The notes under the pieces were generated by a model. That model searched no databases. It was not told the DNA's origin and saw nothing but the letters and a program-made list of their open reading frames with translations. A stretch of 36,872 nucleotides of DNA from Gemmatimonadota bacterium. GTDB taxonomy: Bacteria > Latescibacterota > UBA2968. The DNA lies in the NCBI GenBank assembly GCA_009838845.1, contig VXRD01000135.1:1-36872 (forward strand), in the 5' to 3' direction. Position numbers and translations under genes: made by a program. Positions 1 to 36,872 of the stretch are shown here, in pieces; position 1 is the stretch's first letter; the number at the start of each line of letters is the position of its first letter.

Positions 1-874
1 CCGCTTTACGGCCCCACGGAAGCCTGCGCAAGGCGTTTCCGACCGTCCCATGGCGACTCTCCATGGGTTGATACCAAGGAGTGGAGGGTCCTTCCAGGAT
101 CGCCCGGTCCATCCCTTCCATGACTTGGAATCCCGCGGCTTCGAGCGCGTGATTCACTTCCCCGAAGGTGGCGATGTCCTTCAGCGCAATGCCGCGCATG
201 AGATCCTCCTTGATGGCCCGATGCCGGTCGTCCTTCGGATCGAACTTGCCCGTCAGGCACATTTCCTGCCCCCAGAACAGGGCACCGGGTTTTAGCACGC
301 GGAATACCTCTCCGAAGGCGCGTTGCTTGTCTGGTGCATGGCACGTTGACTCTATGGCATAACCCCGGTCAAAGGTGTCGTCCTCAATGGTGCTCATGTC
401 CATGAAGCTGCACGTCTCGAAATCGACCATGTGATCAAGCCCCGCCTCGGCGTTCAACCTCTTCGCCTCTTCCAACTGGATCTCATTGATGTTGATTCCT
501 ACAACCCTGACACCAGCCTCACGGACGACGCGGCGCATGGGGGCGCCGACTCCACAACCAACGTCGACCACCGTCATACCCTGTTGTAGCTCCAACTTGG
601 AAATCATCAGCCGCTGATGCCGGACCTTGGACTCCTCCAGACTCTCATGAGGCGTGAGGGGCGCGAAGTGCAGGGACTGGCCCCAGCCCCACACCATGAA
701 CCCGCTACAAAGGTCGTAATAGTCTTTCACTGTTTCCGTGTGATCGTACCCGCCCGCGCCACCGGGCTCCAGCACCGCCCGGTCGAGCCAGCCGTCGAAG
801 TGCTGCACTCGACGTGCGACGCCCGATCCCCGGTACGCATCTCTCAGCTCTCTTGACAGTTTGCACAGCCGCAT
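1..874 (-). CDS. Sterol 24-C-methyltransferase-type SAM methyltransferase (3' partial)
   Basis: The protein would transfer a methyl group from SAM to a sterol side chain or a similar isoprenoid acceptor. The reading frame starts at an ATG at 872-874 and stays open to base 1, giving 291 residues. The C-terminal end lies outside the window. The N-terminal half carries YYDLCSGFMVWGWGQSLHF, the aromatic block typical of Erg6/SMT enzymes. It is followed by the SAM-binding motif DVGCGVGAPMR and a later STPWYQP, which fits the start of the sterol-MT C-terminal domain. Family members are about 340-380 residues, so roughly 50-80 are missing. It begins 40 bases after the P450 fusion gene stop on the same strand, so it is probably co-transcribed from the promoter near 3012-3040. 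There is no strong ribosome site, only a G-run. Tocopherol-type or other small-molecule methyltransferases are the alternative, but the WGWGQS block favours SMT. Confidence 0.85.
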   Translation of the reverse strand, partial: MRLCKLSRELRDAYRGSGVARRVQHFDGWLDRAVLEPGGAGGYDHTETVKDYYDLCSGFMVWGWGQSLHFAPLTPHESLEESKVRHQRLMISKLELQQGMTVVDVGCGVGAPMRRVVREAGVRVVGININEIQLEEAKRLNAEAGLDHMVDFETCSFMDMSTIEDDTFDRGYAIESTCHAPDKQRAFGEVFRVLKPGALFWGQEMCLTGKFDPKDDRHRAIKEDLMRGIALKDIATFGEVNHALEAAGFQVMEGMDRAILEGPSTPWYQPMESRHGTVGNALRRLPWGRKA

Positions 875-914
875 TTCGTGGTGTTTTCCCCCGGCTCCAC
901 AAGGAGCCAAGTCG

Positions 915-2948
915 TCAGGTGAACAGCTCCCGTCTCTGCTGGGAGATGCGGAACTTCAGCTTCTTGCTCGGTTTCAGCGACGGGAACGGACTGAAACGGA
1001 GCTTGTGCTTGTACTTCGCCGGCGACACCTCAATCGTGAAGTAGTGCGCCAGCATCAGCAAGTTGGCCGCCAGGTGCAGCTCCATCCACCGGGTGCCGAG
1101 ACACTTATGCGTGCCCAGCCCGTACGGGGCGTACCCGGGGCTTCGGTGTTCATGGCGCGACGGCAGGTAGCGGTCGATGTCGAACTTGTAGGGGTCGGGA
1201 AAGACCTCGCTCATGTAATGCGTGGCGGTCATGGCGATGTGGATCCGTTCCCCCATGGGCAGCTCGTAGTCCTCGACCACACACGTATTCATCACGTTTC
1301 GAATGGACATGGAGACGATCGGGTACATGCGCATGCACTCCATGAGGAAGCGGTGGGTAACGTCAATGTTGGCGGGGGTGAAATCCTCTCTCTCGGGGTC
1401 TCCCTTGGCGAACAGGGCATCTGCTTCGGCCTGGATTCTGGCGTAGAGGTCGGGCTGCGACGCCATGGCGTAGACTACGAGGCTAAACGTATCGCCGAGG
1501 TACACGCTGGCAATCAAGGCCGCGGAAAAGGAGAACAGCAGGTTGGACTCCGGGAGAAACTGCGGGTCGCTCGCGTGCAGGCTGAGGTAATCGTCCACCA
1601 GGTCCCGTGGGCTGTCCGCCCTTTGGGCGGGGGTATGGATGTCCTGGACCCGCTGCATCAGTGTGTCCAAGACTTTCGCCCGGCGTCTCATGCCCGGGGT
1701 GTTCAGCGTGAATCTGGGCAGGAGCTTGGCGACGTGCACGCTGAGGGCCCGTTCCTTGTACGCCATCAGGTCGTCCATGAGGTCCTGGGTATCGACGCCG
1801 ATGAATAGTGGGGAGAGCTGGGCGTTCACCATCTCCCGGCACATGGACGTGGCGCGGTATGAGTCCCCAACCGTCAAGCTCGCCATGTACTTGCGCCCCC
1901 GATTGTAGAGCTGGTCCAGCTGTCCTCCCAGCCTCGCGGCAGAATAGGCGGGCGATAGGGACTTGCGAAGCCGGAAGTGATCGGCTCCGTCTAGGGCGGG
2001 CAGGACGCCGGACGCGCCGTAGACCTTCTCGAAGTCGCTGAAGTAGTCCCTGGCTCTCAGGTACATGCGCCCGCGCTTGTGCACCCAGCGGTTTGTCTCG
2101 AGTCCGGCCAGGAAGATCATGGGCTTCGAGAAGGGAGGGCGGATCTGGAACACCGGACCGTACTCCTCCGCAAGGTTCCCGAAGAGCGCGTTCAGGTTGC
2201 CGTCTCGACTATGCGGGTTCAGCAGCAGCTTGGGCAGCGAAACCGTCGGAATCTTCCTGGCAAGGGCAGGACGTCGAAGGGCTGGGCCGGCGAGGTTCTG
2301 AGAGACCGCAGAGGCGAGGGAGCGGCCGATCAGGTCCATCTTGCAGATGAACTCGATGCGCTCCTCCGCCTCGTCGTCGAGCTGGAATATGAAACGAAAG
2401 ACGTCGCAGGTATTGACGAGGCAGATAATGATGACATCTCTCGGATCGGGAATCTCGTCGGTGAAGATGACCCTGCTGATCCGCGTTTTTATGAACTGGC
2501 CTGCAGTGCCCTCTTCCGACTTGCTGGACAGTTCTCCACGCCAGACGGTAGGAGCCAGTGTCCAGAATTCACCGTCGTGATATTCCAGGATCTTCAGGTC
2601 AACCAGGCGGTCCAGAACCGAATCAATGATCGATTCCGCACGGGGAGCGAGCCGTTCGATCCAGTACTGGGCGTTCCGTTGAACAGATTCGGCTGCGATT
2701 TCTTTCAGAATGGAGTCTAGAGCAGGTCTCCCCGTTTCTGTCTCGTCCACGAGTAACAGGGATTCCATGTCCGTGTCGATGCGCGATCTGAGTGAAAGCT
2801 CCGCGAGCACGGCACCGACCACGGCGCAGTTCAAATGCCAGCCGGGGACCTGGTGAAAGTAGCCAGTCTCCTCGTTGAGGAGCATCAGGATGAGCTCTTC
2901 GGTGAGACTTAGCGATTGGGTCGTCAAACCCTCGGTAGTATTAGCCAT
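915..2948 (-). CDS. GPP34 (GOLPH3-like) domain fused to cytochrome P450
   Basis: This 677-residue protein has two recognisable parts. Residues about 15-225 start with LTEELILMLLNEETG and look like the GPP34/GOLPH3 family, which in eukaryotes binds phosphatidylinositol-4-phosphate at the Golgi; its bacterial role is unclear. Residues about 235-677 are a cytochrome P450. They hold a C-helix HFRLRK stretch, an I-helix GDT at 485-487, an ExxR pair at E537/R540, and a heme loop PYGLGTHKCLG with the thiolate Cys616. The usual Phe and Arg of the heme loop are Tyr609 and His614. No ferredoxin or reductase domain is present, so external electron partners are needed. The ATG has an AAGGAGG site 8 bases upstream. 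The next gene is an SMT-type methyltransferase, which suggests oxidation and methylation of the same sterol or terpenoid. I cannot assign a CYP family; CYP51 is not clearly supported. Confidence 0.9.
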   Translation of the reverse strand: MANTTEGLTTQSLSLTEELILMLLNEETGYFHQVPGWHLNCAVVGAVLAELSLRSRIDTDMESLLLVDETETGRPALDSILKEIAAESVQRNAQYWIERLAPRAESIIDSVLDRLVDLKILEYHDGEFWTLAPTVWRGELSSKSEEGTAGQFIKTRISRVIFTDEIPDPRDVIIICLVNTCDVFRFIFQLDDEAEERIEFICKMDLIGRSLASAVSQNLAGPALRRPALARKIPTVSLPKLLLNPHSRDGNLNALFGNLAEEYGPVFQIRPPFSKPMIFLAGLETNRWVHKRGRMYLRARDYFSDFEKVYGASGVLPALDGADHFRLRKSLSPAYSAARLGGQLDQLYNRGRKYMASLTVGDSYRATSMCREMVNAQLSPLFIGVDTQDLMDDLMAYKERALSVHVAKLLPRFTLNTPGMRRRAKVLDTLMQRVQDIHTPAQRADSPRDLVDDYLSLHASDPQFLPESNLLFSFSAALIASVYLGDTFSLVVYAMASQPDLYARIQAEADALFAKGDPEREDFTPANIDVTHRFLMECMRMYPIVSMSIRNVMNTCVVEDYELPMGERIHIAMTATHYMSEVFPDPYKFDIDRYLPSRHEHRSPGYAPYGLGTHKCLGTRWMELHLAANLLMLAHYFTIEVSPAKYKHKLRFSPFPSLKPSKKLKFRISQQRRELFT

Positions 2949-3011
2949 AGCCTCGGCCTCCTTGCATTACTTCAATACCATAAGGCACTTGCCCTTACTG
3001 TACTTATGGCA

Positions 3012-3040
3012 AATATAAATAAATACAAATATTTGGTCAA
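3012..3040 (-). promoter_or_regulatory. Sigma70-type promoter for the P450-methyltransferase pair
   Basis: On the minus strand TTGACC (3035-3040) and TATATT (3012-3017) are separated by 17 bases. The spacer is very AT-rich within an otherwise GC-rich stretch. The promoter lies about 65 bases upstream of the P450 fusion start. A perfect 10-base palindrome GCTACGTAGC sits further upstream at 3085-3094 and could be an operator. Confidence 0.6.
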
Positions 3041-3084
3041 GGGAAGGCAAGTCTTATTCTCATTTGAAACAGTGGAACTGGTCT

Positions 3085-3113
3085 GCTACGTAGCTGAGAC
3101 CGACCGCAGGTCG
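3085..3113. repeat. Palindrome GCTACGTAGC and adjacent small hairpin
   Basis: Bases 3085-3094 form a perfect 10-base palindrome. Bases 3101-3113 form a short hairpin, CGACC and GGTCG around a 3-base loop. Both lie between the RND pump stop (3123) and the P450 promoter. No T-run follows the hairpin, so it is not a convincing terminator. A regulator binding site is possible but unproven. Confidence 0.3.
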
Positions 3114-3122
3114 GAGAGATTG

Positions 3123-6100
3123 CTATCTCGTATTACTGCGCAGAGAAATCAGACGCAGATGGATGGTGTAAAGTGCGGGAACGATCATCATAAGTATGGC
3201 AGTGGTAATGAGAATGCCGAAACCGAGAGACGCGGCAAAGGGGATCAGGAACTGGGCTTGGATGGCACGTTCCAGAATAAGGGGAGTGAAGCCGAGGAAC
3301 GTAGTCACGGAAGTGAGCATAATTGGGCGAAATCGCCCTTTTGCGCCCTCTATGATTGCAGTTTGCGCCGGCATGCCTTCCTCGAGTTCCTGATTGATGA
3401 AATCGATCATGACCAGGGAATCGTTCACGACCACCCCACTCAGGCCGAAGATACCCATGAAAGATACGGCACTCAGGGCTACTCCCAGGACCCAGTGACC
3501 CAGGATCACTCCGATGAACCCGAAGGGGATGACGGCCATGATGATGAACGGCTTTGTATAGGATCGGAGGGGGATGGCGAGCAGCGCGAAGATCAGGAGC
3601 ATGGCAATCGCAAATCCGCGATACAGCGCATCCAGGGATTCGAGCTGCTGTTGTTGTTCCCCTCCGAAGCTGTATGTCAGGTCCGGGTGCAGGGCGGTCA
3701 GATTCGCGAGGATCGAATTGGCCAGGATGTCGTTGGCTTCGTCGCCTGAAATCACCGAAGCATCCACGTCCGCAGTGACCGTGACGACGCGCTGGCCGTC
3801 CTTCCGTCGAATGGCTGGCGGCGACATGCCCGAGTGCAGCGAGGCCACACTGATAACCGGGACCTCGGCACCACTCGGAGTACGGAGCAGGTACCCCTCG
3901 ACATCGGTGATGGATTTTCGTTCACCGGAGGGCAGGCGCACATAGACCCGGACCTCTTCCCGGTCGCGCTGCACCCGAACGGCCTCTGTGCCGAAGAACG
4001 CCGCCCGTGCCTGCCCGGCCAGGTCGTGGAGTGTGATACCGAGGGTTCGCGCTTCCGGCCGCAGCTCCAGTTGAACCTCCGGGATGCCCGGGGAGTGGTC
4101 CGAACGTATGTCATAGACGCCTCCCACTCCACGGAGACCATCGACCACGGAGTCTGCAATCCGGGCAAGGCGCTCCGGGTCCGGATGCGACAACACGGCC
4201 TCCACCGGGTTGCCCAAGTCAAAGACCTCGCCGCTGAAGGTGATGCCGCGTACGTAGGGCAGCACACCCACCTCCTCCCGCCATGCCTGCACGACCTCTC
4301 CGGTGGAGATTTCTCTCTGTTGGGCGCCCAGGAGTTTGAACTCAATGGTGGCGATGTTGGCTTGCGGATTGAGGGTCGGCTCCGGATTGAGTCCGCCCCC
4401 GAGTCTCGAGCCCTGTCCGACGGTCACCGTTACGCCGGTCAGCAGCGGTGGCGCATCCCCGGGCCGGCCGCGCGAGAGTCGTTCGATGACCCGGTGGCCT
4501 GCGGCCTCCAGTTCCTGCGCCACTTCGTACGTCCTCGGAGCGGTCGCCCCATCGGGCATCTCCAGGACGACCGTCGCGATATCCCCCTCCACGTCAGCGG
4601 CCAGCGTGGTAGGAACGATCCCCGCGGGCAACAGGGAGATGCTCAGCACGAGCATTCCCACAGCCCCCGACATCGTCACCGCGGGCTGGTCGGTGGCGAA
4701 CTGCAGGGCCCGATCCAGCGGGCCTTGGACGAACCTGTTCAGCAGCGCGTCAACGCGCCCCTGGAGCCGCGCGAAGAACCGGTCGAAGGCATTGGCCGGC
4801 ACCCACTCCGGGCCGTGCAGGTGGGACAGGTGGTTGGGCAGCACGAACAGCGATTCGACCAGGGAAACCAGCAGCATGGCGATCATGATGATCGGCAGGG
4901 CCCGCCACACCTCACCGACGCCGCCGGGAATGAACAGCAACGGGACGAAGGCCACCACCGACGTCAGAACTGCGAACGTCAACGGCACCTTGATCCGCCG
5001 TACGCCGCGGATCGCGGCCGTGACCCCGGGTGTTCCCCGCTTGCGTTCGTAGTGGATGTACTCGGCTACGACGATGGCATCGTCGACGATGATTCCTATG
5101 GCGAGGACAAAGGAGAACAGGCTGATGGTGTTGATCGCCACGTCGAATGCCATCATGATGGCGAGGGCCCCGATTCCCGAAACGGCGAGGCCCACGGCGA
5201 CCCAAAGCGCGAGCCGGATTTCGAGAAACAGGCTGAGTGCGATCAGCACCAGCAACAGGCCCAGGATCCCGTTCTTGAGGAGAAGATCGGCGCGTTCCTC
5301 ATAGACCTGGGATTCGTCATTCCACATGGTGACGCCCACACCGTCCGGCAGGGAAGGGATCACTTCGTTTGCCAGGTGCTGTCGGACGGTCGTGGCGACA
5401 TCCATCACTTGCTCACCATCGGCGCGGTAGATCTCCACGAATACCCCGGGATGGTTCTGGTGCCGGATGATCAGGTCGGCTTCCTGAAAACCGTCGCGAA
5501 CCTCGGCGATATCTCCAAGGCGCAGGACCGTGCCGTCACGACCGCTGAGAAGGAGGATCTCCTCGAAGTCCTGTTGGTCGTAGTTCTGGCCGAGGGTGCG
5601 GACCCGCACCTGGGATTCCCGGGTATTGATACTGCCGGCAGATAAGTCCAGGGAACTGCGACGAATGGTGTTGGCTATGTCGGTGAGTGTGAGTCCGAGT
5701 GCTCTTAGCCGATGAAGCGGTACCTCGATAGAGATCTCGTATTTCCGAATACCACTGACTTCGACCTGGGACACGGAGGGAAGTGTTGTGAGTTCATCTT
5801 CGATCTGGTACGCCAATTCTTTCAGCGAGCGCTCAGGTACATCGCCATATACAATGAGCCGCATCATGCTCATGCGGTTGGTCATCTCCCTGAAACTGGG
5901 ACGATCGGCACCGGCCGGGAAAGACTGTATGCGATTGACCGCAGACTCGATATCGTTCAGCGCCTGGACCATGTCCGTACCGAAATCCATTTGAATCCGT
6001 ACGGATGCCATACCCGGGGCCGATACGGACTTGACCGCCTTCACGTCATCCACCCCGCTGACCTGGTCTTCGATCTTGACGACGATCGACTCCTCGATCT

Positions 6101-6305
6101 CCTCCGGTGTGGCGCCGGGATAGGCCATCGACACTTCGATATGGTAGAAAGGGGTGGTCGGCCACGCTTCCCGGTCGAGTCCGGTCAGCGACACCAGCCC
6201 GGCGGCGATAATAGCCCACATCAATAGATTGGCGGCTATACTGTTACCAGCCATATAAGCTATGGGACCACGCTGTTCCCGTGCGGAACCATCTTCCCGA
6301 TTCAT
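3123..6305 (-). CDS. RND-family efflux pump, inner-membrane permease
   Basis: This is a proton-driven inner-membrane pump of the AcrB/CusA class that would export drugs, lipids or other small molecules. It has 1060 residues, close to the family norm. A single membrane helix (AANLLMWAIIAAGLV) is followed by a large periplasmic domain and a membrane helix block. The proton-relay motif VDDAIVV lies in the TM4 region, and the second half repeats the layout with GVVVNDSLVMIDF in the TM10 region. Its ATG overlaps the stop of the adaptor gene by four bases (ATGA), so the two are translated together. No outer-membrane channel gene follows, so a TolC-like partner must be encoded elsewhere. Substrate is not predictable from sequence. 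The stretch is strongly GC-rich. Confidence 0.95.
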   Translation of the reverse strand: MNREDGSAREQRGPIAYMAGNSIAANLLMWAIIAAGLVSLTGLDREAWPTTPFYHIEVSMAYPGATPEEIEESIVVKIEDQVSGVDDVKAVKSVSAPGMASVRIQMDFGTDMVQALNDIESAVNRIQSFPAGADRPSFREMTNRMSMMRLIVYGDVPERSLKELAYQIEDELTTLPSVSQVEVSGIRKYEISIEVPLHRLRALGLTLTDIANTIRRSSLDLSAGSINTRESQVRVRTLGQNYDQQDFEEILLLSGRDGTVLRLGDIAEVRDGFQEADLIIRHQNHPGVFVEIYRADGEQVMDVATTVRQHLANEVIPSLPDGVGVTMWNDESQVYEERADLLLKNGILGLLLVLIALSLFLEIRLALWVAVGLAVSGIGALAIMMAFDVAINTISLFSFVLAIGIIVDDAIVVAEYIHYERKRGTPGVTAAIRGVRRIKVPLTFAVLTSVVAFVPLLFIPGGVGEVWRALPIIMIAMLLVSLVESLFVLPNHLSHLHGPEWVPANAFDRFFARLQGRVDALLNRFVQGPLDRALQFATDQPAVTMSGAVGMLVLSISLLPAGIVPTTLAADVEGDIATVVLEMPDGATAPRTYEVAQELEAAGHRVIERLSRGRPGDAPPLLTGVTVTVGQGSRLGGGLNPEPTLNPQANIATIEFKLLGAQQREISTGEVVQAWREEVGVLPYVRGITFSGEVFDLGNPVEAVLSHPDPERLARIADSVVDGLRGVGGVYDIRSDHSPGIPEVQLELRPEARTLGITLHDLAGQARAAFFGTEAVRVQRDREEVRVYVRLPSGERKSITDVEGYLLRTPSGAEVPVISVASLHSGMSPPAIRRKDGQRVVTVTADVDASVISGDEANDILANSILANLTALHPDLTYSFGGEQQQQLESLDALYRGFAIAMLLIFALLAIPLRSYTKPFIIMAVIPFGFIGVILGHWVLGVALSAVSFMGIFGLSGVVVNDSLVMIDFINQELEEGMPAQTAIIEGAKGRFRPIMLTSVTTFLGFTPLILERAIQAQFLIPFAASLGFGILITTAILMMIVPALYTIHLRLISLRSNTR

Positions 6306-7498
6306 GGGGCACCTCCGATCCGCACCACCATGCCTTCAGTAGCGATCTGAATCCCGCCTATGACGACCGCCTGGCTGGCTTTCAGCGTGCCGGTTACGAA
6401 CACCTTATCATCGGAACGCTGAAGGACGCGCACCGGGACGATGGTCAATAGTGTGTCATCGCGCACTGCCCAGACCTCGTTGCCCGGTCTGAGTGCTGAT
6501 CGCCGCAGGATGAAGTACTGGTCTGGGATGATTCCCTCAATTCGCACTTCTGCGAATTTGCCCACGAGAAGGGGCGGGCCAGGATCTGCGCCTGCCCCTT
6601 CGACTGGGGTGCCGCTTGTAAAAGGATTCGGGACGCGTACGATGACGTTGATGGTGCGCGTCTGTTCGTCCAGGGATGCCTCTGCTCGATCTACATAGCC
6701 CTCCCAGGCATAGCTCCCGTCGCCGTATTCAGCTATGACACGAGCCTTGACCTGCCTATCTCCGTCGCCCGCTTCCAGCCTCCAAAGGCCGGGAATAAGG
6801 GCCGCATTGGCATCGGAGAGGGGAACTACCACCTCTACTGCGTCGGTCGCGTAAAGTCGCCCCACGCTCTGACCGGCTACCACGAACTGCCCCACATCTA
6901 TCGATTCTGTCTGCACGACGCCTCTGAAAGGCGCGCGGACTTTTGTGCGTGCCAAAGCCAACTCGGCATCGGCGAGCACAGCACTATCTCTGGCCACCGA
7001 GGCGCGGGCTGCCTCGAGTTGAGGCTCCCACAGCGCAAGGGGATTGGCTTTGGCTATATCCGTTTGGTCACGTCTGAACTGCGCGTACTCAGCGCGTGCG
7101 ATCTGGGCTTCTTCATTCGCCCGGAGGAGTGCGACATGCTGCGCGGCCACGTTGGCGCGGGCTTGCTGAACTCTGTTGCGGTAGTCGGCGTCATCAATGC
7201 GGAAGAGTATCTGCCCTTTTCGGACTCGTCCGCCACTCTGAAAGGCCGGATCTACCCAAACAACCTTACCATTGATTTCGGCAGCGACATCTATCTTTGC
7301 AACAGGTCGAACCGTCCCGGCCCCGTACACGGGAATTGCACCGGTGCCGACCACCGCGGAAGCCGTGACTGCGAATGGTGCCCGGGAAGTAAGAGGTCGG
7401 ATTTCTGGCTCGGGTCTCAGCCAGACCATAAGGTAGGCAACAATCGTGGATATGAGAAGGATGGCACTGGCCAGGAGTAAGCTTTTTCCTCGGTTCAT
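6302..7498 (-). CDS. RND efflux periplasmic adaptor (membrane fusion protein)
   Basis: A 398-residue HlyD/AcrA-type adaptor that would link the inner-membrane pump encoded directly downstream to an outer-membrane channel. It starts with an N-terminal anchor helix (LLLASAILLISTIVAYLMVW). A lipoyl/barrel-sandwich half-motif follows (around IDVAAEINGKVVWV and VRKGQILFRID), then an alpha-helical hairpin rich in Ala, Gln and Arg, then the second lipoyl half (KVRAPFRGVVQTESIDVGQFV). A beta-barrel and membrane-proximal domain complete it. The first ATG has only a weak AGAG-type ribosome site. The gene is the first of a two-gene operon and overlaps the pump gene by four bases. No dedicated regulator gene is seen beside it. 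Confidence 0.93.
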   Translation of the reverse strand: MNRGKSLLLASAILLISTIVAYLMVWLRPEPEIRPLTSRAPFAVTASAVVGTGAIPVYGAGTVRPVAKIDVAAEINGKVVWVDPAFQSGGRVRKGQILFRIDDADYRNRVQQARANVAAQHVALLRANEEAQIARAEYAQFRRDQTDIAKANPLALWEPQLEAARASVARDSAVLADAELALARTKVRAPFRGVVQTESIDVGQFVVAGQSVGRLYATDAVEVVVPLSDANAALIPGLWRLEAGDGDRQVKARVIAEYGDGSYAWEGYVDRAEASLDEQTRTINVIVRVPNPFTSGTPVEGAGADPGPPLLVGKFAEVRIEGIIPDQYFILRRSALRPGNEVWAVRDDTLLTIVPVRVLQRSDDKVFVTGTLKASQAVVIGGIQIATEGMVVRIGGAP

Positions 7499-7636
7499 CT
7501 CTTTTCTCTTTCAGTTCAGGCTGATGGGAATCATCAGTCGCCCTGCGAGTAGAATCGGGATGGATCAGGTGATCCCGTGAACTACCATTTTCGTCGAGAA
7601 TCCTGTCCAAAAATACGAATATCTCTCATAAAATAC

Positions 7637-7693
7637 AAGCCGTTTGGCTTATTTTGTTCCTATTAGAGGCTGGGAAAACCAGTCCTCAGCCTC
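7637..7693. repeat. Two inverted repeats in the divergent intergenic region
   Basis: The 277-base gap 7499-7775 separates the efflux operon (minus) from dtd (plus) and is the longest stretch without a gene. It holds a short hairpin, AAGCC/GGCTT at 7637-7650, followed by ATTTTG. A second inverted repeat, GAGGCTG (7666-7672) and CAGCCTC (7687-7693), has a 14-base loop. Neither looks like a strong terminator. The second could be an operator for either divergent unit. Confidence 0.3.
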
Positions 7694-7714
7694 CGACTTT
7701 CCTAATCTTTCACC

Positions 7715-7743
7715 TTGCACACATGCCGCAAATAGGTTATAAA
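7715..7743 (+). promoter_or_regulatory. Sigma70-type promoter for the dtd-maf-rodZ-priA run
   Basis: TTGCAC (7715-7720) and TATAAA (7738-7743) are separated by 17 bases. The expected start of transcription is near 7750, leaving a leader of about 25 bases before the GTG start of dtd. Confidence 0.6.
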
Positions 7744-7775
7744 TGGTATAGGCGTTTTTAGCATTGGAGGGTAGT

Positions 7776-8219
7776 GTGCGGGCATTGATTCAGCGGGTAT
7801 GCAGGGCAACGGTTCGCGTTGAAGAACAGGTCGTTGGTCAAATTGACCGCGGTCTTTTGATTTTGCTGGGTATTAGCGATACCGATGGTCTTTCAGATAT
7901 GGAATATGTTGCCGAGAAATGTGTAAATTTGAGAATTTTTGAAGACGATCAGGGCAAAATGAACAGATCCTTGCTCGACACAGGCGGGCAGGCGCTGGTA
8001 GTTTCGCAATTTACCCTGCACGCCGATACCCGCAAAGGTCGCCGCCCGAGTTTTAATCGGGCAGCTCCGCCAGATATTGCCAACTCCATATACGAGCAAT
8101 TTGTCCAGCGCCTCCGCACCTTTGGCATTTACACTGAAACCGGCGTTTTTGGCGCATATATGCAGGTCGAAATTCACAACACTGGTCCCGTTACATTGAT
8201 GATTGACTCAGAGATATGA
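7776..8219 (+). CDS. dtd: D-aminoacyl-tRNA deacylase
   Basis: Dtd hydrolyses D-amino acids (and glycine mischarged on tRNA-Ala) from tRNA, a chiral proofreading step. I chose the GTG at 7776 because it gives the conserved start MRALIQRV and has a GGAGG site just upstream; a TTG at 7764 would add four residues. The resulting 147 residues match the usual length of about 145. The catalytic SQFT motif falls at 77-80, so the active Thr is residue 80 as in the E. coli enzyme. The cross-subunit Gly-cisPro motif is present as NTGPVT near the C-terminus. The stop overlaps the next ATG by four bases (ATGA), so dtd and maf are translationally coupled. The promoter at 7715-7743 drives the unit. Confidence 0.96.
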
Positions 8220-8830
8220 AGAAACTGATTCTCGCTTCTGCCTCACCCAGGCGTGCGAGTTTATTGCGCTTGTTGGATATTCCGTTTGAGATCGCGCCGA
8301 GCAATGTCAATGAGGCTCTGGATACCATCTTGTCACCTGCCGAACACGTGCGGGAAATCGCACAGCGGAAAACAAAGGCGGTTGTCCATCGTTTTGACCA
8401 CGCGCTCGTTTTGGGAGCCGATACAGTTGTGGTATTGGAAGATGCAATTTTCGGGAAACCGAATGACGCTAAACACGCCGAAGACATGCTGGCACGACTT
8501 TCGGGAAAAACCCATCAGGTCTATACAGGGTTGACTCTCACAGATACGGAAACCGGACTGACTCTCACAGAAGTTGCTACTACCTACGTCACCATGCGCG
8601 TGCTATCATCGGAGGATATCGCACGCTATGTCGCCACTGGGGATTCTATGGACAAAGCCGGTGCTTATGGCGCGCAGGGGCGTGCATCTGCATTTATTCA
8701 ATCTATATCTGGTTGCTTCTACAATGTGGTGGGCTTGCCGCTTGCGTGCTTTTGGAGCCTTTATCATCGTCTGGTCGGGCAATCGCTTTGGACGATCATA
8801 CCCGAAAATAGTGATGCGATAGACATTTAA
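8216..8830 (+). CDS. maf: Maf family nucleoside triphosphate pyrophosphatase
   Basis: Maf proteins hydrolyse non-canonical or excess nucleoside triphosphates (dTTP/UTP or modified forms) to the monophosphate plus pyrophosphate, and have been linked to septum control. The 204-residue product shows the full motif set: LASASPRR at the N-terminus, LGADTVV, FGKP, the GKTHQVYTG block, and [10 protein letters not shown]. The motif order fits the YhdE-type dTTP/UTP pyrophosphatase branch. Length is typical (about 190-205). Its ATG lies inside the dtd stop region (ATGA overlap). A RodZ-like gene follows after 26 bases. Nothing suggests damage or transfer. Confidence 0.95.
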
Positions 8831-8856
8831 AAATACAACGAAAAATACAACTATCC

Positions 8857-9834
8857 ATGTCAGATCAAAAACAAGAAATTGCTGAGTTACTCAAAACGCA
8901 GCGCGAGAATCTGGGTCTGAGTATCGGCGATATTTACGAACACACGCGGATCAATCCCGAGTTTATCAAGGTGCTTGAAGCGGGCCAATTCGATTTATTG
9001 CCCGTAGCTTATGCGCGTTTATTTCTCAAAACTTATGCACAAGCACTCAATCTCAATGTTCGGGACATCCTTATTCTCTTTGATAGAAGCGTTGTACTGC
9101 CGCGTGAGCGGGCCACAGCACTACCCTCTCCAGAACGCGGGATAAATCGCAGCGCAATATTTATCTCGTTGCTCGCATTCGCGGTGATTGCAGTGGTGAT
9201 CCTCTTTCTCAACTCGCGTGAAGAAGCACCGCTCACAGCCCCCCTCGATACAACCACACCACCTCTTCCAATACCAGATAGCACGGAATCAGTTATCTCA
9301 ACCGAACAAATAAGCATTTCCGAAGAGGAGATGTCGCCTGGAATGCAGGATAGCGCGAGATCCGGACAGGAGATGCAACTGCGAGACAGCACACAGTCCG
9401 TTATGCCATCCCTATCGGAAAACCAGATGATGCCATCTGCCCAGACTACGGGTATTGTGGCAGAGACGCCAGCCTCTCAACCCGCACCTGTTGTGCTCAG
9501 CACATATAATTTGCCTATTCACGGCGTCATTGCCGAAGGAGAAATCATGATTCTTTCCGGCGTTGCAAGAGAAAACGCGCATCTATCCGTTACTGCTGAT
9601 GACCGCGGGGTTTTTGCAGGAGTGCTTCCTGTAGGACGGCAGCAACGCTGGCTGGCACATGACCGCTTTCAAGTGGAGATACAACGAGCCAGCTCGATTT
9701 CGCTTTCACTGCAGGACCAGCCTCTCGAAGTTGTCAGCCCACCCGATCGCGGTCTTCGCCTGACTATTTTTCGCACCCTCATCAAAGTCGAAGAACTCGG
9801 CGACACGCCCTCTGGCCCACAGATAGGCCGATAG
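8857..9834 (+). CDS. RodZ-like helix-turn-helix membrane protein
   Basis: RodZ links the MreB cytoskeleton to the cell-wall elongation machinery. The 325-residue protein has the family layout. A cytoplasmic helix-turn-helix domain spans about residues 8-75, including LKTQRENLGLS and the FDLLPVAYARLFLKTYA block typical of RodZ. One membrane helix lies near residue 100-122 (AIFISLLAFAVIAVVILFL). A low-complexity Ser/Thr/Met/Pro-rich periplasmic linker follows, then a C-terminal beta domain similar to DUF4115 (about 215-320). E. coli RodZ is 337 residues. The gene sits between maf and priA with small gaps; no mreB is in the window. There is no clear ribosome site before the ATG. A plain HTH regulator is unlikely because of the membrane helix and DUF4115-like end. 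Confidence 0.85.
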   Translation: MSDQKQEIAELLKTQRENLGLSIGDIYEHTRINPEFIKVLEAGQFDLLPVAYARLFLKTYAQALNLNVRDILILFDRSVVLPRERATALPSPERGINRSAIFISLLAFAVIAVVILFLNSREEAPLTAPLDTTTPPLPIPDSTESVISTEQISISEEEMSPGMQDSARSGQEMQLRDSTQSVMPSLSENQMMPSAQTTGIVAETPASQPAPVVLSTYNLPIHGVIAEGEIMILSGVARENAHLSVTADDRGVFAGVLPVGRQQRWLAHDRFQVEIQRASSISLSLQDQPLEVVSPPDRGLRLTIFRTLIKVEELGDTPSGPQIGR

Positions 9835-9839
9835 TTTTT

Positions 9840-12284
9840 ATGGCGCACCCTTTCGCACAAATCGTTCCCCTGGGCACATCCCTCGATACATTTACCTACC
9901 GCATTCCCGACGATCTCCAGAACGATCTCCAAACGGGCTACCGCGTCCTTGTCCCTTTTGGAGAACGCTGGGTTACGGGTATTGTCGTCGGCTTTTGCGA
10001 AACGTGCGATCTGCCCTCCAATCGCGTCAAGACCATTGCCCAAATCCTGGATTCACATCCTCTTGTGACACCGTCGATGCTCGAATTGTGCAAGTGGATG
10101 GCCTGGTATTATCTGTGCAGTCTCTCGGAGGTCATCTCTGCGGCTCTTCCATCGGGTATTCACCTGGATAGTGGGCAGCATTTTGCCCTTGAAAAAAACT
10201 TTGACGACGCGATCAGTCGCCTGCTTTCGCCGCGTCAGCGCGAGGTCGTCACTGTATTGGGCGAACTCGGTTCGGCATCGATGCGACAACTTCAAAAACG
10301 ACTTGGAAAACAGGGCGTACAGCCCGCGATATACGGCCTTTTGAGGCGGGGTGTTCTGGTCGCGTTTCAAAAGATGTCAGCACCTAAAGTAAAAACCAAG
10401 ACCCAGCGTGCAGTGGCACTTGTGCCCGATGATTCGCGCTGGTTTGACCTGGAATTGCCCACACTGGAAAAACGCGCACCCCGCCAGGCGCAGTGTATTC
10501 GCCTTCTGCGTTCGGCAAATCGCCCCCTGTTGACCGCACAGCTGTCCGCAGAAGGGATTTCATCGGGCGTACTGAGAGAAATGGCCAAGCGCAATTTGAT
10601 CTGTTTTATTAATCGCGAAGTAGTGCGCGACCCTTATGCCGACACCGATCTTCCTCCGCCAGAGGATGTAACGCTCACGCCCCATCAAGCGCGGGCTATC
10701 CAGGCGATTGGACAAAGCATTGATGAAAACGCCTTTCAGGTTCACCTTTTGCGCGGGGTGACGGGTAGCGGAAAAACACTGGTTTATATTCGGGCGGTTG
10801 CACACGCACTCGCATCGGGAAAAGGCGCGATTGTTCTGGTGCCGGAAATCACTCTGACGCCGCAGACCGTCCGTCGCTTTCGCGCCCATTTTGGCGATCG
10901 CGTCGCGGTTTTGCACAGTGCATTGTCCCCTGGTGAACGCTACGATGCCTGGCGCGAGGTTCGCAGGGGAAAACGCGCCGTTGTTATTGGTGCGCGCTCA
11001 GCTATTTTTGCACCTGTCGAAAATCTGGGCCTTATCATCATCGACGAAGAACACGATGGTTCTTACAAACAAGACGATCCCGCACCTCGTTACAATGCGC
11101 GGGATGTCGCTGTGATGCGCGCCCATCTGCAAAATCTGCCCATTGTTCTGGGCTCGGCAACCCCTTCTCTCGAGTCGCATCACAATGCACAGACGGGAAA
11201 ATTCAGCACTTTAATATTGCCAGAGCGCATCGACAATCGTCCATTGCCCACTGTCACACTCGTGGATATGCGGCACGAAGGTGGCAGTTTGTTTTCTCGC
11301 CCGCTTCGGGAAAAGATGCGCGAACGCATTGAAAAGGGCGAACGCACCATTTTGCTTCAAAACCGGCGCGGGTACGCGCCTGCGGTTCAATGCGCCGACT
11401 GTGGGGAAAGTTTCCAGTGCGATCACTGTCAGGTTACCCTGACTTATCACGCGACCCGACGCCTGATGCTCTGTCATTATTGCGGTTATATTGAGCCATC
11501 CCCCTCGGCGTGTCCGTCGTGTAACAGCAGCAATTTTCATTTGCTGGGCGTGGGGACACAGCGCGTTGAAGAGACCCTCGAAGCGCAATTTCCCGGTGTG
11601 CGCGTTTTGCGAATGGATGTGGATACCACGCGCCGCAAGGGCGCGCATGACCGCATACTCAGTCGCTTTTCCCGAGGCGAGGCCGATATTTTGCTCGGTA
11701 CGCAGATGATCGCCAAGGGGCTCGATTTTCCCGGTGTGACACTCGTCGGCGTTATTTCTGCGGATACGAGTATCCATTTGCCGGATTTTCGCGCCAGCGA
11801 ACGCACATTCCAATTGCTGACTCAGGTCAGTGGGCGCGCCGGACGAGGCGAGATTCCGGGGGAAGTCGTTATTCAAACTTATATGCCCGATGGCGAGGCC
11901 GTGCAATGCGCACAGTGCCACGATTTTGAAGCTTTTGCACAGCGCGAACTCAGTGCGCGTCAAAGTCTGGGTTACCCGCCCTTTGGACGCGTGGTGCTTT
12001 TGCTCTTTAAGGGCAAAGATGAACACGAAGTCGCACGCGCGGCTGGCATAATCGCTCAGGCTTTGCGCGAACAAACACCCCCCGATGTTGAAATTCTGGG
12101 TCCTGTACAGGCTCCTCTCGCACGTATCCAGAGCACCTATCGCTGGCAGGTTTTGCTCAAGTCCGATTCGCACAGCCATCTCAATGCCGCCGCCCGCAAT
12201 GCCGCCGCGCAATTTGCTCCTAATAAACGCCGATCTCGCGGTGTGACTCTGGCGATCAATGTCGATCCGATGTCGATGCTTTGA
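9840..12284 (+). CDS. priA: Primosomal replication restart helicase PriA
   Basis: PriA recognises stalled forks and D-loops and reloads the replicative helicase. The 814-residue protein has an N-terminal DNA-binding region, then a superfamily 2 helicase core with Walker A GVTGSGKT and Walker B IIIDEEH. The aromatic-rich loop SYKQDDPAPRYNARD follows directly, as in the family. Eight cysteines in four CxxC pairs (CADC, CDHC, CHYC, CPSC) form the two-zinc module. The helicase C-terminal motifs GTQMIAKGLDFPGV and QVSGRAGRG come after. It is somewhat longer than the E. coli protein (732). The ATG lies 5 bases after the RodZ-like stop, with no strong ribosome site, suggesting coupled translation. 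Confidence 0.97.
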   Translation: MAHPFAQIVPLGTSLDTFTYRIPDDLQNDLQTGYRVLVPFGERWVTGIVVGFCETCDLPSNRVKTIAQILDSHPLVTPSMLELCKWMAWYYLCSLSEVISAALPSGIHLDSGQHFALEKNFDDAISRLLSPRQREVVTVLGELGSASMRQLQKRLGKQGVQPAIYGLLRRGVLVAFQKMSAPKVKTKTQRAVALVPDDSRWFDLELPTLEKRAPRQAQCIRLLRSANRPLLTAQLSAEGISSGVLREMAKRNLICFINREVVRDPYADTDLPPPEDVTLTPHQARAIQAIGQSIDENAFQVHLLRGVTGSGKTLVYIRAVAHALASGKGAIVLVPEITLTPQTVRRFRAHFGDRVAVLHSALSPGERYDAWREVRRGKRAVVIGARSAIFAPVENLGLIIIDEEHDGSYKQDDPAPRYNARDVAVMRAHLQNLPIVLGSATPSLESHHNAQTGKFSTLILPERIDNRPLPTVTLVDMRHEGGSLFSRPLREKMRERIEKGERTILLQNRRGYAPAVQCADCGESFQCDHCQVTLTYHATRRLMLCHYCGYIEPSPSACPSCNSSNFHLLGVGTQRVEETLEAQFPGVRVLRMDVDTTRRKGAHDRILSRFSRGEADILLGTQMIAKGLDFPGVTLVGVISADTSIHLPDFRASERTFQLLTQVSGRAGRGEIPGEVVIQTYMPDGEAVQCAQCHDFEAFAQRELSARQSLGYPPFGRVVLLLFKGKDEHEVARAAGIIAQALREQTPPDVEILGPVQAPLARIQSTYRWQVLLKSDSHSHLNAAARNAAAQFAPNKRRSRGVTLAINVDPMSML

Positions 12285-12294
12285 GCGGTGAATT

Positions 12295-13722
12295 ATGTTC
12301 TCTCGAATCAAATCTCTCGCGCAACACACGGCGGTCTATGGCATGGGCGACCTGCTCGGTCGCGCAGTGTCCATTTTGCTCGTGCCCATCTATGCCAGAC
12401 ATCTCACGCCTGCGGATAATGGCATTTTGTCTCTGGCATTTGCATTTATCGGATTTAGCGCGGTTTTTTATTCCCTCGGTCTCAATCCCGCGCTGATCCG
12501 TCTCTTATCTGGCAAGACCGATCTCGGCAAACATCGCGCCGCATTTAGCTCCGCATTTTGGGCACTGTTCGCCACAGGTGTTATTCTGTCGAGTCTGGTC
12601 TGGACCAATGCCGGGAGTCTCGCGCATCATCTTTTGGGCAGTTCGGATTATAGTGCGATTTTCGAACTTATTGCCGCCGTTGTCCTTTTGGACGCGCTGT
12701 CAGAACCCCTTTTCACACTTTGTCGCGCTCGTCAGAGATCCTTTCACTATGCGATTGTGCGGGTGATTCAACACTCGCTACAACTCGGTCTTACCGCTTA
12801 TTTTATCGCAATTCTCGGACAGGGGCCAATCGCAGTTTTTGAAGCCAATCTCATCAGTTCTCTCTTTGCACTTATTGTCATGTTTCCCATTGGCCTGCGG
12901 TTAATTCGTCCCACTTTTGATATGCGTGCGTTGCGCGAACTTCTGCGTTTTGGCCTGCCCTTTGTACCCTCAGCTTTTTCCTTTCTTATCATTAGTCTGT
13001 CTGATCGCTTTTTGATCCGATTTTTTTTGGATCTCGACGATCTGGGTATTTACGGTATTACCTATAAACTCGGTCTGCCCATCTTTTTTGTGGTTAAAGC
13101 GTTTCGCTCGGCCTGGGCACCTGCCGTGCTCGACGAAACCGAAGATGAAAATACAGAGGAAGATACGCGGCAGATGTGTGCGCGTGTCACTACGTATTTC
13201 ACGCTGTTCGGCATTTTGGGCTGTCTGATTTTAGCCACTTTTGCACGCGAAATTATTGTTCTGATTGCCGGTGACAATGCGGAGACTTATCTCGAAGGCA
13301 TACGGGTTGTGCCCCTGGTGGGGCTGGCATTTTTCTTTCACGGTCTTTATATCATTCTCACCGCGGGTGTATATGCCGAAGGTCGCGCGGGATCCCTGCC
13401 GTTTATTGTGGGAACGGGTGCGTGTGTGAATATCGCTATCAATATTTTTCTTTTGCCCAAAATTGGATTTATTGCCGCTGCTTATAGTACGCTTATCGCG
13501 CATGTTTTGATGGCGGTTTTGCTTTTTCTAATTGTGCGTCGGTTTTATCCGGTTCCCTACGAGTACGGACGTTTAGGGAAAATATGTGTTGCGGGGGCGG
13601 TGGTTTTTGTCGTTTTATCACCTCATCTCCACGATACGTCAATAGAGGGTGTTATTGCGCGTGTAATTTTTGTTGCGGGATATCCCCTCATTTTGTGGGG
13701 ATGGCGTTTTTTTATGCCCTAA
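12295..13722 (+). CDS. Polysaccharide (lipid-linked oligosaccharide) flippase, MOP superfamily
   Basis: This 475-residue protein is almost entirely membrane helices (about 12-14) and resembles Wzx/PST-type flippases of the MATE-MVF superfamily. These carry undecaprenyl-linked sugars across the inner membrane. The N-terminus (GMGDLLGRAVSILLVPIYARHLTPADNGILSL) matches the family pattern of a short amphipathic start followed by a helix with P-x-Y-x-R. An acidic loop (DETEDENTEEDTRQM) lies in the middle and joins the two helix bundles. It starts 10 bases after priA. No glycosyltransferases are nearby, so the transported glycan is unknown. MurJ is a less likely alternative. Confidence 0.82.
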   Translation: MFSRIKSLAQHTAVYGMGDLLGRAVSILLVPIYARHLTPADNGILSLAFAFIGFSAVFYSLGLNPALIRLLSGKTDLGKHRAAFSSAFWALFATGVILSSLVWTNAGSLAHHLLGSSDYSAIFELIAAVVLLDALSEPLFTLCRARQRSFHYAIVRVIQHSLQLGLTAYFIAILGQGPIAVFEANLISSLFALIVMFPIGLRLIRPTFDMRALRELLRFGLPFVPSAFSFLIISLSDRFLIRFFLDLDDLGIYGITYKLGLPIFFVVKAFRSAWAPAVLDETEDENTEEDTRQMCARVTTYFTLFGILGCLILATFAREIIVLIAGDNAETYLEGIRVVPLVGLAFFFHGLYIILTAGVYAEGRAGSLPFIVGTGACVNIAINIFLLPKIGFIAAAYSTLIAHVLMAVLLFLIVRRFYPVPYEYGRLGKICVAGAVVFVVLSPHLHDTSIEGVIARVIFVAGYPLILWGWRFFMP

Positions 13723-13729
13723 CAAACCG

Positions 13730-13757
13730 TTGACTTTGGTCTGCAATTCTGTATATT
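13730..13757 (+). promoter_or_regulatory. Sigma70-type promoter for glyA
   Basis: TTGACT (13730-13735) and TATATT (13752-13757) are separated by 16 bases. The promoter starts 8 bases after the flippase stop, so transcription would begin near 13764, just before the riboswitch stem P1. Confidence 0.65.
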
Positions 13758-13770
13758 GATTTTTGACAAG

Positions 13771-13851
13771 GGTCTGCGTGACTGGCGAATGAACGTGGAA
13801 TTGACCACGGGGAAGCGCAGTGCTCTTTATCCGATAGCCGATCGCCTGGGC
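13771..13851 (+). promoter_or_regulatory. ZTP (pfl-type) riboswitch controlling glyA
   Basis: The leader matches the ZMP/ZTP riboswitch class that senses AICAR (ZMP) or ZTP when 10-formyl-tetrahydrofolate is short. P1 pairs 13774-13778 (CTGCG) with 13816-13820 (CGCAG). The conserved GACTGGCG (13780-13787) follows P1. P2 pairs 13794-13798 (CGTGG) with 13805-13809 (CCACG), followed by the conserved GGGGAAGCG. The second domain ends in the hallmark CGCCTGGGC (13843-13851). Placement before glyA, a one-carbon folate gene, is a classical context for this class. The final CGCCTGGGC also forms the left arm of the terminator downstream, so ligand binding should turn expression on. Confidence 0.92.
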
Positions 13852-13885
13852 TTATGAAAATTTACACACAGCCCGGGCTATTTTT
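13844..13885 (+). terminator. Riboswitch-controlled intrinsic terminator
   Basis: GCCTGGGCT (13844-13852) pairs over nine positions, with one G-U wobble, with AGCCCGGGC (13870-13878). TATTTTT follows at 13879-13885. The left arm overlaps the conserved 3' end of the ZTP riboswitch, so aptamer folding and termination are mutually exclusive. Confidence 0.88.
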
Positions 13886-13914
13886 GTATCGGGCCAAATA
13901 CGAGGAGAATATCC

Positions 13915-15420
13915 ATGTCCAGCCCTCTTGCCGACTATCTGTCGCAAAATCCTATCCCAAATCCCGGATTTGTCGCCTATTTGGCCGCGCTGGAACAGGT
14001 CGCCTCCATATCGCCCGATGTGGCGAAAAATATCGTGGGCGAGTTGGCCGACCAGCGTGCAAATCTCAAGATGATTGCGAGTGAAAATTATTGTTCTTTG
14101 CCCACGCAACTGGCGATGGGCAATTTGCTGACTGATAAATACGCGGAGGGGATACCCGATCACCGCTTTTACGCCGGTTGCGACAATGTAGATGCGATCG
14201 AAAGCCAGGCTGCAAAACTGGCGTGCGATCTCTTTGGCGCGGATCACGCTTATGTTCAACCCCATTCGGGCGCAGATGCCAATATGGTCGCTTTTTGGGC
14301 GATTCTTTCGGGGCGTGTTCAAGATGTCGCACTCGAAAAAATAGGGGAAAAATCGCCGTTTGATCTCTCGGCTGAAGCATGGGACGCGCTTCGCAAACAA
14401 TTGGGCAATCAAAAGCTCCTGGGACTGGATCTTTCATCTGGGGGGCATCTCACGCACGGCTATCGCATCAATGTGTCCGGGCGTATGTTTGAGGCGCATG
14501 AGTACTCCGTAAATAAAGAATCTGGCCTGATTGACTACGATGAAGTCCGAGATCAGGCCAGAGCGGTCAAACCTTTGATTCTTTTAGCGGGTTATAGTGC
14601 ATATCCGCGCAAAATTAATTTCCGCATTTTCCGGGAAATCGCCGATGAAGTGGGGGCTGTTTTTATGGTGGATATGGCGCATTTTTCCGGATTGGTGGCC
14701 GGTAAAGTTTTTGCGGGTGATTTTGATCCGGTTGCCCATGCCCATGTCGTTTCGACAACCACACACAAAACCCTGCGCGGTCCCAGAGGGGGTATGGTTT
14801 TGTGTACGGAAGAATTTGCCGAACAGGTCGATAAGGGCTGCCCAATGGTGCTCGGCGGTCCACTGCCTCATGTGATGGCGGCCAAAGCTGTCGCGTTTCA
14901 GGAAGCGAGTACGCCCGAGTTTCAAGCGTATGCTGCAAGAATTGTCGATAATGCCCAGGTGCTCGCACAGGCATGTATAGACGCGGGTCTCGCGGTTCTC
15001 ACAGGGGGTACTGATAATCACCTACTTCGAATCGACGTTACCCCCTTTAATCTTACGGGGCGCCAGGCGGAAACCCTGCTCCGCGATGCCGGGATTACGC
15101 TGAATAGAAATACCATTCCCTTTGATCCCAATGGTCCATGGTACACCAGTGGTCTGAGGGTGGGCACTCCGGCGCTTACGACGCTTGGTATGGGGGCGGA
15201 AGAGATGAGAGAAATCGGCGCGATTATGGGCAATGTGCTCACCCATGCACGGCCATTGAAGTTCACGAAGGGCAGAAGCGCGGGCCAGTTTAGTAAGGTC
15301 CAATACAGAGTACAGGATGGTGTGCTCGAAGACGCCCAACAGAGGATCGCCAATCTTCTCGATCGGTTCCCGGTTTATCCCGAACTCGATCTGGCGTATT
15401 TGCAAAAGGCGTTTGGTTAG
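13915..15420 (+). CDS. glyA: Serine hydroxymethyltransferase (long form)
   Basis: GlyA converts serine and tetrahydrofolate to glycine and 5,10-methylene-tetrahydrofolate using pyridoxal phosphate. The 501-residue product is about 80 longer than the E. coli enzyme. It belongs to the long-form branch with an N-terminal extension and an insert at about 133-165. The core motifs are intact: [17 protein letters not shown] and [11 protein letters not shown]. The PLP region D253-MAH and the Schiff-base lysine K285 in [14 protein letters not shown] are present. A GAGGAG site lies about 7 bases before the ATG. Expression should respond to ZTP through the riboswitch and terminator upstream. The neighbour on the other side is convergent, with a 25-base gap. 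Confidence 0.96.
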
Positions 15421-15445
15421 ACGCTGTCAGTAGGGAAAAACTCGT

Positions 15446-16687
15446 TCAACTAAACAATAGCTTCAAATAAAACAGGGGATTGGTGAGTTGTTTTTTGGGG
15501 ACGGCATTGGCCATCATGCCGCAGATTAGATCGCGCACTTTGTCGTTGTGTGCGGCTTTGTGGATTGTAAAATTGAGGAGGGGACGCCATTGTCCCAATT
15601 TTTGCATCCGCGTGCTGGTCGCCAATTCATCGCCTATTGCATCCCATAATCGGTCTTCATATCGCTTCAAAAAAGCCGCTGAATAATTGTTTGCGGCAAT
15701 GGCTTCCTGCACGGCATCTACGGCAAAACGCGCGGAATATAGTGCATTGCCAATTCCCTCACCCGTAAAGGGGTCGATCAATCCCGCGGCATCGCCCAAA
15801 AGCAATACGCCATTTCCATAACTTTTTCGACGGGTGCTTCCCACTGGTAGATTCCATCCCACTGGGTCTTCTGTTGGACGCGCATTTTTGAATCGGTGGG
15901 CATAAGGCGAGCGACTGATTACTTCGTTTAGTGCTACTTTCAAATCCACACGTCGCTTTTTCAATACATCGTGACGCATGCCAATGCCCACATTTGCCGT
16001 CCCATTTTCCAGTGGGAAAATCCAGAAATAGCCCGGCAAGACTTCATCTACAAAATGCAACTCGATTTGATTCCCCAATTCCGCCACATTTTCGTAATAG
16101 CAGCGAATTGCTACGACCCAGTGCACGGATTCATGGGCGTACAATCCCGCTTTGCGCGCGACCATTGAATTAAAACCATCACAGCCGAGCACGACGCGAC
16201 CATGTATTTCGCGTTCTCTGCCATCCACCACGCCGCGCACACCCACAATTTGCTCGTTTTCTCGTATCAGGTCTTTAACGGCAAATCCCTCATAACAGGT
16301 GTTCGCAACCTTTTTTGCTTCTTCAAAGAGAAAATTATCCAGTACCTCGCGCCGGATCACAAACCCTTCCATTGGCAGTACTTTACCCGTGGCCTGATCC
16401 CGGTGATCATACCGCCGCAAATCCACACGCGCATCCACGTGATTCGGGCTGCCAAATACGACTTCTCGAATGGTTGCGCCAGGCAATCGCGCAACCTTGT
16501 CGAATAAGTCGAGTTCGTGTAAAATTGACACGACTTTGCCCGATAGCGCGTCGCCACAGATTTTATCCCGCGGAAATCGCGCCTTATCTACCAGACAGAC
16601 ATTGAGTCCCGCACGATGGGCATATAACGCCGCTGTCGCGCCTGCTGGCCCCGCGCCAACAATGATCATGTCGTATATCTCAGTCAT
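15446..16687 (-). CDS. Geranylgeranyl reductase family FAD-dependent oxidoreductase
   Basis: Members of this flavoprotein family reduce double bonds in isoprenoid chains (geranylgeranyl lipids, menaquinone side chains) or oxidise related substrates. The 413-residue protein begins with the dinucleotide fold IIVGAGPAGATAALYAHRAG. It has the family CGD motif (RDKICGDALSG), and the second FAD motif GDAAGLIDPFTGEGIGNAL. I chose the ATG at 16687 because a GGGAG site lies 5 bases upstream; an earlier TTG at 16711 would add eight residues. The gene starts 40 bases after the DUF1015 gene on the same strand and may be co-transcribed. It is convergent with glyA. The exact substrate is unknown; a menaquinone or membrane-lipid prenyl reductase is plausible. 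Confidence 0.85.
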   Translation of the reverse strand: MTEIYDMIIVGAGPAGATAALYAHRAGLNVCLVDKARFPRDKICGDALSGKVVSILHELDLFDKVARLPGATIREVVFGSPNHVDARVDLRRYDHRDQATGKVLPMEGFVIRREVLDNFLFEEAKKVANTCYEGFAVKDLIRENEQIVGVRGVVDGREREIHGRVVLGCDGFNSMVARKAGLYAHESVHWVVAIRCYYENVAELGNQIELHFVDEVLPGYFWIFPLENGTANVGIGMRHDVLKKRRVDLKVALNEVISRSPYAHRFKNARPTEDPVGWNLPVGSTRRKSYGNGVLLLGDAAGLIDPFTGEGIGNALYSARFAVDAVQEAIAANNYSAAFLKRYEDRLWDAIGDELATSTRMQKLGQWRPLLNFTIHKAAHNDKVRDLICGMMANAVPKKQLTNPLFYLKLLFS

Positions 16688-16727
16688 ATATCTCCCACAT
16701 CTGAATTGCAATTGAAATCATCATATA

Positions 16728-18071
16728 TTATCGTTTAGTATGGACAAGGCTTCGGCATTCCATATAGTAACGTTTTTCGTCAGCGTGGCCGATGGATATG
16801 GATTTTCGAGGGTAGGCGCCGTAGCGGACAATAGATTCGAATACGCTGTCTTTTGAAATGGGAGGCATGTAAAAACCGAGCGCGTCTGGTTTGTTGCCCA
16901 GGTCGTCGATTACGTCTTCGCCGTGGATAAATCCGACTTCGGCTTCGGTATTTTCTCGCGTGAACAGGTCGAGCGCGGCTTCCATTGTTTCGGGTATGGT
17001 TCTCTGAGATGGGTTTTCAATTACGAGTATGCCCAGGTCGCCTGCCGCGCGATAGGGGAGGCAGTGGGTGGATGCGGATGATAGGGCTGCAGTGCGCTGA
17101 TGTTGCGCGTCGGGCGATGAAACTTTTTCCAGACGCGTCCGGGTGCCCGATGTGTTGAGCAGGGCGACGAGGGTGTTGCATGTGGTCTTTGGATCAATGC
17201 GGGTGATCAGTCTGTGGATAGGCTCTATATCTATCGCATCGTCGTGCAGGTTGATCAATTCGACCATGGCGTGTCTGGCCGGATGTCGTGCTGATCTGTT
17301 GTTGCGTGTTGATTTGGTTTTTTCCCACGCTTTTTGCGCGGCGGCAAATGAGTGGTTGCCATCACCCATGGCGTAGAGGAGTGTTTCGTTTTCGACGCCG
17401 TACTTCTGATAGATGTAATCGGGTTCAATGCGTTTGGCGAGTTTTTGGGCAATGCGCGCAATGTCTTTCTGGACGTCGATTAAGTGATACTTAAGTTGTC
17501 CTCCGTTCATCATGAGTTCGAAATCGACGATCTTGGGATGGCCTTCGTCAAAGAGGGGTTCGATAATTTCTTTTTTCGGGTCGTCAATGAGTACTAAAAT
17601 ATGGGGTGATTCGAGAGAGGCGTTGCCCCGAACTTCAAAACGCGCTTCGAGGTTTTTGGGATAGGTGCCCTCGGTTGTGCGGATGAGGGTTTTGGACTGG
17701 TTGCGGCTGTCGTAATGCTCGAGGTCGAGGGTGACGACGAGTCCTTTGCGCGATTTTCCAGAAGGCAAAACGCGATCGACGAGCAAAAAGCCCTCAATTT
17801 CGTCGCGAAAAATGCCATCGGTGACAAAGCGTTTCATGTTGTTGTGTACGCGGGCAATGCGTTCTTTGTGTTCATCGTCGTAGAGATAGACTTCGGGATA
17901 GATGAGGTCCAGGGTTGATGGCGTGTCTCCCACAATGCTTTTGACTTCTTCCCAATACGATATGTCGTGTACATACTGGTCACAGGCGATGACTGCCCAT
18001 TTTCTTAAGTCGATTTCGGGATTTGGGAGCAAAATTTTGGGTACGCCGAGCGCGATGTTGTCAAAAAACAT
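16728..18071 (-). CDS. DUF1015 family protein
   Basis: This 447-residue cytosolic protein belongs to the uncharacterised DUF1015 family. It shows the characteristic start (NPEIDLRKWAVIACDQYVHD) and the MGDGNHSFAAAQKAW block that is the family's best-conserved motif. I chose the ATG at 18071 because an AGAGGAA site precedes it by 8-9 bases; a TTG 18 bases upstream is less likely. In other bacteria such genes often lie near serA/serC. Here the neighbours are a prenyl-reductase-type flavoprotein and, divergently, a sulfatase. The function is not known, and I do not infer one. A candidate promoter lies at 18120-18148. Confidence 0.85.
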   Translation of the reverse strand: MFFDNIALGVPKILLPNPEIDLRKWAVIACDQYVHDISYWEEVKSIVGDTPSTLDLIYPEVYLYDDEHKERIARVHNNMKRFVTDGIFRDEIEGFLLVDRVLPSGKSRKGLVVTLDLEHYDSRNQSKTLIRTTEGTYPKNLEARFEVRGNASLESPHILVLIDDPKKEIIEPLFDEGHPKIVDFELMMNGGQLKYHLIDVQKDIARIAQKLAKRIEPDYIYQKYGVENETLLYAMGDGNHSFAAAQKAWEKTKSTRNNRSARHPARHAMVELINLHDDAIDIEPIHRLITRIDPKTTCNTLVALLNTSGTRTRLEKVSSPDAQHQRTAALSSASTHCLPYRAAGDLGILVIENPSQRTIPETMEAALDLFTRENTEAEVGFIHGEDVIDDLGNKPDALGFYMPPISKDSVFESIVRYGAYPRKSISIGHADEKRYYMECRSLVHTKR

Positions 18072-18119
18072 GGTGTTTTTCCTCTGCAAAAGATCAATGC
18101 ATTCTGATTCAACGGGAAC

Positions 18120-18148
18120 AATTTAATGCTTTATCTCATAGTCTGCAA
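18120..18148 (-). promoter_or_regulatory. Candidate promoter for the DUF1015 gene
   Basis: On the minus strand TTGCAG (18143-18148) and TAAATT (18120-18125) are separated by 17 bases, about 50 bases before the ATG. The match is moderate. Confidence 0.4.
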
Positions 18149-18175
18149 ACACATACACTGCGAAAGGAGAAATTT

Positions 18176-19699
18176 ATGGCGCGAAGACCCAATGTTTTGT
18201 GGCTGATGTCAGATCAGCACAATGCCAATTGCACAGGATTTGCAGCGCATCCAAATGTCAGGACGCCCAATATGGATCGCATTGCGGATGAGGGGGTGGT
18301 GTTTACACGAGCTTTTTGCAATAATCCGATTTGTTCGCCATCTCGGATCTGTTTTATGACCGGGCAGTATTGTCACACACATCGGATGTTTGGCAATGAT
18401 CATTCGGAGATTCCCGAGGCGAATCCCAATACGCTGGCGTGTCAGTTTCGGAGATATGGGTATCAAACGGCTGTGATTGGCAAGGCGCACATGGTTCGAC
18501 GCTGGGATGAAGATGGTTTTGAGCGTATCCGATATACGGATTTGTGCGATGCGACGCATTTGGATCCAACCGAGACGCACTATTTTAAGTATCTGGAAGA
18601 TCTGGGATTGTCGGATTTTTACGAAGAAGGCTCGGCCAGACCCGGGCAGGAATATACAATGGATGGCAGTGCGCCGGCCAAACTGCCATATCAGCATTCG
18701 ATTGAGCATTATACGGGCAATGAGTCGCTGGCGTTTTTGAAGGAGCGAGACGATGAGCGGCCGTTTTTTTTGCACATGAGTTTTCAAAGGCCTCACGCAC
18801 CGATTGCGCCTGCGGCAGAGCATTTTGATATGTACGATCCCAATGAGATGGTGTTGCCCGATAGTGCGGTTGATTATTTTGAACATCGCTTTGCCGGCAA
18901 GCCCGAATTTATGCAAGAGCGGTTGGCCGATGGGTGTGGGTATCCACTGGCCGATCCAAATCCCGATCGCTTGAAGCGCTGTTTGGCGAGTTATTACGCG
19001 CTGATTACGGCGATTGATTCCGAGATTGGGCGGGTGCTGGATTATCTGGACGAGGTGGGGGAGTTGGAGAATACCGTGGTGTTGTATTGCGCGGATCACG
19101 GGGATTTTGCGGGTGATCACGGGTTGTTTCACAAGAATTTTGGGATTTACGACTCGATTCACCGCATTCCTTTTGTGTTGCGCTATCCGGGTGGTCCATC
19201 GGGCGTGAAGTGTGATGAGATTGTCGAATCAGTCGATTGGTATCCCACGCTGTGTCGTCTTTGCGATATTCCCATTCCCGATGGGCGCGATGGGCGCGAT
19301 TTGATTCCGGTTGTGAATGGCAGGGCAGATGGGAAAAACGCGGCGTTTTGCGAATGGGATTGGGGCAATCCCGGGGGCAAGGTGTCGGCGATTCGCACGC
19401 GCGATTTTCGGCTGGTATTTTACGGGAGCCTGGATGAGGGCGAGTTGTACGATCACCGCAATGATCCGGGTGAGATCGAAAATGTTTGGGCTGATCCAGA
19501 ATATGCAGATGTGCGTTTTGATTTGCTCGCACAATTGATGCGGTTCACGTTGCAATATCGGACCGATACGGGGCGGTCGAGTCACGAGAAGAGTTTGAAC
19601 AAGCGGTTTGCGCCGACAAATCTGGTTCACAAGGGCAGGCGGTATTGGCGCGATCTGAAAGAGGCATATACAAAGGAGACGGTTTGGCCGCCGGAGTGA
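18176..19699 (+). CDS. Sulfatase (alkaline-phosphatase superfamily), cytosolic type
   Basis: The enzyme should hydrolyse a sulfate ester after its cysteine is converted to formylglycine. The 507-residue protein starts at the ATG at 18176, preceded by AGGAG. Upstream in-frame codons lack a ribosome site and encode no family sequence. Metal-binding SDQH lies at 12-15, the CxPSR motif is CSPSR with Cys53, and VIGKAHM provides the lysine signature. CADHGDFAGDHG is the C-terminal metal site. No signal peptide is visible, so a cytosolic location is likely. A weak promoter candidate (TTCAAC, 17 bases, TTATCT) lies at 18108-18136. The stop abuts the stop of the convergent MFS gene. Substrate is unknown. 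No formylglycine-generating enzyme gene is in the window. Phosphonate monoester hydrolase activity is an alternative because of the DQ metal site. Confidence 0.9.
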   Translation: MARRPNVLWLMSDQHNANCTGFAAHPNVRTPNMDRIADEGVVFTRAFCNNPICSPSRICFMTGQYCHTHRMFGNDHSEIPEANPNTLACQFRRYGYQTAVIGKAHMVRRWDEDGFERIRYTDLCDATHLDPTETHYFKYLEDLGLSDFYEEGSARPGQEYTMDGSAPAKLPYQHSIEHYTGNESLAFLKERDDERPFFLHMSFQRPHAPIAPAAEHFDMYDPNEMVLPDSAVDYFEHRFAGKPEFMQERLADGCGYPLADPNPDRLKRCLASYYALITAIDSEIGRVLDYLDEVGELENTVVLYCADHGDFAGDHGLFHKNFGIYDSIHRIPFVLRYPGGPSGVKCDEIVESVDWYPTLCRLCDIPIPDGRDGRDLIPVVNGRADGKNAAFCEWDWGNPGGKVSAIRTRDFRLVFYGSLDEGELYDHRNDPGEIENVWADPEYADVRFDLLAQLMRFTLQYRTDTGRSSHEKSLNKRFAPTNLVHKGRRYWRDLKEAYTKETVWPPE

Positions 19700-20842
19700 T
19701 TAACGCCTTGTGAAGGCGAGTACGATGATCAGACCGATAAAGAGACCGGGAATAATAGAGAAACCCGCTTTCAGGCTGGCGGTGTCACCGATAACACCCA
19801 TGATCCAGGGGACGATGCCAAATCCGGCAATGCCAAAGCAGGCGAGTACGACAAAGAGCAGGGTGGTATCAAAGGACAGGTGTTCTGCGGCTTCGGCGAG
19901 TATGGTGGGCCAGAAGCAGGCGGTTGCAAATCCGGCGAGAAGGAGCAGGATGTAAAATCCGATCAGATTTTCGGAGAAGGGAATGCCGCTGCTGACGACG
20001 ACACCGAGGATAGCGGAACCGAGCATCAGGGTTTTCAGGCTGATCATCTGGGACAATTTTGCGGAAAGCAAGCGGCCCAGTGCCATTGTGATCGCAAAGA
20101 CGACGACTGCGATTGCTCCGGCGCGGGGCATGTCCCGGAGGTAGGTTTCCACATAGCTGCGGCTCCAGAATGTGAATGCTGCTTCGACACCTGCTCCTAA
20201 AAATATGGCGATGGCAAAGAGCCAAAATTTGGGTGTTTTGAGGATTTGTGCAATCAGGCGTTTGGATGATTGTTGATCTGCTACCGGTAGGGGAAAGCGC
20301 GATAGGTGGAACGAGATGCCCATGAAAAGTGCGCCCGCTGCAGCAATGCGAAATACGAGCCGCCAGGAATATCCGAGGGTCAAGAGTTCGCCAAAGAGGA
20401 GCGCGGAGACCATGACGCCGACGGGGTAAAAGGCGTTGGTGATGTTGAGGTATTTGCCCGAGTCTTTGGGGTGAATGTCGATGATCAGGGGATTGATGAG
20501 GGCTTCGGTGAATCCACCGCCAATGCCGGTGACCATGAGGGACAGGATGAGCATGGGATAGCTGTCGGCATAGCTGATCATGAGAAGGCCGATGGCGAGG
20601 AGATATTGCCCCCAGGTCACAAAATGTTTTTTGCCCCATTTGCGCGCGAGGATGCCTGACAGGATTAAGACGACGAGCAAAAGACATGTTCGCGCGGTTT
20701 CCAGGCCGCCGCTTTCAGAGAGGGAAATGGACAGGGCGCTGGATATTTCGGGCAGGCATATTGGGGTGACAACACCGCTGGTGGCAAACATCATAAACCC
20801 GCCCCAGCAGGCCAAATCGAGTCTGGTGAGTTCGGTTTTCAT
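19700..20842 (-). CDS. MFS transporter
   Basis: This 380-residue protein has about 12 hydrophobic helices and fits the major facilitator superfamily, fucose/sugar-permease-like branch. The conserved loop between helices 2 and 3 reads GILARKWGKKHFV. A GIGGGFTEALINP stretch lies in the helix 4-5 area. It follows a sulfatase gene on the same strand with a gap of only a few bases (start ATG 20842, or GTG 20848), so the pair is an operon. Because both sulfatases here appear cytosolic, this transporter may import their sulfated substrate or move the product. That is inference. Its stop codon begins at the base after the convergent sulfatase stop, so the two transcripts must overlap. Confidence 0.85.
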   Translation of the reverse strand: MKTELTRLDLACWGGFMMFATSGVVTPICLPEISSALSISLSESGGLETARTCLLLVVLILSGILARKWGKKHFVTWGQYLLAIGLLMISYADSYPMLILSLMVTGIGGGFTEALINPLIIDIHPKDSGKYLNITNAFYPVGVMVSALLFGELLTLGYSWRLVFRIAAAGALFMGISFHLSRFPLPVADQQSSKRLIAQILKTPKFWLFAIAIFLGAGVEAAFTFWSRSYVETYLRDMPRAGAIAVVVFAITMALGRLLSAKLSQMISLKTLMLGSAILGVVVSSGIPFSENLIGFYILLLLAGFATACFWPTILAEAAEHLSFDTTLLFVVLACFGIAGFGIVPWIMGVIGDTASLKAGFSIIPGLFIGLIIVLAFTRR

Positions 20843-20850
20843 AGGCACCG

Positions 20851-22338
20851 CTATTCCAGATAATCCATTTCGGGGCGCAAGTCCCAGCGGATCGTATCTG
20901 CGGGTTTGGTATGGCGTGCCCAGGCCGTGAGGATGCGGGAGTCTCTGTTTCGGGCGGCGATTTGAGATGCGATGGCGTCGGGATCCCAGCCGTCGAGGAT
21001 ACGGGCGGTGAAATTTTTGATCAGGCTTTGACAGGACGAATCGTTAGCGCGGTCGTGCAATTCGTTAGGGTCTTCTTTCAGATTGAAGAGTTGACAGGGC
21101 TGGTTGTGGTAATAATTGAATTTCCATTCGTCCTGCCGAATCATGCGCTGGTACACGCCTTCGGCGGAGAAGGGTCCGCCACCGCCTGCTCTGTCCTGAC
21201 AAAATTCGGAGAAGGCGAGGTTGTCCCAGGATGTGTTTTCGCCGCGCATAAGGGGCAGGAGTGAACGCCCGCGAGAGTGGGGGAGTTCGGGACATTGCAG
21301 GGCGTCGATCATGGTGGCGTTGAGGTCGATAGAAGAGATGACGTTGTCAAAGCGCTTGCCTTCGGGCAGGTGACCGGGCCAGGAGAGGATGGCGGGTACT
21401 TTGGCGGAATGCTCGTAGAAGGTTTGTTTCCACCATAGGCCGTGTTCGCCGGCTTGTTCACCGTGGTCTGACATGTAAATGATGAGGGTGTTGTCGATCA
21501 AATCGTTTTGGCGGAGGGTTGTGAGGATCTGTCCGATCATGTAATCCATACGGTCAACAAGTGCCCAGTATGCGGTGCGTGCGCGGTGGATTTCGGCTTC
21601 TGTGACGGTTGTAATACCGCAGCGTTCGCGCCAGGATTTGATGTGGGGATGCAGGTCGTCTGAGAAGGGGACAGAGATAGTGGGGGGTGGTACGTGGCCA
21701 TCGTAACGTTCGTAGTCGGCGCGGCGCGCGACAAAGGGCTGGTGGGGGAGCATAAATCCAACGGTTAGAGAGAAGGGTTCTGCGGGTTGTCCGGCGCGTT
21801 TTTTTACGCCCAGGCGATCGAGATATGCAACGGTTGCTGCGGTTACGTCTTCGTCGTGTACCTGATACGCGCTTTGTCCAATGCCCGATTTCGTCAGGCT
21901 GACGCGGGCAGGACCTGCTGTGCCCGAGAGCATTCCGTGGTTGACGCCGCCGCCACCGGGATGATTAGGCCCGTGATCGCCTACGAGGCGCCGAGCATAT
22001 CCATGTAGCTGATCCGGTCCATTGGAATGCATGCGTCCGACGAGCACGGGGTCGTAACCGCCCGCGCCCATTGCATGGGCAAATGTGGGAATGCTCGAGT
22101 TGAGTATGTGCCCGTTTGTCCACACTTCGTTTTCAAAGGGATAGCGCCCCGATAGCATGGACATGCGCGAAGGTACGCATATTGGCGAGGGGCAATAGCA
22201 GTTTTCAAATACAACGCCATTTGCCGCGAGGCTGTCGAGGTTGGGGGTTTGAACGATTTTGTCGCCGTAACAGCCCGTCACATAAGGATCGTGCTGGTCG
22301 GAGTGGATGTAGAGCAAGTTGGGTTTCGGATGTGCCAT
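20851..22338 (-). CDS. Sulfatase (alkaline-phosphatase superfamily), cytosolic type, Arg variant
   Basis: This is a 495-residue formylglycine-dependent sulfatase. SDQH lies at 13-16, the CxPSR motif is CVPSR with Cys54, and MSDHGEQAGEHG forms the C-terminal metal site. The usual lysine signature G-K-x-H is GRMH here, so the sulfate-contacting Lys is replaced by Arg; this may mark a substrate subfamily. There is no signal peptide. The ATG has an AGGA element 7 bases upstream. The MFS gene follows immediately. The first sulfatase of the window is only distantly similar, so the two probably act on different bonds. A phosphonate or phosphodiester hydrolase cannot be ruled out. Confidence 0.9.
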   Translation of the reverse strand: MAHPKPNLLYIHSDQHDPYVTGCYGDKIVQTPNLDSLAANGVVFENCYCPSPICVPSRMSMLSGRYPFENEVWTNGHILNSSIPTFAHAMGAGGYDPVLVGRMHSNGPDQLHGYARRLVGDHGPNHPGGGGVNHGMLSGTAGPARVSLTKSGIGQSAYQVHDEDVTAATVAYLDRLGVKKRAGQPAEPFSLTVGFMLPHQPFVARRADYERYDGHVPPPTISVPFSDDLHPHIKSWRERCGITTVTEAEIHRARTAYWALVDRMDYMIGQILTTLRQNDLIDNTLIIYMSDHGEQAGEHGLWWKQTFYEHSAKVPAILSWPGHLPEGKRFDNVISSIDLNATMIDALQCPELPHSRGRSLLPLMRGENTSWDNLAFSEFCQDRAGGGGPFSAEGVYQRMIRQDEWKFNYYHNQPCQLFNLKEDPNELHDRANDSSCQSLIKNFTARILDGWDPDAIASQIAARNRDSRILTAWARHTKPADTIRWDLRPEMDYLE

Positions 22339-22391
22339 TGTGTGTCCTGTTTTTATCAGCGATTTTGAAATAGGTTGGGTTTATGGTGTTG

Positions 22392-23549
22392 TTATTGACT
22401 ATCCGAGACGGGGTAAAGGGTTAGTCGCGCTCTCTTCCCCGCGCCTTCATCGGAAACGATTAGCGTGCCGTCCGCGGCGAAGGTAATACCTTCAACCTGA
22501 CGATGCCACTGGGCGGGAAACTCTCTGACTGCAACAACCTGGCCACCCGGCGTGATCTCCGCGATAGCCCCCTGACGCGCAGCTACGATAAAGTAATTTC
22601 CCGACATCGGGTGTCGCTCGATTCCCGAAGGCTGGAATTTTTTTCCTTTGATGTGTTGAGAGAATTCATCGACAGATATTGCGATATGTGCATCTTTTTT
22701 TAGCTGTTTCTCGTCAATTGACCAGTGATATACTGCCAACTTTCCCTCCATGTCTGCGCTGCGAGCGTCCTTGCACATCAGTAAGAGTGCCCGCTGGCTC
22801 TCGTCGTATGCCAGGCTCTCGATTTCGCAGTCTCTGCCGACGCCAGTCGTATAGACATTGAAGAGAACGGACTCGCCAGCAGTTCCCTCACGACACGCGT
22901 ATAGTCGCCCTGAACTCGTGACCAGATAGATCTGGTCGTCAATTGTTGCAATGCCCTCAAAATCACTGGCAACCGGGTTCTTCATATCCGATAATTGGAA
23001 TGATTTTACGATTGACCCTTTCTGATAATCGATCTCGAAAATGACCCCTCTTTCATCATTGTGCGCCAGAAGTCGGTCGTCTCTGGTCATTGCCAAACCA
23101 GAGATCTCTTCAAGATACGTGGGGAGCTTCCAGTGCGTCGCGGTCTCTTCGTTTAGTGTATAGCTCTCAAGAGATATTTTCCTTTGTAATACAGCCATTG
23201 TGTCCGCCAGAGGGCGAACGCTCGAAGTATCGTCTGACGGATTTCTACTAAAATCTGAGGATGAATCCTCTTCATAGTCTAATACAGCCATTGTGTCCGC
23301 CAAAGGGGAGACGATAGAAGTGTCTGAAGCGGTCTCTTCGTTTGGTGTATAGCTTTCAGGAGATATTAATACCGCCATCGTGTCCGCCAAAGGAAGGACG
23401 GTAGAAGTGTCTAAAATAGAAGTATCTGTATCTGCGTTTGACGAATTTCCACTAAAATCTGAGGATGGATCATAGCCCATCGACAACAGGTAGAGAAGAA
23501 TGCCAAAACCAAGGAAGCCCAGCAGAAATTTATCTGTGTGATTCTTCAT
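22392..23549 (-). CDS. Membrane-anchored SdiA-regulated-type beta-propeller protein
   Basis: This 385-residue protein starts with a membrane anchor or uncleaved signal (KFLLGFLGFGILLYLLSMGY). A repetitive acidic linker of about 115 residues follows, with three copies of PLADTMAVL. The C-terminal part (about 140-385) has beta-propeller repeats of the SdiA-regulated / esterase-like-phytase type, with LEEISGLAMT, ASDFEGIATIDDQIYLVTSSG, QPSGIERHP and RQVEGITF. Family function is uncertain; extracytoplasmic phosphoesterase or ligand-binding roles have been proposed. I used the ATG at 23549; a TTG at 23555 is possible. A TATAAT lies a few bases upstream of the ATG. It is the last gene of the kinase-like/barrel block, 71 bases after the DUF4956 gene. 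Confidence 0.75.
   Translation of the reverse strand: MKNHTDKFLLGFLGFGILLYLLSMGYDPSSDFSGNSSNADTDTSILDTSTVLPLADTMAVLISPESYTPNEETASDTSIVSPLADTMAVLDYEEDSSSDFSRNPSDDTSSVRPLADTMAVLQRKISLESYTLNEETATHWKLPTYLEEISGLAMTRDDRLLAHNDERGVIFEIDYQKGSIVKSFQLSDMKNPVASDFEGIATIDDQIYLVTSSGRLYACREGTAGESVLFNVYTTGVGRDCEIESLAYDESQRALLLMCKDARSADMEGKLAVYHWSIDEKQLKKDAHIAISVDEFSQHIKGKKFQPSGIERHPMSGNYFIVAARQGAIAEITPGGQVVAVREFPAQWHRQVEGITFAADGTLIVSDEGAGKRARLTLYPVSDSQ
23186..23475 (-). repeat. Composite internal tandem repeats encoding PLADTMAVL units
   Basis: Three near-identical DNA units encoding PLADTMAVL begin near 23188, 23281 and 23368, so the periods are 93 and 87 bases. Two companion segments are also duplicated: one coding ESYTxNEETA (near 23146 and 23333) and one coding SDFSxN (near 23240 and 23446). 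The high DNA identity points to recent duplication. Confidence 0.85.
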
Positions 23550-23620
23550 GTGCAATTATACCGTTATGAGTATGCCTGCCAGACCTTTCCCGGTGACAGG
23601 GAGGCTTTAAGATACCAATT

Positions 23621-24532
23621 TTAAACTTTAGTCAGCGTTGCGTTTGTGATACTTTTTTTGCTTTTTTCAATATCCTGGATGAGGGAAGGCAGATCGACGG
23701 ATTGTTTTAACGAAACATCATACACAACGATGGCCGTTCCATCTTCTTTCTCGATCACATCTGCTACTTGCCACTGTTTGGTCCCGGATTTCAGGATTTG
23801 AGCTGTTGCTTTTTGCGCTGTTTCGACCTTCGTTGTGTGTACTTCAATCCGGGCATCATAGGAATTCCCGGTGGCCTTTGTCCCAGAGGTCTGGACCGAG
23901 TGATCAGGTGAAACAATTCTCCAGCCGGATAGTACTGGTGGCTGCGCGCCATAATTGATTTTCCACACGCCGAGTGTTATGGTGACGAAAGCCAACGATG
24001 CGAGGTAGGCCACAGTCGTAAGCTGGGTGCCAGCCGCCAGCCCTATCCCGATGACCATAAACATGTACACACCCTCTATGGTCGATTTGAGTGAGAGCCG
24101 AAAGGTGACAGCGGCCACGATACCCGCCAGACTGAACGCAAGGGCAAGACTACCCTTCACCAAAAAAACAACCAGTGAGATGGCGACAGGTATCACGAGC
24201 AGAGTTTGTACAAAGGCTTGACTGTATTTCTTGGGCGGATGCGTCCAGGCATATACCCAGGTAATAGGGAGGGTAACCCCGAAGGCCAGTACCAAAGCGA
24301 CTACAACTGGAATCGTGTGTTCCGGATCGGCGAGCCGATTTACCCCTTCCTGGATGTTTCCAAGCGGAATGGGCGGATCGGCCCCGGAGTCAAGGGATGA
24401 TCCTACAAAGATGCGTTCTCGCTCCTGGGCGACGTAATAGAGAATTTCGGGGAATATGTGAAAAATCGCGTTGAGAATCAAAAGCCACGTGATATAGTAA
24501 ATGGCGAGACGTATGATGATGTTGTTGAGCAT
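23621..24532 (-). CDS. DUF4956 family membrane protein
   Basis: This 303-residue inner-membrane protein has about five hydrophobic helices (near 5-28, 73-96, 107-125, 130-150 and 160-187). The DUF4956 hallmark SLALAFSLAGIVAAVTFRLSLK is present. A soluble C-terminal domain (about 215-303) resembles a small ferredoxin-like fold. The ATG has a strong AAAGGAGG site 5 bases upstream, and the gene starts 18 bases after the barrel-fusion gene, so the two are in one operon. Family function is unknown. From memory, DUF4956 genes elsewhere often sit next to CotH-like kinase and VTC (polyphosphate polymerase) domain genes. That would fit the kinase-like neighbours here. Confidence 0.85.
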   Translation of the reverse strand: MLNNIIIRLAIYYITWLLILNAIFHIFPEILYYVAQERERIFVGSSLDSGADPPIPLGNIQEGVNRLADPEHTIPVVVALVLAFGVTLPITWVYAWTHPPKKYSQAFVQTLLVIPVAISLVVFLVKGSLALAFSLAGIVAAVTFRLSLKSTIEGVYMFMVIGIGLAAGTQLTTVAYLASLAFVTITLGVWKINYGAQPPVLSGWRIVSPDHSVQTSGTKATGNSYDARIEVHTTKVETAQKATAQILKSGTKQWQVADVIEKEDGTAIVVYDVSLKQSVDLPSLIQDIEKSKKSITNATLTKV

Positions 24533-24550
24533 CGCATCCTCCTTTATTAG

Positions 24551-27268
24551 CTAAAACATAAAACCAGCGCGCAGATATACGCCCGTCAGGTCATCGCCTT
24601 TTACGATTGCCGCGCTAAAGGTCTGCTGGCGCTTGAGAAAAGACAGCCAGATTCCACCTCCGATACTGGTGTGCCATTTATCGGCATTGTCCGGATCTTT
24701 GTCATAAATTACCCGGCCGGCATCAGCTATACCGAACAATCCGAATTCTCCCGATACCAGCAGCTTGATTTTTGTCAGGACCAGTCGCAGTTCGGAATTT
24801 CCATACAGCGCAGTCTCTCCAGCGAACCTGTTTTTCCGGAAACCGCGCAAATTGCCGCTGGATATGCCACTACCGACAAAACCGGATCCACCCAGAAAGG
24901 CACTTTCGTGGAAGGGAAAGGTTCCCCATACCTTCTTGCCTCCTGCTCTTAAGGCAAGGGTGGGGGTAGTCGGAATAGGGGCTGTCAGGTAAGTACTGGC
25001 TGCCCCATCTATACTGCCAAAGGTCGATTCTACATCCCAGACGCCCGGATAGATGTCTCCGGCAACCCTGACCCTGATCCCCTGAGTGGGATACCCCAAA
25101 CTGTTGCGCGTGTCGTACGCGACTTCACCCAGTGCGCCTACCTGACCGAAGGAATCTGTACCGTAAAGTGGTTGATCGAGCGAACCGATATATTTTTCCC
25201 GATTGGAACTGAGTGGTGTGTTTGAATACTTGATAATCGGCCCAAAGTCAATGGTTAATTTCGAGCGGAGCGATCCCATACCAACATGAGGCATATCTCC
25301 TTTATGATCTCCCGCTCGAAACTCGAGGGCAGGTGCGAAAACGAAATGTCTTTGTTCCACCTTATAGAAGGAAGATGGACGCAGAATTTCCGTTTTGTTA
25401 CCGAATCCATTGAACCTGATTGTCTGGAACCCGGAGTACTTTAAGTAGATTCTCGCGTCGAAGTCGCGCATGAATTCGCGAAAGTTTCCGGTATAGGAGG
25501 CAAAAGGCTTGATACCCTTGAGATCATTGTCTTTCGCCAGCCCGATCTTGAAAAAATGTTGCGAAGAGAAAGGGTCTTTTCGATACCCGAAATGCTGACG
25601 ATGGTAGGTCGCCCCCAAGAATACATCCATATCCGGGTTTACCCTGATAATCGGAGCAGTAGCAGCCTGCCCGCCCCAGTCCAGTGCATACCTTGCGCGG
25701 AGAAGCCGGGCGGGAGGTCGCTTGTAGGGTCGTTCGTCGATTTTCGCGCCCTTGCCTTTGGCGAACTGATTTTTTCCACGATAATCATAAAACCGGGTTT
25801 TTGATGCACCAGACTGGGATGAGTTTGTGAGCGCGTCATCCCCACCGCCACCATCAATGCGAACGACAATCTGTCCCTTTGTCCCCGATATTTCCGCGTG
25901 GTCATCTCCGCCCCGGAGATATATTCGGACTTCCCGGGTTTCCTGAGGGTGGAAAGTTCTTTGGAAATAGGGTGTCTTCCTTTCTCCTCCAGTACCTTCT
26001 ATCAGACCGATACGGACTGCGAGATCACCGTTCGGCAGGTGTTCACACTGGGCGTATTCGTCCTTATCGGTTGCCTGGATTTCGACCTGGCGGGTAATCA
26101 ATTCATAGTATCTGCTGGCAAATTCAGGCAATGCGTCTCGCCTCGATTTGAGGGCTTGGGTAAGCGTTTCCCCAATCATTTTGTAATACGGTGGTGGAAG
26201 TCTCCGCACGGCATTCTCGATAACCTGGTCGGGCAGGTCCTTTCGAAACGCTGTTACTACCGAATCCCACGCGGTCTTATTGAGTTCGGACAGAAACTCG
26301 CGGTCCATCTCCCAACCCGTGGTCGATAGACCCACCAGGCTTGGATATTTGTCTCCGAACGTGATTTGTCTGGGGAGCCTTTTGCGCGCCATTGCCATGG
26401 CAAACCCCTTGAAGCCGATAAAAGCCTGGTCGCGATCTTCGGGTATTGTAAGCCATGTATAACAATCGCCATCGGGGAATTGCGCCCATCTCCACTGGCC
26501 GTAATGCCGGTCCTTGTCGCCGATGAAAAGATCCATCAGTTTCGCCTTTAGATAGGCGCGGGCATCGACGCGGTTGCAAGGACTTTCTTCAAGGTGTTCC
26601 CACAGCCTCTCCGTTCCGCTGATCCTCCGGGAACCCGCAAAGCCGGGCGTATCGTCCGGCCCTTCAGACGGGTGTTCTTGTAGCGTTCCTATAAGGCCGG
26701 CAAACTCTTCGCGGTACTCTCCCAGCCCTGGATCATCCGGAATGACTACGAGTGTGTGCTTGGAATGGAGGATACCAGTGGCTTCCATCAGCGGATCAGC
26801 CACGAGTGCCCCTGTTGGTAGAAGCGCGCTGATCAAGTCCTGGAGGACGTCATCTACGATCGTATCCTTGAGTTCGTCCCATATTCTTTTGGTGGGATCT
26901 TTATCCAGGGAGCGGACCGTATAGCGGCGGCCGTCTTCCCCTGTAAAGTGAAGCGAGATAGACTGCCCGAATCCGCCGGTGCGAAGCGGTGTCAAGCCAC
27001 CTCCTACGCTGTTGAGGTCGAGGACTGAAACCTCGATAGGAGTGGTCCAGAGGTCCCGGTTATTGCTGCCGTAGAACCAGCGTTTGAACCCGCTGGCCCG
27101 GAATCTTTCTCCTGGAATCACCATGTGGGTCTTAGCACCTTGCGGAGGGATAGAGCGGTGAATCCTGTATCCTGGTGGCGGTGAATCCTCCTCAGATGTG
27201 GATTCTGCCGGAAAAGAAAAAGCGAACACCAGCAAGAGTAAAATGGCGTTCCATCTGGAAAATATCAT
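24551..27268 (-). CDS. Exported kinase-like domain fused to outer-membrane beta-barrel
   Basis: This 905-residue protein begins with a signal peptide (about 1-22). Residues about 110-300 resemble an atypical kinase fold. YTVRSLDKDP (116-125) has the layout of a nucleotide-lysine strand, followed by a helix (VDDVLQDLISALLPTGAL). GDKDRHYGQWRW (250-261) is catalytic-loop-like, with D253. IPEDRDQAF (275-283) is DFG-like, with D278 and D280. A middle beta-rich region (about 430-540) holds GGDDH and GGGGDD turns. The last 350 residues or so are a BamA/TamA-type barrel with LRGFRKNRF and a terminal Phe. An AAAGGA element precedes the ATG. Related proteins elsewhere are usually annotated only as BamA/TamA-family barrels. 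Kinase activity is inferred and untested; the usual catalytic-loop Asn is Gln258. Confidence 0.75.
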   Translation of the reverse strand: MIFSRWNAILLLLVFAFSFPAESTSEEDSPPPGYRIHRSIPPQGAKTHMVIPGERFRASGFKRWFYGSNNRDLWTTPIEVSVLDLNSVGGGLTPLRTGGFGQSISLHFTGEDGRRYTVRSLDKDPTKRIWDELKDTIVDDVLQDLISALLPTGALVADPLMEATGILHSKHTLVVIPDDPGLGEYREEFAGLIGTLQEHPSEGPDDTPGFAGSRRISGTERLWEHLEESPCNRVDARAYLKAKLMDLFIGDKDRHYGQWRWAQFPDGDCYTWLTIPEDRDQAFIGFKGFAMAMARKRLPRQITFGDKYPSLVGLSTTGWEMDREFLSELNKTAWDSVVTAFRKDLPDQVIENAVRRLPPPYYKMIGETLTQALKSRRDALPEFASRYYELITRQVEIQATDKDEYAQCEHLPNGDLAVRIGLIEGTGGERKTPYFQRTFHPQETREVRIYLRGGDDHAEISGTKGQIVVRIDGGGGDDALTNSSQSGASKTRFYDYRGKNQFAKGKGAKIDERPYKRPPARLLRARYALDWGGQAATAPIIRVNPDMDVFLGATYHRQHFGYRKDPFSSQHFFKIGLAKDNDLKGIKPFASYTGNFREFMRDFDARIYLKYSGFQTIRFNGFGNKTEILRPSSFYKVEQRHFVFAPALEFRAGDHKGDMPHVGMGSLRSKLTIDFGPIIKYSNTPLSSNREKYIGSLDQPLYGTDSFGQVGALGEVAYDTRNSLGYPTQGIRVRVAGDIYPGVWDVESTFGSIDGAASTYLTAPIPTTPTLALRAGGKKVWGTFPFHESAFLGGSGFVGSGISSGNLRGFRKNRFAGETALYGNSELRLVLTKIKLLVSGEFGLFGIADAGRVIYDKDPDNADKWHTSIGGGIWLSFLKRQQTFSAAIVKGDDLTGVYLRAGFMF

Positions 27269-27323
27269 GTTTGTCCTTTCGTTTCAAGGTGATTTGTATA
27301 ACCTGCAGTTGGGCAGATATGCA

Positions 27324-29564
27324 TCAAAACGCAAATCCGACTGAGGTATAAATCCGGATATCCTTTTCTTCTGTACTCACAATATCAACGCGAATGGGAC
27401 CTAAAAATGTTGTGCTGATATAACCACCAATACCAAAACCGTGGATACGGGTATTGGGCTGATCCGGATTGGAAGACATATTGTACAGGCCGCCCTGATA
27501 GAAAATTCCAACAGCACTGAGCGGTATGGATCCCCAAAATTTCATGTGGCTCCAAATAGAAATGCCCGCCGATACGAACCTGAAAGCCCGCAGTTTGTCG
27601 CGTTTGAGACCGACAACGCGCAATGCTGTGTTACTAAAGTGTCCTGCACCACCTAATGCGAAGTGTTCATAAATCGGTGCAGGCTGTGTCATATAGCCTC
27701 CGTGAGACCAGAGGCTCACACTCAATTGCGGATGGGGGCTGGTGAAGTACGCGAGTTGCGTTTGCACCTGCTTATGTGAAAATGTCCGATGAACCCATTT
27801 TGCTTGCGTTTGAAAATAGATGCCGTGTCTTGTCAAAAACGCATCGTCTCGGGTGTCAATACCTGCAGATAGCCACAAGGCGGGCAGATCTTTAGACGCA
27901 TTGCCTATTGAACTGTCCGCATCGCGAATGCGGACATGCTCGACTTGATACCCCACTTTGAAACCTCCCCAACTGTGGAACAAAACCTGCATGCCCAATC
28001 GCGCGCGAAAACGCTTCTCGTTATATGTGTCCTGGTGTTGCCCATTTTGAAAATACAACCGATCTTGATTCCAACCCTGAATCTCCCCGAAGAAACCCAG
28101 GCGCCTGGATGAGCGAAAAATTAAATCCATTTCAGCAAGCTTCAAATTGCCCAACAGGCCGCGAAAATAAAACTCTGCTACGGGGCCATAAGCATTTTGA
28201 TGTGCAAACTCGGTCAGTGCCGCAACCCCAAAATCATTGTCGTAATGAAGTCCTATTTTCAACTCACTGGGGGGGTTTTCAAGTACCTGAAAAACCAGTT
28301 CGGTATAGTCTTCATGGTAGATAACCTCGTAATCTACCGTTTGAAATAATCCGGTCGCATAGAATCGGCCAGATTCGTTTTCCAGTTTCCGAAACGATAT
28401 CGGCTTATTGACAAACTTTTCCAACCGCGATGTAAATACCTCTTGTGAATAGCGCTCTAAACCCTCAATCCGAACCCGGTCAATTACAATATCCGATGGT
28501 ATATCTACCCAGGTTCTGAAATCAAAATCATCTGGCAATATCGACGGTCTCGATTTTTCGACACGCTTTGAAATTCCGAGCGTTTGCAGAGCCTTCCAGA
28601 TCGCATCCAGATGTTTTTCGGCTTCTTTTTCACCAATTGGGATCAAGGTATATGACAGATTAAAATCGCCTCCGTCAAATTTTTTTAAATCGGGCATGAT
28701 CAGCACATGGGCGAGTTTTCGATTTGCGATTTTTTTTTCTTCAATTCGAAAACTAACAGCCTGATCAATGACGTCGATAATATCTTCAACTTCGTGCTTT
28801 TGAGTGCGCAAAGGTGTGGCACAATCCACGGCAATAACTAAATCAGCCCCGGCGTCTAATGCGACATCCACAGGCAAGTTATTGACAATGCCGCCATCTA
28901 CGAGATGGGTTTGTTCTGTACTTATCGGCGCAAACACCCCGGGAACAGAAATACTCGCTCTGATTGCCGTGCCGAGCGAGCCATTTTTAAGCACGACCTG
29001 TTCGCCAGATAAAATATCTGTTGCTATTGCGCGGAAAGGCGTTGGCAGCCGATCAAAATCGTTTCGCGCCCGATAAATTGCGCCAAGGGTCAATTGATTG
29101 AGAAAATGCTGAATTTTTTGTCCGGCAAAAACCCCATAAGGTAATTTCAGGTTCAACTTATCGAGGCGCAATGCAAGCATCTGGCGATCAGCTATTGGTT
29201 TGCGATTCAAATTCGACAGACGACGGTTGGGGTGATTATTGGTTATTTCCCACCAATCTGTTCCTACAATAATGCGTTCGACATTATCAACAGAATATCC
29301 GGCAGCGTACAGTCCTCCCACCAGAGCGCCATAACTTACGCCCACGATCAAATCAATGGGTATGCCTTCGCGCTCGAGCACGCGCAACACGCCGATATGT
29401 GCCCCGCCACGCGCGCCTCCCCCACTGAGCACCAGTGCGACTCGGGGCTTCTGTTTTGCAAAAGCAGGAAGCGTGATAGACAGGGCAAAACCGAAACACA
29501 ACAAAAAAACAAATAGGCTTTGAACTATGCCGCATTTGATTGCGTATAACCTTTTGCCTGTCAT
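27324..29564 (-). CDS. Patatin-like phospholipase with POTRA and outer-membrane barrel (type Vd autotransporter-like)
   Basis: This 746-residue protein has a signal peptide ending AFA (about residue 36). The patatin domain holds the oxyanion loop GGGARG (48-53). The nucleophile elbow is GVSYG with Ser77, and the catalytic Asp is D223 in DGG, forming the Ser-Asp dyad. A POTRA-like region lies near 350-430 (IDRVRIEGLERYSQEVF), then a barrel of about 300 residues ending in VGFAF. This is the PlpD/FplA architecture, in which the lipase is delivered to the surface. I chose the ATG at 29564 because it starts the signal peptide; earlier codons overlap the preceding gene by 53 bases. It lies 28 bases after the kinase-like gene. 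The Omp85 barrel encoded in the same block may help to insert it. Confidence 0.88.
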   Translation of the reverse strand: MTGKRLYAIKCGIVQSLFVFLLCFGFALSITLPAFAKQKPRVALVLSGGGARGGAHIGVLRVLEREGIPIDLIVGVSYGALVGGLYAAGYSVDNVERIIVGTDWWEITNNHPNRRLSNLNRKPIADRQMLALRLDKLNLKLPYGVFAGQKIQHFLNQLTLGAIYRARNDFDRLPTPFRAIATDILSGEQVVLKNGSLGTAIRASISVPGVFAPISTEQTHLVDGGIVNNLPVDVALDAGADLVIAVDCATPLRTQKHEVEDIIDVIDQAVSFRIEEKKIANRKLAHVLIMPDLKKFDGGDFNLSYTLIPIGEKEAEKHLDAIWKALQTLGISKRVEKSRPSILPDDFDFRTWVDIPSDIVIDRVRIEGLERYSQEVFTSRLEKFVNKPISFRKLENESGRFYATGLFQTVDYEVIYHEDYTELVFQVLENPPSELKIGLHYDNDFGVAALTEFAHQNAYGPVAEFYFRGLLGNLKLAEMDLIFRSSRRLGFFGEIQGWNQDRLYFQNGQHQDTYNEKRFRARLGMQVLFHSWGGFKVGYQVEHVRIRDADSSIGNASKDLPALWLSAGIDTRDDAFLTRHGIYFQTQAKWVHRTFSHKQVQTQLAYFTSPHPQLSVSLWSHGGYMTQPAPIYEHFALGGAGHFSNTALRVVGLKRDKLRAFRFVSAGISIWSHMKFWGSIPLSAVGIFYQGGLYNMSSNPDQPNTRIHGFGIGGYISTTFLGPIRVDIVSTEEKDIRIYTSVGFAF

Positions 29565-29592
29565 CTGATTCCCGACTTTGAAAGAATTGAAA

Positions 29593-31272
29593 CTACTCCT
29601 GTCGATCAACCCGTACAATCTGATATAGCCCGACATTCCATACAAAAAAATAAACCCGAACGTATTTATCTGCCCATCCAGACCTCACGGTCCGAATCTC
29701 TATCCCGTAATATTGTCCATCCGGCAAGTCGCGTGGTATGGGTATGTGTCCTGACGTATCGAGTTGACGCACAGCACCCTGCGCCTTTCCATCGCGACTC
29801 AAAAATTGATAAAAATACCGGGTCTCTGCTTCAGTAGCCAGATTTCCCACAATCGCCAGATCTTCAAAATGCAATCCTCGTCTGTCAATCCAAAAGCGAT
29901 CCAGCGGATTTATACGTCGAAACCAGTAATCGCCCACCTTATCCCGGCGTGCAATCAAAAGTCGAATGAGTCTCTCTTCAGCCTTCTTGTCGCTCAAATG
30001 CCCTGTCTTCACAATAGCTGCCAAATCCGCATCGCTAAACGCCATTGCGATTTTTGCCCCCCAGTACCCATCGCGATTTGTACACCGCTGAAAAGCCGGA
30101 TTGGGATAATTGGTAACCCACCGCCTGGGCGAAAATACATCGCTCTCCAAATAACCAATTGATGGAAAATGTATGGGTTTTGCATCTTCCCACGCCTTTC
30201 GATACAGCCCCAGCCCCAAAACAGATGGGACAATATAGCGAAAATCGACAAAATACTCATTTCCTGACTTAGGCGTGTGAGGCCGCACCGAACGACTACC
30301 CAAAGTCGCGTCCATATCGATCAAATAGTGTTTGATATATTGACGTCCCTGTTCATCAGTCACAAACATATTCAGGGTGTTGGCCGCACGTCGATCTACA
30401 TCATTGATCCACGAAGAGATCGCTCGCAACCCCCGTAACTCCCTTCGATGCTGGTGTTTCACGCGATCATTGGGGTCGTCTTTCCGCCGACTGTGAAAAT
30501 CAAAAACACCGAGCGGAATACCCGTTAATCTCTTGCTTGCCAGGCATCGGATATACCCGTTGGCTTGTTTCTCAATAGAAGACAGTACATTTTGCAAGTC
30601 TGCATCTGTCATGTCCTTGTGTCTTCCCTCATCATCAGATACCTCAGCCTCAGGGCCAATGGTAAGCCATTCTGCGCGAAAAAAAACAACGGAATTTTGC
30701 GGCACATGATAGCCCGCAGCATACAGAATTTTTGTCGATACAACCTCGGCAGTTGTCGCCAACTCCTCATAACCTTTTGCGTCAAACTTTAAAAAATAAA
30801 TATCTCCTTTTGCGTCCCGAATTGTAAGCTCAGGCACCTGGCCCTCTAATTTTCCCGATATAATCTCCCATGAACCGCTCGTATCTGGATGCGCGTGCCC
30901 CGGTCCTTTGGCCAACGCCGCAGCATCCATCCGCACAAGAAAATGCCGATTCGTGTACCAAGATGAATTGGGTACTTCATCCAGCACATTGACATTATCT
31001 GCCTGACGAGATGGCGCAATATTCAGAATATTCCCAACCCGCCGCGCACTCCGTCCCAAATCCAGTTTCTTAGTCATTGGATAAACAAAAGAGTGATCGA
31101 CCATGTCCCATATCAGATTCCTTTTAATTACTTTGGGTTGAACAATACTGCGATTGTCGGGATCAAACCACTTGATTGGCGCAGTCGATAAATGGTGGTC
31201 GATCGCTTCAGCCTCGACGGCAACACAGGCCATAAGCACCCATACCCACAATTTATTTAAATCCTTTTTCAT
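29593..31272 (-). CDS. Exported protein with atypical-kinase-like (HipA/CotH/Fam20-type) motifs
   Basis: This 559-residue protein has a signal peptide (about 1-23, ending AEA). It shows the order expected of an atypical kinase fold. A lysine strand IYFLKFDAKG (K162) precedes a helix carrying E176 in TTAEVVSTKIL. A catalytic-loop-like WINDVDRRAANTL has D293 and N298 five apart. A DFG-like YLIDMDATLG has D319 and D321. No outer-membrane barrel is present, so it is probably periplasmic or a surface lipid-associated protein. The ATG at 31272 has an AGGGAAG element about 10 bases upstream. It follows the Omp85-type barrel gene by 23 bases and precedes the patatin-barrel gene by 28. I do not recognise a named family. 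If active, it would need nucleotide outside the cytoplasm, as proposed for CotH. Confidence 0.7.
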   Translation of the reverse strand: MKKDLNKLWVWVLMACVAVEAEAIDHHLSTAPIKWFDPDNRSIVQPKVIKRNLIWDMVDHSFVYPMTKKLDLGRSARRVGNILNIAPSRQADNVNVLDEVPNSSWYTNRHFLVRMDAAALAKGPGHAHPDTSGSWEIISGKLEGQVPELTIRDAKGDIYFLKFDAKGYEELATTAEVVSTKILYAAGYHVPQNSVVFFRAEWLTIGPEAEVSDDEGRHKDMTDADLQNVLSSIEKQANGYIRCLASKRLTGIPLGVFDFHSRRKDDPNDRVKHQHRRELRGLRAISSWINDVDRRAANTLNMFVTDEQGRQYIKHYLIDMDATLGSRSVRPHTPKSGNEYFVDFRYIVPSVLGLGLYRKAWEDAKPIHFPSIGYLESDVFSPRRWVTNYPNPAFQRCTNRDGYWGAKIAMAFSDADLAAIVKTGHLSDKKAEERLIRLLIARRDKVGDYWFRRINPLDRFWIDRRGLHFEDLAIVGNLATEAETRYFYQFLSRDGKAQGAVRQLDTSGHIPIPRDLPDGQYYGIEIRTVRSGWADKYVRVYFFVWNVGLYQIVRVDRQE

Positions 31273-31295
31273 CAAGAATGTCTTCCCTGCGTCTT

Positions 31296-32735
31296 CTAAA
31301 ATGCCTGGCTCATCGTAAATCCGATGAGGAAACGATTGGCAGTACTATGCCCAATTTTGATTTTGCCGAGCAAACCGACCTCCGTGCGAAATGCAATGCC
31401 GCCACCCCACGAAGAATGGAACCCTCCCCACCTCAAATCTCCAAAATGGTCAAAAATTTGCGCTTCATCCCAAAACAAAAACACATTCGAATAATCCCAT
31501 ATTGGATATCGATACTCCACATTAAATTGCAATGCTCCCTGTCCGCGAAAATAACCGCGCGTGTATCCGCGTGCCGATTCATTACCGCCCAATTGAATCA
31601 ACTCGGTATAAGGAACAAATCCATCCCCCACTGACCGCACTTTATCCACCCGTGCGTGCAGAACCAGAATGCGGTTCTTCCAGAACAGCGTGATATAACG
31701 GGCAGCTTCGGCGCGTATCTTGTAGAACGCAATGCGATCAGGGCCTGTCACCCAGTCGCCTTCTAAAGTGATAAATCCACCGCGTTCGGGATATCCAATA
31801 TCTCGCGCAAAATAAAACTGATCTCCAAATTGTGTAACTATCCTGCCTGGAAAACGATAATTGGATGGATGAGAAAGCTGGCGAACTGGTTTTTTATAAT
31901 CGCGGTCATCATATATTACCCGAAGCCCAACGCGATAAAATTTGAATTTTGTGCCCAACCCCTTAACCAGACGCGCCTGTGGTGATGATCCCGGGTCGGA
32001 AAGTGGTTGCAATCCACCCAATACAGGCATAAAATCGCGCTGCGAAAATCCAATCCTGCCCACCATTTTAAACTGCGGCACTATAGACGCGGTCTCAGCC
32101 GTTTTCAAACGCCATTCAACAGAGGTTTCAACATCAACTTTTTTGAGTTCAAAAAGCCTCGACTCGTCGTTATCTATTGCGCCGTTTATATTGGCATTTC
32201 TATTTTTTGTTTGCAAATATCCACCCTGAATTTTCCAAATAAGCCCCGTGTCCAATAGATTGGGGTCAATATACAGACCTTCGCAAAATTGCCCCTGCTC
32301 GCCCGAATAGATATAGTGTGCAGTCAATGCGTTTTTGCGCCCCAGGATATTGGTATGGAAAAGACGCGCTCCAATCCCTGTGCCCGTTTCTCCTCCCAAT
32401 TGCCCGTGCGGAAAAAGACCAAATGTACCCGATTTATTGGTGAAAAATTTATAGTAACGAATCCACAGTTTTGCGTACTCTACTTGAATAGCGAATTTCT
32501 CCAAAGGATAGACCATCGTCAGCAAGATATACCGGGGGGATCGCAAGAGATATTTCACTTTTGAAGTTTTTGTAACATAGACATCCGTACTGTCGGTAAC
32601 TCTGGCTTGCGATATATCGTAGGGATCGTGCTTGTAAAGACTGTCAGTGTACGTCACCGAAGTTGAGGTATGTGCGTCTTTCGGGGGGCAAAACAAAAAG
32701 ACACATAAAGGAAGAGAAAGAAGAAATGAGCGCAT
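31296..32735 (-). CDS. Omp85/BamA-TamA-type outer-membrane beta-barrel protein
   Basis: This 479-residue protein starts with a signal peptide (SFLLSLPLCVFLF). After a short N-terminal segment with no clear POTRA domains, the remainder is a transmembrane barrel. It contains the Omp85 signature region GGNESARGYTRGYFRGQGA, where RGY corresponds to the conserved L6-loop motif. It ends in SQAF, with the terminal Phe typical of a barrel insertion signal. Typical BamA is about 800 residues, so this is a POTRA-poor form. It is the first gene of the six-gene minus-strand block. I use the ATG at 32735, directly after a TTG. It could insert or secrete the other barrel proteins of the block, or be a surface antigen; this is inference. 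Confidence 0.85.
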   Translation of the reverse strand: MRSFLLSLPLCVFLFCPPKDAHTSTSVTYTDSLYKHDPYDISQARVTDSTDVYVTKTSKVKYLLRSPRYILLTMVYPLEKFAIQVEYAKLWIRYYKFFTNKSGTFGLFPHGQLGGETGTGIGARLFHTNILGRKNALTAHYIYSGEQGQFCEGLYIDPNLLDTGLIWKIQGGYLQTKNRNANINGAIDNDESRLFELKKVDVETSVEWRLKTAETASIVPQFKMVGRIGFSQRDFMPVLGGLQPLSDPGSSPQARLVKGLGTKFKFYRVGLRVIYDDRDYKKPVRQLSHPSNYRFPGRIVTQFGDQFYFARDIGYPERGGFITLEGDWVTGPDRIAFYKIRAEAARYITLFWKNRILVLHARVDKVRSVGDGFVPYTELIQLGGNESARGYTRGYFRGQGALQFNVEYRYPIWDYSNVFLFWDEAQIFDHFGDLRWGGFHSSWGGGIAFRTEVGLLGKIKIGHSTANRFLIGFTMSQAF

Positions 32736-32738
32736 CAA

Positions 32739-32942
32739 CCGATTCTCAAAAAATTATCAACTTGTGTTATATAACTCAAATTATGTGATATAAATTAGAA
32801 ATACTATACAAAAATACAGAGATCAACCCCCTTGTTGGTGACCGCAGGTACCCGCTCAGGCATCCTCCTTTGCATCAAACTGCCAGCAATTTCAGACTAC
32901 GACTTTGCCAAATAGCGCGCAAATCATAGCGCATATTCTTTA
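32739..32942 (-). promoter_or_regulatory. AT-rich leader with orphan Shine-Dalgarno and 19-codon reading frame
   Basis: This 204-base gap separates the WD40 gene from the barrel block and probably holds the block's promoter. The half next to the barrel gene (32739-32820) is strongly AT-rich. A moderate pair, TTGATC (rc of 32821-32826) and TATTTC (rc of 32798-32803), has 17-base spacing. At 32860-32871 lies AAAGGAGGATGC, whose ATG (32863) opens a 19-codon frame ending at 32804. The ribosome site abuts that ATG with no spacer, so normal initiation is doubtful. The same AAGGAGGATGC string precedes the starts of two other exported or membrane genes here. Confidence 0.35.
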
Positions 32943-35900
32943 TCATCCTTCTTTGCCAAAGGCGTTGGCAAAGATCAGAAAATCGCTCATACCAATGCTG
33001 CCATCCCCATCCAGATCATACCGCGCGTCATATCCTGCATCACCTTGAGTTAGTCCGAAATAATCTACAAATAGCAAAAGGTCGGAAATACCAACAATGC
33101 CATCGCCATCGAAATCGGGCGATGGCGTCTGGGATTGTATTGTGATATACGGCGACATATCCCACAGCAGAACCGTACCGTCTAAACTCCCACTGGCAAG
33201 CAGGCTGCCATCCCGACTAAAAGCGACGCTCCAGACTTCCGATAGATGCCCTTCAAGCGTCTGCTCAGGTCGTCCTGTAATGGCGTCCCATAGACGAATG
33301 GTGCGGTCCAAACTCCCGCTGGCGAGTATGCTGTCATCCGGGCTGAACGCAATGCTCCGGACATCATCCGTATGCCCCTGGAGCGTCTGCTTGAGTTGTC
33401 CGGTTGTAACATTCCACAGGCGGATGATGCCATCTGCATCCCCACTGGCGAGTGTCTTCCCATCTGAGCTGAATGCAACGCTCCAGACTGCCGACGTATG
33501 CCCTTCGAACGCGTTTAAGGGCTGTTCGCTGGTAGCATCCCACAGACGAATGATGCCGTCTGTACTCCCACTTGCCAGTGTCCCATCTGGACTGAATGCG
33601 ACACTCCAGACATCCGCTTCAAGCCCTGTGATCCTCTTTAATAATTTTCCCGTGGTAGCGTCTCGAAAATCAATAGAACCACGAACATGGTCTCCACCTT
33701 TTCCAGCCGCGAGCATACTGCCATCCCTTGAGAACGCGACCGAAAAAATAAAAGGATCATATTTATAGGGGTCACTACCGCCGCCAAGGCCAAAGCCGAT
33801 GGTGATGCCCCCAATTCTAATGCCGGTGAGGCCGCCGCTGGTGTCACCAAAGCCGATGCCACCAATGCCGATTCCGATGCCAGAACCAGAGCCTCCATAG
33901 GATCTATCGGGCAGGCTCATCTTGTACTGTCCCGTGCCCCCATCCCACAGATGGATTGTTTTGCCAGCCACACTTGCGAGCGTTCTGCCATCCCTTGAGA
34001 ACGCGACGCTGCGGACTGCAGATGCATGCCCTGGTAGCCTCTTCTCGTGCTGTGCTGTATCCGCATCCCACAGATCAATTGAACCAGCCCAATTGCCACT
34101 GACGAGGGTGCCATCCTGGCTGAATGCGACGCTTCGGCCCAACCATTTATGCCCTGTGATCGTGTTCAATGGTCGTCCTGTAGCGCCCCATAGAATGAGT
34201 TCTTCTCCGCCTCCACTGGCGAATCGTCCATCCTGGCTGAACGCGACCTTTCGCACAGGCCACACATGCCCTGTGAGCCTCTGCTTGTGTTGCCCTGTGT
34301 CTGCATCCCATAAATCGATATTGCCTCCCCCAAAAAACTTTCCGCCGCCACTGATCAGCGTGTTGCCATCTGGACTAAACGCGATACTATAATAGTAGGT
34401 AGGCACTGGAGGAAAATCGGACTTTTCTAAACGTTGCTCTGTGCCTGTGGTGGCATCCCACAAATAGAGGTCGCCCTGGCGCATTCCCGGGAGAGTCTGA
34501 CTGGCACCGGCGAGTGTGCTACCATCCGGGCTGAATGCGACACTCCAGATTCCGCCTGCGCTTGGCCCCACCGGTTCGATCTTTTTCCTGTGCTGTCCTG
34601 TGGTCGCATCCCACAGATGGATGATACCACTAAGAAAAGATTTCCCAGCACTTGCGAGCGTGTTGCCATCCGGGCTGAACGCGATACTATTGACTATCTC
34701 CGCATTTCCAAACACATCCAGCGCAGTGAGCACTCTCAGGTGCTGTCCTGTGGTGGCGTCCCACAGGTGTATTGTACCGCCCTGACTGCCGCTGGCAAGT
34801 GTGTTGCCATTCTGGCTGAAGGCGACGCTACGGACCGCGGACCGATGCCCCGTGAGCGTATTCAAGTGCTGTCCAGTGGTTGCATCCCATAGATGGATTG
34901 TACCGTCCCAACCGCCACCAGCGAGTGTGCTGCCATCCGGGTTGAACGCAACGCTACGTACAGCAGACGTATGCTCCGTGAGGAAGTCGATCTCGGCACC
35001 TGTGAGTGCATTATAGACCCAAACACCGATGCCACTGCCGACCGCCAACCGCGTGCCATCATCCGAATACGCGATATCCAATATCCAACCTTTGCCCAGG
35101 CGTGCGGTTACGCCGTCGGGTAAATGCCATGTCCAATAATCACCGTCCCTGCTGCGTGGCACGTCAGGCGTTCCAGCAGTAAATATCACCAACTCACTTC
35201 CAGCAGATACCCTGATAAGGGTGTATGTTCCCGGACCGGGGCTAAGTGTAAGCGTCCGTTGTGCGCGGCCATTGGCATCGGTTGTTGCCTTTTCAACTGT
35301 GAACTGACCACTGAGCTTCCCCTCACCGGCGGTGACTGTAAAGGTGACTTGAGCACCTGGTAAAGGGTTCCCGTACTGATCTTGTACTTCAACGATCAGG
35401 GGGTTGGGCAACGCGGCACCGGGTGTGCCTTGCTGGTCATTGCCGGATATTATCGCCAACCCCGCAGGCTGTGGCTGAACCGCCTCAGCCACGTCCCATA
35501 GTTTGATCGTCTCATCCTCTGCCCCAGAAGCGACTGTCGTCCCATCGGATGAGAACGCCACCGAAAGAACCTCCTCTGTATGGCCTTCAAGAGTGGCGAT
35601 ATTTGTGCCCGTCGCCACGTCCCACAGCTTGACCTTTCCATCCTCTGACCCGGAAACGATGGTTGCAGCATCGGGAGAAAATCCCACAGAAGTTACGTTA
35701 TCCTTATGCCCTTCAAAGGTAACGGTATTTGTGCGCGTTACCACGTCCCACAGCTTGACGGTCTTATCATTTGATCCAGAAGCGAGTAGCGTGCCATCGC
35801 GCGAGAACACTACTGAAGTGACATTTCCCGTATGCCCTTTAAGTGTGATCGCGTTTCCCGTCGCCACGTCCCATAGCTTGATTGTGTCATCAAAAAACTC

Positions 35901-36413
35901 TGACGCGGTGGTAGCGAGGGTGCCATCGCGTGAAAACGCCACTGATTCGACGCCGCCATAAGGCGTCTCCTCAAGTATGGCGGTGCTCGTACGCGTTGCC
36001 ACATCCCACAGCTTGATCCCATCCCAGGATGCGGAAGCGAGGGTCTTCCCATCAGAGGAGAACGCTACCGATTCAAAATATTTCCCTTCAAGAGTAGCAA
36101 TATTTGTGCGCGTTGCCATGTTCCATAGCTTGATGCTATACAAAGACGCGGTGGCGAGAGTTGTCCCATTGTGAGAAAATGCTATAGCTTCAACGCCATA
36201 AATATTGTCTTCAAATGTGGCAATATTTGTGCGCGTCGCCATGTCCCACAACACAACCGTTCCATCCCTTGAACCAGAGGCAAGGATCGTCCCGTTGGGT
36301 GCAAACGCTACAAAATTGATCCGCCCCTTATGCCCTTCAAGGGTGGTTTGAGCGTGGCTGTTCTGTACGAACAAGATAGAGAGAATGAGGTTGAACAATA
36401 GGACCTTTTTCAG
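32943..36413 (-). CDS. Giant surface protein: three WD40 propellers, Ig-like domain, Ca-binding tail
   Basis: This 1156-residue exported protein has four parts. Seven WD40 blades (about 23-317) make one propeller. A Big-1/invasin-type Ig-like domain (about 320-415) contains VEVQDQYGNPLPGAQVTFTV. Fourteen more WD40 blades (about 435-1095) are enough for two more propellers. Two dockerin-like Ca loops at the end each have the D-x-D-G-D-G-x6-D spacing expected for a 12-residue site. A Gly/Ile-rich insert interrupts the 17th blade. I place the start at a CTG (36411-36413) because AAGGAGG lies 8 bases upstream and the result is a standard signal peptide (MKKVLLFNLILSILFVQ). The TTG at 36398 would lose the positive charges. 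Function is probably adhesion or scaffolding; partners are unknown. Confidence 0.85.
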   Translation of the reverse strand: MKKVLLFNLILSILFVQNSHAQTTLEGHKGRINFVAFAPNGTILASGSRDGTVVLWDMATRTNIATFEDNIYGVEAIAFSHNGTTLATASLYSIKLWNMATRTNIATLEGKYFESVAFSSDGKTLASASWDGIKLWDVATRTSTAILEETPYGGVESVAFSRDGTLATTASEFFDDTIKLWDVATGNAITLKGHTGNVTSVVFSRDGTLLASGSNDKTVKLWDVVTRTNTVTFEGHKDNVTSVGFSPDAATIVSGSEDGKVKLWDVATGTNIATLEGHTEEVLSVAFSSDGTTVASGAEDETIKLWDVAEAVQPQPAGLAIISGNDQQGTPGAALPNPLIVEVQDQYGNPLPGAQVTFTVTAGEGKLSGQFTVEKATTDANGRAQRTLTLSPGPGTYTLIRVSAGSELVIFTAGTPDVPRSRDGDYWTWHLPDGVTARLGKGWILDIAYSDDGTRLAVGSGIGVWVYNALTGAEIDFLTEHTSAVRSVAFNPDGSTLAGGGWDGTIHLWDATTGQHLNTLTGHRSAVRSVAFSQNGNTLASGSQGGTIHLWDATTGQHLRVLTALDVFGNAEIVNSIAFSPDGNTLASAGKSFLSGIIHLWDATTGQHRKKIEPVGPSAGGIWSVAFSPDGSTLAGASQTLPGMRQGDLYLWDATTGTEQRLEKSDFPPVPTYYYSIAFSPDGNTLISGGGKFFGGGNIDLWDADTGQHKQRLTGHVWPVRKVAFSQDGRFASGGGEELILWGATGRPLNTITGHKWLGRSVAFSQDGTLVSGNWAGSIDLWDADTAQHEKRLPGHASAVRSVAFSRDGRTLASVAGKTIHLWDGGTGQYKMSLPDRSYGGSGSGIGIGIGGIGFGDTSGGLTGIRIGGITIGFGLGGGSDPYKYDPFIFSVAFSRDGSMLAAGKGGDHVRGSIDFRDATTGKLLKRITGLEADVWSVAFSPDGTLASGSTDGIIRLWDATSEQPLNAFEGHTSAVWSVAFSSDGKTLASGDADGIIRLWNVTTGQLKQTLQGHTDDVRSIAFSPDDSILASGSLDRTIRLWDAITGRPEQTLEGHLSEVWSVAFSRDGSLLASGSLDGTVLLWDMSPYITIQSQTPSPDFDGDGIVGISDLLLFVDYFGLTQGDAGYDARYDLDGDGSIGMSDFLIFANAFGKEG
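33766..33905 (-). repeat. Gly/Ile-rich low-complexity insert within a WD40 blade
   Basis: The segment encodes about 45 residues of alternating Gly with Ile, Ser or Phe (for example GSGSGIGIGIGGIGFG). It is inserted between the D-A loop and core strands of the 17th WD40 blade. It is in frame and the blade resumes after it with FSVAFSRDG. Confidence 0.75.
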
Positions 36414-36473
36414 GTGAGCATCCTCCTTGCTCTGAAGGCTGAGTATTGCGAGGCTTCCCGTCTTCTCTGGTTA

Positions 36474-36872
36474 TTAATTCTTCCCAAAGGCGTTGGCAAA
36501 GATCAGAAAATCGCTAAGTCCGACGGTGCCATCCCCATCCAGATCAAAGCGGGCGTCGGTACCGCCGAACGCATTGACGAACAGTAAGAAGTCAGCCAAA
36601 TCGGTTCGACCGTCGCCATTGAAGTCGGTCACGCCCGTTGTGGCGCCTCCGTTGGGCAGCATGTTGTAGGCATATATCTTTTCGTCCCAGTCGTCCGCCA
36701 CCCACATAGTCGTTCCGTCCGACCAGATGCCTTCCGGGCTACCGTTTCCAGCAGATTTCAGTGTATTGAAATCTTTGTCCGGGACACGCTCTTTAGACAT
36801 CATGTCATAGGCATACAATTTCTCGTCCCAGTCGTCCGCCACCCACATGGTCGTCCCATCCGACCAGATGCC
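36474..36872 (-). CDS. Repeat protein with Ca-binding tail (5' end outside window)
   Basis: The visible C-terminal 132 residues are in frame up to the window edge, so the gene starts beyond 36872. Two copies of a 47-residue repeat (GIWSDGTTMWVADDWDEKxYAY, here with one variable residue) are visible, with a DNA period of 141 bases. Such repeats probably form propeller blades. The tail has two Ca-binding loops, DFNGDGRTDLAD and DLDGDGTVGLSD, each followed by LLFVNAFG or LIFANAFG. This tail is nearly identical, in DNA as well, to that of the WD40 protein 60 bases downstream. The protein is presumably exported. Function unknown. Confidence 0.8.
   Translation of the reverse strand, partial: GIWSDGTTMWVADDWDEKLYAYDMMSKERVPDKDFNTLKSAGNGSPEGIWSDGTTMWVADDWDEKIYAYNMLPNGGATTGVTDFNGDGRTDLADFLLFVNAFGGTDARFDLDGDGTVGLSDFLIFANAFGKN
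36491..36547 (-). repeat. Shared C-terminal Ca-loop module (copy 1 of 2)
   Basis: The DNA coding the second Ca loop and its NAFGK end repeats at 32956-33015 in the WD40 gene. About 30 consecutive bases are identical, followed by a diverged but alignable part. The two genes probably share a recently copied surface-anchoring or sorting tail. Confidence 0.75.

Follow-up and report, generated by a model that had tools for sequence, protein, structure and literature searches.

A GPP34–cytochrome P450 fusion, probably a sterol-tailoring enzyme, in a widespread candidate sterol-modification gene set of bacterial symbionts

Bacterial sterol loci and the fusion gene

Several sterol systems have been described in bacterial symbionts of sponges. 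Symbionts of Ircinia carry ERG24–CYP51–ERG7 clusters, or CSGs (Kelly 2022, PMC9531527), which, according to the accessible portions of that article, span 10 phyla of sponge symbionts, show evidence of horizontal transfer and are often flanked by a sterol C24-methyltransferase (SMT) gene. Excerpts of a second study describe the msb locus of a gammaproteobacterial symbiont of Melophlus, which encodes a bifunctional squalene epoxidase/cyclase (a fusion type known as MsbE), a CYP51-like protein, a sterol reductase, a Rieske protein and an SMT (Mohanty 2020, PMC7074536). SMTs of sponge symbionts methylate sterols in vitro, and the origin of sponge sterols bears on the standing of 24-isopropylcholestane as possibly the oldest animal biomarker (Brown 2023, PMC10070321; partial text).

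Here we describe a gene fusion that shares features with each of these systems. It lies in a window of 36,872 nucleotides (the whole stretch of DNA analysed) from Gemmatimonadota bacterium (GTDB lineage Latescibacterota, UBA2968; assembly GCA_009838845.1, contig VXRD01000135.1). Its relatives likewise carry ten phylum labels, and genes of the CSG type adjoin the GPP34–P450 gene at three loci (L017, L029 and L047); however, the Ircinia clusters contain a cyclase and a CYP51 that stands alone, and the accessible text on them contains neither ‘Golgi’ nor ‘Rieske’ (PMC9531527). Unlike those clusters, most GPP34–P450 loci contain no CSG and pair the gene with a KshA-type Rieske gene and exporter genes, and at the locus in the window ERG24, CYP51 and ERG7 were not found together. 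The gene types listed above for msb are its points of likeness to our loci, whereas ‘P450’ and ‘Golgi’ are absent from the accessible text of that study and its Rieske protein is described as being of the C4-demethylation type (PMC7074536). The methyltransferases characterized in vitro are SMT homologues from sponge-associated bacteria, as here, but the accessible text mentions neither ‘P450’ nor ‘Rieske’ (PMC10070321). One scaffold of that study, JGIcombinedJ30088_10000835, bears two SMT genes; L017, probably from the same sponge, likewise has two SMT-type genes. At the level of titles and abstract openings we found no published description of a GPP34–P450 fusion, and the accessible parts of PMC12993501, PMC10469786 and PMC9868349 hold nothing on one.

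Domains and active site of the fusion protein

The fusion gene (positions 915–2948, minus strand) encodes 677 amino acids in a single frame with an ATG start and no internal stop. The preliminary description had read it as a GPP34 domain forming the N terminus of a P450, and the domain search agreed: Pfam GPP34 matched residues 15–216 (2301–2906, minus strand; E 1.2e-29), close to the proposed 15–225, and p450 matched with E 1.1e-34, both far above their gathering scores. The p450 HMM alignment was limited to residues 422–664; profile and fold comparisons gave a complete P450 fold over residues 229–677 (918–2264, minus strand; AlphaFold model, VIA-align). A whole-protein AlphaFold model built on an alignment of 45 sequences reached a pLDDT of 82.8 and a pTM of 0.81, and a separate model of residues 1–230 (pLDDT 80.6) matched only GOLPH3 and Vps74 significantly (8 chains; best E 7e-9, GOLPH3 9qpq). 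The N-terminal half thus belongs to the GPP34/GOLPH3 family by domain and predicted fold, at about 18% identity to GOLPH3/Vps74 and, unlike those proteins, joined to an enzyme; fold, heme-Cys loop and ExxR place the C-terminal half in the cytochrome P450 superfamily. An assembly error joining two genes, which the preliminary description had raised, was rejected because the fusion recurs across 80 kept relatives, with both domains in all 45 members scanned (45 of the 81 available).

Methylococcus CYP51-ferredoxin, also a fused bacterial sterol P450, was the best match of the P450 half in the PDB profile comparison. It is only about 20% identical, differs in the I-helix and carries its ferredoxin at the C terminus, whereas GPP34 is N-terminal. 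By VIA-align, in which rows within 1 Z were treated as tied, the P450 fold scored Z 34.7 over 413 residues against CYP46A1 (cholesterol 24-hydroxylase, in the top rows) and 34.1 against CYP51-fx. Taxadiene hydroxylase, CYP120, BM3 and CYP184 scored nearly as high as the sterol P450s, and the ranking singles out no sterol P450 among these near-equal matches. Membership of the CYP51 family requires, by convention, more than 40% identity; a CYP51 identity of the fusion was rejected at 20–21% (fold alignments) and a score of 66 bits, where the CYP51 encoded at L029 reaches 348 bits to Methylococcus CYP51.

The catalytic residues named in the preliminary description were located where claimed: Cys616 is kept by all 77 relatives that have this column, and E537 and R540 of the ExxR motif in 78 of 78. 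Its suggestion of an altered heme loop proved overstated. The loop, YGLGTHKCLG (residues 609–618; 1095–1124, minus strand), does contain Tyr609 and His614, the former standing where P450s usually have Phe (Tyr in 71 of 77 relatives, Phe in 6) and the latter present in 77 of 77; however, His614 also occurs in an ordinary P450 of the same genome (FGRGIHYCLG), and the loop is near-normal. The striking change in the active site is instead in the I-helix, which the preliminary description did not mention. Alignment with canonical P450s placed the motif A-S-V-Y-L-G-D (residues 480–486; 1491–1511, minus strand) against A-G-x-D/E-T with one residue deleted and no Thr at the aligned position, so that the classical acid–alcohol pair of (A/G)GxD/ET is replaced by A-S-V-(gap)-Y483-L-G485-D486. 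Tyr483, Gly485 and Asp486 were invariant in 78 of 78 relatives, and residue 487 was mostly Ala (43 of 78). Some P450s without the pair are active; lacking it here, ordinary hydroxylation cannot be assumed. A sister GPP34–P450 subfamily (L101–L108; 36–39% identity) has the heme loop FG(L/M/V)GxHRC and reads AGLDT, VGLDT or AGLHT in the I-helix. Because this subfamily keeps the Thr motif, the rebuilt I-helix is apparently a derived feature of the sterol-cluster subfamily. Further divergent copies (L109 and a second copy at L078) read AVDT and ALDP. Genes for an acyltransferase, PhyH, a sulfotransferase, an SDR or an amidohydrolase neighbour the sister subfamily, of which some genomes hold several copies.

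Distribution, hosts and gene neighbourhood

The preliminary description had called for a survey of the same fusion elsewhere, and a single scan across 84,980 species genomes yielded 103 confirmed relatives. Eighty of these were kept (L003–L082), nearly all full length and 55–98% identical, and all 80 are MAGs by record title. Their NCBI phylum labels were Chloroflexota (26), Gemmatimonadota (18), Pseudomonadota (9), Latescibacterota (8), Actinomycetota (5), Nitrospirota (4), Binatota (3) and Verrucomicrobiota, Myxococcota and Bdellovibrionota (1 each), with 4 unplaced. Three chromosome-titled records from three phyla (OX638353, OX638375 and OX638377) carry the gene. In the phylum set of the window, 26 of 64 genomes gave some match, counting stand-alone GPP34 genes and divergent fusions. 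A quick tree was built on 80 rows, leaving out three fragments below 600 amino acids and adding two extra copies; it required 22 phylum-label changes against a minimum of 9, or 21 without the divergent L078 copy. Horizontal spread is likely, and contaminated bins are possible: L045 and L046 are near-identical, yet one is an alphaproteobacterial and the other a Chloroflexota bin. Carriage by phages or plasmids was rejected, as the viral contigs and phages searched held no relative and the plasmid matches were merely partial (80% coverage in 0 of 193 records). Second copies lie in tandem or near-tandem at L058, L065 and L074/L110, the last with an RND operon flanked by the two copies. Stand-alone GPP34 genes are common in related genomes; the genome of the window has one (C104:42465–43061; L001), with no sterol genes nearby.

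Hosts were read from MAG name prefixes, as the record titles name none. Prefixes of sponge studies occur on 43 of the 80 kept MAGs: RHO, IRC, COS and APA (33 of 80) appear, by prefix match, to fit the sponge species in the accessible part of PMC8163846, and jk18x (10 of 80) denotes Ircinia MAGs in the accessible part of PMC9531527. The other prefixes (SB06, MP, Plut, p16x, OX/CAT, CO36 and 277c/287ce; 37 of 80) leave the host unproven. Among them, we take MP bins to come from the sponge Aplysina and Plut bins from the coral Porites lutea. No free-living record was recognized among the 80 relatives, and the best explanation is that the carriers are uncultured, largely invertebrate-associated bacteria, many of them known from sponges.

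Directly downstream of the fusion, the window opens with an SMT homologue of 303 amino acids cut by the contig end (2–910, minus strand), whose likely ATG lies near 874, about 40 nt past the fusion stop. The Sterol_MT_C end of this gene is on contig C47, the last 55 bases of which equal the first 55 bases of the window exactly. SMT activity is predicted from its Methyltransf_11 and Sterol_MT_C domains (Sterol_MT_C E 1.2e-15 in this genome and 1.7e-13 in L019) and from the motif YAIESTCHAP, which we take to be significant for SMT identity. C47 also encodes a Rieske/KshA_C oxygenase (KshA_C E 8e-24) with 3-ketosteroid 9α-hydroxylase (KshA) as its best PDB match. These Sterol_MT_C and KshA_C matches, both on C47, are the only ones in the 5.75-Mb genome; the SMT, Rieske and P450 identities are assigned by homology. 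Upstream of the fusion lie genes for an AcrB-type RND permease (3123–6305, minus strand; ACR_tran E 1.8e-160) and a HlyD-type periplasmic adaptor (6302–7498, minus strand), which overlap by 4 nt. Elsewhere in the window, at 24551–32738 on the minus strand, three Omp85-type proteins are encoded close together, one of them fused to a patatin-like phospholipase.

The same kinds of neighbour recurred across the 80 loci, counting hits of 30% or more identity to a probe. KshA-type Rieske homologues were found at 58 loci, SMT homologues at 48 and a flavin oxidoreductase at 37; transporters comprised AcrB (26), HlyD (16), OEP (13) and two types of MMPL (26 and 12), which match the sterol-sensing domain. 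ERG24-type (10), CYP51 (4) and squalene epoxidase (SE)–cyclase (3) genes were less frequent. SMT and/or Rieske genes were present at 69 of 80 loci, and any of SMT, Rieske, ERG24, SE–cyclase and CYP51 at 71 of 80, or at 50 of the 53 loci whose flanks reach 5 kb or more in each direction; the 80-locus count partly reflects shared ancestry within clades. No such enzyme was seen at nine loci, six of them short-flanked and three (L049, L063 and L064) not. In controls from the same phylum set, the same probes found none at 20 stand-alone GPP34 loci (307 kb) or nine divergent GPP34–P450 loci (117 kb), against 1,211 kb searched for the 80 loci. At L055, L059, L060 and L075 the second type of MMPL lies beside the fusion and adjoins LolA-like or unassigned genes in an arrangement resembling a lipid-export module.

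Sterol synthesis genes and possible roles of the fusion

At three Nitrospirota loci (L017, L029 and L047) the GPP34–P450 gene belongs to a locus for de novo sterol synthesis. A DCTAE protein of 1,135–1,220 amino acids is encoded no more than about 10 kb away, and at L029 this protein is a squalene epoxidase fused to a cyclase (L029:4523–7927, minus strand), the MsbE type of fusion. A cyclase together with CYP51 was found near the GPP34–P450 gene only at these 3 of 80 loci, and ERG24 also at L029 and L047; the genome of the window has one other P450, which is not CYP51-like. In 50 draft carrier genomes (that of the window and those of 49 of the 80 loci), nine contained a cyclase match in a frame of 1,138–1,413 amino acids, taken as SE–cyclase fusions after checks of three (L017, L029 and L047) and, for the other six, on frame length alone. 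Strong hopene-cyclase-type matches occurred in 18 of the 50, including seven of those nine; a strong PF13243 match was not by itself taken as a sterol cyclase, since the one at L113 lies in a hopanoid-type cluster. At E 0.001, 24 of the 50 genomes, including that of the window, gave no cyclase match.

Because the GPP34–P450 gene usually adjoins sterol-modifying genes, it probably helps symbionts to remodel sterols, and we favour as probable a sterol-tailoring P450 with a GOLPH3-fold N terminus, belonging to a sterol-modification gene set that is widespread among symbionts of about ten phyla. This set would comprise the GPP34–P450, an SMT and a KshA-type Rieske protein, often with a flavin oxidoreductase and RND or MMPL lipid transporters. 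What the P450 acts on and how, which way sterols are transported and what GPP34 does are inferred in the following scheme. Carriers without a squalene epoxidase/oxidosqualene cyclase would probably import sterols of the host or of neighbours; as no cyclase was found in most of the draft carrier genomes, that of the window included, such symbionts are predicted to modify sterols made by others. The Rieske protein would oxidize the ring system and the P450 probably the side chain, C24 methylation by the SMT would follow, and the sterols would be passed on through the RND/MMPL exporters. GPP34 is probably a module for attachment to the membrane surface or for docking of partners, through which the P450 would reach its insoluble substrate.

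The preliminary description had proposed membrane or lipid-directed targeting of the P450, and its lipid-directed part is supported by the neighbouring genes (SMT, KshA-type Rieske oxygenase and sterol-sensing MMPL transporters) rather than by GPP34. Recruitment by GPP34 to phosphoinositide-bearing membranes, such as those of the host, would suit a fold that is clearly that of GOLPH3/Vps74, but is not supported, because three of the four pocket residues are lost. The PI4P pocket of GOLPH3, which we take to consist of W81, R90, R171 and R174, corresponds to W37, V44, E105 and I108 (the last two positions anchored by hand), and among 78 relatives the Trp is kept in 77 and the three arginines in none. 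The remaining Trp is not shared by stand-alone bacterial GPP34s, whose pocket residues differ again, and we regard a GOLPH3-type PI4P effector as very improbable. GOLPH3 docks Golgi enzymes; this GPP34 may likewise hold partner enzymes in place, or its ligands may be other lipids.

Two further readings concern the chemistry. The P450 and the Rieske protein could start the breakdown of host sterols for carbon: KshA, the best structural match of the Rieske protein, is best known from sterol degradation, and side-chain degradation is commonly opened by a P450. We consider this unlikely, as the SMT found at 48 loci builds rather than degrades sterols, exporters recur as neighbours and the Nitrospirota loci place the fusion among biosynthesis genes. 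The substrate might alternatively be another triterpenoid or membrane lipid (a hopanoid, carotenoid or sponge terpenoid), with sterol genes as mere frequent neighbours. The strong squalene-hopene-type cyclases in 18 of 50 carriers, the hopanoid-type cluster at the one such locus read (L113), a Planktothrix relative in a triterpene-type locus and the acyltransferase, PhyH and sulfotransferase genes beside divergent fusions all point this way; against it stand the complete lack of sterol genes at the control loci and the 24 carriers without any cyclase match, because of which a hopanoid P450 in particular is unlikely. On balance we give this alternative, too, a low probability.

Going beyond the favoured sterol-tailoring role, one may tentatively picture a horizontally circulating sterol-remodelling set, common to sponge and coral symbionts of about ten phyla, most of which cannot make sterols, in which the rebuilt I-helix lets the GPP34–P450 perform non-standard sterol chemistry; we find this conceivable but would not presume it. 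If true, symbionts lacking a sterol pathway would still influence which sterols their host animals contain, among them the C24-alkylated ones that serve as fossil biomarkers. The locus adds a conserved oxidizing enzyme beside the SMT and KshA-type Rieske protein in many symbiont phyla, and all three genes are short and directly testable. Should the sterol role hold, GPP34, known from Golgi sorting, would gain a context in bacterial lipid metabolism; P450 research would gain a family whose oxygen-activation helix has been rebuilt, next to a sister subfamily with the normal helix.

Among plasmids, p2 of Planktothrix agardhii yielded the best relative of the P450 half; the region around it (L100, 44826–57986) encodes one protein of the phytoene/squalene synthase family and one with prenyltransferase/squalene-oxidase repeats, together with several P450s and SDRs.

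Follow-up and report, generated by a model that had tools for sequence, protein, structure and literature searches.

Two separable gene modules pairing predicted kinase-like domains with Omp85-type barrels at one locus of a Gemmatimonadota bacterium

Six neighbouring genes on the minus strand of a Gemmatimonadota contig raise the question of whether they constitute a single envelope system, as the initial annotation proposed, and which of them belong together if they do not. The stretch of DNA analyzed (hereafter the window; 36,872 nucleotides, GCA_009838845.1 VXRD01000135.1:1-36872) corresponds to contig C135 in an assembly of 5.75 Mb; among named genomes, Latescibacterota MAGs are its closest relatives. 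An ORF check recovered all six reading frames in the places where they had been annotated (Table 1), separated by gaps of about 20, 28, 55, 18 and 71 bases if conserved ATG starts are taken (the claim had been about 18-71 bases); the proposed identities as Omp85 barrel, patatin-POTRA-barrel protein, DUF4956 protein and beta-propeller were matched by Pfam/NCBIfam models. The patatin gene is listed with a TTG start at 29645, and the starts in relatives point to ATG at 29564 as the probable one; the propeller gene probably starts with ATG at 23549, and its relatives begin MKNH. Five of the products had been described as exported or anchored and the sixth as polytopic, which agrees with hydrophobic N-terminal segments on the Omp85, patatin, kinase-barrel and propeller proteins and with a polytopic DUF4956 protein. 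It does not extend fully to the exported kinase-like protein (here termed kin), the leader of which scored below the cut-off, yet is signal-sequence-like and is represented by lipoprotein-like leaders in several relatives. A promoter and terminator scan of the locus gave counts barely above those of shuffled sequences. The analysis confirms the six genes but divides them into two modules rather than one system.

Table 1. Positions of the six genes and of the module A cassette in the window
Feature	Position	Strand	Matches and residues
Omp85-type barrel, module A partner of kin	31296..32735	-	PF01103 2.2e-11; no N-terminal domain recognised
Exported kinase-like protein kin, 560 aa, module A	29593..31275	-	motif residues K163, D294, N299, D320
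PlpD-type patatin-POTRA-Omp85 protein	27324..29564	-	PF01734 7.5e-34; POTRA by BamA model; PlpD 9e-62
Kinase-Omp85 fusion, 905 aa, module B core	24551..27268	-	PF01103 7.7e-6; NCBIfam Omp85_fam 7e-20
DUF4956 inner-membrane protein (predicted), 303 aa, module B core	23621..24532	-	PF16316 1e-11
Membrane-anchored beta-propeller, module B core	22392..23549	-	SdiA-regulated / Phytase-like / Mala_s_1 matches
Cassette carrying module A	29586..32941		homology breaks vs sister genomes

Module A, the Omp85 barrel gene with kin, is a 3.4-kb cassette between a WD40 gene and the patatin gene. Homology to sister genomes breaks off where the WD40 gene stops (positions 32941-32947) and resumes at 29585, just past the kin stop codon; both breakpoints were seen in G006 and G010, and the patatin-side breakpoint also in G001, G002, G004 and G009. 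The flanking DNA of the sister genomes is continuous, or restarts at the patatin gene, without the cassette. Six genomes (G001, G002, G004, G005, G006, G009) carry the patatin, kinase-Omp85, DUF4956, propeller and sulfatase genes at this locus without omp85 and kin, and a profile search found kin nowhere else in these genomes; the six-gene arrangement is present in the window's genome, in G007, and in G003 as far as its contig reaches. The omp85-kin pair behaves as a unit, whether by gain or by loss. The view of the six genes as one unit is not supported, with the pair at the locus in three genomes of the genus, missing from it in at least six others and found at one of 43 related loci; a single six-gene unit was rejected on account of the empty sites in sister genomes.

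Module B is a three-gene core (kinase-Omp85, DUF4956, propeller), accompanied by the patatin gene in some lineages. Matches to the kinase-Omp85 protein were found in 28 of the 64 genomes of the phylum (E<=0.001, including six weak barrel-only matches), and 51 kinase-Omp85 loci were found in the genome collection. Counted over the 43 of these that have 3.5 kb or more of DNA downstream, from MAGs labelled as six phyla (organism labels as deposited, which GTDB may not share), the neighbours are DUF4956 (41/43, adjacent), the propeller (36/43), patatin (10/43), metallophosphoesterase (7/43) and kin with omp85 (1/43). Since positive genomes hold only about one to three DUF4956 genes, the linkage of kinase-Omp85 to DUF4956 is far beyond chance, with closely related genomes not independent of each other. 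Co-occurrence of the families, which the initial annotation had suggested checking for all six, is seen for these three core genes, and the full set is not conserved. The linkage has also outlasted rearrangement, as one clade (support 100/100) with the inverted order kinase-Omp85 > < metallophosphoesterase < propeller < DUF4956 keeps the three genes together. The patatin gene adjoins module B in two lineages and is a lineage-specific partner.

On Hymenobacter and Persicobacter plasmids, a phosphoesterase region precedes the kinase-Omp85 part within a single ORF; this Bacteroidota region shares 26-30% identity (tblastn) with the stand-alone metallophosphoesterase, and a Pfam search of the Hymenobacter fusion protein did not score the phosphoesterase domain. 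In Persicobacter a propeller gene lies immediately upstream of this ORF. In Parabacteroides only kinase-Omp85 is present, and in H. monticola only its kinase part; in the neighbourhood of two Hymenobacter relatives there are genes for undecaprenyl-diphosphate phosphatase or PAP2. DUF4956 was absent from the Bacteroidota loci examined. No TLC-type transporter was found in the 51 kinase-Omp85 loci, and no nucleotide transporter is linked to the modules within the window.

The kinase-Omp85 protein consists of a signal peptide, a kinase-like domain (approximately residues 30-400), a short beta/GD-rich linker and a C-terminal Omp85 barrel. Its Pfam/NCBIfam model matches comprise no named kinase family, and PDB sequence searches with either kinase-like protein or its profile gave no usable match. 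An AF2 model of residues 26-530, computed from a 51-sequence alignment (pLDDT 84.3, pTM 0.88), was searched against the PDB with Foldseek, and matched H. pylori CtkA (6e-6), a Golgi casein kinase (Fam20; 5e-4), PI4KIIalpha (5e-4) and B. cereus CotH (6e-4), followed by slightly weaker matches to HipA and DrFam20C1; the structures of HipA, CotH and Fam20, with which a comparison had been suggested, are all among these matches. For matches with E<=0.001 the TM-scores reach modest values, about 0.24-0.32 by query length and 0.28-0.52 by target, as would be expected for distant folds; the predicted structure assigns the domain to the kinase-like fold of HipA, CtkA, Fam20, CotH and PI4KII. The candidate active-site residues are R119, E162, D251, D253, Q258, D278 and D280, and the four aspartates are invariant in 51 members. 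The catalytic loop (IGDKDRHYGQW) is similar to that of a HipA-like protein of the same genome (IGNTDRHHENW). Because arginine R119 replaces the usual beta-3 lysine and glutamine Q258 the metal-binding asparagine, the protein may be a pseudokinase; among the Bacteroidota members, some have lost further residues.

For kin, a Pfam search gave no match, and an AF2 model from a two-sequence alignment reached a pLDDT of 30. The Lys / Asp-x4-Asn / Asp series (residues in Table 1) is kept in most of 19 divergent members and lost in L265, and the kin and kinase-Omp85 profiles align collinearly over 264 columns (E 0.0066; reversed control, 0.1), a likeness of the two families that is suggestive only. 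The description of both proteins as kinase-like therefore stands by predicted fold for the kinase-barrel, and for kin goes no further than motifs and weak profile similarity. With the kin profile, relatives were found in another ten genomes, all from outside the phylum, and none in the viral contigs or plasmids searched. Where flanking DNA is available, kin mostly has an Omp85 barrel gene as its neighbour, other phyla included (exceptions include G008, G014 and G259). TLC-type transporters were predicted near kin at nine loci (L021, L023-L026, L258, L259, L262, L267), some of which bear HEAT repeats and have a cNMP-binding gene after them, and at two loci a PF00149 phosphoesterase lies between kin and the transporter; no DUF4956 was found in kin loci outside the genus.

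The DUF4956 protein has a polytopic core and a soluble C-terminal domain of about 90 residues, and the alignment shows that the module B form differs from the VTC-linked form by an extra N-terminal hydrophobic pair. A DUF4956 profile gave no match in the PDB, and the similarity to MgtC in Pfam is an E of 9.4 in one of 26 members; the MgtC-like description of DUF4956 rests on PMC12345266, in which a relative is described as MgtC-like with an ACT domain. VTC was found in nine of 64 genomes, which strongly overlap with those whose DUF4956 does not adjoin kinase-Omp85, and no VTC polymerase was found in the window's genome. CotH, VTC and DUF4956 occur together in published loci (PMC7112168), and the association of CotH with DUF4956 was also found in the phylum of the window's genome. 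In S. intermedius, deletion of the membrane gene of MgtC/ACT type (which appears to be the cluster's DUF4956 gene) and deletion of the CotH gene changed Pel levels and aggregation (PMC12345266), which shows that such kinase/DUF4956 pairs can affect the envelope, mechanism aside.

The patatin protein, of which PlpD is the closest characterised homologue, contains patatin, POTRA and Omp85 barrel, i.e. all parts that define the PlpD family. The patatin domain of PlpD has been shown to be periplasmic, with an effect on phospholipid levels (PMC11116518), and the earlier reading as a surface lipase is therefore unlikely.

The explanation that we favor, with a probability of about one half, is that both modules serve phosphotransfer in the periplasm and are tethered to the outer membrane, i.e. 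two separate modules with one theme. The N-terminal domains of Omp85 proteins face the periplasm. By analogy with these, and with the periplasmic patatin domain of PlpD (PMC11116518), the kinase-like domain is placed in the periplasm, where it would be held by its barrel in the outer membrane; DUF4956 would sit in the inner membrane, and the propeller, which carries a hydrophobic membrane anchor, would be tethered there on the periplasmic side. The kinase-like domain might then phosphorylate a protein, glycan or lipid of the periplasm or outer membrane, the metallophosphoesterase of related module B loci might reverse this reaction, and DUF4956 might supply or regulate the phosphoryl donor. 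Module A would represent another pair of kinase and barrel, which a few genomes carry as an insertion upstream of module B; for the relatives of module A, the TLC-type nucleotide transporters may play the donor role. On this common reading, each kinase would have a partner in the inner membrane by which its phosphoryl donor is provided or sensed. We infer the donor role of DUF4956 from an apparent swap of partners, module A relatives having TLC without DUF4956, and module B loci DUF4956 without TLC; counting against it, no transport activity is, to our knowledge, known for DUF4956. That the modules amount to a categorically new envelope phosphorylation system, with Omp85-tethered periplasmic kinases opposed by phosphoesterases and the donor provided via DUF4956 (module B) or TLC (module A), is tentative and rather doubtful.

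The kinase-like domains might instead have no catalytic role and serve as pseudokinase or substrate-binding elements in Omp85 machines specialised for assembly or export, with DUF4956 and the propeller as assembly or sensing partners. The exchanges at R119 and Q258 are in line with this, as are degenerate members in both families (L265 for kin; L133, L135 and L136 for kinase-Omp85) and the usual role of Omp85 proteins in assembling or translocating proteins (PMC4104836). The invariance of D251, D253, D278 and D280 among the 51 closer members, the retention of the K-D-N-D set in most kin members, and the recurrent association with phosphoesterases and, for kin, with nucleotide transporters render this explanation unlikely. 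Remodelling of lipids, in which a PI4KII-like lipid kinase would act with the PlpD-type phospholipase on outer-membrane lipids, appears quite improbable: PI4KIIalpha is among the top fold matches, but CtkA, Fam20, CotH and HipA match equally well or better, and 33 of the 43 loci are without the patatin gene that adjoins module B in two lineages. The effect of PlpD on phospholipid levels (PMC11116518) and the undecaprenyl-diphosphate phosphatase or PAP2 genes of the two Hymenobacter relatives are points in its favor. Least probable is that the six genes function as one system, as first proposed; their common strand, short gaps and joint presence in the window's genome, in G007 and, within its contig, in G003 are outweighed by the empty sites, by the single related locus with the cassette and by the occurrence of kin and omp85 elsewhere with unrelated neighbours.

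Among known systems, the CotH-VTC-DUF4956 set (Pel-linked loci, streptococci and clostridia; also Latescibacterota) likewise ties an extracytoplasmic kinase-like gene to DUF4956 with a soluble C-terminal domain, whereas here one protein combines the kinase-like domain with an outer-membrane barrel, VTC is not among the linked genes, a propeller is added, and relatives have a phosphoesterase. The 'Metallo' subfamily of Omp85 proteins (Heinz and Lithgow 2014, PMC4104836; the word 'kinase' is absent from its main text) carries an N-terminal PF00149 enzyme on the barrel, as in the Hymenobacter and Persicobacter relatives; in contrast, the window protein has the Omp85 barrel without PF00149, and its kinase-like domain directly precedes the barrel. 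The patatin gene matches PlpD (type Vd, patatin-POTRA-Omp85), for which linkage to kinase-Omp85 was not found in the literature searched. From the HipA, CtkA, Fam20, CotH and PI4KII proteins, the fold of which it is predicted to share over residues 26-530, the kinase-Omp85 protein differs by its C-terminal barrel and by matching no kinase family. The nucleotide transporters of the NTT-HEAT and cNBD types that free-living bacteria possess (PMC5381601) involve the same TLC, HEAT_2 and cNMP-binding genes as adjoin kin relatives; no link to a kinase/Omp85 pair was found in the text examined, and these transporters are absent from the window.

The literature searched yielded neither an Omp85 barrel that carries a kinase-like domain nor, in line with the initial annotation, a system of such composition. 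A conserved gene set of kinase-barrel and inner-membrane protein in poorly studied bacteria suggests an undescribed envelope phosphorylation system. The periplasm is generally regarded as lacking ATP, so a conserved outer-membrane kinase-like enzyme that has a conserved partner in the inner membrane, and in relatives also a phosphatase to match, would be unexpected; if true, such a system would help to explain the ATP source of extracytoplasmic kinases in Gram-negative bacteria. DUF4956, a family of unknown function, gains a second independent tie to an extracytoplasmic kinase-like protein, and uncharacterised bacterial TLC-type transporters are tied to a kinase/Omp85 pair; both associations offer concrete, testable functions for orphan families. 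The same-strand run of genes continues past 22392, with a sulfatase gene 53 bases on and then an MFS gene; the sulfatase beside the propeller is conserved within the genus only.

Module B (the genes for the kinase-Omp85 fusion, DUF4956 and the membrane-anchored beta-propeller) is followed immediately downstream by sulfatase and MFS transporter genes, and within the genus it keeps its sulfatase neighbor. Elsewhere in the window, a single ORF combines GPP34 (Golgi phosphoprotein 3-like) and cytochrome-P450 domains.

Window features outside the six-gene block
Feature	Position	Strand	Remark
Sulfatase and MFS transporter	19700-22338	-	same strand as module B, immediately downstream
GPP34-cytochrome P450 fusion ORF	915-2948	-	domain content

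The kinase-Omp85 gene is repeated or in tandem inside one locus at L113, L110, L152, L164 and L165, and in several rearranged loci (L120, 2993-5641; L147; L183) an exported 880-aa protein, for which Pfam gives no match, adjoins the DUF4956 or kinase-Omp85 gene. The relative of the exported kinase-like protein at L265 (7130-9091) has lost the kinase motif residues and is a possible pseudokinase.

Clustered CotH, HlyD-like, VTC and DUF4956 genes occur in the Latescibacterota loci L093, L094 and L098; one study (PMC12345266) reports that it encountered the three-gene synteny solely at Pel loci. Hymenobacter relatives of the kinase domain lie close to genes for an undecaprenyl-diphosphate phosphatase (L133) or a PAP2 phosphatase (L136), with RND efflux genes also nearby.

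Follow-up and report, generated by a model that had tools for sequence, protein, structure and literature searches.

CotH is a kinase of the Bacillus spore coat. The protein (family PF08757) departs from the usual kinase motifs yet keeps the equivalents of D166, N171 and D184, and its Trp245 is reported to stack on adenine (PMC12189002). Gene groups that combine CotH, a polyphosphate polymerase and DUF4956 have also been documented (PMC7112168). Enzymes fused to barrels of the Omp85 superfamily are known as well: they include the patatin protein PlpD and the 'Metallo' subfamily, which was described from a PF00149 domain and a barrel, with no middle domain mentioned in the excerpted account (Heinz and Lithgow 2014, PMC4104836). 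These fusions qualify the view, put forward in the original prediction for the gene presented here, that it would be unusual to find a phosphotransferase on an outer-membrane pore. We found no literature that treats CotH and Omp85 together, and none that describes the middle domain of 'Metallo' proteins.

The window, i.e. the whole 36,872-nucleotide stretch of DNA that was analysed, comes from an uncultured bacterium of the phylum Latescibacterota and encodes a 905-aa protein, P1 (positions 24551-27268, on the reverse strand, as are all features of the window given below), in an intact open reading frame. P1 combines a signal peptide, a putative CotH-like kinase-like domain, a beta-rich linker and an Omp85 barrel. 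The N terminus is signal-peptide-like and the C-terminal residue is Phe, as is usual in outer-membrane proteins, so the sequence predicts both export and barrel insertion. The kinase-like domain covers at most about residues 29-426 (25991-27184); its hhalign match to CotH spans about residues 75-391, and its helical C-lobe probably extends no farther than about this last residue. The linker (about residues 394-530; 25679-26089), with GGDD-type repeats and strands predicted at low confidence, occupies the site of the POTRA domains of BamA/TamA. The barrel (about residues 531-905; 24554-25678) bears an LRGF motif at residues 807-810, and its PF01103 match (residues 712-872) scores 26.1 bits against a gathering cut-off of 24, which places it in the Omp85 superfamily. 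The narrower label of a BamA/TamA-type barrel did not stand, as the Pfam scan found no POTRA match in P1 and TIGR03303 scored far under its cut-off; NF047779, on residues 716-905, was also below its own. No Pfam, NCBIfam or PDB family was recognised in residues ~30-500, and nothing matched the N-terminal 700 residues in these three collections, for Pfam and PDB even at E = 10.

The order of motifs originally predicted, YTVRSLDKDP, GDKDRHYGQWRW and IPEDRDQAF ahead of the barrel, was confirmed. YTVRSLDKDP (residues 116-125; 26894-26923) is a putative nucleotide-binding strand, aligned with the CotH strand and with the KFD lysine of a second family, P0002 (see below). Its description as a lysine strand is right as to the alignment with kinase nucleotide strands, but the Lys position is taken by Arg119 (R in 33/34 homologues, K in one only). 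GDKDRHYGQWRW (residues 250-261; 26486-26521) would be the catalytic loop, with D253 at the catalytic-Asp position and Q258 at the loop-Asn position. IPEDRDQAF (residues 275-283; 26420-26446), the putative metal loop, has the spacing of the CotH PxDxDxxF motif and is preceded by an aromatic residue, W272, six positions ahead of D278 (W in 29/34 homologues, Y in 5/34).

Conservation was counted over 35 distinct homologues, with identity down to 24%. D246, D251, W259 and W261 are invariant (35/35), H255 is conserved in 33/35, D278 and R279 in 34/34 and D280 in 33/34, and F283 is conserved as well. The predicted replacement of the loop Asn by Gln258 is a family trait (Q in 33/35, N in 2). D253 is D in 32/35 homologues, being kept in every Latescibacterota copy examined and replaced by G, S or N in three from Bacteroidota. 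Hence the four residues proposed for checking (D253, Q258, D278 and D280) are indeed conserved, although the catalytic Asp aligns with D253 while the invariant residue is D251. In one Latescibacterota homologue (L033, G020:C55) the segment after the nucleotide strand (about SLDKDPTK) is missing and the remainder is intact.

A profile of the P1 domain (A3), built from 14 sequences, was compared with kinase-like families of the same phylum, using column shuffling and profile reversal as controls. Against trimmed CotH it scored 53.1, a value reached by none of 140 shuffles (best of 60, 26.4; best of 80, 27.1) nor by the reversed profile (17.3). The scores were 39.6 for HipA-like proteins (best shuffle 20.1) and 36.9 for P0002 (reached by 0/80 shuffles); as a yardstick, the accepted HipA-CotH relationship gave 38.3 in the same test. 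In a ranking of 116 families, built from the fetched DNA and enriched in kinases by that selection, so that it serves as a specificity test and not as a survey of all protein space, the best non-self scores were those of CotH (44.6), HipA-like (31.2), P0002 (29.9) and PI3/4K-like (L111; 29.7) families; CotH alone stands clear of the best unrelated family (27.7), which the other three barely exceed. The HipA-like reference (L091) matches E. coli HipA structures, and the PI3_PI4_kinase family has a single match in the phylum.

In the CotH alignment, VRSLDKD pairs with the nucleotide strand and GDKDRHYGQW with the catalytic loop; PEDRDQAF coincides with the metal loop, where CotH members read PWDHDASF (the sequence paired with P1) or AYDFDRGF with equal spacing. 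The register and spacing of the catalytic loop, D-x4-[N/Q], are those of CotH, except that Gln replaces the Asn five residues after the Asp (N in two homologues). Several CotH members also have an aromatic residue six positions before the metal-loop Asp. Three short motifs alone would be little proof, but the CotH profile score and the conservation across the 35 homologues exceed chance, and by profile comparison the P1 domain and CotH share ancestry. P1 differs from CotH in lying under Pfam detection, in having Arg and Gln where kinases canonically have Lys and Asn and in its fusion to an outer-membrane barrel: PF08757 had no match at E <= 10 in 10 P1-family members, its Pfam gathering score not being reached. 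HipA and PI3/PI4-kinase-like proteins resemble P1 in their IGNxDRHxxNW-type catalytic loop, but score lower than CotH; HipA, moreover, is cytoplasmic, and we know of no HipA that is fused to a barrel.

P1 has matches at E <= 0.001 in 28/64 Latescibacterota genomes, and the domain itself is present in 22/64, the other six matches being weak and confined to the barrel. The domain is also carried by Bacteroidota plasmids at 24-34% identity; with at least two phyla in its family, the fusion is not a lone oddity. The homologues of Hymenobacter (1252 aa) and Persicobacter (L046; 1214 aa) consist of an N-terminal metallophosphoesterase region (PF00149, confirmed by alignment in the former and by Pfam in the latter), the P1 domain and the barrel. 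They thereby match the architecture of the 'Metallo' Omp85 subfamily, from which the Latescibacterota form differs in having no phosphoesterase; the window protein, in which PF00149 is absent, is not a member. The Parabacteroides homologue (819 aa) is likewise without phosphoesterase. In Hymenobacter monticola the homologue is 472 aa long and the barrel is absent; on this plasmid (L045, 4830-6477) the linker runs on in an overlapping small ORF, and the copy may therefore be a broken gene. Tandem P1 paralogues occur in several genomes (L011, L012 and L043). Searches of viral contigs and phages revealed no relatives.

Genus-wide, the gene order is patatin-Omp85, P1, DUF4956, SdiA/phytase-like propeller and sulfatase. 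In the window, the frequent neighbour on one side of P1 is a PlpD-like protein (27324-29645) made of patatin, POTRA (one match, below cut-off) and Omp85 parts. Like P1 it bears an enzyme domain N-terminal to the barrel, but that domain is a patatin lipase followed by POTRA, as opposed to a kinase-like domain without POTRA. On the other side lie two conserved neighbours, a DUF4956 membrane protein (23621-24532; PF16316, 45.3 bits) and an SdiA-regulated/phytase-like beta-propeller (22392-23555), a homologue of which overlaps the start of the Persicobacter P1 relative (L046). Farther along the window, a 677-aa ORF (915-2948) encodes an unusual fusion, in which residues 15-216 match GPP34 (the Golgi phosphoprotein 3 domain) and residues 422-664 match cytochrome P450.

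Other families of the phylum also keep the P1-DUF4956 pair. Among 38 DUF4956 matches in the 64 phylum genomes, 27 have a P1 gene no more than 5 kb away. A further eight are equally close to a VTC polyphosphate polymerase gene, four of these eight being also that close to CotH; three are near none of these genes. As 35/38 thus adjoin either P1 or VTC/CotH, DUF4956 apparently has two alternative kinase-like partners, and this link ties P1 to polyphosphate-related CotH loci. Neither a VTC polymerase gene nor PF08757 was found in the genome of the window. Genes for undecaprenyl-diphosphate phosphatase and PAP2 are located near two Hymenobacter homologues.

The window also encodes P0002 (29593-31275), which represents another kinase-like family; its N terminus is signal-peptide-like, and it has neither a barrel nor a match in Pfam. 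The nine sequences of the family, one of which reads DFG, all share K163, D294, D320 and, five positions past D294, N299; these correspond to the four canonical catalytic positions. Aligned with P1, K163 falls on R119 and D294/N299 on D253/Q258. Compared directly with CotH and HipA, the P0002 profile gave no significant score (of 80 shuffles, 14 and 5, respectively, did equally well), so the case for a kinase relationship is based on the P1 profile and the four invariant residues. P0002 is paired with P0003 (31296-32738), an Omp85 barrel without an enzyme domain (PF01103, 44.3 bits), whose gene it follows in seven loci of the phylum; at L057 and L058, where flanking DNA is present, no partner was detected. 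Since P1 lies near this pair, fused and split kinase-like/Omp85 combinations stand side by side in the window. Upstream of the barrel genes, a 1151-aa protein (32943-36398) contains about 17 WD40 repeats.

The P1 domain had no direct match among kinase HMMs or PDB sequences at E up to 10, and the AlphaFold models, built on a shallow alignment, reached a mean pLDDT of 37.7 for residues 29-530 and 30.3 for the full protein. Both results would suit an unrelated envelope domain, e.g. a lectin, a hydrolase or a barrel-assembly factor, in which the motifs follow one another by chance. The low pLDDT is probably due to the fact that just 14 close sequences were usable and, as the models were unusable, we infer the fold from sequence profiles; there, the four kinase-like families at the top of the ranking of 116, the shuffle and reversal controls, the motif register and the DUF4956 context make a non-kinase fold very unlikely. 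A domain of kinase fold might still be a pseudokinase: it would bind a nucleotide, a lipid or a protein and, with no phosphotransfer, would gate the barrel or serve as a scaffold for it. Such a role is suggested by Gln in place of the metal-binding Asn (33/35), Arg in place of Lys (33/34), the loss of D253 in three Bacteroidota homologues and the expected absence of ATP from the periplasm. On the other hand, D251 (35/35), D278 (34/34), D280 (33/34) and, in Latescibacterota, D253 form clusters that are usually lost in binding-only domains. Two homologues that have N in place of the Gln, and one that has K in place of the Arg, likewise speak against a pseudokinase, which we regard as a candidate, yet a rather improbable one.

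In Omp85 proteins of known structure, the N-terminal domains are located in the periplasm. This argues against a surface location of the P1 domain, in which it would pass through the barrel as a passenger and act on extracellular or host molecules. PlpD was initially described as secreting its patatin domain (as quoted in PMC4104836), but later work puts that domain in the periplasm (PMC11116518), and we consider the passenger role unlikely for P1.

On balance, and with moderate confidence, we interpret the N-terminal region of P1 as a diverged protein-kinase-like domain related to CotH, HipA and PI3K. In this reading it is exported, tethered by the Omp85 barrel and likely periplasmic, and passes a phosphate-containing group on to some component of the envelope in cooperation with DUF4956. 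The kinase-like assignment draws on the CotH and HipA profile scores, the motif register and the gene context; against it speak the Arg and Gln substitutions, the loss of D253 in the three Bacteroidota homologues, the L033 homologue devoid of its SLDKDPT segment, the lack of a direct HMM or PDB match and a periplasm in which no ATP is expected. In the mechanism that we propose, the signal peptide would export P1 and the barrel would anchor it in the outer membrane, with the domain most likely hanging into the periplasm by analogy with the patatin domain of PlpD. As its relationship to CotH suggests, it might then carry out this transfer to the envelope with the DUF4956 protein of the inner membrane as its partner, in a cooperation like the one presumed for CotH kinases in VTC/DUF4956 loci. 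The periplasm normally contains no ATP, and candidate donors would be polyphosphate or a lipid-linked pyrophosphate. Although this is speculation, non-ATP donors seem worth testing, given the undecaprenyl-diphosphate phosphatase and PAP2 genes in the neighbourhood of two Hymenobacter homologues and the polyphosphate polymerase with which DUF4956 is alternatively paired.

The architecture of P1 suggests a phosphate-transferring activity anchored in the outer membrane. More tentatively, outer-membrane-tethered kinases might constitute an unrecognised class, comprising the CotH-like-Omp85 fusions of Latescibacterota and Bacteroidota and P0002 as a split form. Such kinases would act in the periplasm or on the surface of the cell, with polyphosphate, for instance, as the donor instead of cytoplasmic ATP. 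If the kinase-like reading of P1 is true, phosphotransfer would join the enzyme activities borne by Omp85 proteins, and the middle domain of the 'Metallo' subfamily, so far without a name, would be explained. It would also raise the question of how a kinase-like enzyme works outside the inner membrane, with ATP in short supply.
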